A DNA stretch of 64,000 nucleotides from a virus. The notes beneath the pieces were generated by a model, which did no database searches, had not been told where the DNA came from, and saw nothing but the letters and a program-made list of their open reading frames with translations. The first letter of the stretch is position 1. Each line of letters begins with the position of its first letter. A program made the translations under genes and the position numbers. The stretch spans positions 1 through 64,000 of IMG/VR virus record IMGVR_UViG_3300022668_000040, one strand, 5' to 3'. Below, piece by piece: positions 1 to 64,000 of the stretch.

Positions 1-342
1 CACAAAATTATAGTAATTTTTATCAATCAAAAATATTTAATTTTATTACTATAATTTCAATTTAATATATTCAAGAATACACATAAAACAACAATACTTA
101 TTTTTATTTAGATTTTTTCGGCAATCACTCATAGATTTATAAATCAGTAAAATAAAAATTTTCCGGTAATAACTCAGCAACTGAAGAAAAACTTCTCAAA
201 AATAAAACACACAGAATACCCTCTATTTTCCCTTAAAAGAATATTCCCTATATAATACATCATACATAACAGTGAATAGCTTAAAACACCCTTTACAGCC
301 TTCTATAATATTGCATGTAGATTATAGAGCAGTACAGTATAA

Positions 343-370
343 TAGATTGCAGGCTGTAGATTGTAGGCTG
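343..370. repeat. Tandem 14-bp repeat, two copies
   Basis: TAGATTGCAGGCTG is followed directly by TAGATTGTAGGCTG, 13 of 14 bases identical. It lies in the gene-poor leader and its function is unknown. Confidence 0.7.
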
Positions 371-437
371 CATATTGAATACTGTATTCTTTAAGCGTGA
401 AAGGAATATTAATAGAGAATATTCTTTTGATATATAT

Positions 438-464
438 TCAATACGCTCAATACACTCAATACGT
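438..464. repeat. Tandem 9-bp repeat, three copies
   Basis: Three back-to-back copies of TCAATACnn (TCAATACGC, TCAATACAC, TCAATACGT). Short tandem sites like this can be iterons or protein-binding sites. No replication initiator gene is recognisable in the window to support an origin. Confidence 0.7.
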
Positions 465-550
465 TCTTTAAAGGCTCCCGCTCAGGACTGGCCGCTTTCA
501 CCCGTCACAATACACACATTGTATTAATTTTCTGTATTTTGCCTCATTAT

Positions 551-568
551 TGACACAATATTACTACA
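551..568. repeat. Dispersed 18-bp repeat, copy 1
   Basis: TGACACAATATTACTACA recurs at 671-688 as TGACACAATCGTACTACA (16 of 18 identical, same orientation, exactly 120 bp apart). The preceding T makes TTGACA at 550-555, with CATATT 18 bases downstream, so this copy could also be a promoter. Confidence 0.6.
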
Positions 569-670
569 TCGCGCATATTCAAAATTCCTATTAGGTAGTA
601 AGAGTTTTCATTATCCAATACAATTTCACATCTTGATTTCCCCATTGCAACCCTGGCGATCATTTCTACA

Positions 671-688
671 TGACACAATCGTACTACA
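671..688. repeat. Dispersed 18-bp repeat, copy 2
   Basis: Second copy of the 18-bp element, in direct orientation to 551-568 with two changes in the centre. The conserved flanks TGACACAAT and TACTACA suggest a bound site more than a chance match, but no binding protein can be named. Confidence 0.6.
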
Positions 689-1441
689 AAATATCCAAAG
701 AATTTCTTTGGATAAGAAAATATTAATCACTATACTTTCCAAAGAAATTTTATTATTCCATAAAAATTACTATTAAGAATTTTTTGAAAACATCAAAACG
801 CAGATTACTAGATGATATTGATTATTGTATATAACAAATAAGAATAAACAATATCAAATAGGATAGAATATAAGAAGAATGCACAAGATAAAACAAGACA
901 AGATTCAACACATCTGCACAAAGTGGGTATAAAAGCGGGTACAAATTGCTGTGAGGATATCAAGACAGATAAAAACTACACAATAACAGTATATAGTGTT
1001 CAGCGTATGACTCCCAGGGTAAGAGGCACATTCACAAGACTGAATCTCCCCTCTGTCTGCTCTCGGTTATAGGATCATTGCTGATTGTTACAGCGCATAG
1101 CCTAAGAATAAAAATTTAGCATAAAAATTTAGTCCAAAGATGGCACGGAAAATGTATTGGAAAATAAATTCTGTGCAATATCCAAATAGGCACACAAAAT
1201 GCATAAAAAGTATTGGCAATTATTCCTACAATCTATTAATAACCAATATCATTTTTGGACCCCCTTTCTCAGAAGGGCCGGGGGCACCCTTTTCTCCATA
1301 TCCATTTTTTAGACCCTGTGTGTTATTTTTATGTTCTTATGCTTCACCATATTTTCTATAAAATACCCCGCCCCTATTTACAGCATGCTGAAGTCTAAAA
1401 TTTTTTGGAAAATACGTGTAGTATAATTCTGATTTTTCTTC

Positions 1442-1471
1442 TTGACATGAGTTATCATTATGATTTATAAA
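1442..1471 (+). promoter_or_regulatory. Sigma70-type promoter for the late operon
   Basis: TTGACA at 1442-1447 and TATAAA at 1466-1471 are separated by 18 bases. The first gene of the long rightward operon begins about 50 bases downstream. This is the best consensus promoter before the structural genes. Confidence 0.65.
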
Positions 1472-1519
1472 TGGTAAGAGTATTCACAATCAAATAATAT
1501 TATGTAATTTCCTGTAAAT

Positions 1520-1843
1520 ATGAAGCGCAAAGTATATAAAAAACGCAAAGTGCGTAAAGAAAAATTGAATAATTCACTACGTTTTCCAATAAGAATTTTA
1601 GGTTCCTCTACATCCCTCTCTATTCGTAGAAGCGTAGTAGCACTATGGTTGACTTTAACCACAGAAGATGATGTAAAAACTCCATACAAGGATATAATTT
1701 CTGATTTTATCTATACTTGTATCAATTCTTGGGAGGGACAATCAGCAAAAGGACTATCTGAGTATGTGGCGGAACGAATGTTACAGGATATTTTAGAAAA
1801 AGAAGATTATAAAAGATACCAAAAGATATCTTTGGGAATTTAA
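1520..1843 (+). CDS. Hypothetical basic protein, first gene of late operon
   Basis: A 107-residue protein that I do not recognise. The first 20 residues are highly basic (many Lys and Arg) and the remainder looks like a small helical domain. It sits 50 bases after the proposed late promoter and 15 bases before the small terminase gene, so it probably belongs to the packaging module. No strong Shine-Dalgarno precedes the ATG, so the start is uncertain. A DNA-binding role would fit the basic N-terminus but is inference only. Confidence 0.5.
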   Translation: MKRKVYKKRKVRKEKLNNSLRFPIRILGSSTSLSIRRSVVALWLTLTTEDDVKTPYKDIISDFIYTCINSWEGQSAKGLSEYVAERMLQDILEKEDYKRYQKISLGI

Positions 1844-1858
1844 TTCACTTTTTTTATT

Positions 1859-2491
1859 ATGAAACGTACTTTACGAAGAAAAATTAAGAAAAAAAATTCA
1901 GAATCCAAATCTGAATCACTTAATCTTACTCCAAAACGAAAACGGATAAAGAGATATAAAAAACAGCGGTGTGCGTATATTTTAGAGGATGGCTTACAAT
2001 GTTCATCCTATGCTGTTGGAAAGGGGACTTTATGTAAAAAACATGGTGGAAATCCAATCATAAAAGAAAATTTGGTAAATGAATCTGAAGCAGCCCTTAT
2101 TATTGGGAAACGATCAAAATATAATCCTGAAACGCATCCAATCTTATACATTCATTTTGCTAAAAGAGGATTTTCTGAAGTAGAAATAGCCGCAGAATTC
2201 AAAGTCTCTGTTGAAACTCTTCATAATTGGGCTGAAAGGTATGTTATTTTCAATGAGGCCTATGAAATTGGAAAAGCTCTTCATGAAGCATGGTGGCTTG
2301 AACAAGGAAAGGCAAATTTGGAAAATAGGAGTTTCAATACTGCTTTGTACAAGTTTCTGACCAGTAATAAACTTGGATATTCTGATAAAATGGAATCAAA
2401 AAGCCTCAATATGAATATTCATGGAGTTTTAAAGGTACCGGATAAAGTATCTGAAGAAGAATGGGAATCAGATATTATTGATATTGAATAG
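1859..2491 (+). CDS. terS: Terminase small subunit (putative)
   Basis: A 210-residue protein that probably recognises the packaging site and loads the large terminase. The basic N-terminus is followed by a possible zinc-binding cluster (Cys at about 38 and 48, then CKKH near 59). Next comes a helix-turn-helix around residues 100-125 (GFSEVEIAAEFKVSVETL) and the aromatic region EAWWLEQGK followed by LGYSDK near 175, a pattern typical of phage small terminases. The acidic C-terminus may contact the large subunit. It lies three genes upstream of the large terminase. The HTH and position support the call; the zinc site is an observation without known function here. Confidence 0.7.
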   Translation: MKRTLRRKIKKKNSESKSESLNLTPKRKRIKRYKKQRCAYILEDGLQCSSYAVGKGTLCKKHGGNPIIKENLVNESEAALIIGKRSKYNPETHPILYIHFAKRGFSEVEIAAEFKVSVETLHNWAERYVIFNEAYEIGKALHEAWWLEQGKANLENRSFNTALYKFLTSNKLGYSDKMESKSLNMNIHGVLKVPDKVSEEEWESDIIDIE

Positions 2492-2494
2492 AAT

Positions 2495-4141
2495 ATGAAA
2501 CGATCAAGACCCATAATTAAAAAATTAAAGAATGCTCAAGAAGATTTTGAGTGGTACCCAACCACAAAAGCAATTCTTGCTGTTATTCATAAAGATTTAG
2601 AGAAATTCTATATTCGGGAGTTCTCCTTATTAGATCCTTGCGCAGGAGATGGCCGTGCGCTCACCTCTTTATGTCCTAAAGGAATAAAATATGGAGTGGA
2701 AAAAAGCTCTATATTACGTGAATGCTGGCACAAAGATATTATTCCTATAGGAACAGACTTTTTTGGTACAAATTTAATAAATATAGGGGCCTCAGTAACA
2801 TTTTGCAACCCTCCCTATTCAGAATATTCAGAGTGGGCTTCCAAAATAATTAGAGAAACTGAATCTGAATTACTTTATTTTGTTATTCCTGCTAGATGGA
2901 GGAATAACAAAAATATTAAATTAGCATTAGCGGACAGAAAACTTACGTATAAAGTAATTGGAAAAGCTGATTTTAACACAAATGTAGATTCTGGAGAACG
3001 AAAAGCCAGAGCGGTTGTTGAAATTATTAGATTTGATAATCGAGGATCACATATTAGGCGGCCTGTAGATTATGGGCAATATACTTACAATGCTGATCCT
3101 TCTACAGCGTTTAAATTATGGTATTCTAAAACATTTTCAAGATCTTTTAAAGAATCAAAAGAAGAGCCACCATTCACCGAATCAGTACAGAAGCATGCAA
3201 TTGTTTGTGGAAGTTATATTCAAGCACTTGTGGAACTCTATAATAGAGAAATGCAGCAACTGCATGAATCATTCACCGCAATTAATAATCTTCCCGATAA
3301 TATTTACCAGATATTAGGTCTTTCAAAGAGTAATTTGAGCAAGGTTTTATTGGGAGAGTTAAATAGATTAAAGAAAAAATATTGGTCAGAATTTTTTAAG
3401 CAATATAAACCAATAAAACAAAGGTTGACAAAGAAAAACAGAGTGGATCTGTTAAAAACGCTGCCCATAAGCATAGATTTTACTGAAGAGAATGCTTTAG
3501 CTGTGACTGTTTGGGTATTAAAAAAAGTACAGAGTATGCTTGATTCCCAGGTGATAGATTTGATGGAGGGACTGCTTACAGCCACATCCATCAAACCATA
3601 TAAATCCAATCAAAAAACATTTGATTTGGATGAGTGGAGATTCAATAGTACTTCTTGGCAGGAAAAGCATAGTCATTATGGCATATCTATGGATTATCGA
3701 ATTGTGGTGTGTAGGCCTGAAAATACACTGCAAAAGTCTCATGATCCTTTTAGAACTACATACATAAATAAAATGGCAGAGCACACTCATGATTTTTTAA
3801 ATGATATTATGACAACTGCCAGAAATATGGGTGTATCTGTTAACTTGGAAGAAGATTCTAAAACCAGAAATTGGGAACAACGAAAGCCGGAAGTGTTCAT
3901 GTTGAGTAATGGAAACCCATTTATGGAGGTTCGTGCTCATTTTAATGGAAATTTACATATAAAATTTGATCAAGGATTTTTAAAAATTTTTAATGTGGAA
4001 TTTGGAAGATTAAAAGGGTGGCTAAGACACAAAGAGGATGCTGCATCTGAACTTGGACTTGATGCACATGAGGTAGCTCAATTTTGGAAATCAAATGGTA
4101 ATTTTCGATTGGGTACTTATTTAAAACTATTAATGGTATAG
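2495..4141 (+). CDS. DNA methyltransferase with C-terminal DUF4942-like domain
   Basis: A 548-residue putative N6-adenine methyltransferase. The SAM-binding motif I is DPCAGDGRAL near residue 48, and the catalytic motif IV is NPPYSEYSEW near residue 105. Around residues 380-548 the sequence resembles DUF4942 (including FMEVRAHFNGNLHIKF), a domain often fused to phage methyltransferases. It starts 3 bases after the small terminase stop and may protect phage DNA from host restriction or mark packaging substrates. Target specificity cannot be read from sequence. No restriction partner is visible nearby, so it appears to be an orphan methylase. Confidence 0.8.
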   Translation: MKRSRPIIKKLKNAQEDFEWYPTTKAILAVIHKDLEKFYIREFSLLDPCAGDGRALTSLCPKGIKYGVEKSSILRECWHKDIIPIGTDFFGTNLINIGASVTFCNPPYSEYSEWASKIIRETESELLYFVIPARWRNNKNIKLALADRKLTYKVIGKADFNTNVDSGERKARAVVEIIRFDNRGSHIRRPVDYGQYTYNADPSTAFKLWYSKTFSRSFKESKEEPPFTESVQKHAIVCGSYIQALVELYNREMQQLHESFTAINNLPDNIYQILGLSKSNLSKVLLGELNRLKKKYWSEFFKQYKPIKQRLTKKNRVDLLKTLPISIDFTEENALAVTVWVLKKVQSMLDSQVIDLMEGLLTATSIKPYKSNQKTFDLDEWRFNSTSWQEKHSHYGISMDYRIVVCRPENTLQKSHDPFRTTYINKMAEHTHDFLNDIMTTARNMGVSVNLEEDSKTRNWEQRKPEVFMLSNGNPFMEVRAHFNGNLHIKFDQGFLKIFNVEFGRLKGWLRHKEDAASELGLDAHEVAQFWKSNGNFRLGTYLKLLMV

Positions 4142-4142
4142 T

Positions 4143-4673
4143 ATGACAGTTATAATTGGATTAATAGATAATAATACTATTCTAATGGGCGGAGATTCAG
4201 CAGCCACAAATGGAAGTTATTTGGATATTTTGGACACACAAAAAGTATTCCAGAAAGAAGAATTTTTGTTTGGAGTTGCAGGAGTTCTCAGAGTCGCGCA
4301 AGTATTAGAACATTGTTTTAGAATTCCAAATAGATTAGACCACAAATCTGATATGGGATATCTAGTTTCTGAATTTGTGCCATCTTTTCAAGATGAATTA
4401 TCTACTTATTGGGATATCAACGCAGAGCATAACCAAAATTGGAGTGTTCTCATCGGATATCGAAGCAATCTGTATTGTTTGGAAGGTAATTTTCAAATAA
4501 TAAAGCCCAAAAAAGATTATTATAGCATAGGTTCTGGTTCCGATTGTGCTTTAGGAAGCTTACATTCAACTGAAAAGTTATCATTGTCGGCAAATGATAG
4601 ATTAAACTTGGCATTTGACGCAGCTAGTCAGTTTTATGCCTCTGTCAGTCCTCCTTTTCATATTCTTATGTAA
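4143..4673 (+). CDS. HslV/proteasome-beta-like Ntn hydrolase
   Basis: A 176-residue protein of almost exactly HslV length. After removal of Met1, Thr becomes residue 1. Asp17 (in GGDSAATNG) and Lys33 (in DTQKVF) then fall at the numbers of the catalytic Thr1, Asp17 and Lys33 of proteasome beta subunits and HslV. The FGVAG motif and a GSGSD segment also fit the fold. It sits between the methyltransferase and the terminase genes with no HslU-type ATPase nearby, so it may use a host unfoldase or act alone, perhaps in capsid maturation or cleavage of host proteins. Family assignment is strong; the biological role is inference. Confidence 0.8.
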   Translation: MTVIIGLIDNNTILMGGDSAATNGSYLDILDTQKVFQKEEFLFGVAGVLRVAQVLEHCFRIPNRLDHKSDMGYLVSEFVPSFQDELSTYWDINAEHNQNWSVLIGYRSNLYCLEGNFQIIKPKKDYYSIGSGSDCALGSLHSTEKLSLSANDRLNLAFDAASQFYASVSPPFHILM

Positions 4674-4675
4674 AA

Positions 4676-5113
4676 ATGAACAGAATTCTGAAAAAATATG
4701 GATTAAAAAAATTTCCAAAAATATCTATGCAATCTGTACGTATGCGCAGATATTGGAAAAATAGAACAAAGGAGCAAAAAAAAGAATTTTCTAAGAAATG
4801 CTCAGCTGCAAAGAAAGAAACATACAAAAATAATCCAAAATTAAGGAAAAAACGCGCTGAAGTTTTGAGAAAAACATCCTTGAATTATTGGAAAACAGTA
4901 AGTGAAGAAAAAAGGAAAGAACATATTAAAAAAATGAGTATTGGGATGAAAAAAGCTTGGAAAAATCCAGATCCTTCTTTTGGATCTAGGGTAACGAATA
5001 AAAATAATTTGTTGCGACTTAATGGGAATTTGGAAATTATAGATGGTCTTCCCAGGGTAAATACCTATTCTGGAGTAATCACGGAATCAGATCTGGAACA
5101 ATTAAATGATTAA
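4676..5113 (+). CDS. Basic protein with two NUMOD-like repeats
   Basis: A 145-residue, very basic protein. Two repeats of about 30 residues share the pattern YWKnRTKEQKKEFSKKxS and YWKTVSEEKRKEHIKKMS, each followed by WKNP or YKNNP. These resemble the DNA-binding NUMOD3 motifs of homing endonucleases, but no nuclease domain follows. It overlaps the start of the large terminase by 8 bases, so it is translationally coupled and probably assists packaging or binds DNA. It could be the remnant of a homing endonuclease co-opted by the phage. The repeats are seen directly; the role is not known. Confidence 0.6.
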   Translation: MNRILKKYGLKKFPKISMQSVRMRRYWKNRTKEQKKEFSKKCSAAKKETYKNNPKLRKKRAEVLRKTSLNYWKTVSEEKRKEHIKKMSIGMKKAWKNPDPSFGSRVTNKNNLLRLNGNLEIIDGLPRVNTYSGVITESDLEQLND

Positions 5114-7619
5114 GCCAAAAGTTATATGGGAACCATATCCTGGGGCTCAGGTAAAATTTTTAACATGTCCAGCCTGGGAATGTCTTTTACACGGTAACCG
5201 GGGTGGGGGAAAGGGGTTACTCCCTTCTGAAAAAGTATTAACCCCTAGAGGATGGACAACTGTCGGAGAATTGAAGAAGGGATCGGTAATATCTAACCCT
5301 GATGGATCTTCTCAATCTGTCATTGCCGTATACCATAGGGACAAACAGCAAATGTATGAACTTACATTCTCTGATGGAACAAAAATTGAATGTGATGAAG
5401 ATCATTTGTGGTTTGCTAAAATAGCAAATAGAACTAAAGGCAAAACGGTAAGAAATTATATGCCTTTAGATTTTTACGGATCAATTCATAGAACAGGTGA
5501 TTTGTACGCTCTTCTTAAAAAATATCCTCATAAGCATCCTCTAATACCGTGTAATGATCCTATAAAATATCAACAAAATTGGAAAACTGTGATTAACCCA
5601 TATGTATTGGGATTAATTTTGGGAGATGGATCTATAAAGGATCTTGAAACAAGAATCACAGTATCGGATAAAGAAATAAAAGAAACTTTGGAATTATTGG
5701 GAGCTGTTTCTTATCGTGATAAAAGAAGAAATTATTTATTTTCATGTAAATTTTCTAGGCAGTCGCATATAGCCAAGCAAGTAGATGTTTTGGGGCTCAG
5801 AGGAAAAGATTCTTCTACTAAATTCATTCCTGAAAGAATTTTACGCGGAACAGTAAAGGAACGTAAGGTATGCTTACAAGGGTTAATGGATTCAGACGGT
5901 ACTGTTGATAAAGATGGGAGATGTTCTTTTACTACAATCAGTTCTAGTTTAGCAAAAGATACCAGACAGCTAATCCTTTCTTTGGGAGGGTGGGCTACAA
6001 TTTCTAAAAAAACACCAACTTACACATACGATGGAAAAGTCAAAACAGGGAAATTAGCATACACATTATACATTCAATTTCCTAAAAAATCGGAATTATT
6101 CACATTAAAAAGGAAGAAAGAACGCTGCACATTTGCTGATTATGCACATGGTAGATTGGTTAGAACTATTACATCAATAGTAAAATTAAAAGATAAGAAA
6201 CAAACTATATGTATAGTTGTAAATAATCCAAATAGATTGTTTGTAACTAAAGATTTTTTGGTTACTCATAATACGGATGTACTTATAATGGATTATCTCC
6301 AAGGTGTGGGTAGGGGGTATGGCCCAGATTATAAAGGCCTCCTATTGCGAGAAGCCACAACGGAACTTGGGGATGTTATATCAAAGTGCAAAAAATGGAT
6401 ACCTAAAATATTTCCAACTGCTAAGTACAACAATTCAAAGAAAATTTGGACATTTGAAGATGGGGAAACTTTATGGTTGAATTATGCGAGGGTGCTAGAT
6501 GATTATGAACAGTATCATGGACATGAATATCCGTGGATAGGATGGGAGGAGCTTACAAATCATCCACTACCTGCTGTTTATCTAAAATTAATGTCATGTA
6601 ATCGATCATCTAACCCAAATATTCAAAAAAAATATAGAGCCACATGTAATCCTAGTGGGCCAGGACATCAATGGGTAAAGGAAAGATTCATAGATACTGT
6701 CAAGGCGGGGAAAATTCATAGGGAGATAATGAAGGTAGAATTTCCAGATGAACATGGGGATTTAGTAAAAAAGGAGTTTACGGTCACAAGAACCCACATC
6801 AAAAGTTACTTCTCTGAAAACAAATCGATTCTCAAGGCTGATCCGTTGTATATGGCGAAAATTCATACATTAACAGAAGATAATCCTATGTTGAGAAAGG
6901 CCTGGATCGAAGGATCTTGGGATCTTTTGATAGGGGGATTTTTTACTGATGTTTGGGACCCAAAAATTCATATTATTCCTTGGTTTCCAATTCCAAGATC
7001 ATGGAGGCTATACAGAAGTTTTGATTGGGGATCATCAAAACCTTGGGCTGTTACCTACGGATTCGAGAGTAATGGAGAACAACCTGATGTTGATGGTATT
7101 CCATACATTCCAAAAAATTCTATTATTATTCCAGATGAATTGTACGGGTGGAATGGTACTGCAAATCAGGGAGATCCCTCTCAAGCACTTTCTTCTATAA
7201 TTGCAGATAGGGTACATCGGAAAGATAAACAATTGCTTTTAGAATATGGTGTTAGAGTACATGCAGGACCAGCAGATACTCAAATTTGGGAAGTACGTGA
7301 TGGTAAAAGCATCGCAACTGAATTATCTACTCATGGGTGTAGATGGACAAAGGCACATAAAGGGCCGGGATCAAGGGTGTCAGGTTGGTCTGTTATCCGC
7401 CAAATGCTGGGAGCTGCAAAGAGAAAAGATTTGGAAAACCCTCATTTATACTTTTTTGATTCTGCTGCCCATCATATTCGTACACTTCCTTTAATGCAAA
7501 GAGATTCAACAAACATTGAGGATATAGATACAGATCTTGAAGATCATGCTATGGATTCTTTGAGATACCTATTGACAAGGAAATTGACAAGAATTCAGCA
7601 GAGAAAGGTAGGAATGTAA
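5106..7619 (+). CDS. terL: Terminase large subunit precursor containing an intein
   Basis: An 837-residue precursor. Removing residues 37-389 joins GNRGGGK to TDVLIMDY, restoring a perfect Walker A motif (GxxxxGKT) and giving a 484-residue packaging motor. The Walker B-like WIGWEELTN lies near residue 465. The C-terminal nuclease has the RNase H-type signature SFDWGSSKPWAV near 640, and DLEDHAMDSLRYLL near the end supplies another acidic metal ligand. The gene overlaps its upstream neighbour by 8 bases and its stop overlaps the portal start (TAATG). ATPase activity depends on splicing because the intein splits the nucleotide-binding loop. Confidence 0.92.
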   Translation: MIKPKVIWEPYPGAQVKFLTCPAWECLLHGNRGGGKGLLPSEKVLTPRGWTTVGELKKGSVISNPDGSSQSVIAVYHRDKQQMYELTFSDGTKIECDEDHLWFAKIANRTKGKTVRNYMPLDFYGSIHRTGDLYALLKKYPHKHPLIPCNDPIKYQQNWKTVINPYVLGLILGDGSIKDLETRITVSDKEIKETLELLGAVSYRDKRRNYLFSCKFSRQSHIAKQVDVLGLRGKDSSTKFIPERILRGTVKERKVCLQGLMDSDGTVDKDGRCSFTTISSSLAKDTRQLILSLGGWATISKKTPTYTYDGKVKTGKLAYTLYIQFPKKSELFTLKRKKERCTFADYAHGRLVRTITSIVKLKDKKQTICIVVNNPNRLFVTKDFLVTHNTDVLIMDYLQGVGRGYGPDYKGLLLREATTELGDVISKCKKWIPKIFPTAKYNNSKKIWTFEDGETLWLNYARVLDDYEQYHGHEYPWIGWEELTNHPLPAVYLKLMSCNRSSNPNIQKKYRATCNPSGPGHQWVKERFIDTVKAGKIHREIMKVEFPDEHGDLVKKEFTVTRTHIKSYFSENKSILKADPLYMAKIHTLTEDNPMLRKAWIEGSWDLLIGGFFTDVWDPKIHIIPWFPIPRSWRLYRSFDWGSSKPWAVTYGFESNGEQPDVDGIPYIPKNSIIIPDELYGWNGTANQGDPSQALSSIIADRVHRKDKQLLLEYGVRVHAGPADTQIWEVRDGKSIATELSTHGCRWTKAHKGPGSRVSGWSVIRQMLGAAKRKDLENPHLYFFDSAAHHIRTLPLMQRDSTNIEDIDTDLEDHAMDSLRYLLTRKLTRIQQRKVGM
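5214..6272 (+). mobile_element. Class 3 intein with LAGLIDADG endonuclease domain in terL
   Basis: Precursor residues 37-389 (353 aa). The N-terminal residue is Gly, not the usual Cys or Ser. The class 3 signature is complete: Trp102 in block B (DHLWF), Cys369 in block F (TICIVV) and Thr387 in block G (VTHN). Asn389 ends the intein and Thr390 is the first C-extein residue. Two dodecapeptide motifs, LGLILGDGS near 168 and LQGLMDSDGTV near 257, indicate a LAGLIDADG homing endonuclease, so the element is potentially mobile. Insertion exactly inside the Walker A loop of TerL is a typical conserved-site choice. Confidence 0.9.
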
Positions 7620-9112
7620 TGGGAGAATATGTAAAGAAGAATTCGGCTAGCACAAAACATCCTGATTATACTAAAAATGAGAAAGCTTGGGTACGAATTA
7701 GGGATTGCGTGTTAGGAGAAGATGCTATTAAGGCAAAAACTGAGGTTTATTTGCCTAGACCTAAAGGAATGTCTGGGATATATGCTGATGCGTATGATGC
7801 ATATTTGGAACGAGCACATTTTTCTTTGGTAACTTCTTATGCTCTATCTGGTGCCCTTGGTGTGGTGATTTCCAAGTTACCTGAATTTAATGTGCCATCA
7901 GAATTAGAATATATTCTAAAAGATGCTACGAAAGATGGACGGCCTATTCAGCAGTTATTTTTAGATATTATTATCGAAATATTCCAAACAGGAAGGGTGC
8001 CGCTGTTGGTAGATGTAGCTGAAGATAAGAATGAATTTAGGTTTGTGCAGTATAAAGCTGAAGATTTTATAAATTGGAAAACATCCATTTTAAAATCTGA
8101 AAAAAGTTTGACTTTGGGAGTTCTTAAAGAGCAAATTCCTGATTCTGATGATATATTTTCTCACAGTGTTCAAGACATTTATCGGGTTCTTTCTTTAGAT
8201 GAAAATGGAAACTATGTTTCCAGAGTATTTGGGGATAAAGAGGAGTATGTAGATATGAGGACCGCACCTTTATTTTTGGGAGATCCTTGTGAAGAAATTC
8301 CTTTAATTGTAGCAGGATCAATAAGCAATAGTTTTGATATTCAACCTATTCCATTAATAGCAGTAGCTAATTGTGCTATTCAAATATATAGAAAGGAAGC
8401 TGATCTTGCAAATTCAGAGTTCCTTTCTTGTAATCCTACTTTGGTAATAACAGGAGCATCAAATGATGATGATATTCCAACGGTTGTGGGGTCATCTGTA
8501 CTTTTTGTTGTTCCAAATGAGGCTTCCAGAGTTTTTTATACTACTACAGATACAGCAGCACTGACCCATGTCAAGGAGCACATAGATAGTCTGTATGAGG
8601 AAGCTATTAGGCATGGTGTAGCTATTCTGGATTCCAGAAAAGGTGTGGAGGCCGCAGAAGCATTGAGGATTAGACAAGCTACTCAATCAGCGTCAGTATA
8701 TTCTATTTATTTAGCGGCATTAAATGCTATCAAACAAGGCCTTGTATTAATGTGTAAGTGGGGTGGGTACGATGAGGATAAAATAGTTTTGGATGCTCCA
8801 GCCTCATTATCTCATGGAATTCCAGATTCGGCAGTTATCAAAGCTGTGAATGAGGGTTTTGGACAAGGAGTAGTTCCACTTACAGTAATTCATAGATATT
8901 TGGTAGCATCAGGATTACTGGAACAAACAGTAGGTTTTGAAGATTATGTTCAAATGTTAAATGATGATAAAGATGTAAGATCATTATTGCAGGATGATAA
9001 TTCAGGAGAAAATACTTCTGAAAATAATAATAACAAGAAAGCACCTTCTGAACAGATAAAAGTGTCTGATAAATCTGTAAAGGAATCAGAAGGAACTGAA
9101 GATCAACTTTAA
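7619..9112 (+). CDS. Portal protein, DUF4055-like
   Basis: A 497-residue protein that should form the dodecameric DNA gate of the capsid. The N-terminal pattern (KHPDY, then WVRIRDCVLGEDAIKAK, YLPRP and AYLERAHF) matches the DUF4055 family of phage portal-type proteins. Its position, sharing one base with the large terminase stop and followed by scaffold and coat genes, supports this. The C-terminal 40 residues are rich in Asn, Lys, Glu and Ser and look disordered. Confidence 0.8.
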   Translation: MGEYVKKNSASTKHPDYTKNEKAWVRIRDCVLGEDAIKAKTEVYLPRPKGMSGIYADAYDAYLERAHFSLVTSYALSGALGVVISKLPEFNVPSELEYILKDATKDGRPIQQLFLDIIIEIFQTGRVPLLVDVAEDKNEFRFVQYKAEDFINWKTSILKSEKSLTLGVLKEQIPDSDDIFSHSVQDIYRVLSLDENGNYVSRVFGDKEEYVDMRTAPLFLGDPCEEIPLIVAGSISNSFDIQPIPLIAVANCAIQIYRKEADLANSEFLSCNPTLVITGASNDDDIPTVVGSSVLFVVPNEASRVFYTTTDTAALTHVKEHIDSLYEEAIRHGVAILDSRKGVEAAEALRIRQATQSASVYSIYLAALNAIKQGLVLMCKWGGYDEDKIVLDAPASLSHGIPDSAVIKAVNEGFGQGVVPLTVIHRYLVASGLLEQTVGFEDYVQMLNDDKDVRSLLQDDNSGENTSENNNNKKAPSEQIKVSDKSVKESEGTEDQL

Positions 9113-9127
9113 TAAAAGGAAAGTATA

Positions 9128-9883
9128 ATGGATTTTGATTTCATCACGGATGAGGCTCAACGAGAAAAAGCAAAAGCTCTTTATGAAGAGAGTATTGCAA
9201 AAATTAAAAGCGATCACCAGATTGAATTGGATGAGCAAATAAGTGGACTAAAGGCCAAAAACTCTGAACTTTTGGGAGAAAAGAAAAAGACCCAAGAAGA
9301 ACTGAAAAAATACTCAGATTTTGATATGGATAAAGCCAAAGAGGCTTTGGAGTTTTTGGAGAATAGTGAAGATGCCCAAATGGTTAAAGATGGCAAAATC
9401 GAAGAATTGTTTGACCGTCGAATATCAGTAATGCGTTCTGATCATGAAGCTGTGGTTACAGAGTTAAAAAGCTCTCTCAAAGAAGTTACAGAAAAAGCCA
9501 CCAATTTTGAGGGATTGTACAAAACCAAAACAGTACAAGATGCTTTGCGGGAACAAGCAATAGCAGCTAAAGTGAGGCCCGAAGCAATATCCGATGTGGT
9601 TATGCGGGGAAGTGCCGTTTTTTCTGTTGCAGAGAATGACCCTACGTTGATTGAGGCCAGAGACAATGAAGGAAAACTTTGTAAAACAGAGGATGATAAA
9701 GTGCTCACTCCAACAAATTGGATAAACGGACTGAAAAAAGTATCCCCCCACTATTGGCCCGAATCAAAAAGTGCTGGGGCTTATGGAGGCACTGGAGATC
9801 CAGGGGACAAAATGCAGGCACTACAAGAGGCGGCAGATAGAAATGATCATGCTACTTTTCGCAAATTGCGGGAAGAAGGATAA
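9128..9883 (+). CDS. Capsid scaffolding protein (putative)
   Basis: A 251-residue, charged, coiled-coil-rich protein between portal and coat genes, the usual place for a scaffold. Long helical heptads occupy roughly residues 5-130 (Lys/Glu rich). The C-terminal third is Gly and Ala rich and ends in a basic patch (ATFRKLREEG), which in scaffolds often contacts the coat. A good AAAGGA ribosome binding site precedes the ATG. The function is assigned from composition and gene order, not from a specific motif. Confidence 0.65.
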   Translation: MDFDFITDEAQREKAKALYEESIAKIKSDHQIELDEQISGLKAKNSELLGEKKKTQEELKKYSDFDMDKAKEALEFLENSEDAQMVKDGKIEELFDRRISVMRSDHEAVVTELKSSLKEVTEKATNFEGLYKTKTVQDALREQAIAAKVRPEAISDVVMRGSAVFSVAENDPTLIEARDNEGKLCKTEDDKVLTPTNWINGLKKVSPHYWPESKSAGAYGGTGDPGDKMQALQEAADRNDHATFRKLREEG

Positions 9884-9890
9884 TTTTTAT

Positions 9891-9926
9891 TTGACAAATC
9901 ATACCAATATAGATTACTATTTGGTA
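9891..9926 (+). promoter_or_regulatory. Candidate internal promoter and inverted repeat upstream of coat gene
   Basis: TTGACA at 9891-9896 with TACTAT at 9915-9920 (18-base spacer). An inverted repeat ATACCAA/TTGGTAT (about 9900-9926) overlaps the -10 region and could be an operator or a hairpin. It lies just after the scaffold stop, where extra coat expression would be useful. Confidence 0.45.
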
Positions 9927-9944
9927 TAGATAAAATTTCTTTAA

Positions 9945-10030
9945 TTGATGTTTCTGGGAAACATCTCATGACCTTGGGGGTCGGGAAATTCAGCAATGAA
10001 TAACACCGATCCCCTTTTATATGATCGGTG
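9945..10030 (+). promoter_or_regulatory. Structured 5' leader of the major coat gene
   Basis: Between the scaffold and coat genes lie 178 bases without a gene. They contain hairpins GATGTTT/AAACATC (about 9945-9966) and CACCGATC/GATCGGTG (10004-10011 with 10023-10030, 11-base loop). No U-run follows the second hairpin, so it is more likely an mRNA-stabilising or processing element than a terminator. Confidence 0.5.
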
Positions 10031-10061
10031 AACACAAGATTATATAAACAGGAGTCATGAA

Positions 10062-11213
10062 ATGGCGAATATCTGGCAACATCCTTCCATCATTGCCGCA
10101 GAAGCTTTGCGGCATCTTGAAAATTCTCTTATCATTGGGTCTTTGTGTACCCGAGATATCACCAGTGAATTTACCACTACCGCTAATGGATGGAAAAAGG
10201 GAGATGAAGTACCCTTTCGTACACATGGTGAGTACACAGTAGATGAGTTTTCTGGCAGTATATCTACTCAAAGTATTACCACATCTTCCAGAAGTCTGAA
10301 GATCGAAAAGCATTTTGATACTTCTGTGGAAGTGACTGCACGGGAAGAAACTTTGGAGCTTGATAGCTTTTCTGAGCAAGTTTTGCGTCCGACGATTTAT
10401 AAATTTGGGGAAACCATAGATCTTTATCTGGGCAGCAAAATTACCCAGGCTGCTGGTATGTACGTATCTCCGAATTTGTTTACAACTGCTGCTGATGTTG
10501 CTTTAGCACGTAGAGCGGCCATTATTCAGCAGTTGACTATGGACAGATTTTGCTTGGTAGATGTGGACACTGAGGCAGTGCTTTTGGGACAAGATTGGAT
10601 TAACCAATCACAGATCCGTGGGCGAGATGGTGAGCGTACTTTGCGCACGGGTATTCTTGGTGGTGCTATGGGAATGGAGTTTTACTCTTCTCTTGGGTTT
10701 CCAACCAATGAAATTGCCCATACTGCTGGAACAGGTACGGCTGTAACCAATAATGCAACTGATACTGATAATCAGATTGGGCAAACTGCACTCACTGTTG
10801 ATGCTGCTGCGGGTTCTTTTAATGCAGGGGATAGGCTCATGATTGCAGGAGTACGTAGACCTGTGATTGTAAAAACTACGATTGCAAGTGCTACAGGAGT
10901 AACCTCTATTGAATTGGTAGATCCAATCACAGAAACCATTCCTGATAATATGGCTATTACTGTAATTGGGTCTGGTTTGGATCTTACATATCATGGGGCT
11001 ATTTTTGATGGTAGATCATTGGCGATGGCATCCCCAATGTTGGAGAAACCAGCGGATAAAGTGGCTGCTGTTGCGTACTCTAACGGAATTTCTTTACGAA
11101 TTGTGAAGGGTTACGATATCAACACAAAAAGTACAGTTATGTCTATTGATATGCTGTTGGGTGCATTTATGCTTGATCCTCGGAGAGCCACTTTGCTGGC
11201 TGAAAGCGCATAA
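10062..11213 (+). CDS. Major capsid protein, P22 coat-like
   Basis: A 383-residue protein that should form the icosahedral shell. The opening MANIWQHPSIIAAEALRHLEN and the following DITSEFTTTANGWKKGDEVPFR are characteristic of the P22 gp5-type coat family, a variant of the HK97 fold with an inserted domain. The region about 225-310 is Ala, Thr and Gly rich and probably forms that surface domain. An AGGAG site lies about 10 bases before the ATG. Its leader is structured, and it is expected to be among the most highly translated genes. Confidence 0.85.
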   Translation: MANIWQHPSIIAAEALRHLENSLIIGSLCTRDITSEFTTTANGWKKGDEVPFRTHGEYTVDEFSGSISTQSITTSSRSLKIEKHFDTSVEVTAREETLELDSFSEQVLRPTIYKFGETIDLYLGSKITQAAGMYVSPNLFTTAADVALARRAAIIQQLTMDRFCLVDVDTEAVLLGQDWINQSQIRGRDGERTLRTGILGGAMGMEFYSSLGFPTNEIAHTAGTGTAVTNNATDTDNQIGQTALTVDAAAGSFNAGDRLMIAGVRRPVIVKTTIASATGVTSIELVDPITETIPDNMAITVIGSGLDLTYHGAIFDGRSLAMASPMLEKPADKVAAVAYSNGISLRIVKGYDINTKSTVMSIDMLLGAFMLDPRRATLLAESA

Positions 11214-11230
11214 ACTGGAGGTAATTAACT

Positions 11231-11566
11231 ATGTATATGTATAAAGGAGATGCTGAGGCTGTTGTGACTAAGCAACAGGTCCCAGCAATGGAAAAATGTG
11301 GCTGGTGTAAAACCAAAAATGAAGCTATTGAAGCTTCTGGGGATGCCCTTGGAAAGGAGGACACCCCTTTGAGTACAGACCCTATCTCTGAAATGAAAAA
11401 CGAGTCTGTGGAAGTGGAAGAAGAATCTATTTCTGATGGCAATACAGAAAAAGATTCTTCTGAGAATGAAATGGATAAGAAGCCAGCTACTCGCCAAAGC
11501 AACAGAGGAAAATCTACTTCAAATCGAGGCAGGAAGCCATCAATAACTAAGATTACCAAAAAGTGA
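11231..11566 (+). CDS. Small acidic-then-basic protein after the coat gene
   Basis: A 111-residue protein that I do not recognise. It has an early CGWC motif (residues about 24-27), an acidic Ser/Glu-rich centre and a basic Arg/Lys-rich tail ending in TKITKK. Low complexity suggests it is largely disordered. Placement between the coat and connector genes suggests a head accessory or decoration role, which is inference. GGAGG precedes the start. Confidence 0.55.
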   Translation: MYMYKGDAEAVVTKQQVPAMEKCGWCKTKNEAIEASGDALGKEDTPLSTDPISEMKNESVEVEEESISDGNTEKDSSENEMDKKPATRQSNRGKSTSNRGRKPSITKITKK

Positions 11567-11583
11567 TCTTTTGAGGACATAAA

Positions 11584-12087
11584 ATGGCACTTATCGCGAC
11601 TGTAGGGGGCACAAATACCAATTCATACCCCACCATTGCTGAAGCTAATATTTACTTTGAAGATAGGTTACACACAAGTGCCTGGGATGCTTCAGAGGAG
11701 CAGGCAGCGGCATTAATTATGGGATCAAGGATGTTGGATTGGTATTTGCCTTGGAAAGGATACAAAGCTACGGAAAGTCAGGCTATGCAATGGCCGCGAA
11801 CAGAAGTAGTTCGTCCAGATGGAACAGAAGTGGATAGTGCCATTATTCCAAGTGAAGTAAAAATAGCTGTATTTGAACTTTCCCTTGTTTCTTTATCCAT
11901 AGATAGAGTTGCTGATAATCCATTGGCGGGAATCGAACAGATAAAGGCAGGCTCTTTGATGATAAAAGCAGATAATGGAGATGCTGATTCTACTTCTATT
12001 AAAATCATTCCTGATCATGTCAAAAATATTGTATCAGATCTGTATATCAGAGGGATGCTTGGCGTTGTGAGGTTGAACAGAGCATAA
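11584..12087 (+). CDS. Head-tail connector (adaptor), DnaT-like family
   Basis: A 167-residue protein resembling the phage family often labelled putative DnaT-like ssDNA-binding protein, which structurally corresponds to gp6-type head-tail adaptors. Supporting features are NSYPTIAEANIYFEDRL near the N-terminus and MQWPRTEVV near residue 70. It follows the coat region and is coupled by TAATG to the next neck gene. A DNA-binding role is unlikely in this context. Confidence 0.7.
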   Translation: MALIATVGGTNTNSYPTIAEANIYFEDRLHTSAWDASEEQAAALIMGSRMLDWYLPWKGYKATESQAMQWPRTEVVRPDGTEVDSAIIPSEVKIAVFELSLVSLSIDRVADNPLAGIEQIKAGSLMIKADNGDADSTSIKIIPDHVKNIVSDLYIRGMLGVVRLNRA

Positions 12088-12449
12088 TGGATTTACAATC
12101 AGTATTTAATGCAGGCATTGAAACACTGTTCACTGTGTTAAAATCAGCAGTACATCAGGCCGTATATATTACGATGGATGATAATGGGTTTGATCCTATT
12201 GTGGAGACATCCCATGAAAATGTGCGGCTAATTTTTGATAATTACAAACAGGGGGATATGAATCCCCCATCTTTTGTTAAGCTTATTCAGCCCACAGATA
12301 CACTAGGTATTGTTCCCAGTAAAGATTTACCGGAAGTGGTCAACGCAAATAACATTATGGATGTAGAGGGAAGAAGGTTCACTATTGTGGCGTTTGATAC
12401 TGATCCACTAAATGTAGCATACATCTTTTTATTGAGAGATATTAAGTAA
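12087..12449 (+). CDS. Head-closure/neck protein (putative)
   Basis: A 120-residue protein starting on the TAATG overlap with the adaptor gene and ending in another TAATG overlap. Size, predicted beta content and the order adaptor, this gene, gp10-like gene and terminator suggest a head-closure (stopper) protein that seals the connector after packaging. No diagnostic motif is visible, so the call rests on synteny. Confidence 0.55.
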   Translation: MDLQSVFNAGIETLFTVLKSAVHQAVYITMDDNGFDPIVETSHENVRLIFDNYKQGDMNPPSFVKLIQPTDTLGIVPSKDLPEVVNANNIMDVEGRRFTIVAFDTDPLNVAYIFLLRDIK

Positions 12450-12910
12450 TGGCTAAATTGGAGGATATAGTATCCATTTTTTCCCGTGCAGCGGAAACAA
12501 TAAGACCGGCTATCCGTAATGTTCTATTTGCTGAAAGCAATGATTTGTCCAGAGAATTTCAGGAACGATCTCCAATTGATACTGGGGAGTATGCGGGCAA
12601 TTGGAAAGTAAAAAGATCCAATTATTTGCCTGGAAATATTATAGCATCTTATACAGTATTTAACGATACAGATGATTATGGAATATTCATGGAGTTCGGA
12701 GCTACCCCTGGAGAAGCACCTTGGTATTTTGAGGGATCTTCTGATTCTGGAAAATTGGGAATTTCTGAGGGCAAAGTTTGGGCAGGTGGATTAGAACCAG
12801 GATTTTCCAATACAGTAGGGGGAGCAGTGGGACCAACTCTCTTGGATAACCAACAAAGATTGGATAGAATAGCGAACACCATTGCAGATGTTATTATAAG
12901 GAAGCTTTAG
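12449..12910 (+). CDS. Neck protein, HK97 gp10-like
   Basis: A 153-residue protein with the pattern typical of HK97 gp10-type tail-joining proteins: a helical N-terminus, then SPIDTGEYAGNWKV around residue 45 and YGIFMEFGATPGEAPWYF around residue 80. These proteins help join tail to head. The start overlaps the preceding stop by one base. Confidence 0.7.
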   Translation: MAKLEDIVSIFSRAAETIRPAIRNVLFAESNDLSREFQERSPIDTGEYAGNWKVKRSNYLPGNIIASYTVFNDTDDYGIFMEFGATPGEAPWYFEGSSDSGKLGISEGKVWAGGLEPGFSNTVGGAVGPTLLDNQQRLDRIANTIADVIIRKL

Positions 12911-12912
12911 GT

Positions 12913-13350
12913 ATGTTACAAAGAAAAGGTGCAGTAACAGCTTTGTACAATAGGGTTAAAGGTAAACGAGTTGAATTAGGATTATCCTCTTTTAAGTATA
13001 CTCCCACTCCGCCGCTACGAGAGGAGATGTTGCCTGCTGTTTTTCTTTCCGAGGGAACAGATATACCAGTAAAGCCCAATTCCAGAGGAAAATTGATCTA
13101 TCCTTGTACGAGAAGATTGGAAATATCTTTGGAGATAGTCGATTTAAACAGGAATGCTGTTTGGGATTTATTCTTAAACACTAGGAAAACCGTGTTTACA
13201 GGGGAGGGAGAAAATGTAATTGATCCAGTTTTGTTTGAAACTTCATTTATTTCAGAGAATCGCACAGAAGGGCCTTTAGGGTATCAATTACCGGGGGCCA
13301 TTGGTATGAGACTTGTTTTGGATCTCATTTACACTGATAAAGGATTTTAA
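12913..13350 (+). CDS. Tail terminator protein (putative)
   Basis: A 145-residue protein located between the gp10-like gene and the tail tube gene, where the tail terminator is found in siphophages. The sequence has an early SFKYTPTPPLREEMLPAVFL segment and mixed alpha/beta composition. It would cap the tail tube and connect it to the head. Assignment is by position and size. Confidence 0.55.
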   Translation: MLQRKGAVTALYNRVKGKRVELGLSSFKYTPTPPLREEMLPAVFLSEGTDIPVKPNSRGKLIYPCTRRLEISLEIVDLNRNAVWDLFLNTRKTVFTGEGENVIDPVLFETSFISENRTEGPLGYQLPGAIGMRLVLDLIYTDKGF

Positions 13351-13365
13351 AGAGGAAAATACATC

Positions 13366-14406
13366 ATGGCTACGAATATGTCACCCAGCCCGGAAAATTA
13401 CACCCTTGGTAAGGGGGTTCCTTACTTTGATAGACTTAGTCCTACAACAGGGCTGCACACAGGGGAGCTTGATCTTGGCAATGCTCCGACATTTTCTTTC
13501 TCAATTGCAATTGAGAAATTGGAACACTATAGTTCCAGAGGCGGCCTTTCTGCCAAGGATAAGGAAATTACACGACAGATTACCCCATCATTAGCATTCA
13601 CTTTGGATGAAATTAACGTGCAAAACGTTTCTCTTCTTACATTAGGAGAAATAAACGAAATTTCTGCCGGGAGTGGAACTGAATCTGCCGAAGCTATTAC
13701 TGCATTTGTTGGTAAACGTACAGATCTTGCACATAGAGGAATTGGAAAGGTGTATTCTCTCCCCTACGATGATTCTGCCGCAGATAATGTGGCTTTCGTG
13801 CCGGGAGAAATTGTCTCTGGAGCGACTGGGGCAGGAATTGTCTTGGCTGTAACTGGAGATGCTACATCAGGAACACTCACTATTGCCTTGATTAGTGCTG
13901 GTTTTGTTGATGATGAAACTTTGACTGGTTCAGTCGCAGGCAGCGCTGAGGTAAATTCAACATCAGGGGAAGTAGAACTTTCCACTACTCCCGTTATTGC
14001 CGTACTTGATCAAGCAGATCCGTCTGGAGCTACAGCATACACTGCTGGAGTTGATTACGTTATTGACACTTCCTTGAAAGATGACAAAATAGGAAGAATT
14101 AGATTTCCAAACACTACCACAATTCCTGATGGATCAACAGTGTATGTGTTTTATGAGTATGCGTTTGCAGCGTATTCTGAGATTCAATTGTTTAAAGATA
14201 CACAAATTGAGGGTCGCATTCGATTTGTATCTGATAACCCAGCAGGCAATAATCAAGAAGTAGGGTTTTGGAAAGTATCCCTAACTCCTGCCGGAGATAC
14301 TGCTCTAATTGGGGATGATTGGTCTACCCTTAGTTTTACTGGGGAAGTGTTGAAAGATGAGGTTAATCATCCAAATAGTCCATATGGATATATCATAATG
14401 GATTAA
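13366..14406 (+). CDS. Major tail tube protein
   Basis: A 346-residue beta-rich protein that should polymerise into the tail tube. The N-terminal segment KGVPYFDRLSPTTGLHTGEL and the KDKEITRQ motif fit long major tail proteins. The middle (about residues 140-215) is an Ala/Gly/Thr-rich repeat region with GATGAGIVL and GDATSGTLTI, probably a surface Ig-like or beta domain inserted in the tube subunit. It sits immediately before the frameshifted chaperone gene, the canonical location. Confidence 0.75.
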   Translation: MATNMSPSPENYTLGKGVPYFDRLSPTTGLHTGELDLGNAPTFSFSIAIEKLEHYSSRGGLSAKDKEITRQITPSLAFTLDEINVQNVSLLTLGEINEISAGSGTESAEAITAFVGKRTDLAHRGIGKVYSLPYDDSAADNVAFVPGEIVSGATGAGIVLAVTGDATSGTLTIALISAGFVDDETLTGSVAGSAEVNSTSGEVELSTTPVIAVLDQADPSGATAYTAGVDYVIDTSLKDDKIGRIRFPNTTTIPDGSTVYVFYEYAFAAYSEIQLFKDTQIEGRIRFVSDNPAGNNQEVGFWKVSLTPAGDTALIGDDWSTLSFTGEVLKDEVNHPNSPYGYIIMD

Positions 14407-14414
14407 ATTTTTGA

Positions 14415-14444
14415 GCTTATGTGCGAGTAATCTCGCACATAAGC
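14415..14444 (+). promoter_or_regulatory. Strong hairpin between tail tube and tail chaperone genes
   Basis: A perfect 13-bp stem (GCTTATGTGCGAG with its complement) closed by the loop TAAT. No U-run follows and the chaperone ribosome site starts just after it. It may be a partial terminator or mRNA-end stabiliser that raises tail tube mRNA over the chaperone. Confidence 0.65.
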
Positions 14445-14456
14445 ATGGAGAGAAAT

Positions 14457-14903
14457 ATGAATATGAATGAAAAACAAAGTCTCAACGTTGATTTTAATGA
14501 GCTTCTCCCAGGGGAATCCATGCCAATTGGAAATCAATCAGTTATGATTCGTCCTTTGGGATTTATGAAGTTAGCTGGCATTATAAAGCAAGTAAAAGGG
14601 CTTCTCAAAATTTTTGAAGAGCAAGAAGTTACTTGGGATAATTTTCAATCCCCGGAGAAATTTGTAGCCCTTGCCGAAATTATAATGATAAATGCTCCAG
14701 AGATACTGTCAGAAGCCTCTAATATTGAGTTAGCAGATTTGGGACAATTGCCTTTGGATATTATTCTTCAGATCCTGGATAAAGTGGTTGAAGTAAATAT
14801 GAAAAGTAAGGATGCTTTGGTGGGAAACTTCAAAAGCTTAGTGAAGAGACTGGGCCTTCAGCTGGAGGAGAAGGACAAATCTACAGAGCCGCTCAAAAAT
14901 TAA
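14457..14903 (+). CDS. Tail assembly chaperone, short form
   Basis: A 148-residue protein when started at the ATG at 14457, chosen because GGAGAG lies just upstream. It resembles the short chaperone (lambda gpG type) that coats the tape measure during tail assembly. Features include an N-terminal beta segment (VMIRPLGFMKLAGI) and a helical remainder. A canonical GGGAAAC slippery heptamer at 14822-14828 lies in the correct phase for -1 frameshifting into the next frame, see the long form. Confidence 0.75.
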   Translation: MNMNEKQSLNVDFNELLPGESMPIGNQSVMIRPLGFMKLAGIIKQVKGLLKIFEEQEVTWDNFQSPEKFVALAEIIMINAPEILSEASNIELADLGQLPLDIILQILDKVVEVNMKSKDALVGNFKSLVKRLGLQLEEKDKSTEPLKN

Positions 14904-15166
14904 TTGAGCATGGGCATTCTTGGCTAAGCATTCAAGAGTATTCTCTGGCAGAAATAGGGGGGTTTTTGAGCACCATTCTGGAAATGGAAAAGGAAAAACG
15001 TGCTGAAAACCTTCAATATATGTGGATGTCCCACAATCTACAATATAAAGGACTACAAGAAGTGTTGGAAAAAATAAGTAAGGGAAGTACAAAGCCAAAA
15101 GAACCAACAGTTGACGAAGTTCAAGATAGTTGGAGAAGGTTAAAAGCGCGTATGAGCGGGTTGTGA
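14457..15166 (+). CDS. Tail assembly chaperone, -1 frameshift long form
   Basis: A -1 slip at G GGA AAC (14822-14828) would join about 124 residues of the short form to 112 residues encoded in the -1 frame, which is open from 14810 to the stop at 15164-15166. The extension includes RAAQKLIEHGHSWLSIQEYS and ends with VQDSWRRLKARMSGL. This mirrors lambda gpG/gpGT, where a GGGAAAG slip makes the long chaperone that recruits tube subunits. Position between tail tube and tape measure is exactly as expected. Frameshift efficiency cannot be judged from sequence. Confidence 0.75.
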
Positions 15167-15200
15167 ATAGGAAAGTGGGAAAGGTTAATCTCACAGGGAT

Positions 15201-15237
15201 AAACTCTTGGTAAATACAGCTCATTTGTCAAGAGTTT
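15201..15237 (+). other. Hairpin before the small gene upstream of tape measure
   Basis: AAACTCTTG pairs with CAAGAGTTT (9 bp, 19-base loop). A TATAAT hexamer at 15242-15247 follows, but no matching -35 is present. It may be an attenuator or processing site. Confidence 0.4.
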
Positions 15238-15289
15238 ATTGTATAATGAAGTTCATGAAGAAATTAAAACTATTTTAGAAGGTATAGTA

Positions 15290-15478
15290 ATGAACGAACA
15301 AGTGGAGATAAGAATAAGTGTATCAGAAGTCACGCCCGAACAATTGGAAATAATTTCCAAACAAATGAAAAAGATTATGGTGGAGGTAAATAAAGAGGAA
15401 AGAAATGAAAAAGAGATAGAAATGAAGGAAATTCAAGATGGTTGGAAAAGGTTAAAACATTGGGCAAATGGCAGATAA
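15290..15478 (+). CDS. Small protein with chaperone-like C-terminus
   Basis: A 62-residue protein when started at 15290, which has a GAAGG ribosome site. A longer start at 15239 would give 79 residues but lacks a site. Its end (EIQDGWKRLKHWANGR) resembles the end of the frameshifted chaperone (EVQDSWRRLKARMSGL), suggesting a duplication of that tail. It lies directly before the tape measure, so an accessory role in tail assembly is plausible but unproven. Confidence 0.55.
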   Translation: MNEQVEIRISVSEVTPEQLEIISKQMKKIMVEVNKEERNEKEIEMKEIQDGWKRLKHWANGR

Positions 15479-15526
15479 GAAGAAAGTAAAGAGTGATACA
15501 TAAGGTTACAATTTTGAGGTAATATA

Positions 15527-18500
15527 ATGGCAGAGAGAAGTGTAAATATAAAACTTAATGTAACTGGAACTTCTCCTGCGCAATTAAAAGCACTTGCTGA
15601 GGGGTTTTCTAGTATCAGTGAGGCTGTTAATGTAGTATCTGATACTATATTTCAATTAAAGAGAAAATTTGGATCTTTAAAAGCTCCTAAAGCAATTTCT
15701 CAGGTTGCAAATGATCTAAAAAAATTATCAAAAATAAATTCTGGTAATTTATCCAAAATTACTGATGACCTATCAAGTTTGCAGAAGGTGAAAGTAGATC
15801 CTTCTTCTATCCAAAATTTGATAAATTCACTTACCTCTCTTAAAGGAATTAAAATTCCTTCTCTGAAAAATTTTGTTTCTAGTTTGGAAGCAATATCAAA
15901 AATAGATATATCCAAAACAAGTACAAACATAGTAAGTTTGTCTACTTCATTAGATTCTTTATCCAATAGAAAATTTCCAAGTGTTACCACATTGGTATCT
16001 GGTTTGAAAAAACTAATATCATTGGATCTTGCCGGAGTAATCAATAAAATTAAAGATTTAGACAGTGCTATTAGGTTATTGGATAAGGCAGGGTACTTGA
16101 AAAGCTTTGCCTCTTTTGCCAACAATCTAAATAAAATCGCATCTTCTTTAGAAAAAACAAAAAAATCTTTAGATGGATATAAAGTAAGTGTTGCACAAGC
16201 AGCTAAGTCTACTAAAAGCTTTGGTGATAGAATACAGGCATATTTTGAGTATCGAGTAGTTGCAGATGCTATTATGGCTATCAAGTCAGCAGTGTATGGA
16301 ACTATTGACGCGGTAAAGTTGTATGATCAATCTTTAAAAGATTTGCAAGCTATTACTGGTGCTACAGCACTTGAAGTAACGCAGATGGGAGAAAAGATTA
16401 AGGAAGTTGCAGGAACTACCAAATTTTCTGCTCAGGAAGTTGCTGATGGTATGAAAACTTTAGGCCAAGCTGGATTTTCAGCTGCTGAAGCTGTAGAAAC
16501 CATGCAGGCTGTATCAGATTTAGCAACTGGTACTTTATCCACTATGGGATCAACTGTGGATTTAGTAACCACAGCCATGCGTGTGTTTAATTTTCAGGCT
16601 TCAGAATCTGGCAAAGTGGCCGATGTATTTGCAAATGCTGTCAATAAGTCCAAACTTACCATTGATAAGTTACGAACTTCTTTCAATTATGTGGGGCCGA
16701 TTGCAAAGGATGCAGGTATATCTTTTGAAGAAGTAAGTGCATCTATGATGACTTTGGCTAATACTGGGCTACGTGCAAGTACAATAGGTACCGGATTACG
16801 TAACGTGTTTTCCCTTTTGGTAAAACCATCAGAAAAATTACGGAATGCAGTCAAAGATGCAGGCTTATCAATGGGGGATATTGATCCACAGACTAGAAGC
16901 TTGAAAGAGGTAATACAAAATCTTGGTCTTGTGGTAAATTCCACTGGAACAGCTTTTGATATATTTGGAAAACGTGGGGCCGGAGCTGTATTAGCATTAT
17001 CCAAATCAGGGGGGCAGTATGAAAGTCTATTACAAACAGTTCGGGATTCTGGCACAGCTGCCAGAATGGCAAGCACCCAGATGGAGGGTTTAGGGGTATC
17101 TTTTAAAAATCTAAAGGATAAGTTTGGATTATTGGCTATTTCTATAGGAAATCTAGGAATAGCGGATGCTATGAGAATTATAGTAGATGTGGGAAGAAAA
17201 GTAATAGATGTAATCACTGCTTTGACCGATACTGCTTTGGTTCAATTTATTGGTAAAATGACATTGACCATTGTAGCTGTAAATGGATTGGTTACAGCTT
17301 TTACAGCTATTAAATCATTGAATTTATTGGCGACTATTAGTGGGTTCATATCTGGTATCCAATCTGCAACAACTGCATTGATAGCTTCTGAAGCTTCTGT
17401 GTCAAGTTTAGCTTTGACTTTAGGTCCTATTGTCGCAGTATTGGGACTTATTGCTGCTGGAGCAATATACGCATTTTCTTCTTTAGGGCATGCAAAAGAG
17501 GCTTCTGAAGAAGCCGCTAAGTTAGCTGATCGTTATAGAAGCCTAAGTAATTATATTCAAGATTATAAAGTAAAAGCAGCTAATATGAAAGAGGGTTCCG
17601 ATGAACTTCTTTCATCCAATAAAGAATTGCGCATCAAACTTCTTGAAGTAGCTTCAGGAATTTCTGATGTATCAAATGAGGCAGAAAGGGCAGCTGCATC
17701 TATTGATCCCTTGACCGGAGAGATTTTAGATGGTGGGGAAGCTCTAAAAAAATATAATGCTGAATTAAAGAAGCTAACACTTCAAAAGTTAATAGAATCA
17801 ACAAACGAAGCAGGAAAAAATATCACAGCTGTTTCTGGAAGAATGAACCAGTTTCTAAACTGGTTCAAGGATGCTGCCGCACAAGCCAGCACTGCTATTT
17901 CAGGTTTAGGTGCCAAAGCAGGGGCTGTGATGGATGGCGAATTTGAGAAGGGAAATAAATTATTAGAAAAATCTCAAAAAGATATTGAAAAATACACTGC
18001 TAACATAATAAAAGCAATGAATTTTTCAAAAGCTTTAAGAAAAGGTGAGGTGGATTTCAAAGCATTTGGAGAATTTGTTAATTCTTTGGATATGTCAAAT
18101 CTTACTTCTCAACAAAAGGATTTGGTGGAGTCTTTTAATATTCTTAATGATAGTGCTAATAAATTATCTGAAGAGTTGAAGGAACAAGGAAAGATAGATC
18201 TAAATGATACTATAGAAAATATTGAAAAAATAGCAAAAAGTTATGGGATTGTTGGAAATGAGCTTCAAGCAACAGTTGCTAAATTGGCTGTGATGAAGAA
18301 ATTACATGAGGAATCCAGCAAAAGTATAATAGAAAAATGGGGGAATGATGCAAAAGACACCACCGAATCTACTGAAGAATTAATTACATCCTTTGAGAAA
18401 GCTGGAGGAAAAATTTCAGTAGAGCAAAAGGAGCAAATGAAACTGTCGGAAGATGCCAAGAAAAAATTAATAGATGAATTAAATACTGCCAAAAAGGTTA

Positions 18501-21500
18501 GAAATGCGAAGATAAACGCAAAAATGGATGAGCGTGAAGCATATAAAGAGTTTTTTGCAGTTGTGCGTAAGTTAGAGAAAGAAGCTGAGGAAGTAAAAAA
18601 GGGGGACGCATCAAATACAGCGGCACAAACTATAAAAGAATTGCAAATTGCAGAAAAGGCATATACAGATCACGTTAATGAGCTAGAGGCTAAATATAAG
18701 GGAAAAGCAGAATTACTTGAAAAATATCTATCAGAAGCAGAAAGGGATTTTCAAGAAAAGCAAAAATCTCTTTTACAGCAAAGCACAGATCCTGCTGTTT
18801 TATTGGCAAATACCAAGGTTCAAATAAAAATCATTGAGGAGGAATATTCCAAATTTTATAAAGAAATAGAATTGGCATCTTTAAAAGAACATGCAAATAA
18901 AAAGGCTCTAAATGAAAAAAGAAGGGATTTAGAGTTGGAATTATCTGAAAAAATTAAAAGTATTTGGGAAAGTGTTGAGGACAGTATTGAAGAAAAAAAT
19001 TCAGCCACTGCACGTACAGTGTTAAAGAATAGACTAGATGCAGAAATTAAAAATAGCAAATTAGTGGCAAAAATAGCTCAACAATCCGCAAAAGAAACAA
19101 CCGATGCCCAAATTGCAGTGTATGAGGAAGCAAATAATAAAAGAGCAGTTGAGCAAGAATCTACATTATCCAAAATTGCTACTGCGGAAACTAATGGTGT
19201 TTTGACTCATGAAGAAGCAGAAGCTGCTAAATTACAAGTCTCTTTAAAATATTATGAACAAGCCTATATTGCGGCTAAGGATTATTTGGCACAAGTAAAT
19301 AAAGGTCAAAATCCTGATGAATATGAAAAAAGACAAGAGAATCTATTAAGTGCAGAGAAGGCATACTATGCAAAGAGAAAGTCTTTTGCAGAAAAATTTA
19401 ATTCTGAAATGGCTTCTATAGCTAAATCTTTGGAGAAAAAAGATGCGGCAAGAAAATCCTCTGTTGAATCTAATTTAGAGAAAATTCATAGATTAGAGAA
19501 TAAATTTGCTGAGGATAATAGTAAAATTCATTCTGATTATGTAGATAAGAGGGAAAAGAAAGATAGAAAGTATGCCGAGACTGTAGAGAAAATTGAACTA
19601 GGTTTATCTGACAAGATAGAAGATATCAATGAAAAATTGGTATCAGATCTTGATAAACTCAATAAAAAACGAACGGAAAATGCTGCCAATTTACAGGCTG
19701 CCCTTTTAGGTATTGAAAATGATACTGAAGATAAAATCAGAAAGATAAATCAAAGGGGCATGTCTGAATCTGAAAAAGATTTGGACAATGAAAAAGCTGC
19801 AAGAGAAAAGTTAGCTAAAGCAAAAGAATTACAACAAGAAGCTGAAGCTTCTGGAAACCAAGAACTTGCCAAACAAGCAGAGGATATGATTGGACAAGTT
19901 CAAGATTTAGCTGAAAATTTAAAAGATGCTAAAGATGCCAAAGAATTATTATATGATTCTAAAGATGCCCTAAAAGATAATGCAGCTATTCAGAATACTA
20001 TAGACAACCTTGCTTTAGAGAAGAAGGAGATAGAAGCAATAGCAGAGGTAGAGAAAAAGCGACTGGAAGCTAAAAATGATGCTGAAAAAGCCCTTACTGC
20101 CGCAGACAAAGCACACGAACGTGATTTGGCAGATATAGAAGAGTGGCAAACAAAAAAATTGGCTGCTACCGAATTAGCGTTTAATAAAGCTATATCTTTG
20201 GAAGATGCGAGACATCAAAAGGCAATGACTAACTTAGATAAGGAAATTGCCAAATTAAACGAACGAATGGGCTCAGTAAAAGAATTATCTTCTGTTACGG
20301 AATCTAGTTCTATTCAATCTAATGCCAAAGAAGATCAAAAGAGAACATCTTCAAGCAATGTTGAAGAAAATTTAAAATCTGTGACAACTGTGGCAGATAC
20401 AGCATTAGAAAAGTTAGGTATTGTTGACGAAAAAGCAAAGCAAGTTGCAAATGATAGTACATCTAAATTTACCTCTTCTATGCAGGAGATGACCCAAAAT
20501 GCTGTGGATGAACTTGAACAATTTATTGTTATCACCACAGCAACTGGGGAAAAGGTAATAACCACCGCTAACACAATGTCTACCGGATTCTCTGCTTTTG
20601 GAGATGTAGTAAAAACAGAACCTTTGGCTGCCATAGAGAAACTAAAAGAAAATACCATATCTATTAATGGAAAAGAAATTTCCATTCCTGTAAATTCTTC
20701 AGAAATATTGGAAGCATCGGATACCGTAGAAAAAATAAAGAATTCTTCGAGTTCTGAAATGGATATTACGGTAAATACGAATGATGCTTTAGAAAACATT
20801 GATGAAGTACAAAAAGAAGCTACAACAGAAATTTCTATACCCGTACAGGTGGATACAGAGGGGGTTGACACTTCCATAGAAAAGATAAATTCTGCAATTA
20901 CTGATATGGAGAATCCTTCAATAACTGTAGTTGTGGATAGAGAAGAGTTAGATTCACTTATCTCTTCGGTTCAATTATTAAGTGAATTGGAAACAGTAGT
21001 GGTTACATCTTCTGTAGTTGGGGCAGATAATGTTCAAGAATTGCTTACCTGGATACTTACATTAAATGGGGAAACGCCAAAAAATGTAAAAGTAATCACT
21101 GATGTTTCAGGTTTGGATGACACAGTCAAATTAAACCAATTGATAGATTCGTTAATAAATAAAACTGTAAAAGTGATAACTGAGGTACTAGGACTTTCTG
21201 ATGTACTAAAATTAAAAGCATCCATTGATAGCCTAAAAGATAAGACAGTAACTGTTACAACTATCAAAAAAACAGTAGAGAAGAAAGCTGGGGGAGGAGA
21301 AGTTGGATTTTTTGCTGAAGGTGGTTCTGTTTTTCGTAGATTAACAAAAAGGTTTATATCCGCTGGATCTGGGCTTCGGGATGATGTTCCAGCAATGCTC
21401 ATGAAAGGCGAATTTGTCCACACTGTGGATGCAGTAAGGAAATATGGACGTAATTTTATGGAAATGGTAAACAACGGATCATTTCCAGTTTCTTTGGCGA

Positions 21501-23614
21501 AGCAGGCTGTACCCGCATTCAAAGAAGGAGGATCTGTTGATTTTTCTTTAACATCATCAGGAATTGCTCAACAGTTTGCAAAGGGAGGATCTGTATTATC
21601 TGGTACTATTTCTGCATTAAAAAAACGCCTATATGACCTTTTTAGCATTCAGGACGGGACACAACGGGAGGTTAGCGTAGGATCTGTTAACTTTGCAAAT
21701 ACAGTGGCAAATAGTGCGCAAAATATTTCAACAGAATTAGGACAAGAGTCCATTTCCAAATTAACTGAAGCGTTTTCTTCCACTGTTCAGGCCTATGCCT
21801 CTGGAGGAGCAGTATTAAATAGTGGACAATTGGAAGAAGCTATTGGGAGTATAAGTGGAACTTATGATAGTTTAATAAAATCAGCTTCAAATGCAGGAAG
21901 TCCTGAAAGAGCAAAATTGCTAAGGGAAGAACAGCAGGCCATAACGGAAATTGCTGATGCTTTAAGAAAAAAATTGGCCGAACTGAAAGAAGAATATGAT
22001 GCCTCAGTTAATGAAGCGAAAAAATCTCATGAAGATACAGTATCTGATGCAAAAGAATCTTACACGGAATCAGTAGAAAATAGGCAAGAACAAAATGAGG
22101 ATTCTACTGAAGCAATTAATTCGGAATATGAATCAGGAAAAAACTCTGAAAATGAGGCTTATGCAAATCAGGTAACGGAAGATTCAGAAGAATATGAAGA
22201 TTCTGAATCAGAATATTTGGCTAACATAGCTACATTAAAGGGGGAATACGAAGAGTCTGTAAATAGTATCAATCAAGAATATCCTGGAAAAGAAAAGGAA
22301 CTTCAAGCAAATTTGTTTGCGGCCAGGACATCCGCCAGGGAGGCTGCCAAGGAAGTTAATGAGTTTGGAAAAGAGTATGGGGTAAAAACCACAGGAAACG
22401 CCACATACAACACTCAAAAGCAAGAGTGGACTGATCCTTCCGAAAGTAGAACATATTTTCCAGAAGGATGGGAAATTCCAGATTACAAACAGCTTATGTC
22501 TTCCATTGAATTCTATTGGATAAACTCACCAATTCCAGAAGATAGAAAGGCAGAAAAATTGGCTAACTCCCAAGAGTTAGCATCCCAAAAATGGGAGAAA
22601 TGGCTTGTAGCTGCTAATAGTCTGGAAGATCTTGGTGTATCCAATATCGGACCAGTAATGAGTGGCAAGCAGGATTTGGAAAAGTTTGCCAAAAGTATTA
22701 TTACTAAAGAAAGAAAAAAGGCATTAGCAGATGAAAAAAGCACTTATCAACAAAAGCAAAATGCATACTCATCTGATTGGGCAGAATATAAAGGTGAGTT
22801 TAAGAAATCAACTGTATCCAGAGATAAGGAACATGATCAAGTATTGTTTAATGTTGAGGATACAAGAAATACATCTTTGGGAGATGAAAAAGAATCTTTT
22901 CAAAATGATTTAGCATCTTATCTGGAATCTTTTACAGAAGCTAAAAAGGCAGCTGATGAAACATTGAATGATACTCTTTTATCATTGTTACAGGCGTACA
23001 ATGATAGTGTAAGTTCTGAAAAACAGTCAGCTGATGAAGCAATCAGTACTAAAAAAAGCGAAACACAAGCAGCCTTGGAGGAGCTAAAAAATTCTTTGGC
23101 TTCAGGAAAAACGGTTGGAGAAGCTTTAGATAATACGGCGGAATTAGATTCAGAAATAAATCAGCGGACTTCTATAGAGGAGCTACTTAGACGGTTAAAA
23201 AATGGTATTTTTGGATTTAATGTTGGGGGTAGTGTCCCCCATACACCATATTCAGTTCCTGGAAAAGATTCTTTATTGGCAGCATTAACTCCTGGGGAAT
23301 ACGTAATTCAAGAACCTATAGTGCGTAAGTTTGGTAAAGGATTTTTTGAAGCTATAAATAACTTCAAAATACCAAAGTTCAATCTAGGAGGATCTGTTGG
23401 AAGTGGATTAATGTCCGCCCTTAGTAATTTTAGTATACCGGAGTTTAATCTCGGAGGAGTTGTTGGTACTTTGTCACAAGACCAAGCATCTGTGAAACAC
23501 ACATATGCTCTGGATCTCACAATAAATGGAAAACAACAAGAATCTGTATTGGGAACAGCTTCTGGCATAGAATCCATCATAGAAGAATTACAATTTGCCA
23601 AAAGGGGTGCGTAA
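15527..23614 (+). CDS. Tail tape measure protein
   Basis: A 2695-residue protein that sets tail length and is ejected into the host envelope. The first 230 residues form regular leucine-spaced helices. A TP901-type tape measure core follows (about 240-560, with QDLKDLQAITGAT-like and TGLRNVFSLL segments). Hydrophobic helices near 565-655 (AVLGLIAAGAIYAFSSL) could span membranes, and long coiled coils lie around 750-1580. Two C-terminal modules with DDVPAMLMKGEFV and LAALTPGEYVI near 1950 and 2580 are typical tape measure ends. A Glu/Ser/Tyr-rich stretch near 2150-2300 is unusual. From the known ruler relation of about 1.5 angstrom per residue, the tail would approach 400 nm (inference). Confidence 0.92.
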   Translation: MAERSVNIKLNVTGTSPAQLKALAEGFSSISEAVNVVSDTIFQLKRKFGSLKAPKAISQVANDLKKLSKINSGNLSKITDDLSSLQKVKVDPSSIQNLINSLTSLKGIKIPSLKNFVSSLEAISKIDISKTSTNIVSLSTSLDSLSNRKFPSVTTLVSGLKKLISLDLAGVINKIKDLDSAIRLLDKAGYLKSFASFANNLNKIASSLEKTKKSLDGYKVSVAQAAKSTKSFGDRIQAYFEYRVVADAIMAIKSAVYGTIDAVKLYDQSLKDLQAITGATALEVTQMGEKIKEVAGTTKFSAQEVADGMKTLGQAGFSAAEAVETMQAVSDLATGTLSTMGSTVDLVTTAMRVFNFQASESGKVADVFANAVNKSKLTIDKLRTSFNYVGPIAKDAGISFEEVSASMMTLANTGLRASTIGTGLRNVFSLLVKPSEKLRNAVKDAGLSMGDIDPQTRSLKEVIQNLGLVVNSTGTAFDIFGKRGAGAVLALSKSGGQYESLLQTVRDSGTAARMASTQMEGLGVSFKNLKDKFGLLAISIGNLGIADAMRIIVDVGRKVIDVITALTDTALVQFIGKMTLTIVAVNGLVTAFTAIKSLNLLATISGFISGIQSATTALIASEASVSSLALTLGPIVAVLGLIAAGAIYAFSSLGHAKEASEEAAKLADRYRSLSNYIQDYKVKAANMKEGSDELLSSNKELRIKLLEVASGISDVSNEAERAAASIDPLTGEILDGGEALKKYNAELKKLTLQKLIESTNEAGKNITAVSGRMNQFLNWFKDAAAQASTAISGLGAKAGAVMDGEFEKGNKLLEKSQKDIEKYTANIIKAMNFSKALRKGEVDFKAFGEFVNSLDMSNLTSQQKDLVESFNILNDSANKLSEELKEQGKIDLNDTIENIEKIAKSYGIVGNELQATVAKLAVMKKLHEESSKSIIEKWGNDAKDTTESTEELITSFEKAGGKISVEQKEQMKLSEDAKKKLIDELNTAKKVRNAKINAKMDEREAYKEFFAVVRKLEKEAEEVKKGDASNTAAQTIKELQIAEKAYTDHVNELEAKYKGKAELLEKYLSEAERDFQEKQKSLLQQSTDPAVLLANTKVQIKIIEEEYSKFYKEIELASLKEHANKKALNEKRRDLELELSEKIKSIWESVEDSIEEKNSATARTVLKNRLDAEIKNSKLVAKIAQQSAKETTDAQIAVYEEANNKRAVEQESTLSKIATAETNGVLTHEEAEAAKLQVSLKYYEQAYIAAKDYLAQVNKGQNPDEYEKRQENLLSAEKAYYAKRKSFAEKFNSEMASIAKSLEKKDAARKSSVESNLEKIHRLENKFAEDNSKIHSDYVDKREKKDRKYAETVEKIELGLSDKIEDINEKLVSDLDKLNKKRTENAANLQAALLGIENDTEDKIRKINQRGMSESEKDLDNEKAAREKLAKAKELQQEAEASGNQELAKQAEDMIGQVQDLAENLKDAKDAKELLYDSKDALKDNAAIQNTIDNLALEKKEIEAIAEVEKKRLEAKNDAEKALTAADKAHERDLADIEEWQTKKLAATELAFNKAISLEDARHQKAMTNLDKEIAKLNERMGSVKELSSVTESSSIQSNAKEDQKRTSSSNVEENLKSVTTVADTALEKLGIVDEKAKQVANDSTSKFTSSMQEMTQNAVDELEQFIVITTATGEKVITTANTMSTGFSAFGDVVKTEPLAAIEKLKENTISINGKEISIPVNSSEILEASDTVEKIKNSSSSEMDITVNTNDALENIDEVQKEATTEISIPVQVDTEGVDTSIEKINSAITDMENPSITVVVDREELDSLISSVQLLSELETVVVTSSVVGADNVQELLTWILTLNGETPKNVKVITDVSGLDDTVKLNQLIDSLINKTVKVITEVLGLSDVLKLKASIDSLKDKTVTVTTIKKTVEKKAGGGEVGFFAEGGSVFRRLTKRFISAGSGLRDDVPAMLMKGEFVHTVDAVRKYGRNFMEMVNNGSFPVSLAKQAVPAFKEGGSVDFSLTSSGIAQQFAKGGSVLSGTISALKKRLYDLFSIQDGTQREVSVGSVNFANTVANSAQNISTELGQESISKLTEAFSSTVQAYASGGAVLNSGQLEEAIGSISGTYDSLIKSASNAGSPERAKLLREEQQAITEIADALRKKLAELKEEYDASVNEAKKSHEDTVSDAKESYTESVENRQEQNEDSTEAINSEYESGKNSENEAYANQVTEDSEEYEDSESEYLANIATLKGEYEESVNSINQEYPGKEKELQANLFAARTSAREAAKEVNEFGKEYGVKTTGNATYNTQKQEWTDPSESRTYFPEGWEIPDYKQLMSSIEFYWINSPIPEDRKAEKLANSQELASQKWEKWLVAANSLEDLGVSNIGPVMSGKQDLEKFAKSIITKERKKALADEKSTYQQKQNAYSSDWAEYKGEFKKSTVSRDKEHDQVLFNVEDTRNTSLGDEKESFQNDLASYLESFTEAKKAADETLNDTLLSLLQAYNDSVSSEKQSADEAISTKKSETQAALEELKNSLASGKTVGEALDNTAELDSEINQRTSIEELLRRLKNGIFGFNVGGSVPHTPYSVPGKDSLLAALTPGEYVIQEPIVRKFGKGFFEAINNFKIPKFNLGGSVGSGLMSALSNFSIPEFNLGGVVGTLSQDQASVKHTYALDLTINGKQQESVLGTASGIESIIEELQFAKRGA

Positions 23615-24297
23615 TGAGCACATATATCTACGATGATTATGTGTGGAGATTGAAAGCAGAACCGCTTTCTTTGGACATACAGTTGCCTAAAGATTTAGAA
23701 TGGGTAGATGAATTAAGTTGGTCACCTATTTCACAAAATATCTCTTTTTCTCTTTCTGGAGCACTTGTAGTAGAGGAAAGTGAACAGTTAAAAGGCCGTC
23801 CAATAACTCTACAAGGAAAAGATCAAACAGGATGGATATCAAGAGAGGTGGTCGATAATTTAATTAAAATGAAGGATTATCCAGGCCTTGCAATGCAGCT
23901 GAGCTTTGCTCACTATAATATTGACACAGAACAATATGGTGCTGTAAAATTAAATTATGATGTAATGTTTCGTCATTATGATCCTCCCGTACTAGATTTA
24001 TCCAACATTCTTGGGTTTGGAAATTTTGAAGCAGGTGCTTTATTTTCAGTGAGAAATTTAAAATTTATGGAAGCTACTCCCGGCGCATCATCTCCCTGTT
24101 CTGCAAATGTCACTTTGAATATTACTATTTTATCAGGCACTATTTCAGTTGGAGAAAGTATTACAGGAGCCCAGTCAGAGGCATTTGGGACAGTTGTTAA
24201 GTATACGGACCCTCTACTGTATGTGTATACTACAGATGGTTCTTTTATTTCTGGGGAAACTATAATAGGACCAAATGGAACAGCAATAATAAACTGA
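23614..24297 (+). CDS. Distal tail protein (putative)
   Basis: A 227-residue beta-rich protein immediately after the tape measure (TAATG overlap), where the distal tail protein occurs in siphophages. Residues 1-150 include many aromatic positions (YDDYVWRLKAEPLSLDIQL). The C-terminal 70 residues are a separate Gly/Thr-rich beta segment (ITILSGTISVGESITGAQSE), perhaps a small carbohydrate-binding or Ig-like domain. The role is assigned from position. Confidence 0.55.
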   Translation: MSTYIYDDYVWRLKAEPLSLDIQLPKDLEWVDELSWSPISQNISFSLSGALVVEESEQLKGRPITLQGKDQTGWISREVVDNLIKMKDYPGLAMQLSFAHYNIDTEQYGAVKLNYDVMFRHYDPPVLDLSNILGFGNFEAGALFSVRNLKFMEATPGASSPCSANVTLNITILSGTISVGESITGAQSEAFGTVVKYTDPLLYVYTTDGSFISGETIIGPNGTAIIN

Positions 24298-24304
24298 GAA
24301 AGTT

Positions 24305-27300
24305 ATGGCAGATATAAACAAAGAAAATATAAAACTACTTCAATCACAGAGGCTTGATGACACTGATCAGGGTGGTGGTCAGATGATAAAGTATGAGGTA
24401 GTTGATGGTGAAGTCAATAATTTATTTCCAGATATCTCAAGAATAGGAAGAGTGTATGGAAATGTCTCTATGCGCAAAGTGTTTCTAGCTGTGCAAACAT
24501 ATGCTAGGGAAACTTATTATGGATCACATACAATACTAACTCAGCAAGCTGGTGACCCTAATGTATCTGTTTGTTTTTTTTCCACAGAAGATTGGTTTGA
24601 CACAAGACAAGATGCACAAAACAGAATAGAATCTTATTTGGTAAAAGGACCGAATGCGAATATTAAATTTTGGGGAAACCATTATAAGGGATCTTCTCTA
24701 TTAAAGTGTGTAACACAAGTTGGTTGGCCTGTTCCAGAAATAGGGGATGTGTTGGTATTACGTGCTTCTGGTGCAGATAATGCTGAACAATATGTGCGCA
24801 TTATTGATGTATCCACATCAGCAGAAGAATTTTTTACTAGCAGCTCTTCCACTGCGTATTATAAGTCAGTATGTGATATAACAATAGGCTCTCAACTTGA
24901 ATATGATTTTGTTGGTAGTGAAGTTTATTATGGATGGGACCAAATTTCAGGAGATGCTATTTTTTCCACTGTGGTTGCGGATGCTTCAAGGTACCACAGT
25001 GTATCCCCAGTATTGGAAAATATAACTGCTGGAGAATTGCAATTAAGAGTGGAATCTATATTCACAAGTTTGGTTCCATCTGCCGCATCAGAAACAGCAA
25101 TTGTGGATGCCGCTATTGGGTCAATAACTTCCCCGATGGTACAAACAAAAGATGCCGACCCTTCAGTTTCACGAAGTTTATCGTTCAACATTTCCTCTAA
25201 TGCCAAATTGTACATAGGGGAGGGGGTAAAACCAGGAACATTCACCTGGACAGGTGGGGCGGATTTATTTGATGATGAAACCGGTAACATATATAATGGT
25301 TCCACAATTGTTGGATCTATAGATTATCCCACAGGTGTGATTACTTTTGGATCTACAGGAATATCGGCAACTGGTACTGGCACTGCTACGTATGTTCCTG
25401 CATGTGCTCCACAGCAGGTCTCTCACTCTGGAGGCATCCAAGTTGCTATAAATAATCGTGGATTCGCATATACATTTAATTGTAACCCATTGCCCATGAA
25501 AGGCACATTACATATTAAATATTTAGCTGGAGGAAAATGGTATTCTATTTGGGATGATGGTACAGGAAAATTGACTAATTCATTAGATCCTTCTATAGGA
25601 TCAGGGGTAGTGAATGTCAACACCGGATCTGTATCTATAACTTTAGGAGCTATGCCTGATGTTGATTCTCAAATTATTTTTTATTGGGCTAAACCAGCAG
25701 AATATTATGATTTTTCAGGAGAAACTTTACCATTACGATATAAATTTACAACCAATACGGATGGGGTAGCCAGAAATACTTTTGCTTTGATTTGGACTGG
25801 GGATGGATTAGGTCCAGGGCCAGCAGGAGAATATGCCATAGTAGATGATGGTAATAGTAATCTGTGTGTAGGAGAATATGATTCAGGATCAGATAATTGG
25901 GCACCAAACCCAACTACTCCTGTATATGTTGGCAAAATACGTTATGCTACAGGAGAGGTGGATACAGGAGTCGATAGCTCTCAGAAAACCCCTGTAGCAA
26001 ATGAGATATTTACAGTGCAGTATAATTACGGTGAACCTATTACTGAATCTTTCCCTGCCCCTCCTCAATCTGGAAATAGTATTACTCTAAATCTTACAAA
26101 TACCCCCATTGTTCCAGGGACATTTAAGATAGAGTGGCACACACTTTTAGAGACGTATGATTTGGAAACAAGGATGAAATCTCCTCTTGATCCAACATAT
26201 ATATTCCAAGATGATGGCGTGGGATTATTTGAGGGGGATACAAACGATGGTACTTCTGGATGGTTTCAAGGGAATTTAGATTATAATACAGGGGAAGTAA
26301 ATTTTGCTCCGCATAGGACAGATACTTTTCCTGATCCGGTATATAAGTGGGTAGAGACTGCTTGGCACCTTCCTGGAGTAGCAGAATCGTATGTGTTTGA
26401 TCATATAGAATACAGAAGTGGAGCATCTCTATTCCCTGTGGATGGCACAGTAGTTTGTCAATATTGTTCAACCGATGGGACTAATTTTGATCAATATTCA
26501 GGTACACTTACGCCTGTATTTTTCATAAAGGAGAACAGTGCTCTTGAACTTGTAATTGGAGGGTTAACTGTAAATGCTTCCGGCACACATCTTGTGGATG
26601 GTAGGGATGGCAAATTATATTTTCATGAGGATGGTATAAGCGGTGATAAAATACATGTCGGAAATATCAATTATACCAATAAATCGTTCACTATAACATC
26701 AGATTCAATTTTATTGGATTCAATGGAGATAACCAGTGCTGTAGGAACTGCCGCAATTGATCCAGTTATGTCTATGGTATTTAATGCTCCAGGATCTCCT
26801 CTTAGGCCCGGATCGGTGTTTGTAAAAGCTGTAACAGGGGCAGGCACAGTATTAGAAGGCACTTCTGATTTTAGTGGTAATATCACAGGCACGGGTGTAT
26901 TTGGGCATGTTGATTTCAACACAGGGTTGTGCCATGTTGGATTTGGAATTTGGGTAGTAGATGATGCGGCTGCTCAAGCAGAAGATTGGTATAGTGCCAC
27001 AGCTACAGATGGTGCTGGCAATGTTTGGAAACCATATTCAGTGAAAGCATCTTCTGTAACTATGAATTGTGTAGTTACTTCCTATCTACCCCTTGATCCA
27101 GAACTTCTTGGATTAGATCCAGTTAGGCTCCCAATAGATGGAAAAGTACCAATTTTTAGAGACGGGGAACTTATTGTAATTATTGAATCTGACACAGAAC
27201 CTTGTCCATATCCTCTTGGAACAGATCAGTCATCTGTTTTGGATTGGGAAGGAAATCCATGTGCCACCTGTAATAGCGAGGGAAATCTTCCGCTATTATG

Positions 27301-28237
27301 TGATACCAAAATAGAACTCGAATCTGTTCAGGGTAGGGATTTGATAGAAGTGTATGCGTTGCCTACAGATTATGATGTATCTGAAGGGGATTTATTGAGT
27401 CCAAAATTAATCCCTGATGGGGGTGAGTACACAGTAGATTTGGGAAAAACACCAGAAGGTGAAGAGTACAATGCAGCAAGGAGAGCATCAGTTACCTTTT
27501 TGGCTGGCTTTCCTAATGGAACGGGTACTGGGAGCGCTTCTGATTCATTATATGATGGAGAAGGTACTGAACGGCAATTGATAATTATGCACAGAATTGA
27601 AGATTTGTGCTTAGCTTCAGATGTACAAGTAACTGGACATATCTCAGTAACAAATGAGATTACCCATGATTATATTGCAGGAAAAGCGCAAGTTTGTTCA
27701 GTACTACCATCAGGAAATTTGCAATCAAGAGCTTATAATGAGTTTGAAATGGAGACTTGGCCTGGAGAATGGTATGATGCCCTTCCTGATGGGTTATCCC
27801 CTCCATTGGCTAGTTATAATTTCATAGATTACCCTATTACTGTTATTAATCGACCATCCATAAAAGAGCGTTGGTTAATTTTATGGCAGACACCAACGAC
27901 AGTACAAATAATTGGCGAAAACTTTGGTGTGTTAGCCACCAATGTAAACATAGATCCTGATTCAGCAGCCACTGTAAATGGCAATATAGAATATCCTACG
28001 GGATCAGGGAGATGGTTTGTGGGAGTACGCAATAGAAATTTTGCTGGTGATGATTTCCCATTTTATTGGTTAATGGATCTTGATGGATTTGGATTAGGGT
28101 GGCAGTCAGGTAATTGCATACGATTTAATCAAGATCCGGCTAATTTTCCGTTATGGTGTGTACGAACTACTTTGCAAGCACCAGCTACAAAAACAACAGA
28201 TTACTATACTCTGCAAATTCGTGGGGATAGTTCATAA
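24305..28237 (+). CDS. Large tail-tip protein with repeated beta modules
   Basis: A 1310-residue structural protein. Residues about 200-900 contain at least five related modules with the pattern DDGxGxLxG...GxIDYxTGxVxF, for example FDDETGNIYNG followed by GSIDYPTGVITFG, and FQDDGVGLFEG followed by GNLDYNTGEVNFAP. The modules probably fold as repeated beta-sandwiches projecting from the tail tip. A cluster CPYPLGTDQ...CATCNSEGNLPLLC near 970-1000 has four closely spaced cysteines that could bind metal. The C-terminal part is a distinct domain. I cannot name a family; context makes it a tail-tip or baseplate protein. Confidence 0.65.
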   Translation: MADINKENIKLLQSQRLDDTDQGGGQMIKYEVVDGEVNNLFPDISRIGRVYGNVSMRKVFLAVQTYARETYYGSHTILTQQAGDPNVSVCFFSTEDWFDTRQDAQNRIESYLVKGPNANIKFWGNHYKGSSLLKCVTQVGWPVPEIGDVLVLRASGADNAEQYVRIIDVSTSAEEFFTSSSSTAYYKSVCDITIGSQLEYDFVGSEVYYGWDQISGDAIFSTVVADASRYHSVSPVLENITAGELQLRVESIFTSLVPSAASETAIVDAAIGSITSPMVQTKDADPSVSRSLSFNISSNAKLYIGEGVKPGTFTWTGGADLFDDETGNIYNGSTIVGSIDYPTGVITFGSTGISATGTGTATYVPACAPQQVSHSGGIQVAINNRGFAYTFNCNPLPMKGTLHIKYLAGGKWYSIWDDGTGKLTNSLDPSIGSGVVNVNTGSVSITLGAMPDVDSQIIFYWAKPAEYYDFSGETLPLRYKFTTNTDGVARNTFALIWTGDGLGPGPAGEYAIVDDGNSNLCVGEYDSGSDNWAPNPTTPVYVGKIRYATGEVDTGVDSSQKTPVANEIFTVQYNYGEPITESFPAPPQSGNSITLNLTNTPIVPGTFKIEWHTLLETYDLETRMKSPLDPTYIFQDDGVGLFEGDTNDGTSGWFQGNLDYNTGEVNFAPHRTDTFPDPVYKWVETAWHLPGVAESYVFDHIEYRSGASLFPVDGTVVCQYCSTDGTNFDQYSGTLTPVFFIKENSALELVIGGLTVNASGTHLVDGRDGKLYFHEDGISGDKIHVGNINYTNKSFTITSDSILLDSMEITSAVGTAAIDPVMSMVFNAPGSPLRPGSVFVKAVTGAGTVLEGTSDFSGNITGTGVFGHVDFNTGLCHVGFGIWVVDDAAAQAEDWYSATATDGAGNVWKPYSVKASSVTMNCVVTSYLPLDPELLGLDPVRLPIDGKVPIFRDGELIVIIESDTEPCPYPLGTDQSSVLDWEGNPCATCNSEGNLPLLCDTKIELESVQGRDLIEVYALPTDYDVSEGDLLSPKLIPDGGEYTVDLGKTPEGEEYNAARRASVTFLAGFPNGTGTGSASDSLYDGEGTERQLIIMHRIEDLCLASDVQVTGHISVTNEITHDYIAGKAQVCSVLPSGNLQSRAYNEFEMETWPGEWYDALPDGLSPPLASYNFIDYPITVINRPSIKERWLILWQTPTTVQIIGENFGVLATNVNIDPDSAATVNGNIEYPTGSGRWFVGVRNRNFAGDDFPFYWLMDLDGFGLGWQSGNCIRFNQDPANFPLWCVRTTLQAPATKTTDYYTLQIRGDSS

Positions 28238-28246
28238 GAGGATTTT

Positions 28247-29224
28247 ATGGCATCAGTATTTAGATCATTTCAAGACACGGGAGCCCCTATTTTAGCAGGA
28301 AATACTTTGGGGTCACTTATCACTTTGTTAAAAGCTGTATTGGTAGATGGTTATGGGTCATTCGATCCTTTAGGATGGGAAGTGGTATTTGATGATACTG
28401 CTTCTCACTCCTGTGTTTTTAGACCTTTAGGTGGGGATCTTCGTCCATTTGTGCTAGTTCAAGATAATATGGGTTCCACCAGTGACCAATACGCAAAGGT
28501 CACTGTATTTGAATCTATGTCCTCTATTTCTGAAGGATTTTTTCAATGTCCGTCGGGTGAATCAGATTTGGATAATTATATAATCAAATCAAAGTATAAT
28601 ACGAGTGTGGGTATTCCTTGGGTAATAATAGGAGATAATCTTGGATTTTGGTTATTAACTAGGCCATACGACCAGACTGGAACAGGAGCTGATCTTAATA
28701 ATGGATCTCTGCATTATCCTCATTATATTGGATATTTTCCGTGTTTTATCTTAGAAAATAAATATAATTTTATTACTATTTTAAACAATAAAAGTGATGT
28801 AATGTTTCGCGCCAATCTTGAAACATATGGATGTTATATGCAAAGAGATCCGTTTACTTCAGAAATAGGGGCTGTCAAGTTCACCCCAACAATTCAATAT
28901 AGTGCGGGTGATAATGCATTTGGAAACAGTTGTCCAAACTCTTCCCCTAGAAGTGGTAAATATATGTATGAACCAGTTGTTGTGGTATATGATAACTGTC
29001 CCACAATAGGGCTGCTTCCAGGGTACTTTAGTATGCTTTGGCAAACTGAAGTTGAGGGTGCTTCTTGGTATACACAGAGTGAAGAAGAAAGAACCCCATT
29101 TTTTGAATATGGGCAAAATTCATCAATGTACATATTTGCCCAAAGAGTACGGGGTTACTCATATAATAGTGTAGTGAGCAGGGGATCTATATTAGTTGGA
29201 GAGGGTTTTCGCAATGCATATTAA
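28247..29224 (+). CDS. Tail structural protein
   Basis: A 325-residue protein beginning MASVFRSFQDTGAPILAG, of a kind found next to tail fibre genes in large siphophages. It is rich in aromatic residues and Gly/Ser and has no signal or membrane segment. GAGGA precedes the start. Its 3' end overlaps the start of the LamG protein gene by 11 bases, so the two are co-translated. Exact function unknown; a tail-tip component is inferred. Confidence 0.55.
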   Translation: MASVFRSFQDTGAPILAGNTLGSLITLLKAVLVDGYGSFDPLGWEVVFDDTASHSCVFRPLGGDLRPFVLVQDNMGSTSDQYAKVTVFESMSSISEGFFQCPSGESDLDNYIIKSKYNTSVGIPWVIIGDNLGFWLLTRPYDQTGTGADLNNGSLHYPHYIGYFPCFILENKYNFITILNNKSDVMFRANLETYGCYMQRDPFTSEIGAVKFTPTIQYSAGDNAFGNSCPNSSPRSGKYMYEPVVVVYDNCPTIGLLPGYFSMLWQTEVEGASWYTQSEEERTPFFEYGQNSSMYIFAQRVRGYSYNSVVSRGSILVGEGFRNAY

Positions 29225-32200
29225 AAAGAGATATATTTCTAATGTTTTTTTAGCAGTAACGGCTAAACAAAAATTATCAGGTAACGTATCCTCCCCTAGT
29301 AGTGGTCTATCTACAATTTTTATTTTAGATAGAAACACTATGAATTTGATTGCGACCACAATAGCTGATCCACAAACGGGAGATTGGGTTTGTTATGTTC
29401 CTTTTAGAAATGATGAGCAATTAATTGCTATTTGTCGAGATGAATCAGGAGATTTTAACGCAGACATATATGATAGAATTTCTCTTTGTACCAATGATTA
29501 TGTGCATGTAGTGGAATTCAATTCCATTGTTATTCCAGGAGAAGATTTGTTTTTTATGTTGGAATCTCCCAAGCAAACGGGCGCAGTGGCTGGATTTCCA
29601 CATGAAGTGCAACATAGAGATTTGAAATCCACAATAAGTACCATTGGTTGTGGTAATAATTTGAATGAGAGTATATTTAAAAATATTAGTGAAGTACAAC
29701 TTTCTATTGGGGAGGGTGGGGATATTCCAGAAGTAGTTCCAGGATCGTTAATAAATGGGAATTCTGGTATTTGGCCTGAACTAACCACTGATGATAGGGA
29801 AAATAGAGGAGTAAAAACACCAGATATATTTGGAGACAGCTCTTGCAGGTTATGTTTAGATTTTAAGGATGGCCTTCTCATAGATAAAACAGGCACCCAA
29901 ATTGTGGAATATGCAAAGAGTCAATTTAGGGCAGCCCCCGGAAAATACAATAGTGGATTTGGTAACGCAAATTTATCATTTCACAATATTTTTGATTTAG
30001 GAATAAATTTTATCTCGGGGGAAGCAAATGCTCTCTCATTTTGGGTAAATATTAATGAGCTTGAGTACACAGGTGCAGACACATATATTGTACACCATTC
30101 TTCTGATTATGGTTTCAGATTGGGTTTTAGACCAAGCACACGAACAATATATCTATCTGTTGGTTCAGATACTAGCTGGAGTATAAATAATCAATATATT
30201 ACTCTACCCGTGTATCCTTACGTATATTTTGCATACAACAGTTGGGTCCATTTTGTGGTAAGCATCGGGGTTTCTTCTTCCAAAATATATGTTGACGGGC
30301 AGTTGGTAAAAACTTTTACTGGTAATGGGTTCACTGCATCTACTGGAACGTTGATATTCAATTCTGAGCTAACCAATAGAGGAACTAAAAGCACATTCGA
30401 TATCATCAGGGTATTTAATAGAGAAATTACTGATGGTGAGGCAATACAGCTATTTGAAGAAAAGAAAATGTCCACTGTTTCTGTAACAGGGATATATGGC
30501 GTAAATCCAGCTATAACAGATAAATTAATCCTTAATGGACTTTCATCTCCTCCTATATGTAACTTTAGGCTGGATGGCCATTTTGCAGATGTTTCCGATA
30601 GTAATTTCTCAGGATATCTTGATGGTGTATTCTTCAATAACGATTTTATAAATTTTGATGGAACTAATGGAATACATTCCTCAGAATTGTCTACAGATAT
30701 AGGAACAGGTTCTGTGGGGGATGAAGGTGCAATTGATTTACTTTGTAAATTTTCTTTAGAAGATATAACCAATATAGGCACTAGCTGTTTATATAAATCT
30801 GGGGATAATTCTAATGGGATTGCTTTAGGATTTAATGCCGTAGGGGATTTATGTATTTTCGGGTGCCTTTCTGGAACAGTAACTGCTATTTCCATCTCAT
30901 TGTCATATTTAACAGATAATGGGTGGTATTATGTTATTGGCTCTAAAAAAGAACTAATATTATTAAATGAAAAATTAGAAAAAATTGCCAGTTCAAAAGG
31001 GACCATAGAAGTTGGAAACGGGAGTAACCAACAATCCGTAGGTATAGTAGTTGCTGGGAGCCCTCTTACAGCAACGGCGGGAGGCCCTATTCAAGGATTT
31101 ATTGGAAGTATAGAAAAAGTTGGTATATACGAGGAAAATACTCTTTCTGTTGATTTTTTAGATAATTTGCAATTAGCCTGTGAAGTAGGATCTACAGGGC
31201 AGCAGTGCTATGGGGAAGTGTCTAAATGGGATATTTTAGATGATGAAATAATCATATGGGTGAAAGTTCCGACTATCTCCAATGCCGAGGACACAGTTCT
31301 TAGATTTTATTTTTCTGCCGGTGCAGTGCCCAATACTACCTACATGGGACATACTGGAGATGTCCAAGCTCAACAAGTTTGGGATTCAAATTATGTGGCT
31401 GTATATCATTTAGAAAGTGATGGAACAACCATCAAAGACTCTACTGCAAATAGTAATAATTTAACTCTATCCGGGGGTTCTATTGAAGAAGGAATAATCT
31501 TTGATGGAGTATCAGATTATGCTTTTGTAGATTCTTCAACTTTAAAATTAGGGGATGGAGATTTTTCATATGAAGTATTGTTAAAAAGAACATCCCAACA
31601 ATCTTCATTAGGAATTGTTATGACTGGAGGACAAACAGGCAGTTTGCTTTCTCCTATTTTGGGCATCATGCCAAATTCAGAGGTGATTCAATTTGGTACG
31701 GATGTGGGGTATATTTATGGAGGAACACTATCATATGATTCTGAGTATGTAGCTGCTACCTATGATGGGTTAGGTCAATTTTCTGGATTATCTCTGTACG
31801 TTGATGGGGCAAGCATCAGTACAAATACACAAGGAGCATTTTCTGGATTTTCTAATTCAGCAGAATATTTTACTGTTGCGGCTGAATTAGATGATGGTGC
31901 TCTTTCTAAGTTCTTTGAAGGAAATATTCAAGAAGTGCGTGTATCTTCCATCAAAAGAAATGCAGATTGGATAGCACTTACAAATAAATCTATTTCCGAC
32001 AATTTAATAACATTTATTGGAAATTATGTTAAACCATCCCTGTCTGGGTATGAAAATGCTAAATCAATGCATATTCAGATAGATGCGACAAAAATTGGGG
32101 AACAGTTATCTAATTTTCCAATTTTGTTACAAATAAATGCAAATGCAGGTATTAATGGAACAGATCTTTCTGAAATACTAACTGAGTTGCGAACACCAAA

Positions 32201-35200
32201 AAATCAGGAAGATGATCTATTATTTGGATTTATTGGAAATCAAAAAGATGGGTCCAGCGTTATTGCAGATTTTTCTATACATAATAAGCAGATAACAAAT
32301 GAGGGATGTACTCATTCCACGCAGTATATGAATAAAACTCTAGCTTCAGTTTTGTTTGAATCTAGTAGATTATTGATAGAACCATTTGATCTTCCTCTTT
32401 TTTGGAATGATATGACCATTGAATGGTGGGAATTTCGTATTAAAGGTGTATCTGCCAGTGCTATTCTTACTAATAGAGTACCAGGAGGAGAGTATACAGG
32501 AATGCTGATAGGATATCAATATGGTAGCAATATGTTGTGTTACATGAGATCAAATAAAAGTGCTTCGTGGGATATTTTAAGTGGAGTATCTATGGGCGCT
32601 ATAGATTATCTCACTTGGAATCATTTTGCCATTTCTAAAAAAGGGAATATATATAGAACATTTAAAAATGGTATTAAAATTAGTGAAGTTTCCTCTGATT
32701 TGATTCCTTATAATTCCACAAATCCAATAAAAATTGGACAAGATCAGAATTACTTTTCTGGAGCAATACAGAGTTTGCGGGTATCTCAAAAGTGTAAATA
32801 TGTGGAGAATTTTACACCAGTTATGAACTCAGATGGGCTTGTGTCCTATTCTAGGTTAGCCATTGAACACGTTCAAACAGGTCAGCAATGTTATGCTGAG
32901 ATTGCTTGTATAAAAGAAGATAATTTAGATATTTTTGTTAATATTCCCTCAATTTCAGATACTACAGATGAGGATTTATTACTAATATATGGCAATGAGT
33001 TAGACGAGAACTCTGACTATGTTTCCATTACCGGAGAAGATCGAATTAATTCGTTACTCAGATCTTGTGTTATCAATGATGAGTACTCAAACTCTGTTGT
33101 ATGGAGAACTCCAATTCCGCCAGAAATGTTTTCAGATATTCCTTCTGGGAAAAAAATAGCTTTTATATTTCCGCATATGGGTAATGATTACACTGTACAG
33201 GGTGTGTTTATAGGGCTACAAGCATCTTCAGGAGGGGCCTCAGATTTTGAACCAGGAACCAAAGTCCAACTAACATTTAATGGTGGAGATAATGGATCTT
33301 TAATTACATCCACTAATAATACTACAGATTTTGTTTTATTTAATTTTGGGGAATTAGATACTATAGTTATCTCCTTTCAACAAGTTAGTGGTAGTCAGCC
33401 TCGTAATACTGGAGAAAATGGGCTTACTACCTATTATAAATTTACTACAGATGAAGTATCCGGGGATGATGTAGTAAGTGGATTGTCTACTACACCATAT
33501 ATTATGAGGCCATTACATGTGATTACGGAGCCCGAAAGACCATATCAAAAGGTTTGGGATGATTCTTTCCTATCTGTATACCATTTAGTAAACAGCAGTA
33601 GTGGTGCAGAATCTGTGTACGACTCCACTATTAATAAAAATCATTTAACCCCATATGGTAGTTTGCCAGGGAAAATTACCACAGAGGATGGACTTTCATT
33701 TTCTAGTAGTTCAAACGATTATATAAATGGGACGGGGGATTTTTCCAGCATTATAGATGAATATTCCCTGGAAGTGTTCCAAAAATGGAATACGATTCCT
33801 GGGGAATGGGACACTGTTATTCGTATAGGGCAAGCAAATCAAGCCGGGGCTATTATGATGGGGACATACTCAACATCTTCTTATTGGGATGTTGGTGTAT
33901 GGTATGATCATTTACAATCCTCTACTCCTTTAAATAGTGATATGCAGCATACTGCCATAACATTTGAAAATGGGGATGCTAAAATTATTCAAAATGGAGT
34001 TTTTGGAGGAACTAATTCTGTAGCTTTACAAACTTTTACTGAGTTTTCTACTATTTTTATTGGTGGGGATACTCAAGGAAGTGGAACAGAAATGAGTGAT
34101 CAGACTATTAAGGAGATACGTATATCAAACACTGCAAGGAGTCAGCATTGGTTACGGGCCACAGAATACTCTCTTCATGATAATTTATTATTATATATTG
34201 ATCATTCTGCGCATGAATCCCCGTTATCTGGATGGGAAGAGCATCAGCCAGTAACGGCAATAATTTCTGCAAATGATGTAAATACTACGGTAACAGACTT
34301 TCCTGTTATGATACGAATTTCACAAGAATCAGGCAAAAATGCTGTGAATTTATTTCATATTTTGAATGAGTTTAGAAGCCAAGGCACTTTTGCAGGAAAT
34401 GTTATCCAATCATATGAATTTAATTCTACAAACAGATTAGATGGTATGTTTATGGATAATTTGCAATTTTCCTCCAACAACTTGTTTATGGAAAATCACG
34501 CAATGGAGTTTTTTCAAGATGGGAGTTCTACTATAACTCTTTCACCAAAATTAAGAGATGTATTGGTTCAAGAGGATCTCACCTATTGTTTTTGGATAAA
34601 TCCTTATGCTAGTAGGAATACTTCAGGATCTGATACAAAAAAATCCATATTTGGTACCAAATATAGTGCTGAGGTAGCTATAATATATCATTATGCAGAA
34701 TATGTAGAATTTTATATGGATAGTGACTTAATTAGAACCTCAGATGGGAGTGTTCCATTACATAAATGGACTTTTGTGGTTTTTGTAAGAAATAAAGAGG
34801 AAGATACGGTCAAAATTTATCTAAACAATAAAGTGGCTGCACAGGGAACTTATAATTATTCCTTATCTTATTCAAATTGGCCTATACTTCTTGGAGATAG
34901 TCAAACTGATTATCCATTTGTTGGTGGACTTTCAGATTTTATGATATTTGACAGAGCTTTACTCCCAGAAGAAATACATCAGATATATTTTAATAGAAGG
35001 TATGTAACGTTCAAAAATGTTTGGAGTGTATCTATATTTACGGCACAAAGTGAATTTCCTTTGTTTTTAAATGAAACTATTTCTTCTATTAATATAGAAG
35101 CCACAGAAAATGGACAATATGTGTCCCTGTGTTTTACCACTGATCAAAATACCTATTGGATATATTCTGGTTCTAACTGGGTTGCGATAGCTTCTAATGA

Positions 35201-35759
35201 TGAAAATATTCATGGGGATGTTGGAAGTGATGCTTGGCATTTTAAAAATTCTGCTGATGTATGGACATTATCTTCTAGTAATGAACCTATGAATACAATT
35301 GCTATGGCATTAGATTTCCAAGAAAATAGGATGGGCTATAGTACGGTAAATAATTTAAACCAAACAGCTATCCATGAATTATTTTCTTCAATAGAAGGTG
35401 TTTTTGATGTGGCTATAGGGTTAAAAACTAATAATGATTATGAGTTGCCAGAAGTAACAAAGGTAAAATACAATAATTCAGAATATTGGGTATCTAAAGT
35501 ATATGATTTAGCTTATATGGATGGGGCAATAGTCTCTTCAAATGTTAGTTGGATTTATAGGGATTCTTCAGACCATATCAAAGTGTTTGTTATGATCACT
35601 GGTAATCCCAATTGGGTAGAATGCACTAATAACAGTCCTATCCCTGGAATTACTTACCAAATGAATACAGTAGGAAAAGTTATGCAATTTAAAGTGGTAT
35701 TTGACTTTGATACAAATGCAAGCCCTGATGATATAGAGCTTGCAGTAAAATTGATATGA
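29214..35759 (+). CDS. Giant LamG/DUF2341-type tail adhesin
   Basis: About 2181 residues from the ATG at 29214, chosen because GGAGAGGG lies 10 bases upstream. Several concanavalin/LamG-like domains are visible (FWVNI near 280, ITNIGTSCLYKSG near 520, FSYEVLLKRTS near 785, MTIEWWEFRI near 1070, YSLEVFQKWN near 1520, YCFWINPYA near 1795). Two DUF2341-like units start with TGQQCY(G/A)E (near 665 and 1230) and continue with WVKVPTIS or VNIPSIS. LamG folds bind sugars or proteins, so this is the best candidate for the receptor-binding fibre. An N-terminal tail-attachment region of about 220 residues precedes the repeats. Confidence 0.8.
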   Translation: MHIKKRYISNVFLAVTAKQKLSGNVSSPSSGLSTIFILDRNTMNLIATTIADPQTGDWVCYVPFRNDEQLIAICRDESGDFNADIYDRISLCTNDYVHVVEFNSIVIPGEDLFFMLESPKQTGAVAGFPHEVQHRDLKSTISTIGCGNNLNESIFKNISEVQLSIGEGGDIPEVVPGSLINGNSGIWPELTTDDRENRGVKTPDIFGDSSCRLCLDFKDGLLIDKTGTQIVEYAKSQFRAAPGKYNSGFGNANLSFHNIFDLGINFISGEANALSFWVNINELEYTGADTYIVHHSSDYGFRLGFRPSTRTIYLSVGSDTSWSINNQYITLPVYPYVYFAYNSWVHFVVSIGVSSSKIYVDGQLVKTFTGNGFTASTGTLIFNSELTNRGTKSTFDIIRVFNREITDGEAIQLFEEKKMSTVSVTGIYGVNPAITDKLILNGLSSPPICNFRLDGHFADVSDSNFSGYLDGVFFNNDFINFDGTNGIHSSELSTDIGTGSVGDEGAIDLLCKFSLEDITNIGTSCLYKSGDNSNGIALGFNAVGDLCIFGCLSGTVTAISISLSYLTDNGWYYVIGSKKELILLNEKLEKIASSKGTIEVGNGSNQQSVGIVVAGSPLTATAGGPIQGFIGSIEKVGIYEENTLSVDFLDNLQLACEVGSTGQQCYGEVSKWDILDDEIIIWVKVPTISNAEDTVLRFYFSAGAVPNTTYMGHTGDVQAQQVWDSNYVAVYHLESDGTTIKDSTANSNNLTLSGGSIEEGIIFDGVSDYAFVDSSTLKLGDGDFSYEVLLKRTSQQSSLGIVMTGGQTGSLLSPILGIMPNSEVIQFGTDVGYIYGGTLSYDSEYVAATYDGLGQFSGLSLYVDGASISTNTQGAFSGFSNSAEYFTVAAELDDGALSKFFEGNIQEVRVSSIKRNADWIALTNKSISDNLITFIGNYVKPSLSGYENAKSMHIQIDATKIGEQLSNFPILLQINANAGINGTDLSEILTELRTPKNQEDDLLFGFIGNQKDGSSVIADFSIHNKQITNEGCTHSTQYMNKTLASVLFESSRLLIEPFDLPLFWNDMTIEWWEFRIKGVSASAILTNRVPGGEYTGMLIGYQYGSNMLCYMRSNKSASWDILSGVSMGAIDYLTWNHFAISKKGNIYRTFKNGIKISEVSSDLIPYNSTNPIKIGQDQNYFSGAIQSLRVSQKCKYVENFTPVMNSDGLVSYSRLAIEHVQTGQQCYAEIACIKEDNLDIFVNIPSISDTTDEDLLLIYGNELDENSDYVSITGEDRINSLLRSCVINDEYSNSVVWRTPIPPEMFSDIPSGKKIAFIFPHMGNDYTVQGVFIGLQASSGGASDFEPGTKVQLTFNGGDNGSLITSTNNTTDFVLFNFGELDTIVISFQQVSGSQPRNTGENGLTTYYKFTTDEVSGDDVVSGLSTTPYIMRPLHVITEPERPYQKVWDDSFLSVYHLVNSSSGAESVYDSTINKNHLTPYGSLPGKITTEDGLSFSSSSNDYINGTGDFSSIIDEYSLEVFQKWNTIPGEWDTVIRIGQANQAGAIMMGTYSTSSYWDVGVWYDHLQSSTPLNSDMQHTAITFENGDAKIIQNGVFGGTNSVALQTFTEFSTIFIGGDTQGSGTEMSDQTIKEIRISNTARSQHWLRATEYSLHDNLLLYIDHSAHESPLSGWEEHQPVTAIISANDVNTTVTDFPVMIRISQESGKNAVNLFHILNEFRSQGTFAGNVIQSYEFNSTNRLDGMFMDNLQFSSNNLFMENHAMEFFQDGSSTITLSPKLRDVLVQEDLTYCFWINPYASRNTSGSDTKKSIFGTKYSAEVAIIYHYAEYVEFYMDSDLIRTSDGSVPLHKWTFVVFVRNKEEDTVKIYLNNKVAAQGTYNYSLSYSNWPILLGDSQTDYPFVGGLSDFMIFDRALLPEEIHQIYFNRRYVTFKNVWSVSIFTAQSEFPLFLNETISSINIEATENGQYVSLCFTTDQNTYWIYSGSNWVAIASNDENIHGDVGSDAWHFKNSADVWTLSSSNEPMNTIAMALDFQENRMGYSTVNNLNQTAIHELFSSIEGVFDVAIGLKTNNDYELPEVTKVKYNNSEYWVSKVYDLAYMDGAIVSSNVSWIYRDSSDHIKVFVMITGNPNWVECTNNSPIPGITYQMNTVGKVMQFKVVFDFDTNASPDDIELAVKLI

Positions 35760-35768
35760 GGAAAGAAA

Positions 35769-36326
35769 ATGAGTAAATGGTTGCCCGATAGCACACTTGA
35801 ATTAATTCTAGTAAAAATTCAAAATTCAGAGGAAATAGCTATATGCTCACAGCAGCCACTAACCTATTTCAACGCTGCATGGGGTTCGTTGTGGATTCAA
35901 AATACGGCATATAATTTGGGGGATATTATACACCCACCCACGCAAAATGGACATATTTACGAGTGTGTGGTGGCGGGCACCAGTGATTCCACAGAACCTG
36001 GATGGGGTGTCACACAAGACCAGGAGTTTGTGGATGGTGGAGTAACTTGGAAGACACATGATAATTATTCTTTAGTAAATGCAGCATTATCTCCTAGTGA
36101 TTTAACCATTGGAGAAGGTTCAGTTAGTGGACGAGCCCTGTTTGTAGCACAAAAAGTAGGAGAAATAGTACACACAGGAGGTGCTGTTACACACACAGCA
36201 CTAATTTCTAATACCACAAGAGAATTAAATGCTGTTTCCCTTTCCCAAACAGATGGGGGTGTATTGGAGGAAGGAAAATTAACGGCAATCATAGGATTTA
36301 GCATAGAAGTTGGAGACCCTGAATAA
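35769..36326 (+). CDS. Tail protein with carbohydrate-binding-like segment
   Basis: A 185-residue protein. Residues about 35-100 carry the pattern W...YNLGDIIHPP, HIYECVVAGTSDSTEPGW and DGGVTWKTHD, which resembles small carbohydrate-binding or fibre-tip modules seen in phage tails. The rest is beta-rich and ends acidic. It is coupled to the following hub gene by a TAATG overlap. Role inferred as a tail accessory or receptor-contact protein. Confidence 0.55.
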   Translation: MSKWLPDSTLELILVKIQNSEEIAICSQQPLTYFNAAWGSLWIQNTAYNLGDIIHPPTQNGHIYECVVAGTSDSTEPGWGVTQDQEFVDGGVTWKTHDNYSLVNAALSPSDLTIGEGSVSGRALFVAQKVGEIVHTGGAVTHTALISNTTRELNAVSLSQTDGGVLEEGKLTAIIGFSIEVGDPE

Positions 36327-38578
36327 TGGTGTATACCCCAAAAACATGTGACGATATATTATTTCAGTTAGGAGGTACATATACCCCTCCAAATTGTGGT
36401 AGTATTGATTTTACTTTTGGGGATACTTTAACTCAAATAGTCACAACAAATAATCTGCTGATTTCTATTTCATTATCTCAGCCCATTGTTTTATCTGGGG
36501 AGATAATTCAAACAGAAAATGAGATTATTCCTATATCTGCATCCACAAACGATGTAGAACAGTTGACCAACATTATTTCTGAAAACAGCACCATTCCTAT
36601 TTTGGGATCTTCTACAGAAGTGTGGATGATTCCAACAATAATAACTTCGGATATAAACGTTGACGTTTATATTAATTCTTTGGACATACCTGAACCAAAG
36701 GAGTATGACCTTCCTGTTGGATTTGGTGGATTACTAGGAAGATTATTTTTTTGGGGCAATGCTACACCAGTAGATAAACACTTATCAATGTCTTTTAGTG
36801 AAGGCATTCATATTGATAAAAAAGAAACTCTATCTGTTGATATTACAGAAGATTTAGATTCCTCCACATCTTCATCTTGGAAATCTCAAGATATTGTGGA
36901 TGTGGTTGTTCATTCTTCTTACAGGAAGTATCAGTACCTGATTGATATTTCTGTAAGTAGTTCGTACATGGGAATAATGAATTATGTAGATTTAACATAT
37001 GATAGTTCTTGGAAAGATTTTAGAAAGCAATATGATTGGCAAATTTCTACTCCCTACAAGTCTCCATTATCTAAAGATATCCATAAGGGTATATCATACG
37101 GTACACCGAGTAAGGAAGACAAAGGGCAATCTATTGTTTGGAGTGAGCCAGGGGGGACAGATATAGAAAAAATTCAGACCTGGGGACCTTACAGCTATTT
37201 CAAACTGTGTGAAGATGATCATAAATATTATCCCCCAAAAGCATGCTCCCCCGTAAATTTTGCGTTTCCTTCTAAATACGAATTAAGACCTAATGTATGT
37301 GAAGGAGTGAAGTTTTTTCTTTCCGGTTTTGCTACAAAACCAGATCCACGTTGTCCTTGGGATCATTATCATAGTGGCATAAGAGATAGATATCCAGGAA
37401 TTTTGGTAAATGTTACTAAATTTCCATCCCCAAAAAAGGTGTATTATATGTTTAATACCATATTTGTAAGTGAATTGATAACAAATCGTCCTATTGAAGT
37501 TTTCCAAGTATCTGCTTCTATCGATAGAGATAGTTGGCTATGGCAATTTAATTTGACTATTGCTTCCAGAGATTGTCTTGAGTTGATAAAACCAAAAGAT
37601 GGGGTATTTACGCATATAAAAATAGTAATGAATGGGTATGTTTGGTTTTGTACAGTAGAAGGGTGGAAAGAGAATAGAACACACACCAAACAATCTTGGA
37701 CAGTATATGGGAGATCCCCTTCTCTAATGCTAGCTGCTCCAGTACACCAAAAAGAAACATATACAGAAACTTCTGCTTTGCAGGGACAAACTCTTTTCAG
37801 TCAAATTGTAGGGGGAGCAAATATTCCAAATTATTGGCCTACACAATTTCAAAGTTGGACAGATGATTGGAGCACATATAACAATACATGTACAGGGTTT
37901 ACTCCTTACTCCTCCTGGTATATCCCAGAGAATACATTATCTTATTCAGATAAGACACCTATTGAAGTAATGAAAGATTTGGCTGGAGCTATTGGAGCAT
38001 ACATTCAAACTGATCCTGAAGATCCGACAGTGCATGTCAAGCCTTTATATGCTCACCAACCTTGGGATTGGGACAATACTAATTCTAATATAGATTGGAA
38101 GCCAATTATTGAAGATCAATGTGTGGAAATAGCTAGTTCTTCAAATCTAAAATCATATTACCAAGCTGTGCAGGTAATGGGGGAAGCTGTGGGGGGATCA
38201 AATTCAGGTACAGGATCTGATGCATCCAATACAGCCATATTTGCGGATGTGTGTCGAGATGGATGGTGTGGGGGTGGGGCCACCTATGCACCTATGGAAA
38301 CTCACCCTTTAATAACCAGCACTAAAGCAGCGCTGGAAAAAGGACGTATGATCTTAGGGAACACAGGAGAGTGGGTGGATCATACTTTACGCCTTAATGT
38401 ATTATGCCCCGGCTCTGATTCATCGGGACTATTTCTACCCGGAGACATGATTACAGTTTTGGAACGAGGAACTCCTTGGTATGGGCAGGTAACAGGCACG
38501 TCTGTCACTGCATCTATGTCAGGATCTGCATTTACCATATCACAACAAATAGAAGTTGAAGAATATATTGGAGAATAA
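36326..38578 (+). CDS. Tail hub/baseplate protein (gpD-like region)
   Basis: A 750-residue protein. The first 330 residues are Ser/Thr-rich beta segments with repeated QPIVLSGEI-type strands. Residues about 395-640 resemble hub proteins of the late-control gpD type: FQVSASIDRDSWLWQFNL, then VEGWKENRTHTKQSWTVYGR and TPIEVMKDLAGAIGAYIQTD. A C-terminal segment ends in ERGTPWYGQVTGTSV, typical for hub strands that meet the spike. It probably forms the ring closing the tail tip. Assignment is moderate. Confidence 0.6.
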   Translation: MVYTPKTCDDILFQLGGTYTPPNCGSIDFTFGDTLTQIVTTNNLLISISLSQPIVLSGEIIQTENEIIPISASTNDVEQLTNIISENSTIPILGSSTEVWMIPTIITSDINVDVYINSLDIPEPKEYDLPVGFGGLLGRLFFWGNATPVDKHLSMSFSEGIHIDKKETLSVDITEDLDSSTSSSWKSQDIVDVVVHSSYRKYQYLIDISVSSSYMGIMNYVDLTYDSSWKDFRKQYDWQISTPYKSPLSKDIHKGISYGTPSKEDKGQSIVWSEPGGTDIEKIQTWGPYSYFKLCEDDHKYYPPKACSPVNFAFPSKYELRPNVCEGVKFFLSGFATKPDPRCPWDHYHSGIRDRYPGILVNVTKFPSPKKVYYMFNTIFVSELITNRPIEVFQVSASIDRDSWLWQFNLTIASRDCLELIKPKDGVFTHIKIVMNGYVWFCTVEGWKENRTHTKQSWTVYGRSPSLMLAAPVHQKETYTETSALQGQTLFSQIVGGANIPNYWPTQFQSWTDDWSTYNNTCTGFTPYSSWYIPENTLSYSDKTPIEVMKDLAGAIGAYIQTDPEDPTVHVKPLYAHQPWDWDNTNSNIDWKPIIEDQCVEIASSSNLKSYYQAVQVMGEAVGGSNSGTGSDASNTAIFADVCRDGWCGGGATYAPMETHPLITSTKAALEKGRMILGNTGEWVDHTLRLNVLCPGSDSSGLFLPGDMITVLERGTPWYGQVTGTSVTASMSGSAFTISQQIEVEEYIGE

Positions 38579-38580
38579 TA

Positions 38581-38838
38581 ATGGCAAATCCTTGGGTATC
38601 CTTCCTATCTTTATTACCTAAAAATAAAAGATGGATAGGAAAAATAAAATCTATTAATTCCATAACGGCAACTGCCACTATTGAGATTCCTATTGGAATG
38701 GGAGGGGCAAGTGGATCTGATATTATGCTACCTACAAATAATTCCTATTCTGTGGGGGAGTATGTCTTTATAGAGGGCAATTCTATAGTAGGCAAAGCCC
38801 CGAATTTACGTACTGTTTCCCAGGAAATAATTTATTGA
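38581..38838 (+). CDS. Small OB-like tail-spike or hub accessory
   Basis: An 85-residue, beta-strand-rich protein following the hub gene by 2 bases. The sequence (WIGKIKSINSITATATIEI, then GEYVFIEGNSIVGKAP) reads like a five-stranded OB fold, which is common in phage baseplate spikes that bind the hub. No enzymatic motif is seen. Confidence 0.55.
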   Translation: MANPWVSFLSLLPKNKRWIGKIKSINSITATATIEIPIGMGGASGSDIMLPTNNSYSVGEYVFIEGNSIVGKAPNLRTVSQEIIY

Positions 38839-38863
38839 CTTAATGAGTTTAATTCTTTATACT
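38835..38863 (+). promoter_or_regulatory. Sigma70-type promoter inside the tail operon
   Basis: TTGACT at 38835-38840 and TATACT at 38858-38863 with an exact 17-base spacer, each one mismatch from consensus. It overlaps the preceding stop codon and lies 26 bases before the next gene, so it can re-initiate transcription for the tail-end and lysis genes. Confidence 0.65.
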
Positions 38864-38888
38864 TAAAAGAAATACTTTGGTATAGTAT

Positions 38889-39281
38889 ATGGCAAATAAA
38901 ATTAAAAATTTTTATCAGGGAACCACACGCAGATACTCAATAAATGTACTTATAGAAGATGAATTGGGAGAACAATCCATAGTCTCTGTAGACGGAGCCA
39001 TCTTGTTAGTAACATTCAAATCTGATGTGTACATGGAAGATGAAGACGCGGAAATTTATAAGCGTCAAGTTTGTGCTGAAGTAGACCCAAGCAATCCTAC
39101 AGGAAAGATAGAAATTTCTTTATCTAAAGAAGATACTGCTGTTCCTCCAGGGAAATACTATTATTATTTCCAAATATTATTTCCAAATGGCACACTATAT
39201 ACAATCCTACCGGATGTAAATGCAGAAAAAGCTGATAAAATCGTACACATAAAAAAACGAGTTAGAGATGAGGCCGTGTAA
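38889..39281 (+). CDS. Baseplate/fibre-like protein (BppU N-terminal type)
   Basis: A 130-residue beta protein. The sequence IKNFYQGTTRRYSINVLIED and PTGKIEISLSKEDTAVPPGKYYYYFQI resembles the N-terminal attachment domain found in upper baseplate (BppU-like) proteins. It follows an internal promoter and is coupled to the next gene by a TAATG overlap. The family likeness is by pattern only. Confidence 0.5.
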   Translation: MANKIKNFYQGTTRRYSINVLIEDELGEQSIVSVDGAILLVTFKSDVYMEDEDAEIYKRQVCAEVDPSNPTGKIEISLSKEDTAVPPGKYYYYFQILFPNGTLYTILPDVNAEKADKIVHIKKRVRDEAV

Positions 39282-39727
39282 TGAGTGCTTGTGAATGCAT
39301 TGTTGTAAATATAGCAGAAAAGGAGGAAATCACTTGTACCATTCATGAAGAAAAAATACTCTGCACAATTGTAGAAAATGAACCAATTAATATAACTGGT
39401 CATTTTGCAACTGAAGATATCAAAAATGCAATTTGGAGACATTCTATACAGTTTTCAGCAGATTCTTTTTCTGGAAATACTCTATACATTGGTACGCCCC
39501 CGGAAAATTATATGATTATAGCTGTACAACTGATTGTTTCTGAGCCATTTGATACATCTTTATTATTGGGAACACTAGATAACACTTCTGAAATTGGAGT
39601 TGTTCCAATAGAAAAAATTGGAGATCTTAGATGGTCTCCAATGATCAATATACAGGGATCACTTAATATTTTTACAACTTCAGCTCCTACAAAAGGTGCT
39701 GGAAAATTGCTAATAATCGCTATATGA
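39281..39727 (+). CDS. Hypothetical tail-region protein
   Basis: A 148-residue protein that I do not recognise. The N-terminus has three cysteines in a strand-like region (ACECIVVNI, ITCTIHEEKILCTI), the remainder is beta-rich, and the C-terminus is hydrophobic (KGAGKLLIIAI). It overlaps its upstream neighbour at TAATG and is 9 bases from the next gene. A virion accessory is likely from context. Confidence 0.5.
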   Translation: MSACECIVVNIAEKEEITCTIHEEKILCTIVENEPINITGHFATEDIKNAIWRHSIQFSADSFSGNTLYIGTPPENYMIIAVQLIVSEPFDTSLLLGTLDNTSEIGVVPIEKIGDLRWSPMINIQGSLNIFTTSAPTKGAGKLLIIAI

Positions 39728-39736
39728 GGTACACAT

Positions 39737-40153
39737 ATGTCTTACACTGACATGGATTTGCAAGGAACAGGAGAGCCCGACTTTGAAATTGGAGGGGTAG
39801 CCAATTCGTGGAGCACTTCTACAAATCCTCCCATTCTTTTGAATACTGCACTCATTGCAGCTGAGAGCACTGCTGAGCTTTCCGAAGGAGCCAGAATTAA
39901 AGAAATTATTTTTGTTGTCACCACTGGATACGATAACAATTCGCAACTTGCTTCCAGGATCGAGGGGACAACTAATTTGAATCTTCCCACACTTCCGGCG
40001 GCGCAGGCTGCTACACCTGGAGTATATAAGTACTCCACAGGATGGACAGTTGGATCTGGAGAAAATGGGCCTCTGGTGGTTACCCCATCAGACACCCCTA
40101 CTGTGGGTGCCTGTCAAGTATTTCTGTATTATGACGATGCTCCGGCTGAGTAA
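39737..40153 (+). CDS. Hypothetical virion-associated protein
   Basis: A 138-residue protein without recognised family. It is Gly, Ser, Thr and Pro rich with a central YDNNSQLASRIEGTTNL segment and ends in an acidic YYDDAPAE tail. It lies between two structural-looking genes in the tail operon. A GAGGT site precedes the start. Confidence 0.5.
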   Translation: MSYTDMDLQGTGEPDFEIGGVANSWSTSTNPPILLNTALIAAESTAELSEGARIKEIIFVVTTGYDNNSQLASRIEGTTNLNLPTLPAAQAATPGVYKYSTGWTVGSGENGPLVVTPSDTPTVGACQVFLYYDDAPAE

Positions 40154-40156
40154 ATT

Positions 40157-41638
40157 ATGGATTCTTGGGTAGGAATGGATGATGACCATAGCTCCCAATG
40201 GACTGTGGCGGCTGCTGAGGCCGCCACATACATTGAAGGGGAGCAAGTGTTTATCTGGGAAACAGGGAATACATATTACTGCTCTTTGTCTAGTGGAGAA
40301 ACAGTAGATCACTCTGATTTTACCATACTTAGTTGTGGTAATGGCGGAGATGCCAGATTAATATTGATAGGGAAAAATATTAATTTTTCAAGGATTACAC
40401 CTGATGCTAGTAATATTGTTGGATCTGTTACTACAGATCCAAGCTTATCCAATTTATTAAATTTAATATGGAGTTCTGGATTATTTTCTGGATTTTCCCT
40501 AACTGACAATAATAATGGTACTGTAAGTATTTCTAGTGGAGAAGGGGTATTACGTGTATCAGATTCTCCCACAGCTCAATTAAAACTTATCACAACACCC
40601 GCTTCAAATAATATTCAGTTAACTGATAATTCTATAAATTATTTATATGTAAATTACGATTCTGGAAATCCAAGCATCCAGGTCGGCACTTCTGAATCAG
40701 AATTCAATTGCTTAGATAAATGTGTTTTGTATCGAATATCTCGAACTGGTAACACTATCCATTATATTAATTTAATGGCAAATAACATTGATGCCAATAG
40801 ATCTTTACGTAGGAAAGATTTTGAGATATCCAATATAGATATTGGTATTGGAGCAAAATTATTTGAGATTGGAAATAGATATATTGGAATAACAGCAGGT
40901 AGTTTTTGGGTAATTTTATCCAGAATTTCTACTGAAGCTTTTGATTCTTCAGCAAGTGATACATTTGAGGTACATTATAGAGATGGTTCGGGAGGATGGA
41001 CCACTTCTACTGGAAATTCTCAACTTAGTAATCTCTATTATGATAACAATACTGGATCACCAACTACTTTAACTAACGGACGATTTGTAACTTACTTTGT
41101 TTTTGCTTGCTTGTCAGAAAATGGATACTCTGTATCTGTAGTAATGGGACAATTCCAACATAAAACAAGGGAGGATGCAGAAAATGAAAAGATACCCTCA
41201 GATCTACCTAGTAAAATTCAAGCTGTTGGCACTATTTTATCTTTAGTAACTATTGAAAAAAATAATACTAATTTTTCTTCTTATATAAATGTGGAACATT
41301 CCTCATTTCAGAGATCTTTACCAACAATACATAACAATATAAATGGATTGCAGGGAGGGGAAACTGGGGAATATTACCATTTACCAAGTGATGACTTTGT
41401 TAATATTACAGATAGCAACGCACAGCTTGGTAATTTGCTCACTTCAGGAACACCTACATTCCTTTCTATATTATTATCCAAAGGAATTAAATTAGGAAAT
41501 GATACTTCAATTGCCTCTTCCACTAATGAAGGGACTATTAGGTTTAGAAAAGAAACCAATAGTGTACATCTGGAGCTGTCTGTGGCTATAGATGGCGTGT
41601 ATTCCTGGCAACCTATAATGGACCCAATAACTTGGTAA
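40157..41638 (+). CDS. Tail fibre-like protein
   Basis: A 493-residue protein. The N-terminal 90 residues carry TYIEGEQVFIWETGNTYYCS, a pattern of carbohydrate-binding modules attached to phage fibres. The centre is beta-rich, and the C-terminus (GTIRFRKETNSVHLELSVA and WQPIM) resembles the terminal shaft region of tail fibres before an adhesive tip. It is the last gene before the lysis cassette. Receptor or attachment role is inferred. Confidence 0.55.
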   Translation: MDSWVGMDDDHSSQWTVAAAEAATYIEGEQVFIWETGNTYYCSLSSGETVDHSDFTILSCGNGGDARLILIGKNINFSRITPDASNIVGSVTTDPSLSNLLNLIWSSGLFSGFSLTDNNNGTVSISSGEGVLRVSDSPTAQLKLITTPASNNIQLTDNSINYLYVNYDSGNPSIQVGTSESEFNCLDKCVLYRISRTGNTIHYINLMANNIDANRSLRRKDFEISNIDIGIGAKLFEIGNRYIGITAGSFWVILSRISTEAFDSSASDTFEVHYRDGSGGWTTSTGNSQLSNLYYDNNTGSPTTLTNGRFVTYFVFACLSENGYSVSVVMGQFQHKTREDAENEKIPSDLPSKIQAVGTILSLVTIEKNNTNFSSYINVEHSSFQRSLPTIHNNINGLQGGETGEYYHLPSDDFVNITDSNAQLGNLLTSGTPTFLSILLSKGIKLGNDTSIASSTNEGTIRFRKETNSVHLELSVAIDGVYSWQPIMDPITW

Positions 41639-41639
41639 A

Positions 41640-41987
41640 ATGAAAACCTATTTTTTAAAAATATGCTTCTTGTGTTCTTTGTATTTATCTAGTACCACAG
41701 CATATGCTAATGAAGAAACAGCTGTGTTAGTTGAACGTTTAAAGCATTTACAGGCATCTTTAGAACAGTCTCACACTGCGCTTCAAATGACTGTTACACA
41801 ATTAGAAGAAACAAATGAACACGTCATTGCTCTTCAACAAGATCTAAAAGATTTACAAAGAATTAATACTCAACAAGATAAAATAATCTCCAAATTAGTG
41901 CAAAGTGAGGAAGAAAATACGCGCATAAAAAAAAAGTATATGAAGCTAGGGTATTTATCAACTGTATTTGTAAGTGGGGAACAGTGA
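41640..41987 (+). CDS. Secreted coiled-coil protein, zero-frame form
   Basis: A 115-residue protein with an N-terminal signal peptide (hydrophobic core FLKICFLCSLYL, likely cleavage after AYA) and an extended coiled coil from about residue 28 to 98. It would be released to the periplasm as a soluble helical rod. It begins 1 base after the preceding stop. A slippery AAAAAAG at 41930-41936 lies in the zero frame near the end, see the frameshifted form. Position next to other lysis-type genes suggests an envelope role. Confidence 0.6.
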   Translation: MKTYFLKICFLCSLYLSSTTAYANEETAVLVERLKHLQASLEQSHTALQMTVTQLEETNEHVIALQQDLKDLQRINTQQDKIISKLVQSEEENTRIKKKYMKLGYLSTVFVSGEQ

Positions 41988-42136
41988 TAATCACAGTTGT
42001 GCTCCCGGCAGGATTGGGATTTATTTGGAAAAGAAAAATTAAACTGACAGTGGGTAAAATAAACGAAACTCTCAGTATGATTGAAAAAAGTATTAGAGAC
42101 AAACCTATCGACAAAGAGGAAAATAAAAATGGATAA
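41640..42136 (+). CDS. Frameshifted form adding a C-terminal membrane anchor
   Basis: A -1 slip on A AAA AAG (41930-41936, within a run of nine A) would replace the last 16 residues by 66 new ones (about 165 in total). The new part contains a hydrophobic helix (WGTVIITVVLPAGLGFIW) and a basic tail starting KRKIK, and ends at the stop at 42134-42136, overlapping the next ATG. The product would be a signal-peptide, coiled-coil, single-span protein, spanin-like in outline. A sequencing error or a true gene split would give the same picture, so recoding is a hypothesis supported by the perfect heptamer phase. Confidence 0.5.
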
Positions 42137-42524
42137 AGCTGTAGAGCTGTTTCTCAGCATGCTAAAAAATGGATTTACCTTGGAAGGTAGCTTCCAATTA
42201 TTTGGATTATTTGTACTTTTTGTAGTATTGGCAACATTAGGTATAGCGATTACAAAAATTGCTCATAGTCTCTTATTAGGTGCTAATAAACGATTAAATG
42301 TCGGATCAACTTGGTTACGTCGAGAAAATAATGCTGGAAAAACAATAGCTGCACTATACCTTAAAAAAAGCTTTTTTAAAGTTTGGTTGTGGAATTCAGA
42401 TAATGGGGATCTAATTGAAGAATCCACTATTAAATTTAGCCAATCCACGAAACATTTCATTTCATCTGTACCTGAAGGAATAGACAAAAAGAACATTCCA
42501 AGTGCTTCTACATTTGGAATATAA
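42129..42524 (+). CDS. Membrane protein of the lysis cassette
   Basis: A 131-residue protein starting at 42129, preferred over an upstream ATG because GAGGA lies just before it and the preceding frame ends here. One clear transmembrane helix occupies residues about 22-42 (FQLFGLFVLFVVLATLGIAI), followed by a soluble C-terminal part. It lies between the coiled-coil protein and a lipoprotein. A holin-like or virion membrane role is possible, but the single span and long tail fit no standard holin class. Confidence 0.55.
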   Translation: MDKAVELFLSMLKNGFTLEGSFQLFGLFVLFVVLATLGIAITKIAHSLLLGANKRLNVGSTWLRRENNAGKTIAALYLKKSFFKVWLWNSDNGDLIEESTIKFSQSTKHFISSVPEGIDKKNIPSASTFGI

Positions 42525-42535
42525 GGTGTAATACA

Positions 42536-43240
42536 ATGAAAACCATTCTATGCTCATCAATCCTTCTGCTTATGCTTTATGGGTGTGCTGATTCTCATAA
42601 ATTTAAAAGAGCCGAAGATATAGATGAAAAATATACAGGAATCAGTACTACGGCTATAGCAGCTGAAGAGAGTATTTCCTTAGCTGCTATGGGGGTGTAC
42701 AGAGATAAATACGGGGATATAGTAAAAATTGATTCTGTTCCTCCTAATGTAACACATGATAGTAATCCTCCGCCTTTACTAATGAATAAGGATACATCAT
42801 CACTTACACAGGAGGAACAACTTTTGGCAAATGCTATTATACAGGGTGCAGTTAATTTGGGATTAGCAACCCCAAATATCCCCTCACCAAATATAGAGAT
42901 TTCCCTGTTTTCAGGTCCTGTAATAAATAGTACTGTGCAGTTAAACACTGGAGCCGCAGCAAGATTATCTGGCGGAAGTACAAACCAAGAATCTTTTTTA
43001 TCCATTGCTAGAGAAGGATTAAAAAAGATTGGAACTCCTGTAAAAACAGATTTGGAAATAATTTCAAATACTGGATATTCCATATTTAGAAACGTAGCTT
43101 TTCCTCTGGCCGGAGCATATGTACTAAAAGAAGCATTCAAAGCTGCTGGAGACAATATCCATGTAGCTGACAGCAATAATCCTGATAATTCCACGCATGA
43201 CATTGATAATAGTGTCAGCTCTCCTTCTGCCACAGAGTAA
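42536..43240 (+). CDS. Putative lipoprotein
   Basis: A 234-residue protein with a classic lipoprotein signal: basic start, hydrophobic core SSILLLMLYGC and a lipobox ending at Cys17. The mature part is Ser/Asn/Pro rich with little recognisable structure except an Ala-rich helix near the C-terminus. Phage lipoproteins in lysis cassettes are often outer-membrane spanins, though those are usually shorter. Superinfection exclusion is the other common role. Lipidation is strong evidence for a Gram-negative or Gram-positive envelope target. Confidence 0.6.
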   Translation: MKTILCSSILLLMLYGCADSHKFKRAEDIDEKYTGISTTAIAAEESISLAAMGVYRDKYGDIVKIDSVPPNVTHDSNPPPLLMNKDTSSLTQEEQLLANAIIQGAVNLGLATPNIPSPNIEISLFSGPVINSTVQLNTGAAARLSGGSTNQESFLSIAREGLKKIGTPVKTDLEIISNTGYSIFRNVAFPLAGAYVLKEAFKAAGDNIHVADSNNPDNSTHDIDNSVSSPSATE

Positions 43241-43244
43241 TTTG

Positions 43245-43895
43245 ATGACTGATATCTTAATTGCTTTGTATTTGACAGTGAATGTTCTTCGGGAGGCTCC
43301 TAATGATCCTCCTGAAAGTCAAAACGCAATAGCCCATGTTGTGCTAAATAGAGCCCGCCAATGTTCAGGAGACATATCTCCTGAATCAGTCCTAACTGAA
43401 TTGCGTCGTAATGCACAATTTAGCTGGACAAATAGGGTGAAAGGAAAAAGGGATACTTCATACTCATTAGATATTTTACAACAAAATTCTTTTCAGAAAT
43501 TTGCGTATACATACCCTATAATGATACAGGCGTACTCAGAAGCTAAATCTGATTTTGATCCTACGGGAGGGGCTCTATATTATCACTTAAAAAATATGCC
43601 TGTGTATCCAGATTGGGCAGCGTTCAAAGTGGCTCTCCCGTATAATTTTCAAGGATCGCATATATTTTATTTGGGGAATGGAGGAAATCCTGATTTCGAA
43701 TTCTGTAGTAAGAAAATCATTCCGGCTAATAAAAAAGCAGTAGAAGCTTGCCAGAACTTATCAGTACATCCCAATGGTGAACACACTGATAAGGATAAAC
43801 TGAAGAAACAAAAGGAAGCTACTCCAAAAGAAACAAAGTTGTCATTTCTTTTGGAGGTAGTCAGGAAATTAACTGTTAGGCATACTTCTAAATAA
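43245..43895 (+). CDS. Cell wall hydrolase, SleB-like (endolysin candidate)
   Basis: About 216 residues from the ATG at 43245, which follows the lipoprotein stop. An upstream in-frame ATG at 43197 would overlap that gene. The pattern ESQNAIAHVVLNRARQC, then ELRRNAQFSWT and GGALYYHLKN, matches the SleB/Hydrolase_2 family of peptidoglycan hydrolases. It is the last gene of the rightward operon and the best endolysin candidate. The C-terminal 50 residues are basic. Its 3' end overlaps the convergent DnaJ-like gene by 27 bases. Confidence 0.75.
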   Translation: MTDILIALYLTVNVLREAPNDPPESQNAIAHVVLNRARQCSGDISPESVLTELRRNAQFSWTNRVKGKRDTSYSLDILQQNSFQKFAYTYPIMIQAYSEAKSDFDPTGGALYYHLKNMPVYPDWAAFKVALPYNFQGSHIFYLGNGGNPDFEFCSKKIIPANKKAVEACQNLSVHPNGEHTDKDKLKKQKEATPKETKLSFLLEVVRKLTVRHTSK

Positions 43896-44525
43896 ATCGG
43901 AAATAGGGCCTCCATGAGCAAACCCGGTAAATCCTAACTGCTGGATTTGCTCATCCTCAGTAAATGCATGCATCGTGCAATCTTTCATTATTGAATCTAT
44001 ACAATCCATAATTTTAATTTCCTGAGTATAATGTAATGTTGCAACTTTATTCTCTGCTAACTTATCACAAATTGTATTCAAAACGACTTGAGCGTTCCCG
44101 ACACAAACTATTTTTTCCTCCACTGATTCTAAAACTATTTTTTCTTTTTCTAGTTTGCTCAACTCTAGCTTTAGTTTTTTCCTAATATCTGTGGTAGAAT
44201 CACGTATAACTTCAACTATAGTCAATCTTCTATTGCCCTTTATAACATGCTCTAACCACTGCTCTGTAAAAGAGCTAAGTCTTGATAATGCTTGGGATAA
44301 AATTACAGATTGTTCTTTTTTTGGAATTTCCCCATGTTTATCGTAATAAGCTCTGTCTTCCTCATTTGATAAGACAGTGTAAGCCTTATTTATTTGCATG
44401 AATAGTTCTGCGGATGCCCTGGGGCCAGTATCTGGATGATACAATTTAGCGAGGGATCTGTAGGCTTTCTTTATTTGTTCTGTTGATGCATCGTTTTTTA
44501 CTCCTAAATCATCATATAAGCTCAT
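43869..44525 (-). CDS. J-domain (DnaJ-like) co-chaperone
   Basis: A 218-residue protein. Residues 1-65 form a J domain with the essential HPD motif at about 30 (AKLYHPDTG) and the helix pattern IKKAYRSLAKLYH, so it should stimulate a host Hsp70. No zinc-finger or C-terminal substrate domain of full DnaJ is present. The remainder is helical and phage-specific, ending in GFAHGGPISDLF. GGAGAAAA precedes the ATG. A likely role is assisting assembly or replication complexes through host DnaK. Confidence 0.85.
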   Translation of the reverse strand: MSLYDDLGVKNDASTEQIKKAYRSLAKLYHPDTGPRASAELFMQINKAYTVLSNEEDRAYYDKHGEIPKKEQSVILSQALSRLSSFTEQWLEHVIKGNRRLTIVEVIRDSTTDIRKKLKLELSKLEKEKIVLESVEEKIVCVGNAQVVLNTICDKLAENKVATLHYTQEIKIMDCIDSIMKDCTMHAFTEDEQIQQLGFTGFAHGGPISDLFRSMPNS

Positions 44526-44569
44526 ATTTTTCTCCTCGGATGAAATATTAGTGTGGGATAAGCAGTACT

Positions 44570-45001
44570 CTACTTATCAGGGGTAAAGAGATCACATACA
44601 GATAAAAATACCATGTGGCAATTTGTACACGTATGTTGAGATCTTCTGTTATTTTTTACAGAATTCTTGGTTACCCCACAATGTGGGCATGTTATGGCAA
44701 AAAGAGCGCTATGCACTCCCCCCGTAAGCATATCTTTTTGTGTAAGTGTAACACATTGGAAACAACTGATATATACTTTCACAACATTTATACATGATAT
44801 CCATTCTTTCCAATTTTTCAAAAATAAGCGAAACATCCTATCTTGAGAATACTCATATAACATTTCTTCTCTAAAACAAAGTGTGTTGGAAAAAAATATA
44901 CCATCTTTAGATAGCCAAATTATGGAAAATATTCTTCCATCTATTGGAATATCTACATCACCATCACAACTTGTGCGCACTATTATCCTCTTAACACCCA
45001 T
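44570..45001 (-). CDS. Hypothetical protein with two CxxC pairs
   Basis: A 143-residue protein that I do not recognise. The C-terminal part holds CPHC near residue 110 and CTNC near 128, a zinc-ribbon arrangement, after an N-terminal beta-rich half. It is 9 bases downstream of the next leftward gene and belongs to the early operon. A DNA- or RNA-binding regulator is possible. Confidence 0.5.
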   Translation of the reverse strand: MGVKRIIVRTSCDGDVDIPIDGRIFSIIWLSKDGIFFSNTLCFREEMLYEYSQDRMFRLFLKNWKEWISCINVVKVYISCFQCVTLTQKDMLTGGVHSALFAITCPHCGVTKNSVKNNRRSQHTCTNCHMVFLSVCDLFTPDK

Positions 45002-45010
45002 TCTTTGACC

Positions 45011-45463
45011 TCATCTAACAAAATTAATCGCTGAGTATACTTTTGTCACTACTGCATCAGCTATAATACAATCATCATAAGCAAGGTCCACATGTTGTGA
45101 TGCTCCGGCAATTGTCTCTAAAAGAGGATCAAAGAGGGATAATTTTTCTGAACTTTTTATTTTTTCACTCAAATCAGTCATTACATGATTAATGATACAA
45201 AGTAATGTTGGCAAAGATAGAGATTGCCATTCCTTATCAGTATTCACACAATCCCCAATAAGTTTAAGGTGAGTACATATCCATTCTTTATTTTTTTCAG
45301 ATTTTCCAGTTTCTGGAAACTTTGCACAACAGTCTTCACTTACTTCCAATCCATATAGAATAATTGGCCTTATGTCCCCGGATAGCTCATAAGATTCTAT
45401 TGTTATAAAACAACTATGTACAAAAGCTAACAATGTTATTGTTTGATTAGATGCTAAGCTCAT
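45011..45463 (-). CDS. Hypothetical early protein
   Basis: About 150 residues starting at 45463, where ATGA overlaps the stop of the upstream HTH gene. No family is recognised. The protein appears alpha-helical with scattered cysteines (CCAKFPE, CTHLKL, CVNTD) and no membrane span. Tight coupling indicates co-expression with the HTH protein. Confidence 0.5.
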   Translation of the reverse strand: MSLASNQTITLLAFVHSCFITIESYELSGDIRPIILYGLEVSEDCCAKFPETGKSEKNKEWICTHLKLIGDCVNTDKEWQSLSLPTLLCIINHVMTDLSEKIKSSEKLSLFDPLLETIAGASQHVDLAYDDCIIADAVVTKVYSAINFVR

Positions 45464-45900
45464 ATGTATTTCCAAGTTATCCTATGTACTATTTTATGTA
45501 TTGTTGATCTGCACACTCCAAATTGTGCTGCAAGAAGGGTCATACTTTTTCCGTTTCCATTAAGTTCACGTATTTGCATAACTTGAGAACGGGTTAACTT
45601 TTTTCTTTTTTGAGGTTTTTTATTTTGGACAAAATCTATAAACTCCATAAATTTTGGAGTTTGGAAATCTATGCCAAGTTTTACTTTTTTCCCTGTAGTG
45701 CATTGTAGGCAAACACTGGTATCATGTCTCACAAAAGTTTGTAAGTTTATGGAACTTTTGTTTCCTGATTTTATTTCCAATTTCGCCCTTCTTTGAAAAG
45801 AGAGACACATAGAGATAAATGAAGATTTACTCATACGTGTCTCTCTTTTGCCTGTAATAGGGCATCCCATATATTTATGGATACCATATTTATCAGCCAT
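45460..45900 (-). CDS. HTH DNA-binding protein (putative regulator)
   Basis: A 146-residue protein. Residues about 98-140 (LTRSQVMQIRELNGNGKS, LLAAQFGVCRSTIHKIVHR) form a clear resolvase/homing-endonuclease-type helix-turn-helix. The N-terminal half is basic and includes a CPITGKRETR segment and a CLQC pair. It may be a transcriptional regulator or a nuclease-less DNA-binding remnant of a homing endonuclease. The gene overlaps its upstream neighbour by 8 bases. Confidence 0.6.
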   Translation of the reverse strand: MADKYGIHKYMGCPITGKRETRMSKSSFISMCLSFQRRAKLEIKSGNKSSINLQTFVRHDTSVCLQCTTGKKVKLGIDFQTPKFMEFIDFVQNKKPQKRKKLTRSQVMQIRELNGNGKSMTLLAAQFGVCRSTIHKIVHRITWKYI

Positions 45901-46378
45901 GTTGCTCCTTGATATTACCCTCGGAGATAATGGGTGCAGCGGGGCCGATCTTTGTTACTCCTGCAACTTGACCGATCTTTTCTTTAAAGTACTCAAATGA
46001 ATCAATAGCCACAAATCCTTGGGATGATGCTCCCTTTACAGTGATAGAGGTGTAAATATCATCTCGGAATACACTTACTATATGATCTATAGCCAGGAAC
46101 ATTTTTACTGTGGGTAATTTTCCGTCCTGAACGACTCCCATCCCCACCATAGCAGCCAGCATAGGAATGTGTGCTGAGTCCATAAACGACAGTAAGGCCA
46201 TTACATCACATGAGCTGATCAATATGTTCCCTTCGTATAAAATTTTTGTTCGTCTGTCTCCAGATTGGTATATCCCTACAATAAGATTTGGATCTATGAG
46301 TGTTGGCATTATGCGAGTATTTGACTCTGCATTCTCATCTTCATTTTTTCTTACATACTCTATAGGTAACTCAAGCAT
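45893..46378 (-). CDS. Hypothetical conserved early protein
   Basis: A 161-residue protein with a good GGAG site before the ATG. No family is recognised. It starts with a short charged region and continues as an alpha/beta domain (TKILYEGNILISSCDVMALL, then IYTSITVKGASSQGFVAIDSF). It lies between ThyX and the HTH gene. The function is unknown. Confidence 0.5.
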   Translation of the reverse strand: MLELPIEYVRKNEDENAESNTRIMPTLIDPNLIVGIYQSGDRRTKILYEGNILISSCDVMALLSFMDSAHIPMLAAMVGMGVVQDGKLPTVKMFLAIDHIVSVFRDDIYTSITVKGASSQGFVAIDSFEYFKEKIGQVAGVTKIGPAAPIISEGNIKEQHG

Positions 46379-46390
46379 TCTTTTCTCCTT

Positions 46391-47320
46391 TTATATTATC
46401 CAGTTTCTTTGTTCAAATTCACTTTTTACGGGAGCCAACAATTCCCTGAATTGTGGGTATGCATCTTTTGCAGTGCGCAGTTTGAATATATGATTCCATT
46501 CAGGAACACTTGCAGTTACCACTATTCGTGTGGCTACCTGATTATTCAAATGTACTCTAGCTTGTTCCGCTGCTTTCTTCCCATTTATTCCCAGCATATG
46601 AGCTATTTTCAAATCCTGAATATACACAGATTCAGTGTGTGCGCAAGCATTCCTCCATGCTGAATATCTTTCTAATTCAATAGAATTAGGAGTGTGCTCT
46701 TTTTCTAACATTTTACTAAAATGCTGAGGCACAATAAATTCAACATGTTTTTTATACATGCAATACCTTTGGGACTCTTGACAAAATGAGCAAAGTCTGT
46801 GACGAACAAGTTCATGTGTGACAGCTCTATCTGTTAAAAAATGTACTGATACTCTTTTCAATTGTATTGGTATTTCTTCATTAGAACATACATGAAAACA
46901 ATTGGGGAATTTATTAAAAATAGTTTCCAAATTATCTACATTATTCTCCTCTGGGGGAAACGTCCCAAAAAAAGCATCCAAATAAGCATTATGCCATGCC
47001 AAATAATTACCCCCGATATATGCATCCCCTTCATGCATGATGAAGGCAAGATGATCTGAATTAGCCGCAATTTTGGCATTATTAAGAAGAATACGTGGAG
47101 AATATAACCCTTTAGTTTTCACAACAAGGTTTGAATGTTCTATAACAGCAGTGTGGTTTCTTTTCATTAACCCATTTACGAACCGCTTCCCGGACCCATC
47201 TATAATTTTATCCTCTGATCGGTAACAAATTCTGCCCGCCTTCTCAATTCTTAGAATATTGCCCATAAAAGTATCTGGACATTCTCCCCAAAACTCCATT
47301 CCTTGTGTGAGTATCTTCAT
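46391..47320 (-). CDS. thyX: Flavin-dependent thymidylate synthase ThyX
   Basis: A 309-residue enzyme that converts dUMP to dTMP with FAD, NADPH and methylenetetrahydrofolate. The ThyX motif RHRX7S is present as RHRLCSFCQES near residue 173, followed by QRYCMY. The N-terminal ICYRS and the later HEL segment also fit. It is longer than many ThyX proteins (about 220-250). With the dCMP deaminase and dNMP kinase further upstream it forms a phage dTTP supply route. GNP-type assignment is firm from the motif. Confidence 0.93.
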   Translation of the reverse strand: MKILTQGMEFWGECPDTFMGNILRIEKAGRICYRSEDKIIDGSGKRFVNGLMKRNHTAVIEHSNLVVKTKGLYSPRILLNNAKIAANSDHLAFIMHEGDAYIGGNYLAWHNAYLDAFFGTFPPEENNVDNLETIFNKFPNCFHVCSNEEIPIQLKRVSVHFLTDRAVTHELVRHRLCSFCQESQRYCMYKKHVEFIVPQHFSKMLEKEHTPNSIELERYSAWRNACAHTESVYIQDLKIAHMLGINGKKAAEQARVHLNNQVATRIVVTASVPEWNHIFKLRTAKDAYPQFRELLAPVKSEFEQRNWII

Positions 47321-47323
47321 AGT

Positions 47324-47671
47324 TTATTGATCCAATAATAAATTTGAAATAACAGCTTTTATTTCTCCACTTGTGAGAGATTTTCCAAGTTCCTCTTTAA
47401 ATGATAAAGGAGTATTGCAAATAATATTGCGTATTCGTACTGGGTATGGATATTCAGTAATAAAATAAATATTTAATATATGCTCTCTTTTCGTACTATC
47501 CAAACTGTTTACAGCATGAACTTCTATTGAATCTAAACTATTTACTATAGAAGTACGAATGTGTAATTCTAATATTCCCTCTGATTCCACAATCCATTCT
47601 TTAGATGCATCGTTAAGTATATCTTGGGGAGATCTGACATCTTTTATTATAATATCTTTTGGAAAGTACAT
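47324..47671 (-). CDS. Hypothetical small early protein
   Basis: A 115-residue protein that starts on a TAATG overlap with its upstream neighbour and ends 3 bases before thyX. It seems alpha/beta with repeated NSLDS(I/T) segments (near 45 and 57). No family recognised. Confidence 0.5.
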   Translation of the reverse strand: MYFPKDIIIKDVRSPQDILNDASKEWIVESEGILELHIRTSIVNSLDSIEVHAVNSLDSTKREHILNIYFITEYPYPVRIRNIICNTPLSFKEELGKSLTSGEIKAVISNLLLDQ

Positions 47672-47943
47672 TATATACCCCTATTTAATATTTCCAAAAT
47701 ACACCCTTCGTTATCAATAATTTTCCCCAATTTTTGCTTTAACCTTCTTTGCTGATTACGATAGCCAATAATAGTAAACACTAATACGTTTTCTACAAAT
47801 GTGGGCATTTCTTTGAAATATACTTCATTATTCTGAACATACCAAATAATACTTCCAACTAACTTTTTGGTATTCACAGATGTGTTTGGTTCTTTTTTAG
47901 TCACCATATATGTGTAATGTCTATCTTGCATAATATAATCCAT
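47671..47943 (-). CDS. Hypothetical small early protein next to a terminator
   Basis: A 90-residue protein, beta-rich with a basic C-terminal helix (RNQQRRLKQKLGKII). An alternative Met at residue 5 exists. The ATG lies only about 10 bases beyond the strong hairpin at 47953-47986, so its ribosome site is unclear and may be inside the hairpin or on a separate transcript. Function unknown. Confidence 0.45.
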   Translation of the reverse strand: MDYIMQDRHYTYMVTKKEPNTSVNTKKLVGSIIWYVQNNEVYFKEMPTFVENVLVFTIIGYRNQQRRLKQKLGKIIDNEGCILEILNRGI

Positions 47944-47952
47944 AAATATTTA

Positions 47953-47986
47953 AAAATAAGGTGTGGGATTACCCACACCTTATTTT
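47953..47986 (-). terminator. Rho-independent terminator, 15-bp stem
   Basis: AAAATAAGGTGTGGG pairs perfectly with its complement around the 4-base loop; A-rich and U-rich arms make it usable from both strands. It follows the stop of the 48018-48512 gene, so it probably ends that leftward operon or attenuates transcription into the thyX group. Confidence 0.8.
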
Positions 47987-48017
47987 ATTTAGGGAATAAT
48001 CTAAAACACTCTTTTAA

Positions 48018-48512
48018 TTATCCCATAGCGCCTGACACACTGGAACGCAAATCAAACAAAGAGGTGATTTTTGGCAATGGGAAAGGTAGTTTCTTATTGC
48101 ACTTACCGTCTTGCTGAGAATAATTCTGCCGTTTAGCAAAATCTATCTCCGTCATACACCCAAGATTCTGTGATACACTGGAGCATTTCAACTTGACGAC
48201 CACGGAATTCGCTTTGTTTACCAAATCAACAGACACCCAGCCATCCCCTTGTGGACATTCATTTGTTTGGCTGCTATCCCCTCTCATTTTCACCACAAGC
48301 TCAGGACGATTCTGCAACTTCCAAGCATTAGCATTGAACTTTGCATTGTCATTCACGACAGCCCGCGCTGCCTCCAATGTTGCGAAGGACACTTTATCCG
48401 ACTTTCCTGTAAATATATAGAAGATAAAGAAGGTCCCAAAAATCAAAAGTAACATTCCTGCAATAGCTGACTTTGGTCTACGTTTCACTCGTTGAATTAT
48501 TTCACTATTCAT
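48018..48512 (-). CDS. Single-span membrane protein with cysteine-rich ectodomain
   Basis: A 164-residue protein. A short basic cytoplasmic start (QRVKRRPKSA) is followed by one transmembrane helix (IAGMLLLIFGTFFIFYIFTG, residues about 17-36) and an exported domain with cysteines near 91, 115, 123 and 139, probably disulphide-bonded. It has the same layout as the 56637-57002 gene. It could act in superinfection exclusion or envelope remodelling. Family not recognised. Confidence 0.55.
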   Translation of the reverse strand: MNSEIIQRVKRRPKSAIAGMLLLIFGTFFIFYIFTGKSDKVSFATLEAARAVVNDNAKFNANAWKLQNRPELVVKMRGDSSQTNECPQGDGWVSVDLVNKANSVVVKLKCSSVSQNLGCMTEIDFAKRQNYSQQDGKCNKKLPFPLPKITSLFDLRSSVSGAMG

Positions 48513-48543
48513 ACATTCTCCTTATTTACTACTTGGTTTATAT

Positions 48544-49095
48544 TTAAGCAACTAAACGCAACCCTGCGTATAATTGTCCTACATTTGCCTCTCTTCGTGC
48601 TCTTTTACGAGCATTTGCACGTATCTCCGCCTGCACAGGAGCTTGTTTATCCAAAGCCATTTGCAATATTTGGTCCATACTGGCCTCATGCAAATATATT
48701 TCTTTTTTTGGCTCCTCTGGGCGATGAAAATGAACAATATCCTCCAATCTTTGATAGGTAACTTCTTTCCACGTGGGGATTCCTGATATGGGGGAAAACA
48801 AAACTTTATGATCAAATGCTTGAACTAAAATTTCCCCTCCCAATGCCCGCAAATCAAAAAATTGGACTGGAAATGGCATAGAGGGATTTCTCTCCCTATA
48901 CGTAAAATCCCGCAAATTTGTTATGCCCTGTAAATTGAACTGTTTGTGCTGTATGGCTATCTGCATGGTTCCGCTGGATACATCCTGATTTGCAGAAAGT
49001 TCCCATCCATTTTGATATAAATCATACGAATTTGTTTTCCATCCAGCCCAGTAAATATCTAATGGGGCATTAAACTCCTTCCATCCGGGAAACAT
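48544..49095 (-). CDS. Hypothetical early protein
   Basis: A 183-residue protein, 2 bases downstream of its neighbour. It begins MFPGWKEFNAPLDIYW and ends with a basic helix (AEIRANARKRARREANVGQL). The centre contains strand-like segments (NQDVSSGTMQIAIQHKQF). Nothing indicates membrane or secreted location. Unrecognised. Confidence 0.5.
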   Translation of the reverse strand: MFPGWKEFNAPLDIYWAGWKTNSYDLYQNGWELSANQDVSSGTMQIAIQHKQFNLQGITNLRDFTYRERNPSMPFPVQFFDLRALGGEILVQAFDHKVLFSPISGIPTWKEVTYQRLEDIVHFHRPEEPKKEIYLHEASMDQILQMALDKQAPVQAEIRANARKRARREANVGQLYAGLRLVA

Positions 49096-49097
49096 TC

Positions 49098-49310
49098 CTA
49101 TTCTCCAAACTCATCACGAAGCTCTTGACGTAAATCCTCTAGCTCACGCAAATAATTGTCGTAAATATGTTTGGCATTGTTTACTCTCTCCATAAGAAGC
49201 CTCACCCTTCCTTTCGCAGCTTCTCTTTTCTCCCAGGAAACCTCGTGCTCCGCTTCTTTAAAAATAGAGCTCACTGTAAAACTACCTATCTTTTTTTCTT
49301 TATCAGCCAT
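49098..49310 (-). CDS. Small coiled-coil protein
   Basis: A 70-residue, highly charged protein. Residues 20-65 form a probable coiled coil (Arg/Glu heptads, ending ELEDLRQELRDEFGE). GGAG upstream supports the start. Role unknown; small coiled-coil proteins of this type often bind host factors. Confidence 0.55.
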   Translation of the reverse strand: MADKEKKIGSFTVSSIFKEAEHEVSWEKREAAKGRVRLLMERVNNAKHIYDNYLRELEDLRQELRDEFGE

Positions 49311-49322
49311 TTTATTCTCCCA

Positions 49323-49523
49323 TCATACAGAATTTAATCCTTTTTGTTGCATTACTTTTAAAAGTCTTTTAGACCTCATCCTTTCATCCATTGTGCCAAT
49401 CATACTTAGCACAGTCCTTGCCTCAAACAAAGCTTTGAACTTTTTTTCTTTAGGACCCTCCGTATCCTCCATAATAATGTTGTCTTTTACTGTCCTCATC
49501 TCATTTTGTGTGTGTGGTAGCAT
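49323..49523 (-). CDS. Small helical protein
   Basis: About 66 residues when started at 49523, where GAGAGG precedes an ATG. The longer start at 49580 would overlap the kinase gene. It is helical and basic at its end (RSKRLLKVMQQKG). Not recognised. Confidence 0.5.
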   Translation of the reverse strand: MLPHTQNEMRTVKDNIIMEDTEGPKEKKFKALFEARTVLSMIGTMDERMRSKRLLKVMQQKGLNSV

Positions 49524-49542
49524 TCTGCCTCTCTTTATGTAG

Positions 49543-50091
49543 TCATACGATATTAGTACACATAAACCTATAAAAAGCAAGTTCAGTTGAATGATCGGGT
49601 ATATTTAAAACATAATCCTCACTTTGTATAGAAACTCCTTTCTCAGAAGCATGTGATTTGGAATCTATTTTTGGTGTAAAATTCCTTTGTAAATGAACAA
49701 TTACTCCATCATTTTCTCTTATTAAATTAGCTTCGTTATCAAATCTTACATCATCTATCACTAAAGAAATTCCATTTCTCATGAGTTGGGAAATTTGCTG
49801 TTGCATCCTTTGTATAAAGAAATCATGGCATATAACATCCCGAATAAATTCTGTAGCAAATAATTGCATCAATTTTCTCGGTGTAATATTTGGAATCCAG
49901 GGAATCTCTCGTTCTTTTTTATCCTGATCTGTAAACCAAGATAAATCCAACCCCGTTAATACTACTAAAGATTCTTTTAATGGATTAGCAAAGGATATCA
50001 ATTTATAATCAGCTGACCTTTGTAACCACTTTGCAGCTGTTGTTTTTCCAACTCCGGCTGGTCCGGCCAATCCTATTATAGGAGTACTCAT
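49543..50091 (-). CDS. Deoxynucleoside monophosphate kinase
   Basis: A 182-residue P-loop kinase. The Walker A is GPAGVGKTT at about residues 10-18, followed by the LSFANPLKE-type segment (here LISFANPLKES) characteristic of T4 gp1-like phage dNMP kinases; the lid region includes VIDDVRFDNEA. It phosphorylates dNMPs, including dTMP from ThyX, to dNDPs. Its start codon overlaps the zinc-finger gene stop (ATGA). Confidence 0.85.
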   Translation of the reverse strand: MSTPIIGLAGPAGVGKTTAAKWLQRSADYKLISFANPLKESLVVLTGLDLSWFTDQDKKEREIPWIPNITPRKLMQLFATEFIRDVICHDFFIQRMQQQISQLMRNGISLVIDDVRFDNEANLIRENDGVIVHLQRNFTPKIDSKSHASEKGVSIQSEDYVLNIPDHSTELAFYRFMCTNIV

Positions 50092-50231
50092 TTTTTACTT
50101 TCCTTTTTCACCACTAAATCTTTAGCCATGTTTGTATGTGCGTCCTTCACATGGCTCCGTAATTGCCTAGGAGTATCAAAATCTTTATTACATATAGGGC
50201 ATTTATGATCTTTTTTTCTGTGCCAAGCCAT
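50088..50231 (-). CDS. 47-residue C2H2 zinc-finger protein
   Basis: A very short gene beginning at the ATG at 50231-50229 (AAAGGA upstream) and ending in ATGA overlap with the kinase. The product contains one C2H2 finger: CPIC at residues 11-14 and HVKDAH near 27-32, spacing C-x2-C-x12-H-x4-H, with a basic flank. Such single fingers occur in phage and may bind nucleic acid or protein. Start, overlap and motif make it convincing despite its size. Confidence 0.75.
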   Translation of the reverse strand: MAWHRKKDHKCPICNKDFDTPRQLRSHVKDAHTNMAKDLVVKKESKK

Positions 50232-50291
50232 AGGTATTTCCTTTTAAGTACATTATTAGCAAGAATTTTGTGGGTTGTCAATAATATTTTA

Positions 50292-50909
50292 TTAAGAAGT
50301 TAATAAAATATTACTAACTCCATCGATTTGTTCAACAAAAAAAGCCTTATCTGCATGCTCTTTTAACACGGTGACATGTGTAGCAATAATAAATTGAATT
50401 CCTAATTCAGTAGAAAGTTCTCTAATCATTCGAGAGGCAAGTCTATGCTTTGTTTTTCCCAAATTTCTAAAAGGTTCATCCAATATAAGTACTTTATCAT
50501 TAGAACACAAAAGTGTATGTGCTACTTTAAGAGAAAAGGATATTATATCCAAAACACCATACCCTCTACCATCCAAGAGATCATATTGTCTTCCATCTTC
50601 TATTAGGTATATATCGCATTCTGATGTGTTCCTTCTTTCCACAAACTCTAATTTTAATTTCAAATTCTTTTCTGGAAAAACTACACTAAGAGCTTTGCTT
50701 ACAATAGATGATAATGTATTTGAAATATCCTGCTGTGTAAGCAATGTGGATTTTTTAAAGATATCCAAAGCATGAAGTAAATTTGTTTGCTCACTTTCTA
50801 AGGCATCTCTCTTTCGCGTCAATTTCGTCGCATATGAGTCTAAAATCTTTTTTTTAGACTCAACTTCCTGTAACCTACTATTCCAAGTACTCAGCATATT
50901 TTTTTTCAA
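50292..50909 (-). CDS. Rad50/SbcC-like ATPase, C-terminal lobe
   Basis: A 205-residue protein holding only the C-terminal half of an SMC-type ATPase. Residues 1-75 are coiled coil. The signature region DGRGYGVLDIISFSLKVAH (about 113-131) precedes Walker B KVLILDEPF with Glu145, and the D-loop-like FRNLG follows. IIATH near 175 gives the His switch. It lacks a Walker A, which is on a separate gene (52030-53061). The two lobes must dimerise for activity. The start overlaps the downstream end of the next coiled-coil gene by 32 bases. Confidence 0.8.
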   Translation of the reverse strand: MKKNMLSTWNSRLQEVESKKKILDSYATKLTRKRDALESEQTNLLHALDIFKKSTLLTQQDISNTLSSIVSKALSVVFPEKNLKLKLEFVERRNTSECDIYLIEDGRQYDLLDGRGYGVLDIISFSLKVAHTLLCSNDKVLILDEPFRNLGKTKHRLASRMIRELSTELGIQFIIATHVTVLKEHADKAFFVEQIDGVSNILLTS

Positions 50910-51117
50910 ATACGTTTAGTTTTTTTTCAAAAATGCGTTTTTTTCTATCCAATTTTTTCTTTTCTTGAGATAAGGCTCTTTGTGCTTCTTCGACAGTATT
51001 CCATCCTAGATCTTTTAACTGAGACATGAGCAAATCTACCTGGGCTGTAATTCTATTTCTTTCCCTCTCATGCTCATGCGCTAAAGCAATTAATTCTTCC
51101 AATCGTTCATCATTCAT
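50878..51117 (-). CDS. Coiled-coil protein of the Rad50-like cluster
   Basis: A 79-residue, Lys/Glu-rich continuous coiled coil (EERAQRALSQEKKKLDRK-like heptads). It lies between the Mre11-like and C-lobe genes and overlaps the latter by 32 bases. It may be the returning arm of the split Rad50 coiled coil. Unusually there is no second CxxC hook here. Confidence 0.65.
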   Translation of the reverse strand: MNDERLEELIALAHEHERERNRITAQVDLLMSQLKDLGWNTVEEAQRALSQEKKKLDRKKRIFEKKLNVFEKKYAEYLE

Positions 51118-51118
51118 T

Positions 51119-52033
51119 TTATTCTCTCTGTTCTCCTAATATCGATAACACTAACTCTTTCACTTGTGGATCAACATTCTCTTTATCCATAACAAAATCT
51201 ACAGCTCTGGGAAAACTTGGAACACGTTGTTTATCAGTAAACGTTTTCAGCAATTTTTGCATCTCTTTGGAAAAATGTTTATTTTTTCCACTTTGTTTAC
51301 TTTCGGCTAAAAACACTTTTTCCTTTTTCTCAATTTTTAAATATACTCTTTTTAAATGTCCACTATAAGTGTTTAAGACCCACACAGAAGGGCGAAAATT
51401 TTTTTGAGTAACATTTTTTCGCATCATAGGACCGCAATTTATCAGCAGCCTCTCTTTGTATCTGAGAATAAAGGATTCATGGTAATCTCCAGATACTATG
51501 AATTTATAATTTTTGTATTGGGATAATGCTGTCTTTGCAGACACTGCATCTGGTAAAAAAAATGGAGGCTCTCCATCTGTTATGGATTTATGGATAACTA
51601 ATATATTTTTGGAATTATTCGCAACTGGGACTTCTTGTCCAAAAGAAGCACCATATACTTTGTACATTCCAAGCATTGTTGGGGTGGAGGATAATAAATG
51701 GATATTATTATCAAATAATATTGTTTGCAAAGGGGATGATATAAGGTCCTGAGAATGATAGGACATATCATGCTGACCAGCTACAACAAACACACCTTTT
51801 CTCACATTTTTTAATGCGCGTATAACCGTATTCACTACTTTATGGCCCACACGCACATGATCAAAAATATCCCCGGCAATTATTAAAGCTGCTTGATTCC
51901 TATTAGCAATTGAAACTATTTGTTTCAATTTTGCACATTCTGTAGTGAAGTAATCATCTACTCTAAATTGTGGTCTATTTATTTGCAGGTGCAAATCAGC
52001 GCAACATACTATATTTTCTAAATTGGTAATCAT
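51119..52033 (-). CDS. Mre11/SbcD-like nuclease
   Basis: A 304-residue calcineurin-type phosphoesterase, started at the ATG at 52033, which overlaps the stop of the N-lobe gene (ATGA). Metal-binding motifs are in order: DLHL near residue 14, GDIFDH near 60, GQHD (GNHD-like) near 90 and GDYHES near 185. With the Rad50-like ATPase it should process DNA ends for recombination-dependent replication, like T4 gp47. The Gln in place of Asn in GNHD is a mild oddity. Confidence 0.88.
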   Translation of the reverse strand: MITNLENIVCCADLHLQINRPQFRVDDYFTTECAKLKQIVSIANRNQAALIIAGDIFDHVRVGHKVVNTVIRALKNVRKGVFVVAGQHDMSYHSQDLISSPLQTILFDNNIHLLSSTPTMLGMYKVYGASFGQEVPVANNSKNILVIHKSITDGEPPFFLPDAVSAKTALSQYKNYKFIVSGDYHESFILRYKERLLINCGPMMRKNVTQKNFRPSVWVLNTYSGHLKRVYLKIEKKEKVFLAESKQSGKNKHFSKEMQKLLKTFTDKQRVPSFPRAVDFVMDKENVDPQVKELVLSILGEQRE

Positions 52034-53061
52034 TTGATAATACTTGCGCATGTTGGACATTTTCCTAATCGCTTTAAGTATAATTCCACATTATGTTGTG
52101 CGCGCAAAAATTCTTTATTTTCCGTGACCTTATCTTTAGAATATTTGTCTATCGACTGTAGAATATGCGCAAGGTTTTGCACATATTTAACTCTTTGGTT
52201 TATCTCATACGACTCTTTTTTAATAAACCTGGCATCTATATGTGGATAATTATTCAACAAAGTCGTATTCCGTTTGACCAACAAAAATTTGTCAAATTTA
52301 TACGTGTAGTTCATTTCTTGTTGGTGTATATGTTCTCTATCTTTATCCAACACTAACAATTCATCTATTTGCTTTTGAGATAGTAAAGAGGAAAGTTCTG
52401 ACAATTTTTCTAATATCTGATCTACAATAGATCGTACTTTAGTATATTTTTTATACCCTTTATTTAATTGCTTGTCCAAAGTAAGCAGAGTATTTAACTC
52501 ATGCCTTGCTTTATTTGTCCAATAAAGATCCTTAATATCTTTATTGGTTTCAGCTAGTAAATCATTATTTCTTTCTAAATCAGCAGATACAGTGCGGAGT
52601 TTCCCTTTTACAAATTTTAAGACCTTATCTGTTATTCCCAGCCCGGTAACTTTATTTATGGCTTGCCCAACTTGTCCAGGAGAAATATCTATCAAAAAAT
52701 ATATATTATGCTGTAATTGAACCGCATCACCATTTAGGCATAAGGCCGTCAACACTTCTTCGGGTACCTGTGTTCTAAGAGCCTTGAATTCTTTACCGTT
52801 AACCTTATAAGAATTAATGCTATGTGTCTTTTTACGGATAACAATTGACTTTTCTGTGTATATTTCTACGACTGTGGATTTTGTATCATGCCTTCTAAAT
52901 TTTTCCCCAACAGGCCTATTGGTCAATACCCAATTAACAGCTCTTATTATGGCTGATTTTCCACTCTCTGTATCCCCATAAAGTATATTCAAACCCGGAC
53001 TTAACTCTATCTGAGTATTTGTATGAGACTGGAAATTTGTTATAGCTATTTTAGTTATCAT
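52030..53061 (-). CDS. Rad50/SbcC-like ATPase, N-terminal lobe with zinc hook
   Basis: A 343-residue protein with Walker A GDTESGKS near residues 29-36 in a typical SMC N-terminus (IAITNFQSHTNTQIEL). Residues about 150-330 are coiled coil and the protein ends right after CPTC (335-338), the half-hook that binds zinc at the tip of Rad50. So the gene stops at the hinge and the returning arm plus C-lobe are supplied by the two other genes. Full SbcC proteins usually exceed 1000 residues, while T4 gp46 has 560. The cluster looks like a natural gene split. Confidence 0.85.
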   Translation of the reverse strand: MITKIAITNFQSHTNTQIELSPGLNILYGDTESGKSAIIRAVNWVLTNRPVGEKFRRHDTKSTVVEIYTEKSIVIRKKTHSINSYKVNGKEFKALRTQVPEEVLTALCLNGDAVQLQHNIYFLIDISPGQVGQAINKVTGLGITDKVLKFVKGKLRTVSADLERNNDLLAETNKDIKDLYWTNKARHELNTLLTLDKQLNKGYKKYTKVRSIVDQILEKLSELSSLLSQKQIDELLVLDKDREHIHQQEMNYTYKFDKFLLVKRNTTLLNNYPHIDARFIKKESYEINQRVKYVQNLAHILQSIDKYSKDKVTENKEFLRAQHNVELYLKRLGKCPTCASIIK

Positions 53062-53108
53062 AGTATTTCTAATAAAATACTCTTTTGAAATATGTAATCA
53101 AGTAGCGA

Positions 53109-53136
53109 TTTATACAAAGTGCAATTAAAATGACAA
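53109..53136 (-). promoter_or_regulatory. Promoter for the Rad50/Mre11-like cluster
   Basis: On the minus strand TTGTCA (53136-53131) and TATAAA (53114-53109) are separated by 16 bases. The N-lobe gene begins about 48 bases downstream. The hairpin at 53137-53178 sits immediately upstream and could separate it from the HU gene. Confidence 0.6.
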
Positions 53137-53178
53137 TGCCCCAGCAATAGTAAGAGATTGAAGAACTATTGTGGGGCA
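53137..53178 (-). terminator. Hairpin between HU and the Rad50-like cluster
   Basis: TGCCCCA-g-CAATAG pairs with CTATTG-TGGGGCA, 13 bp with one bulged base and a 15-base loop. Only a weak U-rich tail follows on the minus strand, so it may be an imperfect terminator for HU or a protein-binding element. The remaining 53179-53334 shows no gene; the short open frame there has no support. Confidence 0.5.
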
Positions 53179-53334
53179 CTGAAAGGCGTGGACATGATCT
53201 ATTTACCCCCGTTGCCATCCGAGGGGAGGAGCAGACTATAAAAGAAAGGATGAGCTTTATTATTTCGATGTCGTCAAATGCACGATAGTCTTGCAGAACC
53301 ACTCATGCCTCATGGTAGCTCACTTATTTGTGAA

Positions 53335-53607
53335 TTACTTCACAGCTCGTTTCAGCTTCGCAGAGGGTTTAAATTTCACCCTATTGCTTGCCGGAATATC
53401 TATAGTTTCCCCTGTAGCAGGGTTTCTTCCTTTTCTGGCAGCTACTGGAGTGATAGAAAATGATCCAAATCCAGCTAAATCAACTTTCTCCCCTTCTTCC
53501 AATGCCTCAGCAATTGTTTCAAGGCATGCATTCAGCACAGGGCCTACTGTTGATTTTGGAATGTCGTTAAGATCAGAAATAGCTGCGATTAGTTCAGTTT
53601 TATTCAT
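53335..53607 (-). CDS. hup: HU/IHF family DNA-binding protein
   Basis: A 90-residue protein, the exact size of bacterial HU. All hallmarks are present: MNKTELIAAIS start, VDLAGFGSF near 42 and the beta-arm GRNPATGE followed by the IPASNRVKFKPSAKLK tail. It compacts and bends DNA and may assist replication, recombination or packaging. AGGAGG lies 11 bases before the ATG, with its own promoter upstream, suggesting high expression. Confidence 0.95.
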   Translation of the reverse strand: MNKTELIAAISDLNDIPKSTVGPVLNACLETIAEALEEGEKVDLAGFGSFSITPVAARKGRNPATGETIDIPASNRVKFKPSAKLKRAVK

Positions 53608-53671
53608 TACATTTTTCCTCCTGTCCTTATTGTTATTATCAACAATTAAATTATTTTATCAGTACTCTCAT

Positions 53672-53700
53672 ATATTATATACATTTTTTACTAAATGCAA
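53672..53700 (-). promoter_or_regulatory. Promoter for the HU gene
   Basis: On the minus strand TTGCAT (53700-53695) is followed after 17 bases by TAATAT (53677-53672), with a better TATAAT at 15-base spacing. The HU start is about 65 bases downstream. It lies within the ligase-HU gap, which otherwise holds no gene. Confidence 0.5.
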
Positions 53701-53710
53701 GAATAATATG

Positions 53711-55171
53711 CTACCTTTTTAACAAATCTTCTAATGAATCTGCAACATCTCTGTCCTTCCGTATCTCTACAAATCTAGGTAGAAATAGTGAGTATTCCTT
53801 TTTATTTTTACTTATGGATACGGATTCAAATTGAATTGTAACTATTTTACCAATAAGTTCTTCAAACTTAATTATTCTCTGATCATCTGAAAATCCAGAT
53901 CCAACAGATACACACAATTTTCCATCCCTTGTGGAGCATTCGATAGCTCCAAGTTGTTTTTCATATTTTGTTCCTTTTTTACCATATTTACATTTTTTTA
54001 TGTACAGTTCCGCTTCGGATGCATTTTTTAGTTTTACTATATTTGGAGATGTATGATCTTTCCAAATACTGTTTAAATTTTTAAGTACCGCTCCCTCCCC
54101 TCCAGCTGCTCTTATTGTTTGATAAAATTTATTTACTTCTTTTAAAGAATGCACTTTTTTGGATTTTATTACATCCACAAACTCAGGGTCATTTACAGCC
54201 CGCACGAAACATCTTGTTTCATACAGTCGTGTATTGTAAGCTGAGCAATACTCTCCTTGAACAAAATTTCCCATAGAGTTAATTTGAATGTACCTTTTGC
54301 CCAATTTGTCAACATAAGATTTTGGGAGATTCACAATAGGCACAGAATCCCAACATCTAAAAGCCACACATTGGACATCCTCTTTATCTGCTGTACCATG
54401 AATGCATGAATTCAGAATACCATTACCTTCTTGTCGTGATAAAATTTTTCCATCTTTTATCACAATTAATTCCCCAGAGTATACTTTGTTACAGAATGAT
54501 TTGGAAGAGTAGTTATTTAATATTCCATATTTTGTGGATAATGTAGTTCTTCCACATTTCTTAGGGGGGAGGCCCCTTCCCTTCAGAATTATTTTTTTCA
54601 GATGATCTAACTGGTATACAGTTCTTCCATTTCTTGTGATTATTTTAATTTGAAATTTACTGTTTATCATGACATAAACAAACATGCCATCAGCTTTCTC
54701 TTGTATAATGGAAGGGAAAGTTATATTTTCAATCTTTTTCGTTGTAGAGCACCTCATATAAGGGACTACAAAAATAGTTCCCGGAACAGCCTTGTTTATT
54801 AATTTTCCACTTACACCACATTTTAAATCCTTATTTACTATTCTTCTCACCACTTCAAATGTTTTGGCATCTATAGAAGCAGCTAAATTGGCTAATTTAC
54901 TTTTTTCTTCATGGGTTGTTCCTGGCTTGTTAGCTAAAATGGATAACAAATCAAATATTTCTTTGATTGATCCCCCCTGTTGACTTGGAACTATGTTTTT
55001 AGGGTATTCCAAATCTTTTATCCCATATTTTTTATGGATATCTAAAGTGTATTTAACTACTTGTAAAAATAAAGGATCTTTTAAATGGGTCTTTAGTAAA
55101 TTTACTTTTTCATTTGTAGAAGAAGTATTTTGTAGAATCTCAAGATTTTCTAATATATGCTGTAGACTCAT
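53711..55171 (-). CDS. ATP-dependent DNA ligase, T4 type
   Basis: A 486-residue ligase that seals nicks in phage DNA. The adenylation motif KADGM places the active Lys at residue 159, the same number as T4 DNA ligase. Later motifs include SGELIVI near 235 and the EGAVLKN-type motif (GGEGAVLKNLN) near 360, followed by KLK. The length matches T4 gp30 (487). The N-terminal domain is also T4-like (DIHKKYGIKD). It acts with the polymerase and recombination enzymes encoded elsewhere. Confidence 0.93.
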   Translation of the reverse strand: MSLQHILENLEILQNTSSTNEKVNLLKTHLKDPLFLQVVKYTLDIHKKYGIKDLEYPKNIVPSQQGGSIKEIFDLLSILANKPGTTHEEKSKLANLAASIDAKTFEVVRRIVNKDLKCGVSGKLINKAVPGTIFVVPYMRCSTTKKIENITFPSIIQEKADGMFVYVMINSKFQIKIITRNGRTVYQLDHLKKIILKGRGLPPKKCGRTTLSTKYGILNNYSSKSFCNKVYSGELIVIKDGKILSRQEGNGILNSCIHGTADKEDVQCVAFRCWDSVPIVNLPKSYVDKLGKRYIQINSMGNFVQGEYCSAYNTRLYETRCFVRAVNDPEFVDVIKSKKVHSLKEVNKFYQTIRAAGGEGAVLKNLNSIWKDHTSPNIVKLKNASEAELYIKKCKYGKKGTKYEKQLGAIECSTRDGKLCVSVGSGFSDDQRIIKFEELIGKIVTIQFESVSISKNKKEYSLFLPRFVEIRKDRDVADSLEDLLKR

Positions 55172-55183
55172 AGTAAATCCATT

Positions 55184-55684
55184 TTATTTATAGAATTTAG
55201 GGAGTATATTATATTTTTTAAATAATGCAGCCAAAGGAATTGTCAATTTCTGGGCAGGTTTTCCTTTAGATGTTACGCGATATACAGGGATTTTTTGTCT
55301 TCCCCCAACTGCTCTCTGTAACTGATTATACGATGAGCGCATCAAAATTGAGGCTTTCGGAGCTTCTGAAGGGTGTATGTAAGGGTATTGCTTTTTTTTC
55401 AAATAATAGGCAGACCGTACCAACACCCTTGGCAAATCTTTTTGAGGTATATTATACCTTTTACAGTTATTCTCAAGCTTTGCGAGGAAGATATTACACC
55501 CACTACATATGACCCCACGAATAAGACCGCTACCATTATTTCTCTTCTTATGATGATGGTCCAAAACTGGCTTCGTTACAAATTTTCCACATATCGGACA
55601 CACCCCTCTCTGTTTTTTCAATATCCGTTTTCTCAGGGCAGGGATATCCTTATTTTTTAATTGGATTGGTTTACTGATTTTCAT
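55184..55684 (-). CDS. Recombination endonuclease VII
   Basis: About 166 residues from the ATG at 55684; the upstream extension to 55777 lies inside the deaminase gene and is not needed. Zinc ligands CPIC near 26 and CSGCN near 59 flank LDHHHKK, the metal-binding catalytic motif of the T4 gp49 family. Such enzymes resolve branched DNA before packaging. The C-terminal half is basic. It overlaps the deaminase end by 14 bases. Confidence 0.88.
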   Translation of the reverse strand: MKISKPIQLKNKDIPALRKRILKKQRGVCPICGKFVTKPVLDHHHKKRNNGSGLIRGVICSGCNIFLAKLENNCKRYNIPQKDLPRVLVRSAYYLKKKQYPYIHPSEAPKASILMRSSYNQLQRAVGGRQKIPVYRVTSKGKPAQKLTIPLAALFKKYNILPKFYK

Positions 55685-56333
55685 ATTTTTGTACTTCGGT
55701 ACTAATAAAAGAAATATCCACCCCCGCCTGAGCAAATAATTGCTCTGATTCTTGGCCTGCATGATATTTTGACGCACAGACTACACGAACTATTCCACAA
55801 TTTATAATCAGCATGGCACACACCCGGCAAGGGGTCATTTTACAGTAAAGAGTTGCACCTTTTAATGAAATACCATTTTTTGCTGCTTGACATATAGCAT
55901 TTTGTTCTGCATGAATTGTGCGTACACAATGAGTGGTGATAGTACCATCGGAATCTGTATGTTTTACTTGCTTTAGCTGATGCCCCACATCATCGCAATG
56001 GGGAAGGCCTTTGGGAGATCCCACATAACCTGTTACCAGTATTTGATTATCTCTAGTTACAACACATCCACTTCTCCCTCTATCACATGTCGCTCTGGAA
56101 GCTACAGTTTCTGATATTTCAATAAAATAAGCGTCCCAGGAACATCTGACACTTAAATGTTGCTTACAATAGAAGGTAAATGTACGTGAAATTATACCTG
56201 TTAAATGATTTATAATAGAATGAGCATCAGTATGGGTATAGGATTGCATGTTATTGGCAAATATAAAAAATTCTACTTTTTTATCAATCTCTAAATTACT
56301 TTTACCATTAATCTGTATACTAATATGTTCCAT
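55671..56333 (-). CDS. dCMP deaminase-like protein with N-terminal extension
   Basis: A 220-residue zinc-dependent deaminase. HAE (141-143) and PCRVC (168-172) are the catalytic zinc signature; the GYVGSPKGLPHCDD segment near 102 is typical of phage dCMP deaminases, and the CVRTIHAEQNA context fits the family. Residues 1-70 are an extra N-terminal domain absent from T4-like enzymes, of unknown function. It provides dUMP for ThyX. The gene is co-directional with ligase and endonuclease VII. Confidence 0.88.
   Translation of the reverse strand: MEHISIQINGKSNLEIDKKVEFFIFANNMQSYTHTDAHSIINHLTGIISRTFTFYCKQHLSVRCSWDAYFIEISETVASRATCDRGRSGCVVTRDNQILVTGYVGSPKGLPHCDDVGHQLKQVKHTDSDGTITTHCVRTIHAEQNAICQAAKNGISLKGATLYCKMTPCRVCAMLIINCGIVRVVCASKYHAGQESEQLFAQAGVDISFISTEVQKYENQ

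Positions 56334-64000: not shown

Follow-up and report, generated by a model that had tools for sequence, protein, structure and literature searches.

A class 3 LAGLIDADG intein between the Walker A lysine and threonine of a phage terminase large subunit

The window analysed here is a 64,000-nucleotide stretch (positions 1 to 64,000) of the 76,088-base uncultured viral record IMGVR_UViG_3300022668_000040. It carries on its plus strand a terL precursor gene at 5106..7619, whose 837 aa product is made up of a 36 aa N-extein, a 353 aa intein and a 448 aa C-extein. Joined together, the exteins (residues 1-36 + 390-837, 484 aa) match PHROG 979, terminase large subunit, with an E value of 2.2e-26, and the C-extein is ~43% identical to annotated TerLs from Pseudomonas, Stenotrophomonas and Sphaerotilus phages. 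The gene is flanked by a TerS-like gene (1859-2491, PHROG 309) and a portal gene (7619-9112, PHROG 145), and the identity of the host protein as TerL is supported by this placement, by homology and by the Walker A motif. No second, intein-free TerL copy was found in the whole record, where terL at 5106-7619 is the sole TerL.

Several other genes of the window merit mention in their own right. The packaging cluster includes, just 5' of terL, a gene for an HslV/proteasome-subunit-like peptidase (4143-4673, plus strand; PHROG 1040 1e-20, Pfam Proteasome 8e-5). A small Lys-rich ORF (4676-5113, plus strand) overlaps the terL start by 8 bases and encodes repeated KKAWKNP-like segments that, by eye, resemble the DNA-binding modules of homing enzymes; searches of Pfam and PHROG gave no significant match to it. 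Further away, a 2187 aa tail-region protein (29196-35759, plus strand) contains five Laminin_G_3 (concanavalin-like) domains and is possibly a glycan-binding receptor protein. On the minus strand lies a gene for a Ro60/TROVE protein (57050-58672; vWA_Ro60 7e-49, TROVE 1e-36), with a tRNA-Met-like gene (anticodon CAT, 56536-56611) on the same strand ~440 nt 3' of it. The latter matches only tRNA in Rfam, and may be either a genuine tRNA or part of a Y RNA, namely its tRNA-like module.

The intein comprises precursor residues 37-389 and occupies 5214..6272, inserted in phase 0 between the AAG codon of Lys36 and the ACG codon of Thr390, so that Walker A is split as GNRGGGK^T. The first part of the motif, GNRGGGK (residues 30-36), lies at 5193..5213, and Thr390 (6273..6275) is both the predicted +1 splicing nucleophile and the Walker A threonine of mature TerL. 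A preliminary description had placed an intein at exactly these coordinates in the terminase Walker A motif, and a residue-by-residue check confirmed both its coordinates and its residue numbers. There is no N-terminal nucleophile, as intein residue 1 is Gly37 (5214..5216). Block B reads DEDHLW (5394..5411) and supplies Asp97, His100 of a DxxH motif and Trp102 of the WCT triplet; block F contributes Cys369 (6210..6212), which conservation marks as the predicted initiating nucleophile; and block G, likewise conserved, consists of Thr387-His388-Asn389 (6264..6272), the intein ending THN^T. In intein numbering W102, C369 and T387 of the precursor become W66, C333 and T351.

Between the splicing blocks sits a homing endonuclease domain whose approximate limits, taken from Pfam and structural alignment, are intein residues 111-307 (5544..6134). 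The two LAGLIDADG motifs noted previously are evident both in the sequence, as YVLGLILGDG in block C (intein 130-139, 5601..5630) and LQGLMDSDG in block E (intein 221-229, 5874..5900), and in Pfam matches over the cut-off (LAGLIDADG_3 1.2e-9, Hom_end 7e-7). Pfam Intein_splicing and TIGR01445 both scored below their cut-offs against the intein, which is expected because it is a divergent class 3 element interrupted by an endonuclease. We found no further LAGLIDADG domains or inteins in the record, a result that covers Pfam-detectable inteins only, since PF14890 misses the TerL intein too. Composition was considered as a sign of foreign origin and set aside as not decisive, the intein being slightly AT-richer than the extein (33% versus 39% GC).

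As defined in PMC6195587, PMC5050341 and PMC7664689, class 3 inteins lack a position-1 nucleophile, carry the W/C/T set and end in His-Asn. The block B histidine in this class usually lies in DxxH rather than TxxH (PMC6195587). The present intein has no Cys or Ser at position 1, the WCT triplet, DxxH, a terminal His-Asn, a +1 Thr and a Hint fold. A sequence search of the PDB matched its splicing half to solved class 3 and gp41-1 inteins (E 1.5e-8 to 2.2e-6), Mycobacterium class 3 DnaB inteins among them, and the WCT triplet (Trp B:12, Cys F:4, Thr G:5) aligns with that of DnaBi1 (6bs8). The AlphaFold (AF2) model of the intein is of high predicted quality (pLDDT 92.3, pTM 0.90). Over its whole length it resembles PI-SceI (Z ~27, 3.3-3.8 Å, 16-19% identity). 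Its splicing domain superimposes on the M. smegmatis class 3 DnaB intein with Z 18.3 and 1.5 Å over 123 residues, and the Hint fold scores Z ~18 against class 3 DnaB inteins and Z 16.8 against gp41-1; I-DmoI and I-Tsp061I align over intein residues ~123-313. Sequence, homology and predicted structure all uphold the class 3 assignment first made from the Gly start together with W102, C369 and T387.

Searching IMG/VR with the joined extein returned 31 loci. Of the TerL relatives, at least 12 that are close to full length (57-75% identity across almost all of the extein) carry an uninterrupted GNRGGGKT, and because these relatives read through the motif the insertion is not a chance feature. Together with the K36^T390 junction they bear out the earlier claim of an exact GxxxxGK^T interruption. 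Five more loci of the same TerL family (L002, L012, L019, L040 and L213) and one more distant TerL (L113) have an intein at the codon interrupted in the window TerL. On the extein tree the intein bearers are scattered among empty rows, L019 pairing with L030 (100/97) and L012 with L007 (95/92), which is the pattern that homing and loss would be expected to leave. Residues W66, C333, T351, H64, H352 and N353 are invariant across the same-site sisters and one distant relative. Three same-site sister inteins retain all catalytic residues and appear to be under purifying selection, with approximate dN/dS between sisters of 0.09-0.12 for the splicing domain and 0.14-0.21 for the endonuclease, figures that are only rough because dS is near saturation (~2).

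The P-loop intein of L213 (L213:852-1736) has lost the LAGLIDADG aspartate of both motifs (GGLLASS, QGLMDIGG), yet its W, C and THN are intact, so retention of the splicing residues does not depend on the endonuclease. This locus represents a more advanced stage of the homing cycle. Within one TerL family it is thus possible to follow that cycle through invasion, decay and absence, and the uncultured phage lineage described here offers a complete class 3 homing intein, close empty-site relatives, and both intact and decayed sisters.

To place the intein among its wider relatives, profile searches were run, finding 582 in IMG/VR and 308 in one-genome-per-species bacteria and archaea; keeping the best 80 of each gave a survey of 154 non-duplicate, alignable loci. 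Within that best-80 survey the block F Cys was present in 154/154, the block G Thr and His each in 153/154 and the terminal Asn in all 154, while the +1 residue was Thr in 127 and Ser in 27; Cys, Thr and the +1 residue formed no part of the search patterns. Block B His and Trp were found in 153/154, the motif 1 Asp (intein 138) in 146/154 and both Asp residues of motif 2 in 154/154, although the search patterns included ...HLW and ...GLMD, so that the Trp and block E Asp counts are partly biased. Position 1 is mostly Ala or Gly among the 154. Nearly all junctions are GK^T/S, with GK in 149/154, a figure that leans that way because the intein starts were set with the help of GK. Host proteins, judged from their flanks and profile-tested for the terminases only, appear to include terminases, DnaB, AAA proteins and RecG-like and SNF2/SF2-like helicases. 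The TerL inteins form a cluster on the intein tree, with 5 label changes versus 27 in shuffles, and the window intein groups with L002 and L012 (100) and then with L019 and L040 (99). Inteins of class 3 with LAGLIDADG domains form a large, widespread family at GK^T/S P-loops, common in both phages and bacteria, and packaging ATPases emerge once more as one of the main hosts of this class.

A separate observation concerns a second site in the same gene. The putative Walker B motif of the window TerL, YPWIGWEE (6528..6551, C-extein), is uninterrupted, and in some TerL relatives it is the site of a different insertion: six loci (L018, its near-identical copy L017, L020, L025, L211 and L213) carry there an in-frame insertion of 1047-1257 nt that is distinct from the P-loop intein. 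Relatives without the insertion have HEYPWIGWEE at this point; with it, the context is HE[YF]^...N^C-[WYF]IGWEE (HSY in L211). Read in the sense direction, the insertion resembles a class 1 intein: its first residue is Ser or Cys, and it has a block B of HPVLT...GW, a DFEVE block F, a terminal Asn and a +1 Cys; its Hint matches are weak (Vint 8.5e-4, below cut-off). On the opposite strand an open stretch of 315-325 codons runs through the insertion in L020 (337-1551), L025 (1777-3000, antisense ORF 2878..1916) and L211, a length reached in none of 500 codon shuffles. In L018 (1744-3000) the antisense ORF (2878..2348) is split, and in L213 (~2001-3044) it is not evident. HNH_3 matches the antisense strand of L018 at 5e-12, over the cut-off, and that of L025 at 2e-4, under it; L025 also has several helix-turn-helix matches there. 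Between L020 and L025 identity is 59% in the antisense frame versus 46% in the sense frame, and in both comparisons with L211 the two frames differ little. The element would be an intein with its endonuclease gene on the strand opposite to its own splicing frame, an arrangement that looks unusual, more so than the P-loop intein itself. The nearest published case that we found is an insertion in ShiLan, in which an HNH is encoded out-of-frame on the same strand, without splicing domains (PMC11855218). The TerL of L213 bears both insertions, the P-loop class 3 intein and the Walker B element.

Taking these lines together, the element in the window is very probably a full-length class 3 homing intein, self-splicing and mobile, lodged between the Walker A Lys and Thr of a phage TerL. 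By analogy with class 3 inteins that have been tested, Cys369 would attack the K36-G37 peptide bond, giving a branched intermediate at block F; transfer of the acyl group to Thr390 would follow, and Asn389, aided by His388, would cyclise. Ligation of the exteins should restore GNRGGGKT and an active ATPase; since the P-loop is complete only after splicing, TerL should be inactive beforehand, and DNA packaging would then depend on splicing. As for mobility, the endonuclease fold, its pair of LAGLIDADG motifs each retaining the catalytic Asp, and the patchy presence alongside empty sites in close relatives are what a homing intein displays. Intein-free terL alleles would be cut at the conserved P-loop DNA by the released intein or by the precursor, and the intein would be copied into the cut allele through recombination.

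Other readings of the locus deserve consideration. An RNA-level intron or an assembly artefact is extremely improbable: nothing was found in its favour, the frame is open across both junctions with Hint and endonuclease homology in frame, and the same-codon insertion recurs in other contigs. An Rfam scan, in which tRNA was the sole match in the window and the relatives gave none, found no intron and speaks against this reading. That the element is a class 1 or class 2 intein merely resembling class 3 is scarcely credible to us. The Hint fold is common to both; however, position 1 lacks Cys or Ser, block F has Cys where class 1 has Asp, and Trp at B:12 and Thr at G:5 are present. The sequence matches to class 3 DnaB inteins also argue against it, as does the fold search, which ranks these above most class 1 splicing domains. 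We consider it very unlikely that the intein is decayed and non-splicing, leaving a non-functional TerL or assembled genome. A decayed class 3 intein does exist as a precedent in the Arsp-FB24 Arth_1007 pseudogene (PMC3196547), but here the catalytic residues are all intact, the frame is open, dN/dS is low and the gene, the sole terL of the record, is otherwise intact.

A regulatory role, in which packaging waits for a redox cue or one from late in infection before the block F Cys can start splicing, seems to us improbable, if less so than the alternatives above. The class 3 P-loop intein DnaBi1 of M. smegmatis is reversibly inhibited by oxidation (PMC6195587), and an insertion at this site would leave TerL inactive until spliced. 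However, a DnaBi1-like redox pair (Cys48-Cys118) is not conserved, the position of Cys48 aligning near Met47 of the window intein, and selfish homing accords with the intact endonuclease and with the patchy distribution. Close relatives without any intein imply that it has no essential regulatory role; such a role is possible and not needed to explain the element. We would likewise give little weight to the broader idea that splicing at the P-loop acts as a switch on genome packaging, governed by timing or stress, with TerLs of the L213 type needing both ATP-site motifs spliced for the motor to work. A self-splicing homing intein remains the preferred reading.

Among known systems, PI-SceI (the Sce VMA intein), a class 1 intein, shares the two-domain Hint and LAGLIDADG architecture and differs in its eukaryotic V-ATPase host and in its sequence (16-19% identity). 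DnaBi1 (PDB 6bs8), in which class 3 chemistry and splicing have been demonstrated at a P-loop (PMC6195587), has the WCT triplet, DxxH and P-loop insertion in common with the window intein; in contrast, its host is DnaB, it lacks an endonuclease, its +1 residue is Ser and it has the redox partner Cys48. The mycobacteriophage TerL1-a intein occupies the same site, the invariant Lys^Thr of the TerL P-loop, according to passages of Kelley et al. 2016 (PMC5050341), which tie class 3 to TerL1-c and TerL1-e and not to TerL1-a. Several isolated phages also carry a class 3 intein in the P-loop of their TerL: Klebsiella phage K64-1 (and Rak2), Pseudoalteromonas phage HM1, Parabacteroides phage PF672P2 and Klebsiella phage YC1. 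These inteins all have a TerL host (the family assigned by profile for HM1 and PF672P2), the GK^T junction, the block B W, block F C, THN^T and a LAGLIDADG insert, and for K64-1 and Rak2 the presence of Hint and LAGLIDADG domains in TerL has been published (PMC5259590). Their TerL backbones are nevertheless distant from that of the window, and the HM1, PF672P2 and YC1 inteins are only ~32-37% identical to the window intein. The rarity implied by the preliminary description does not hold, with class 3 inteins widespread at P-loops and TerL P-loop cases already present in these isolates. Neither the kind nor the site of the insertion is new, and the intein, for which splicing is predicted, is a real, intact and ordinary addition to the known class 3 P-loop inteins.
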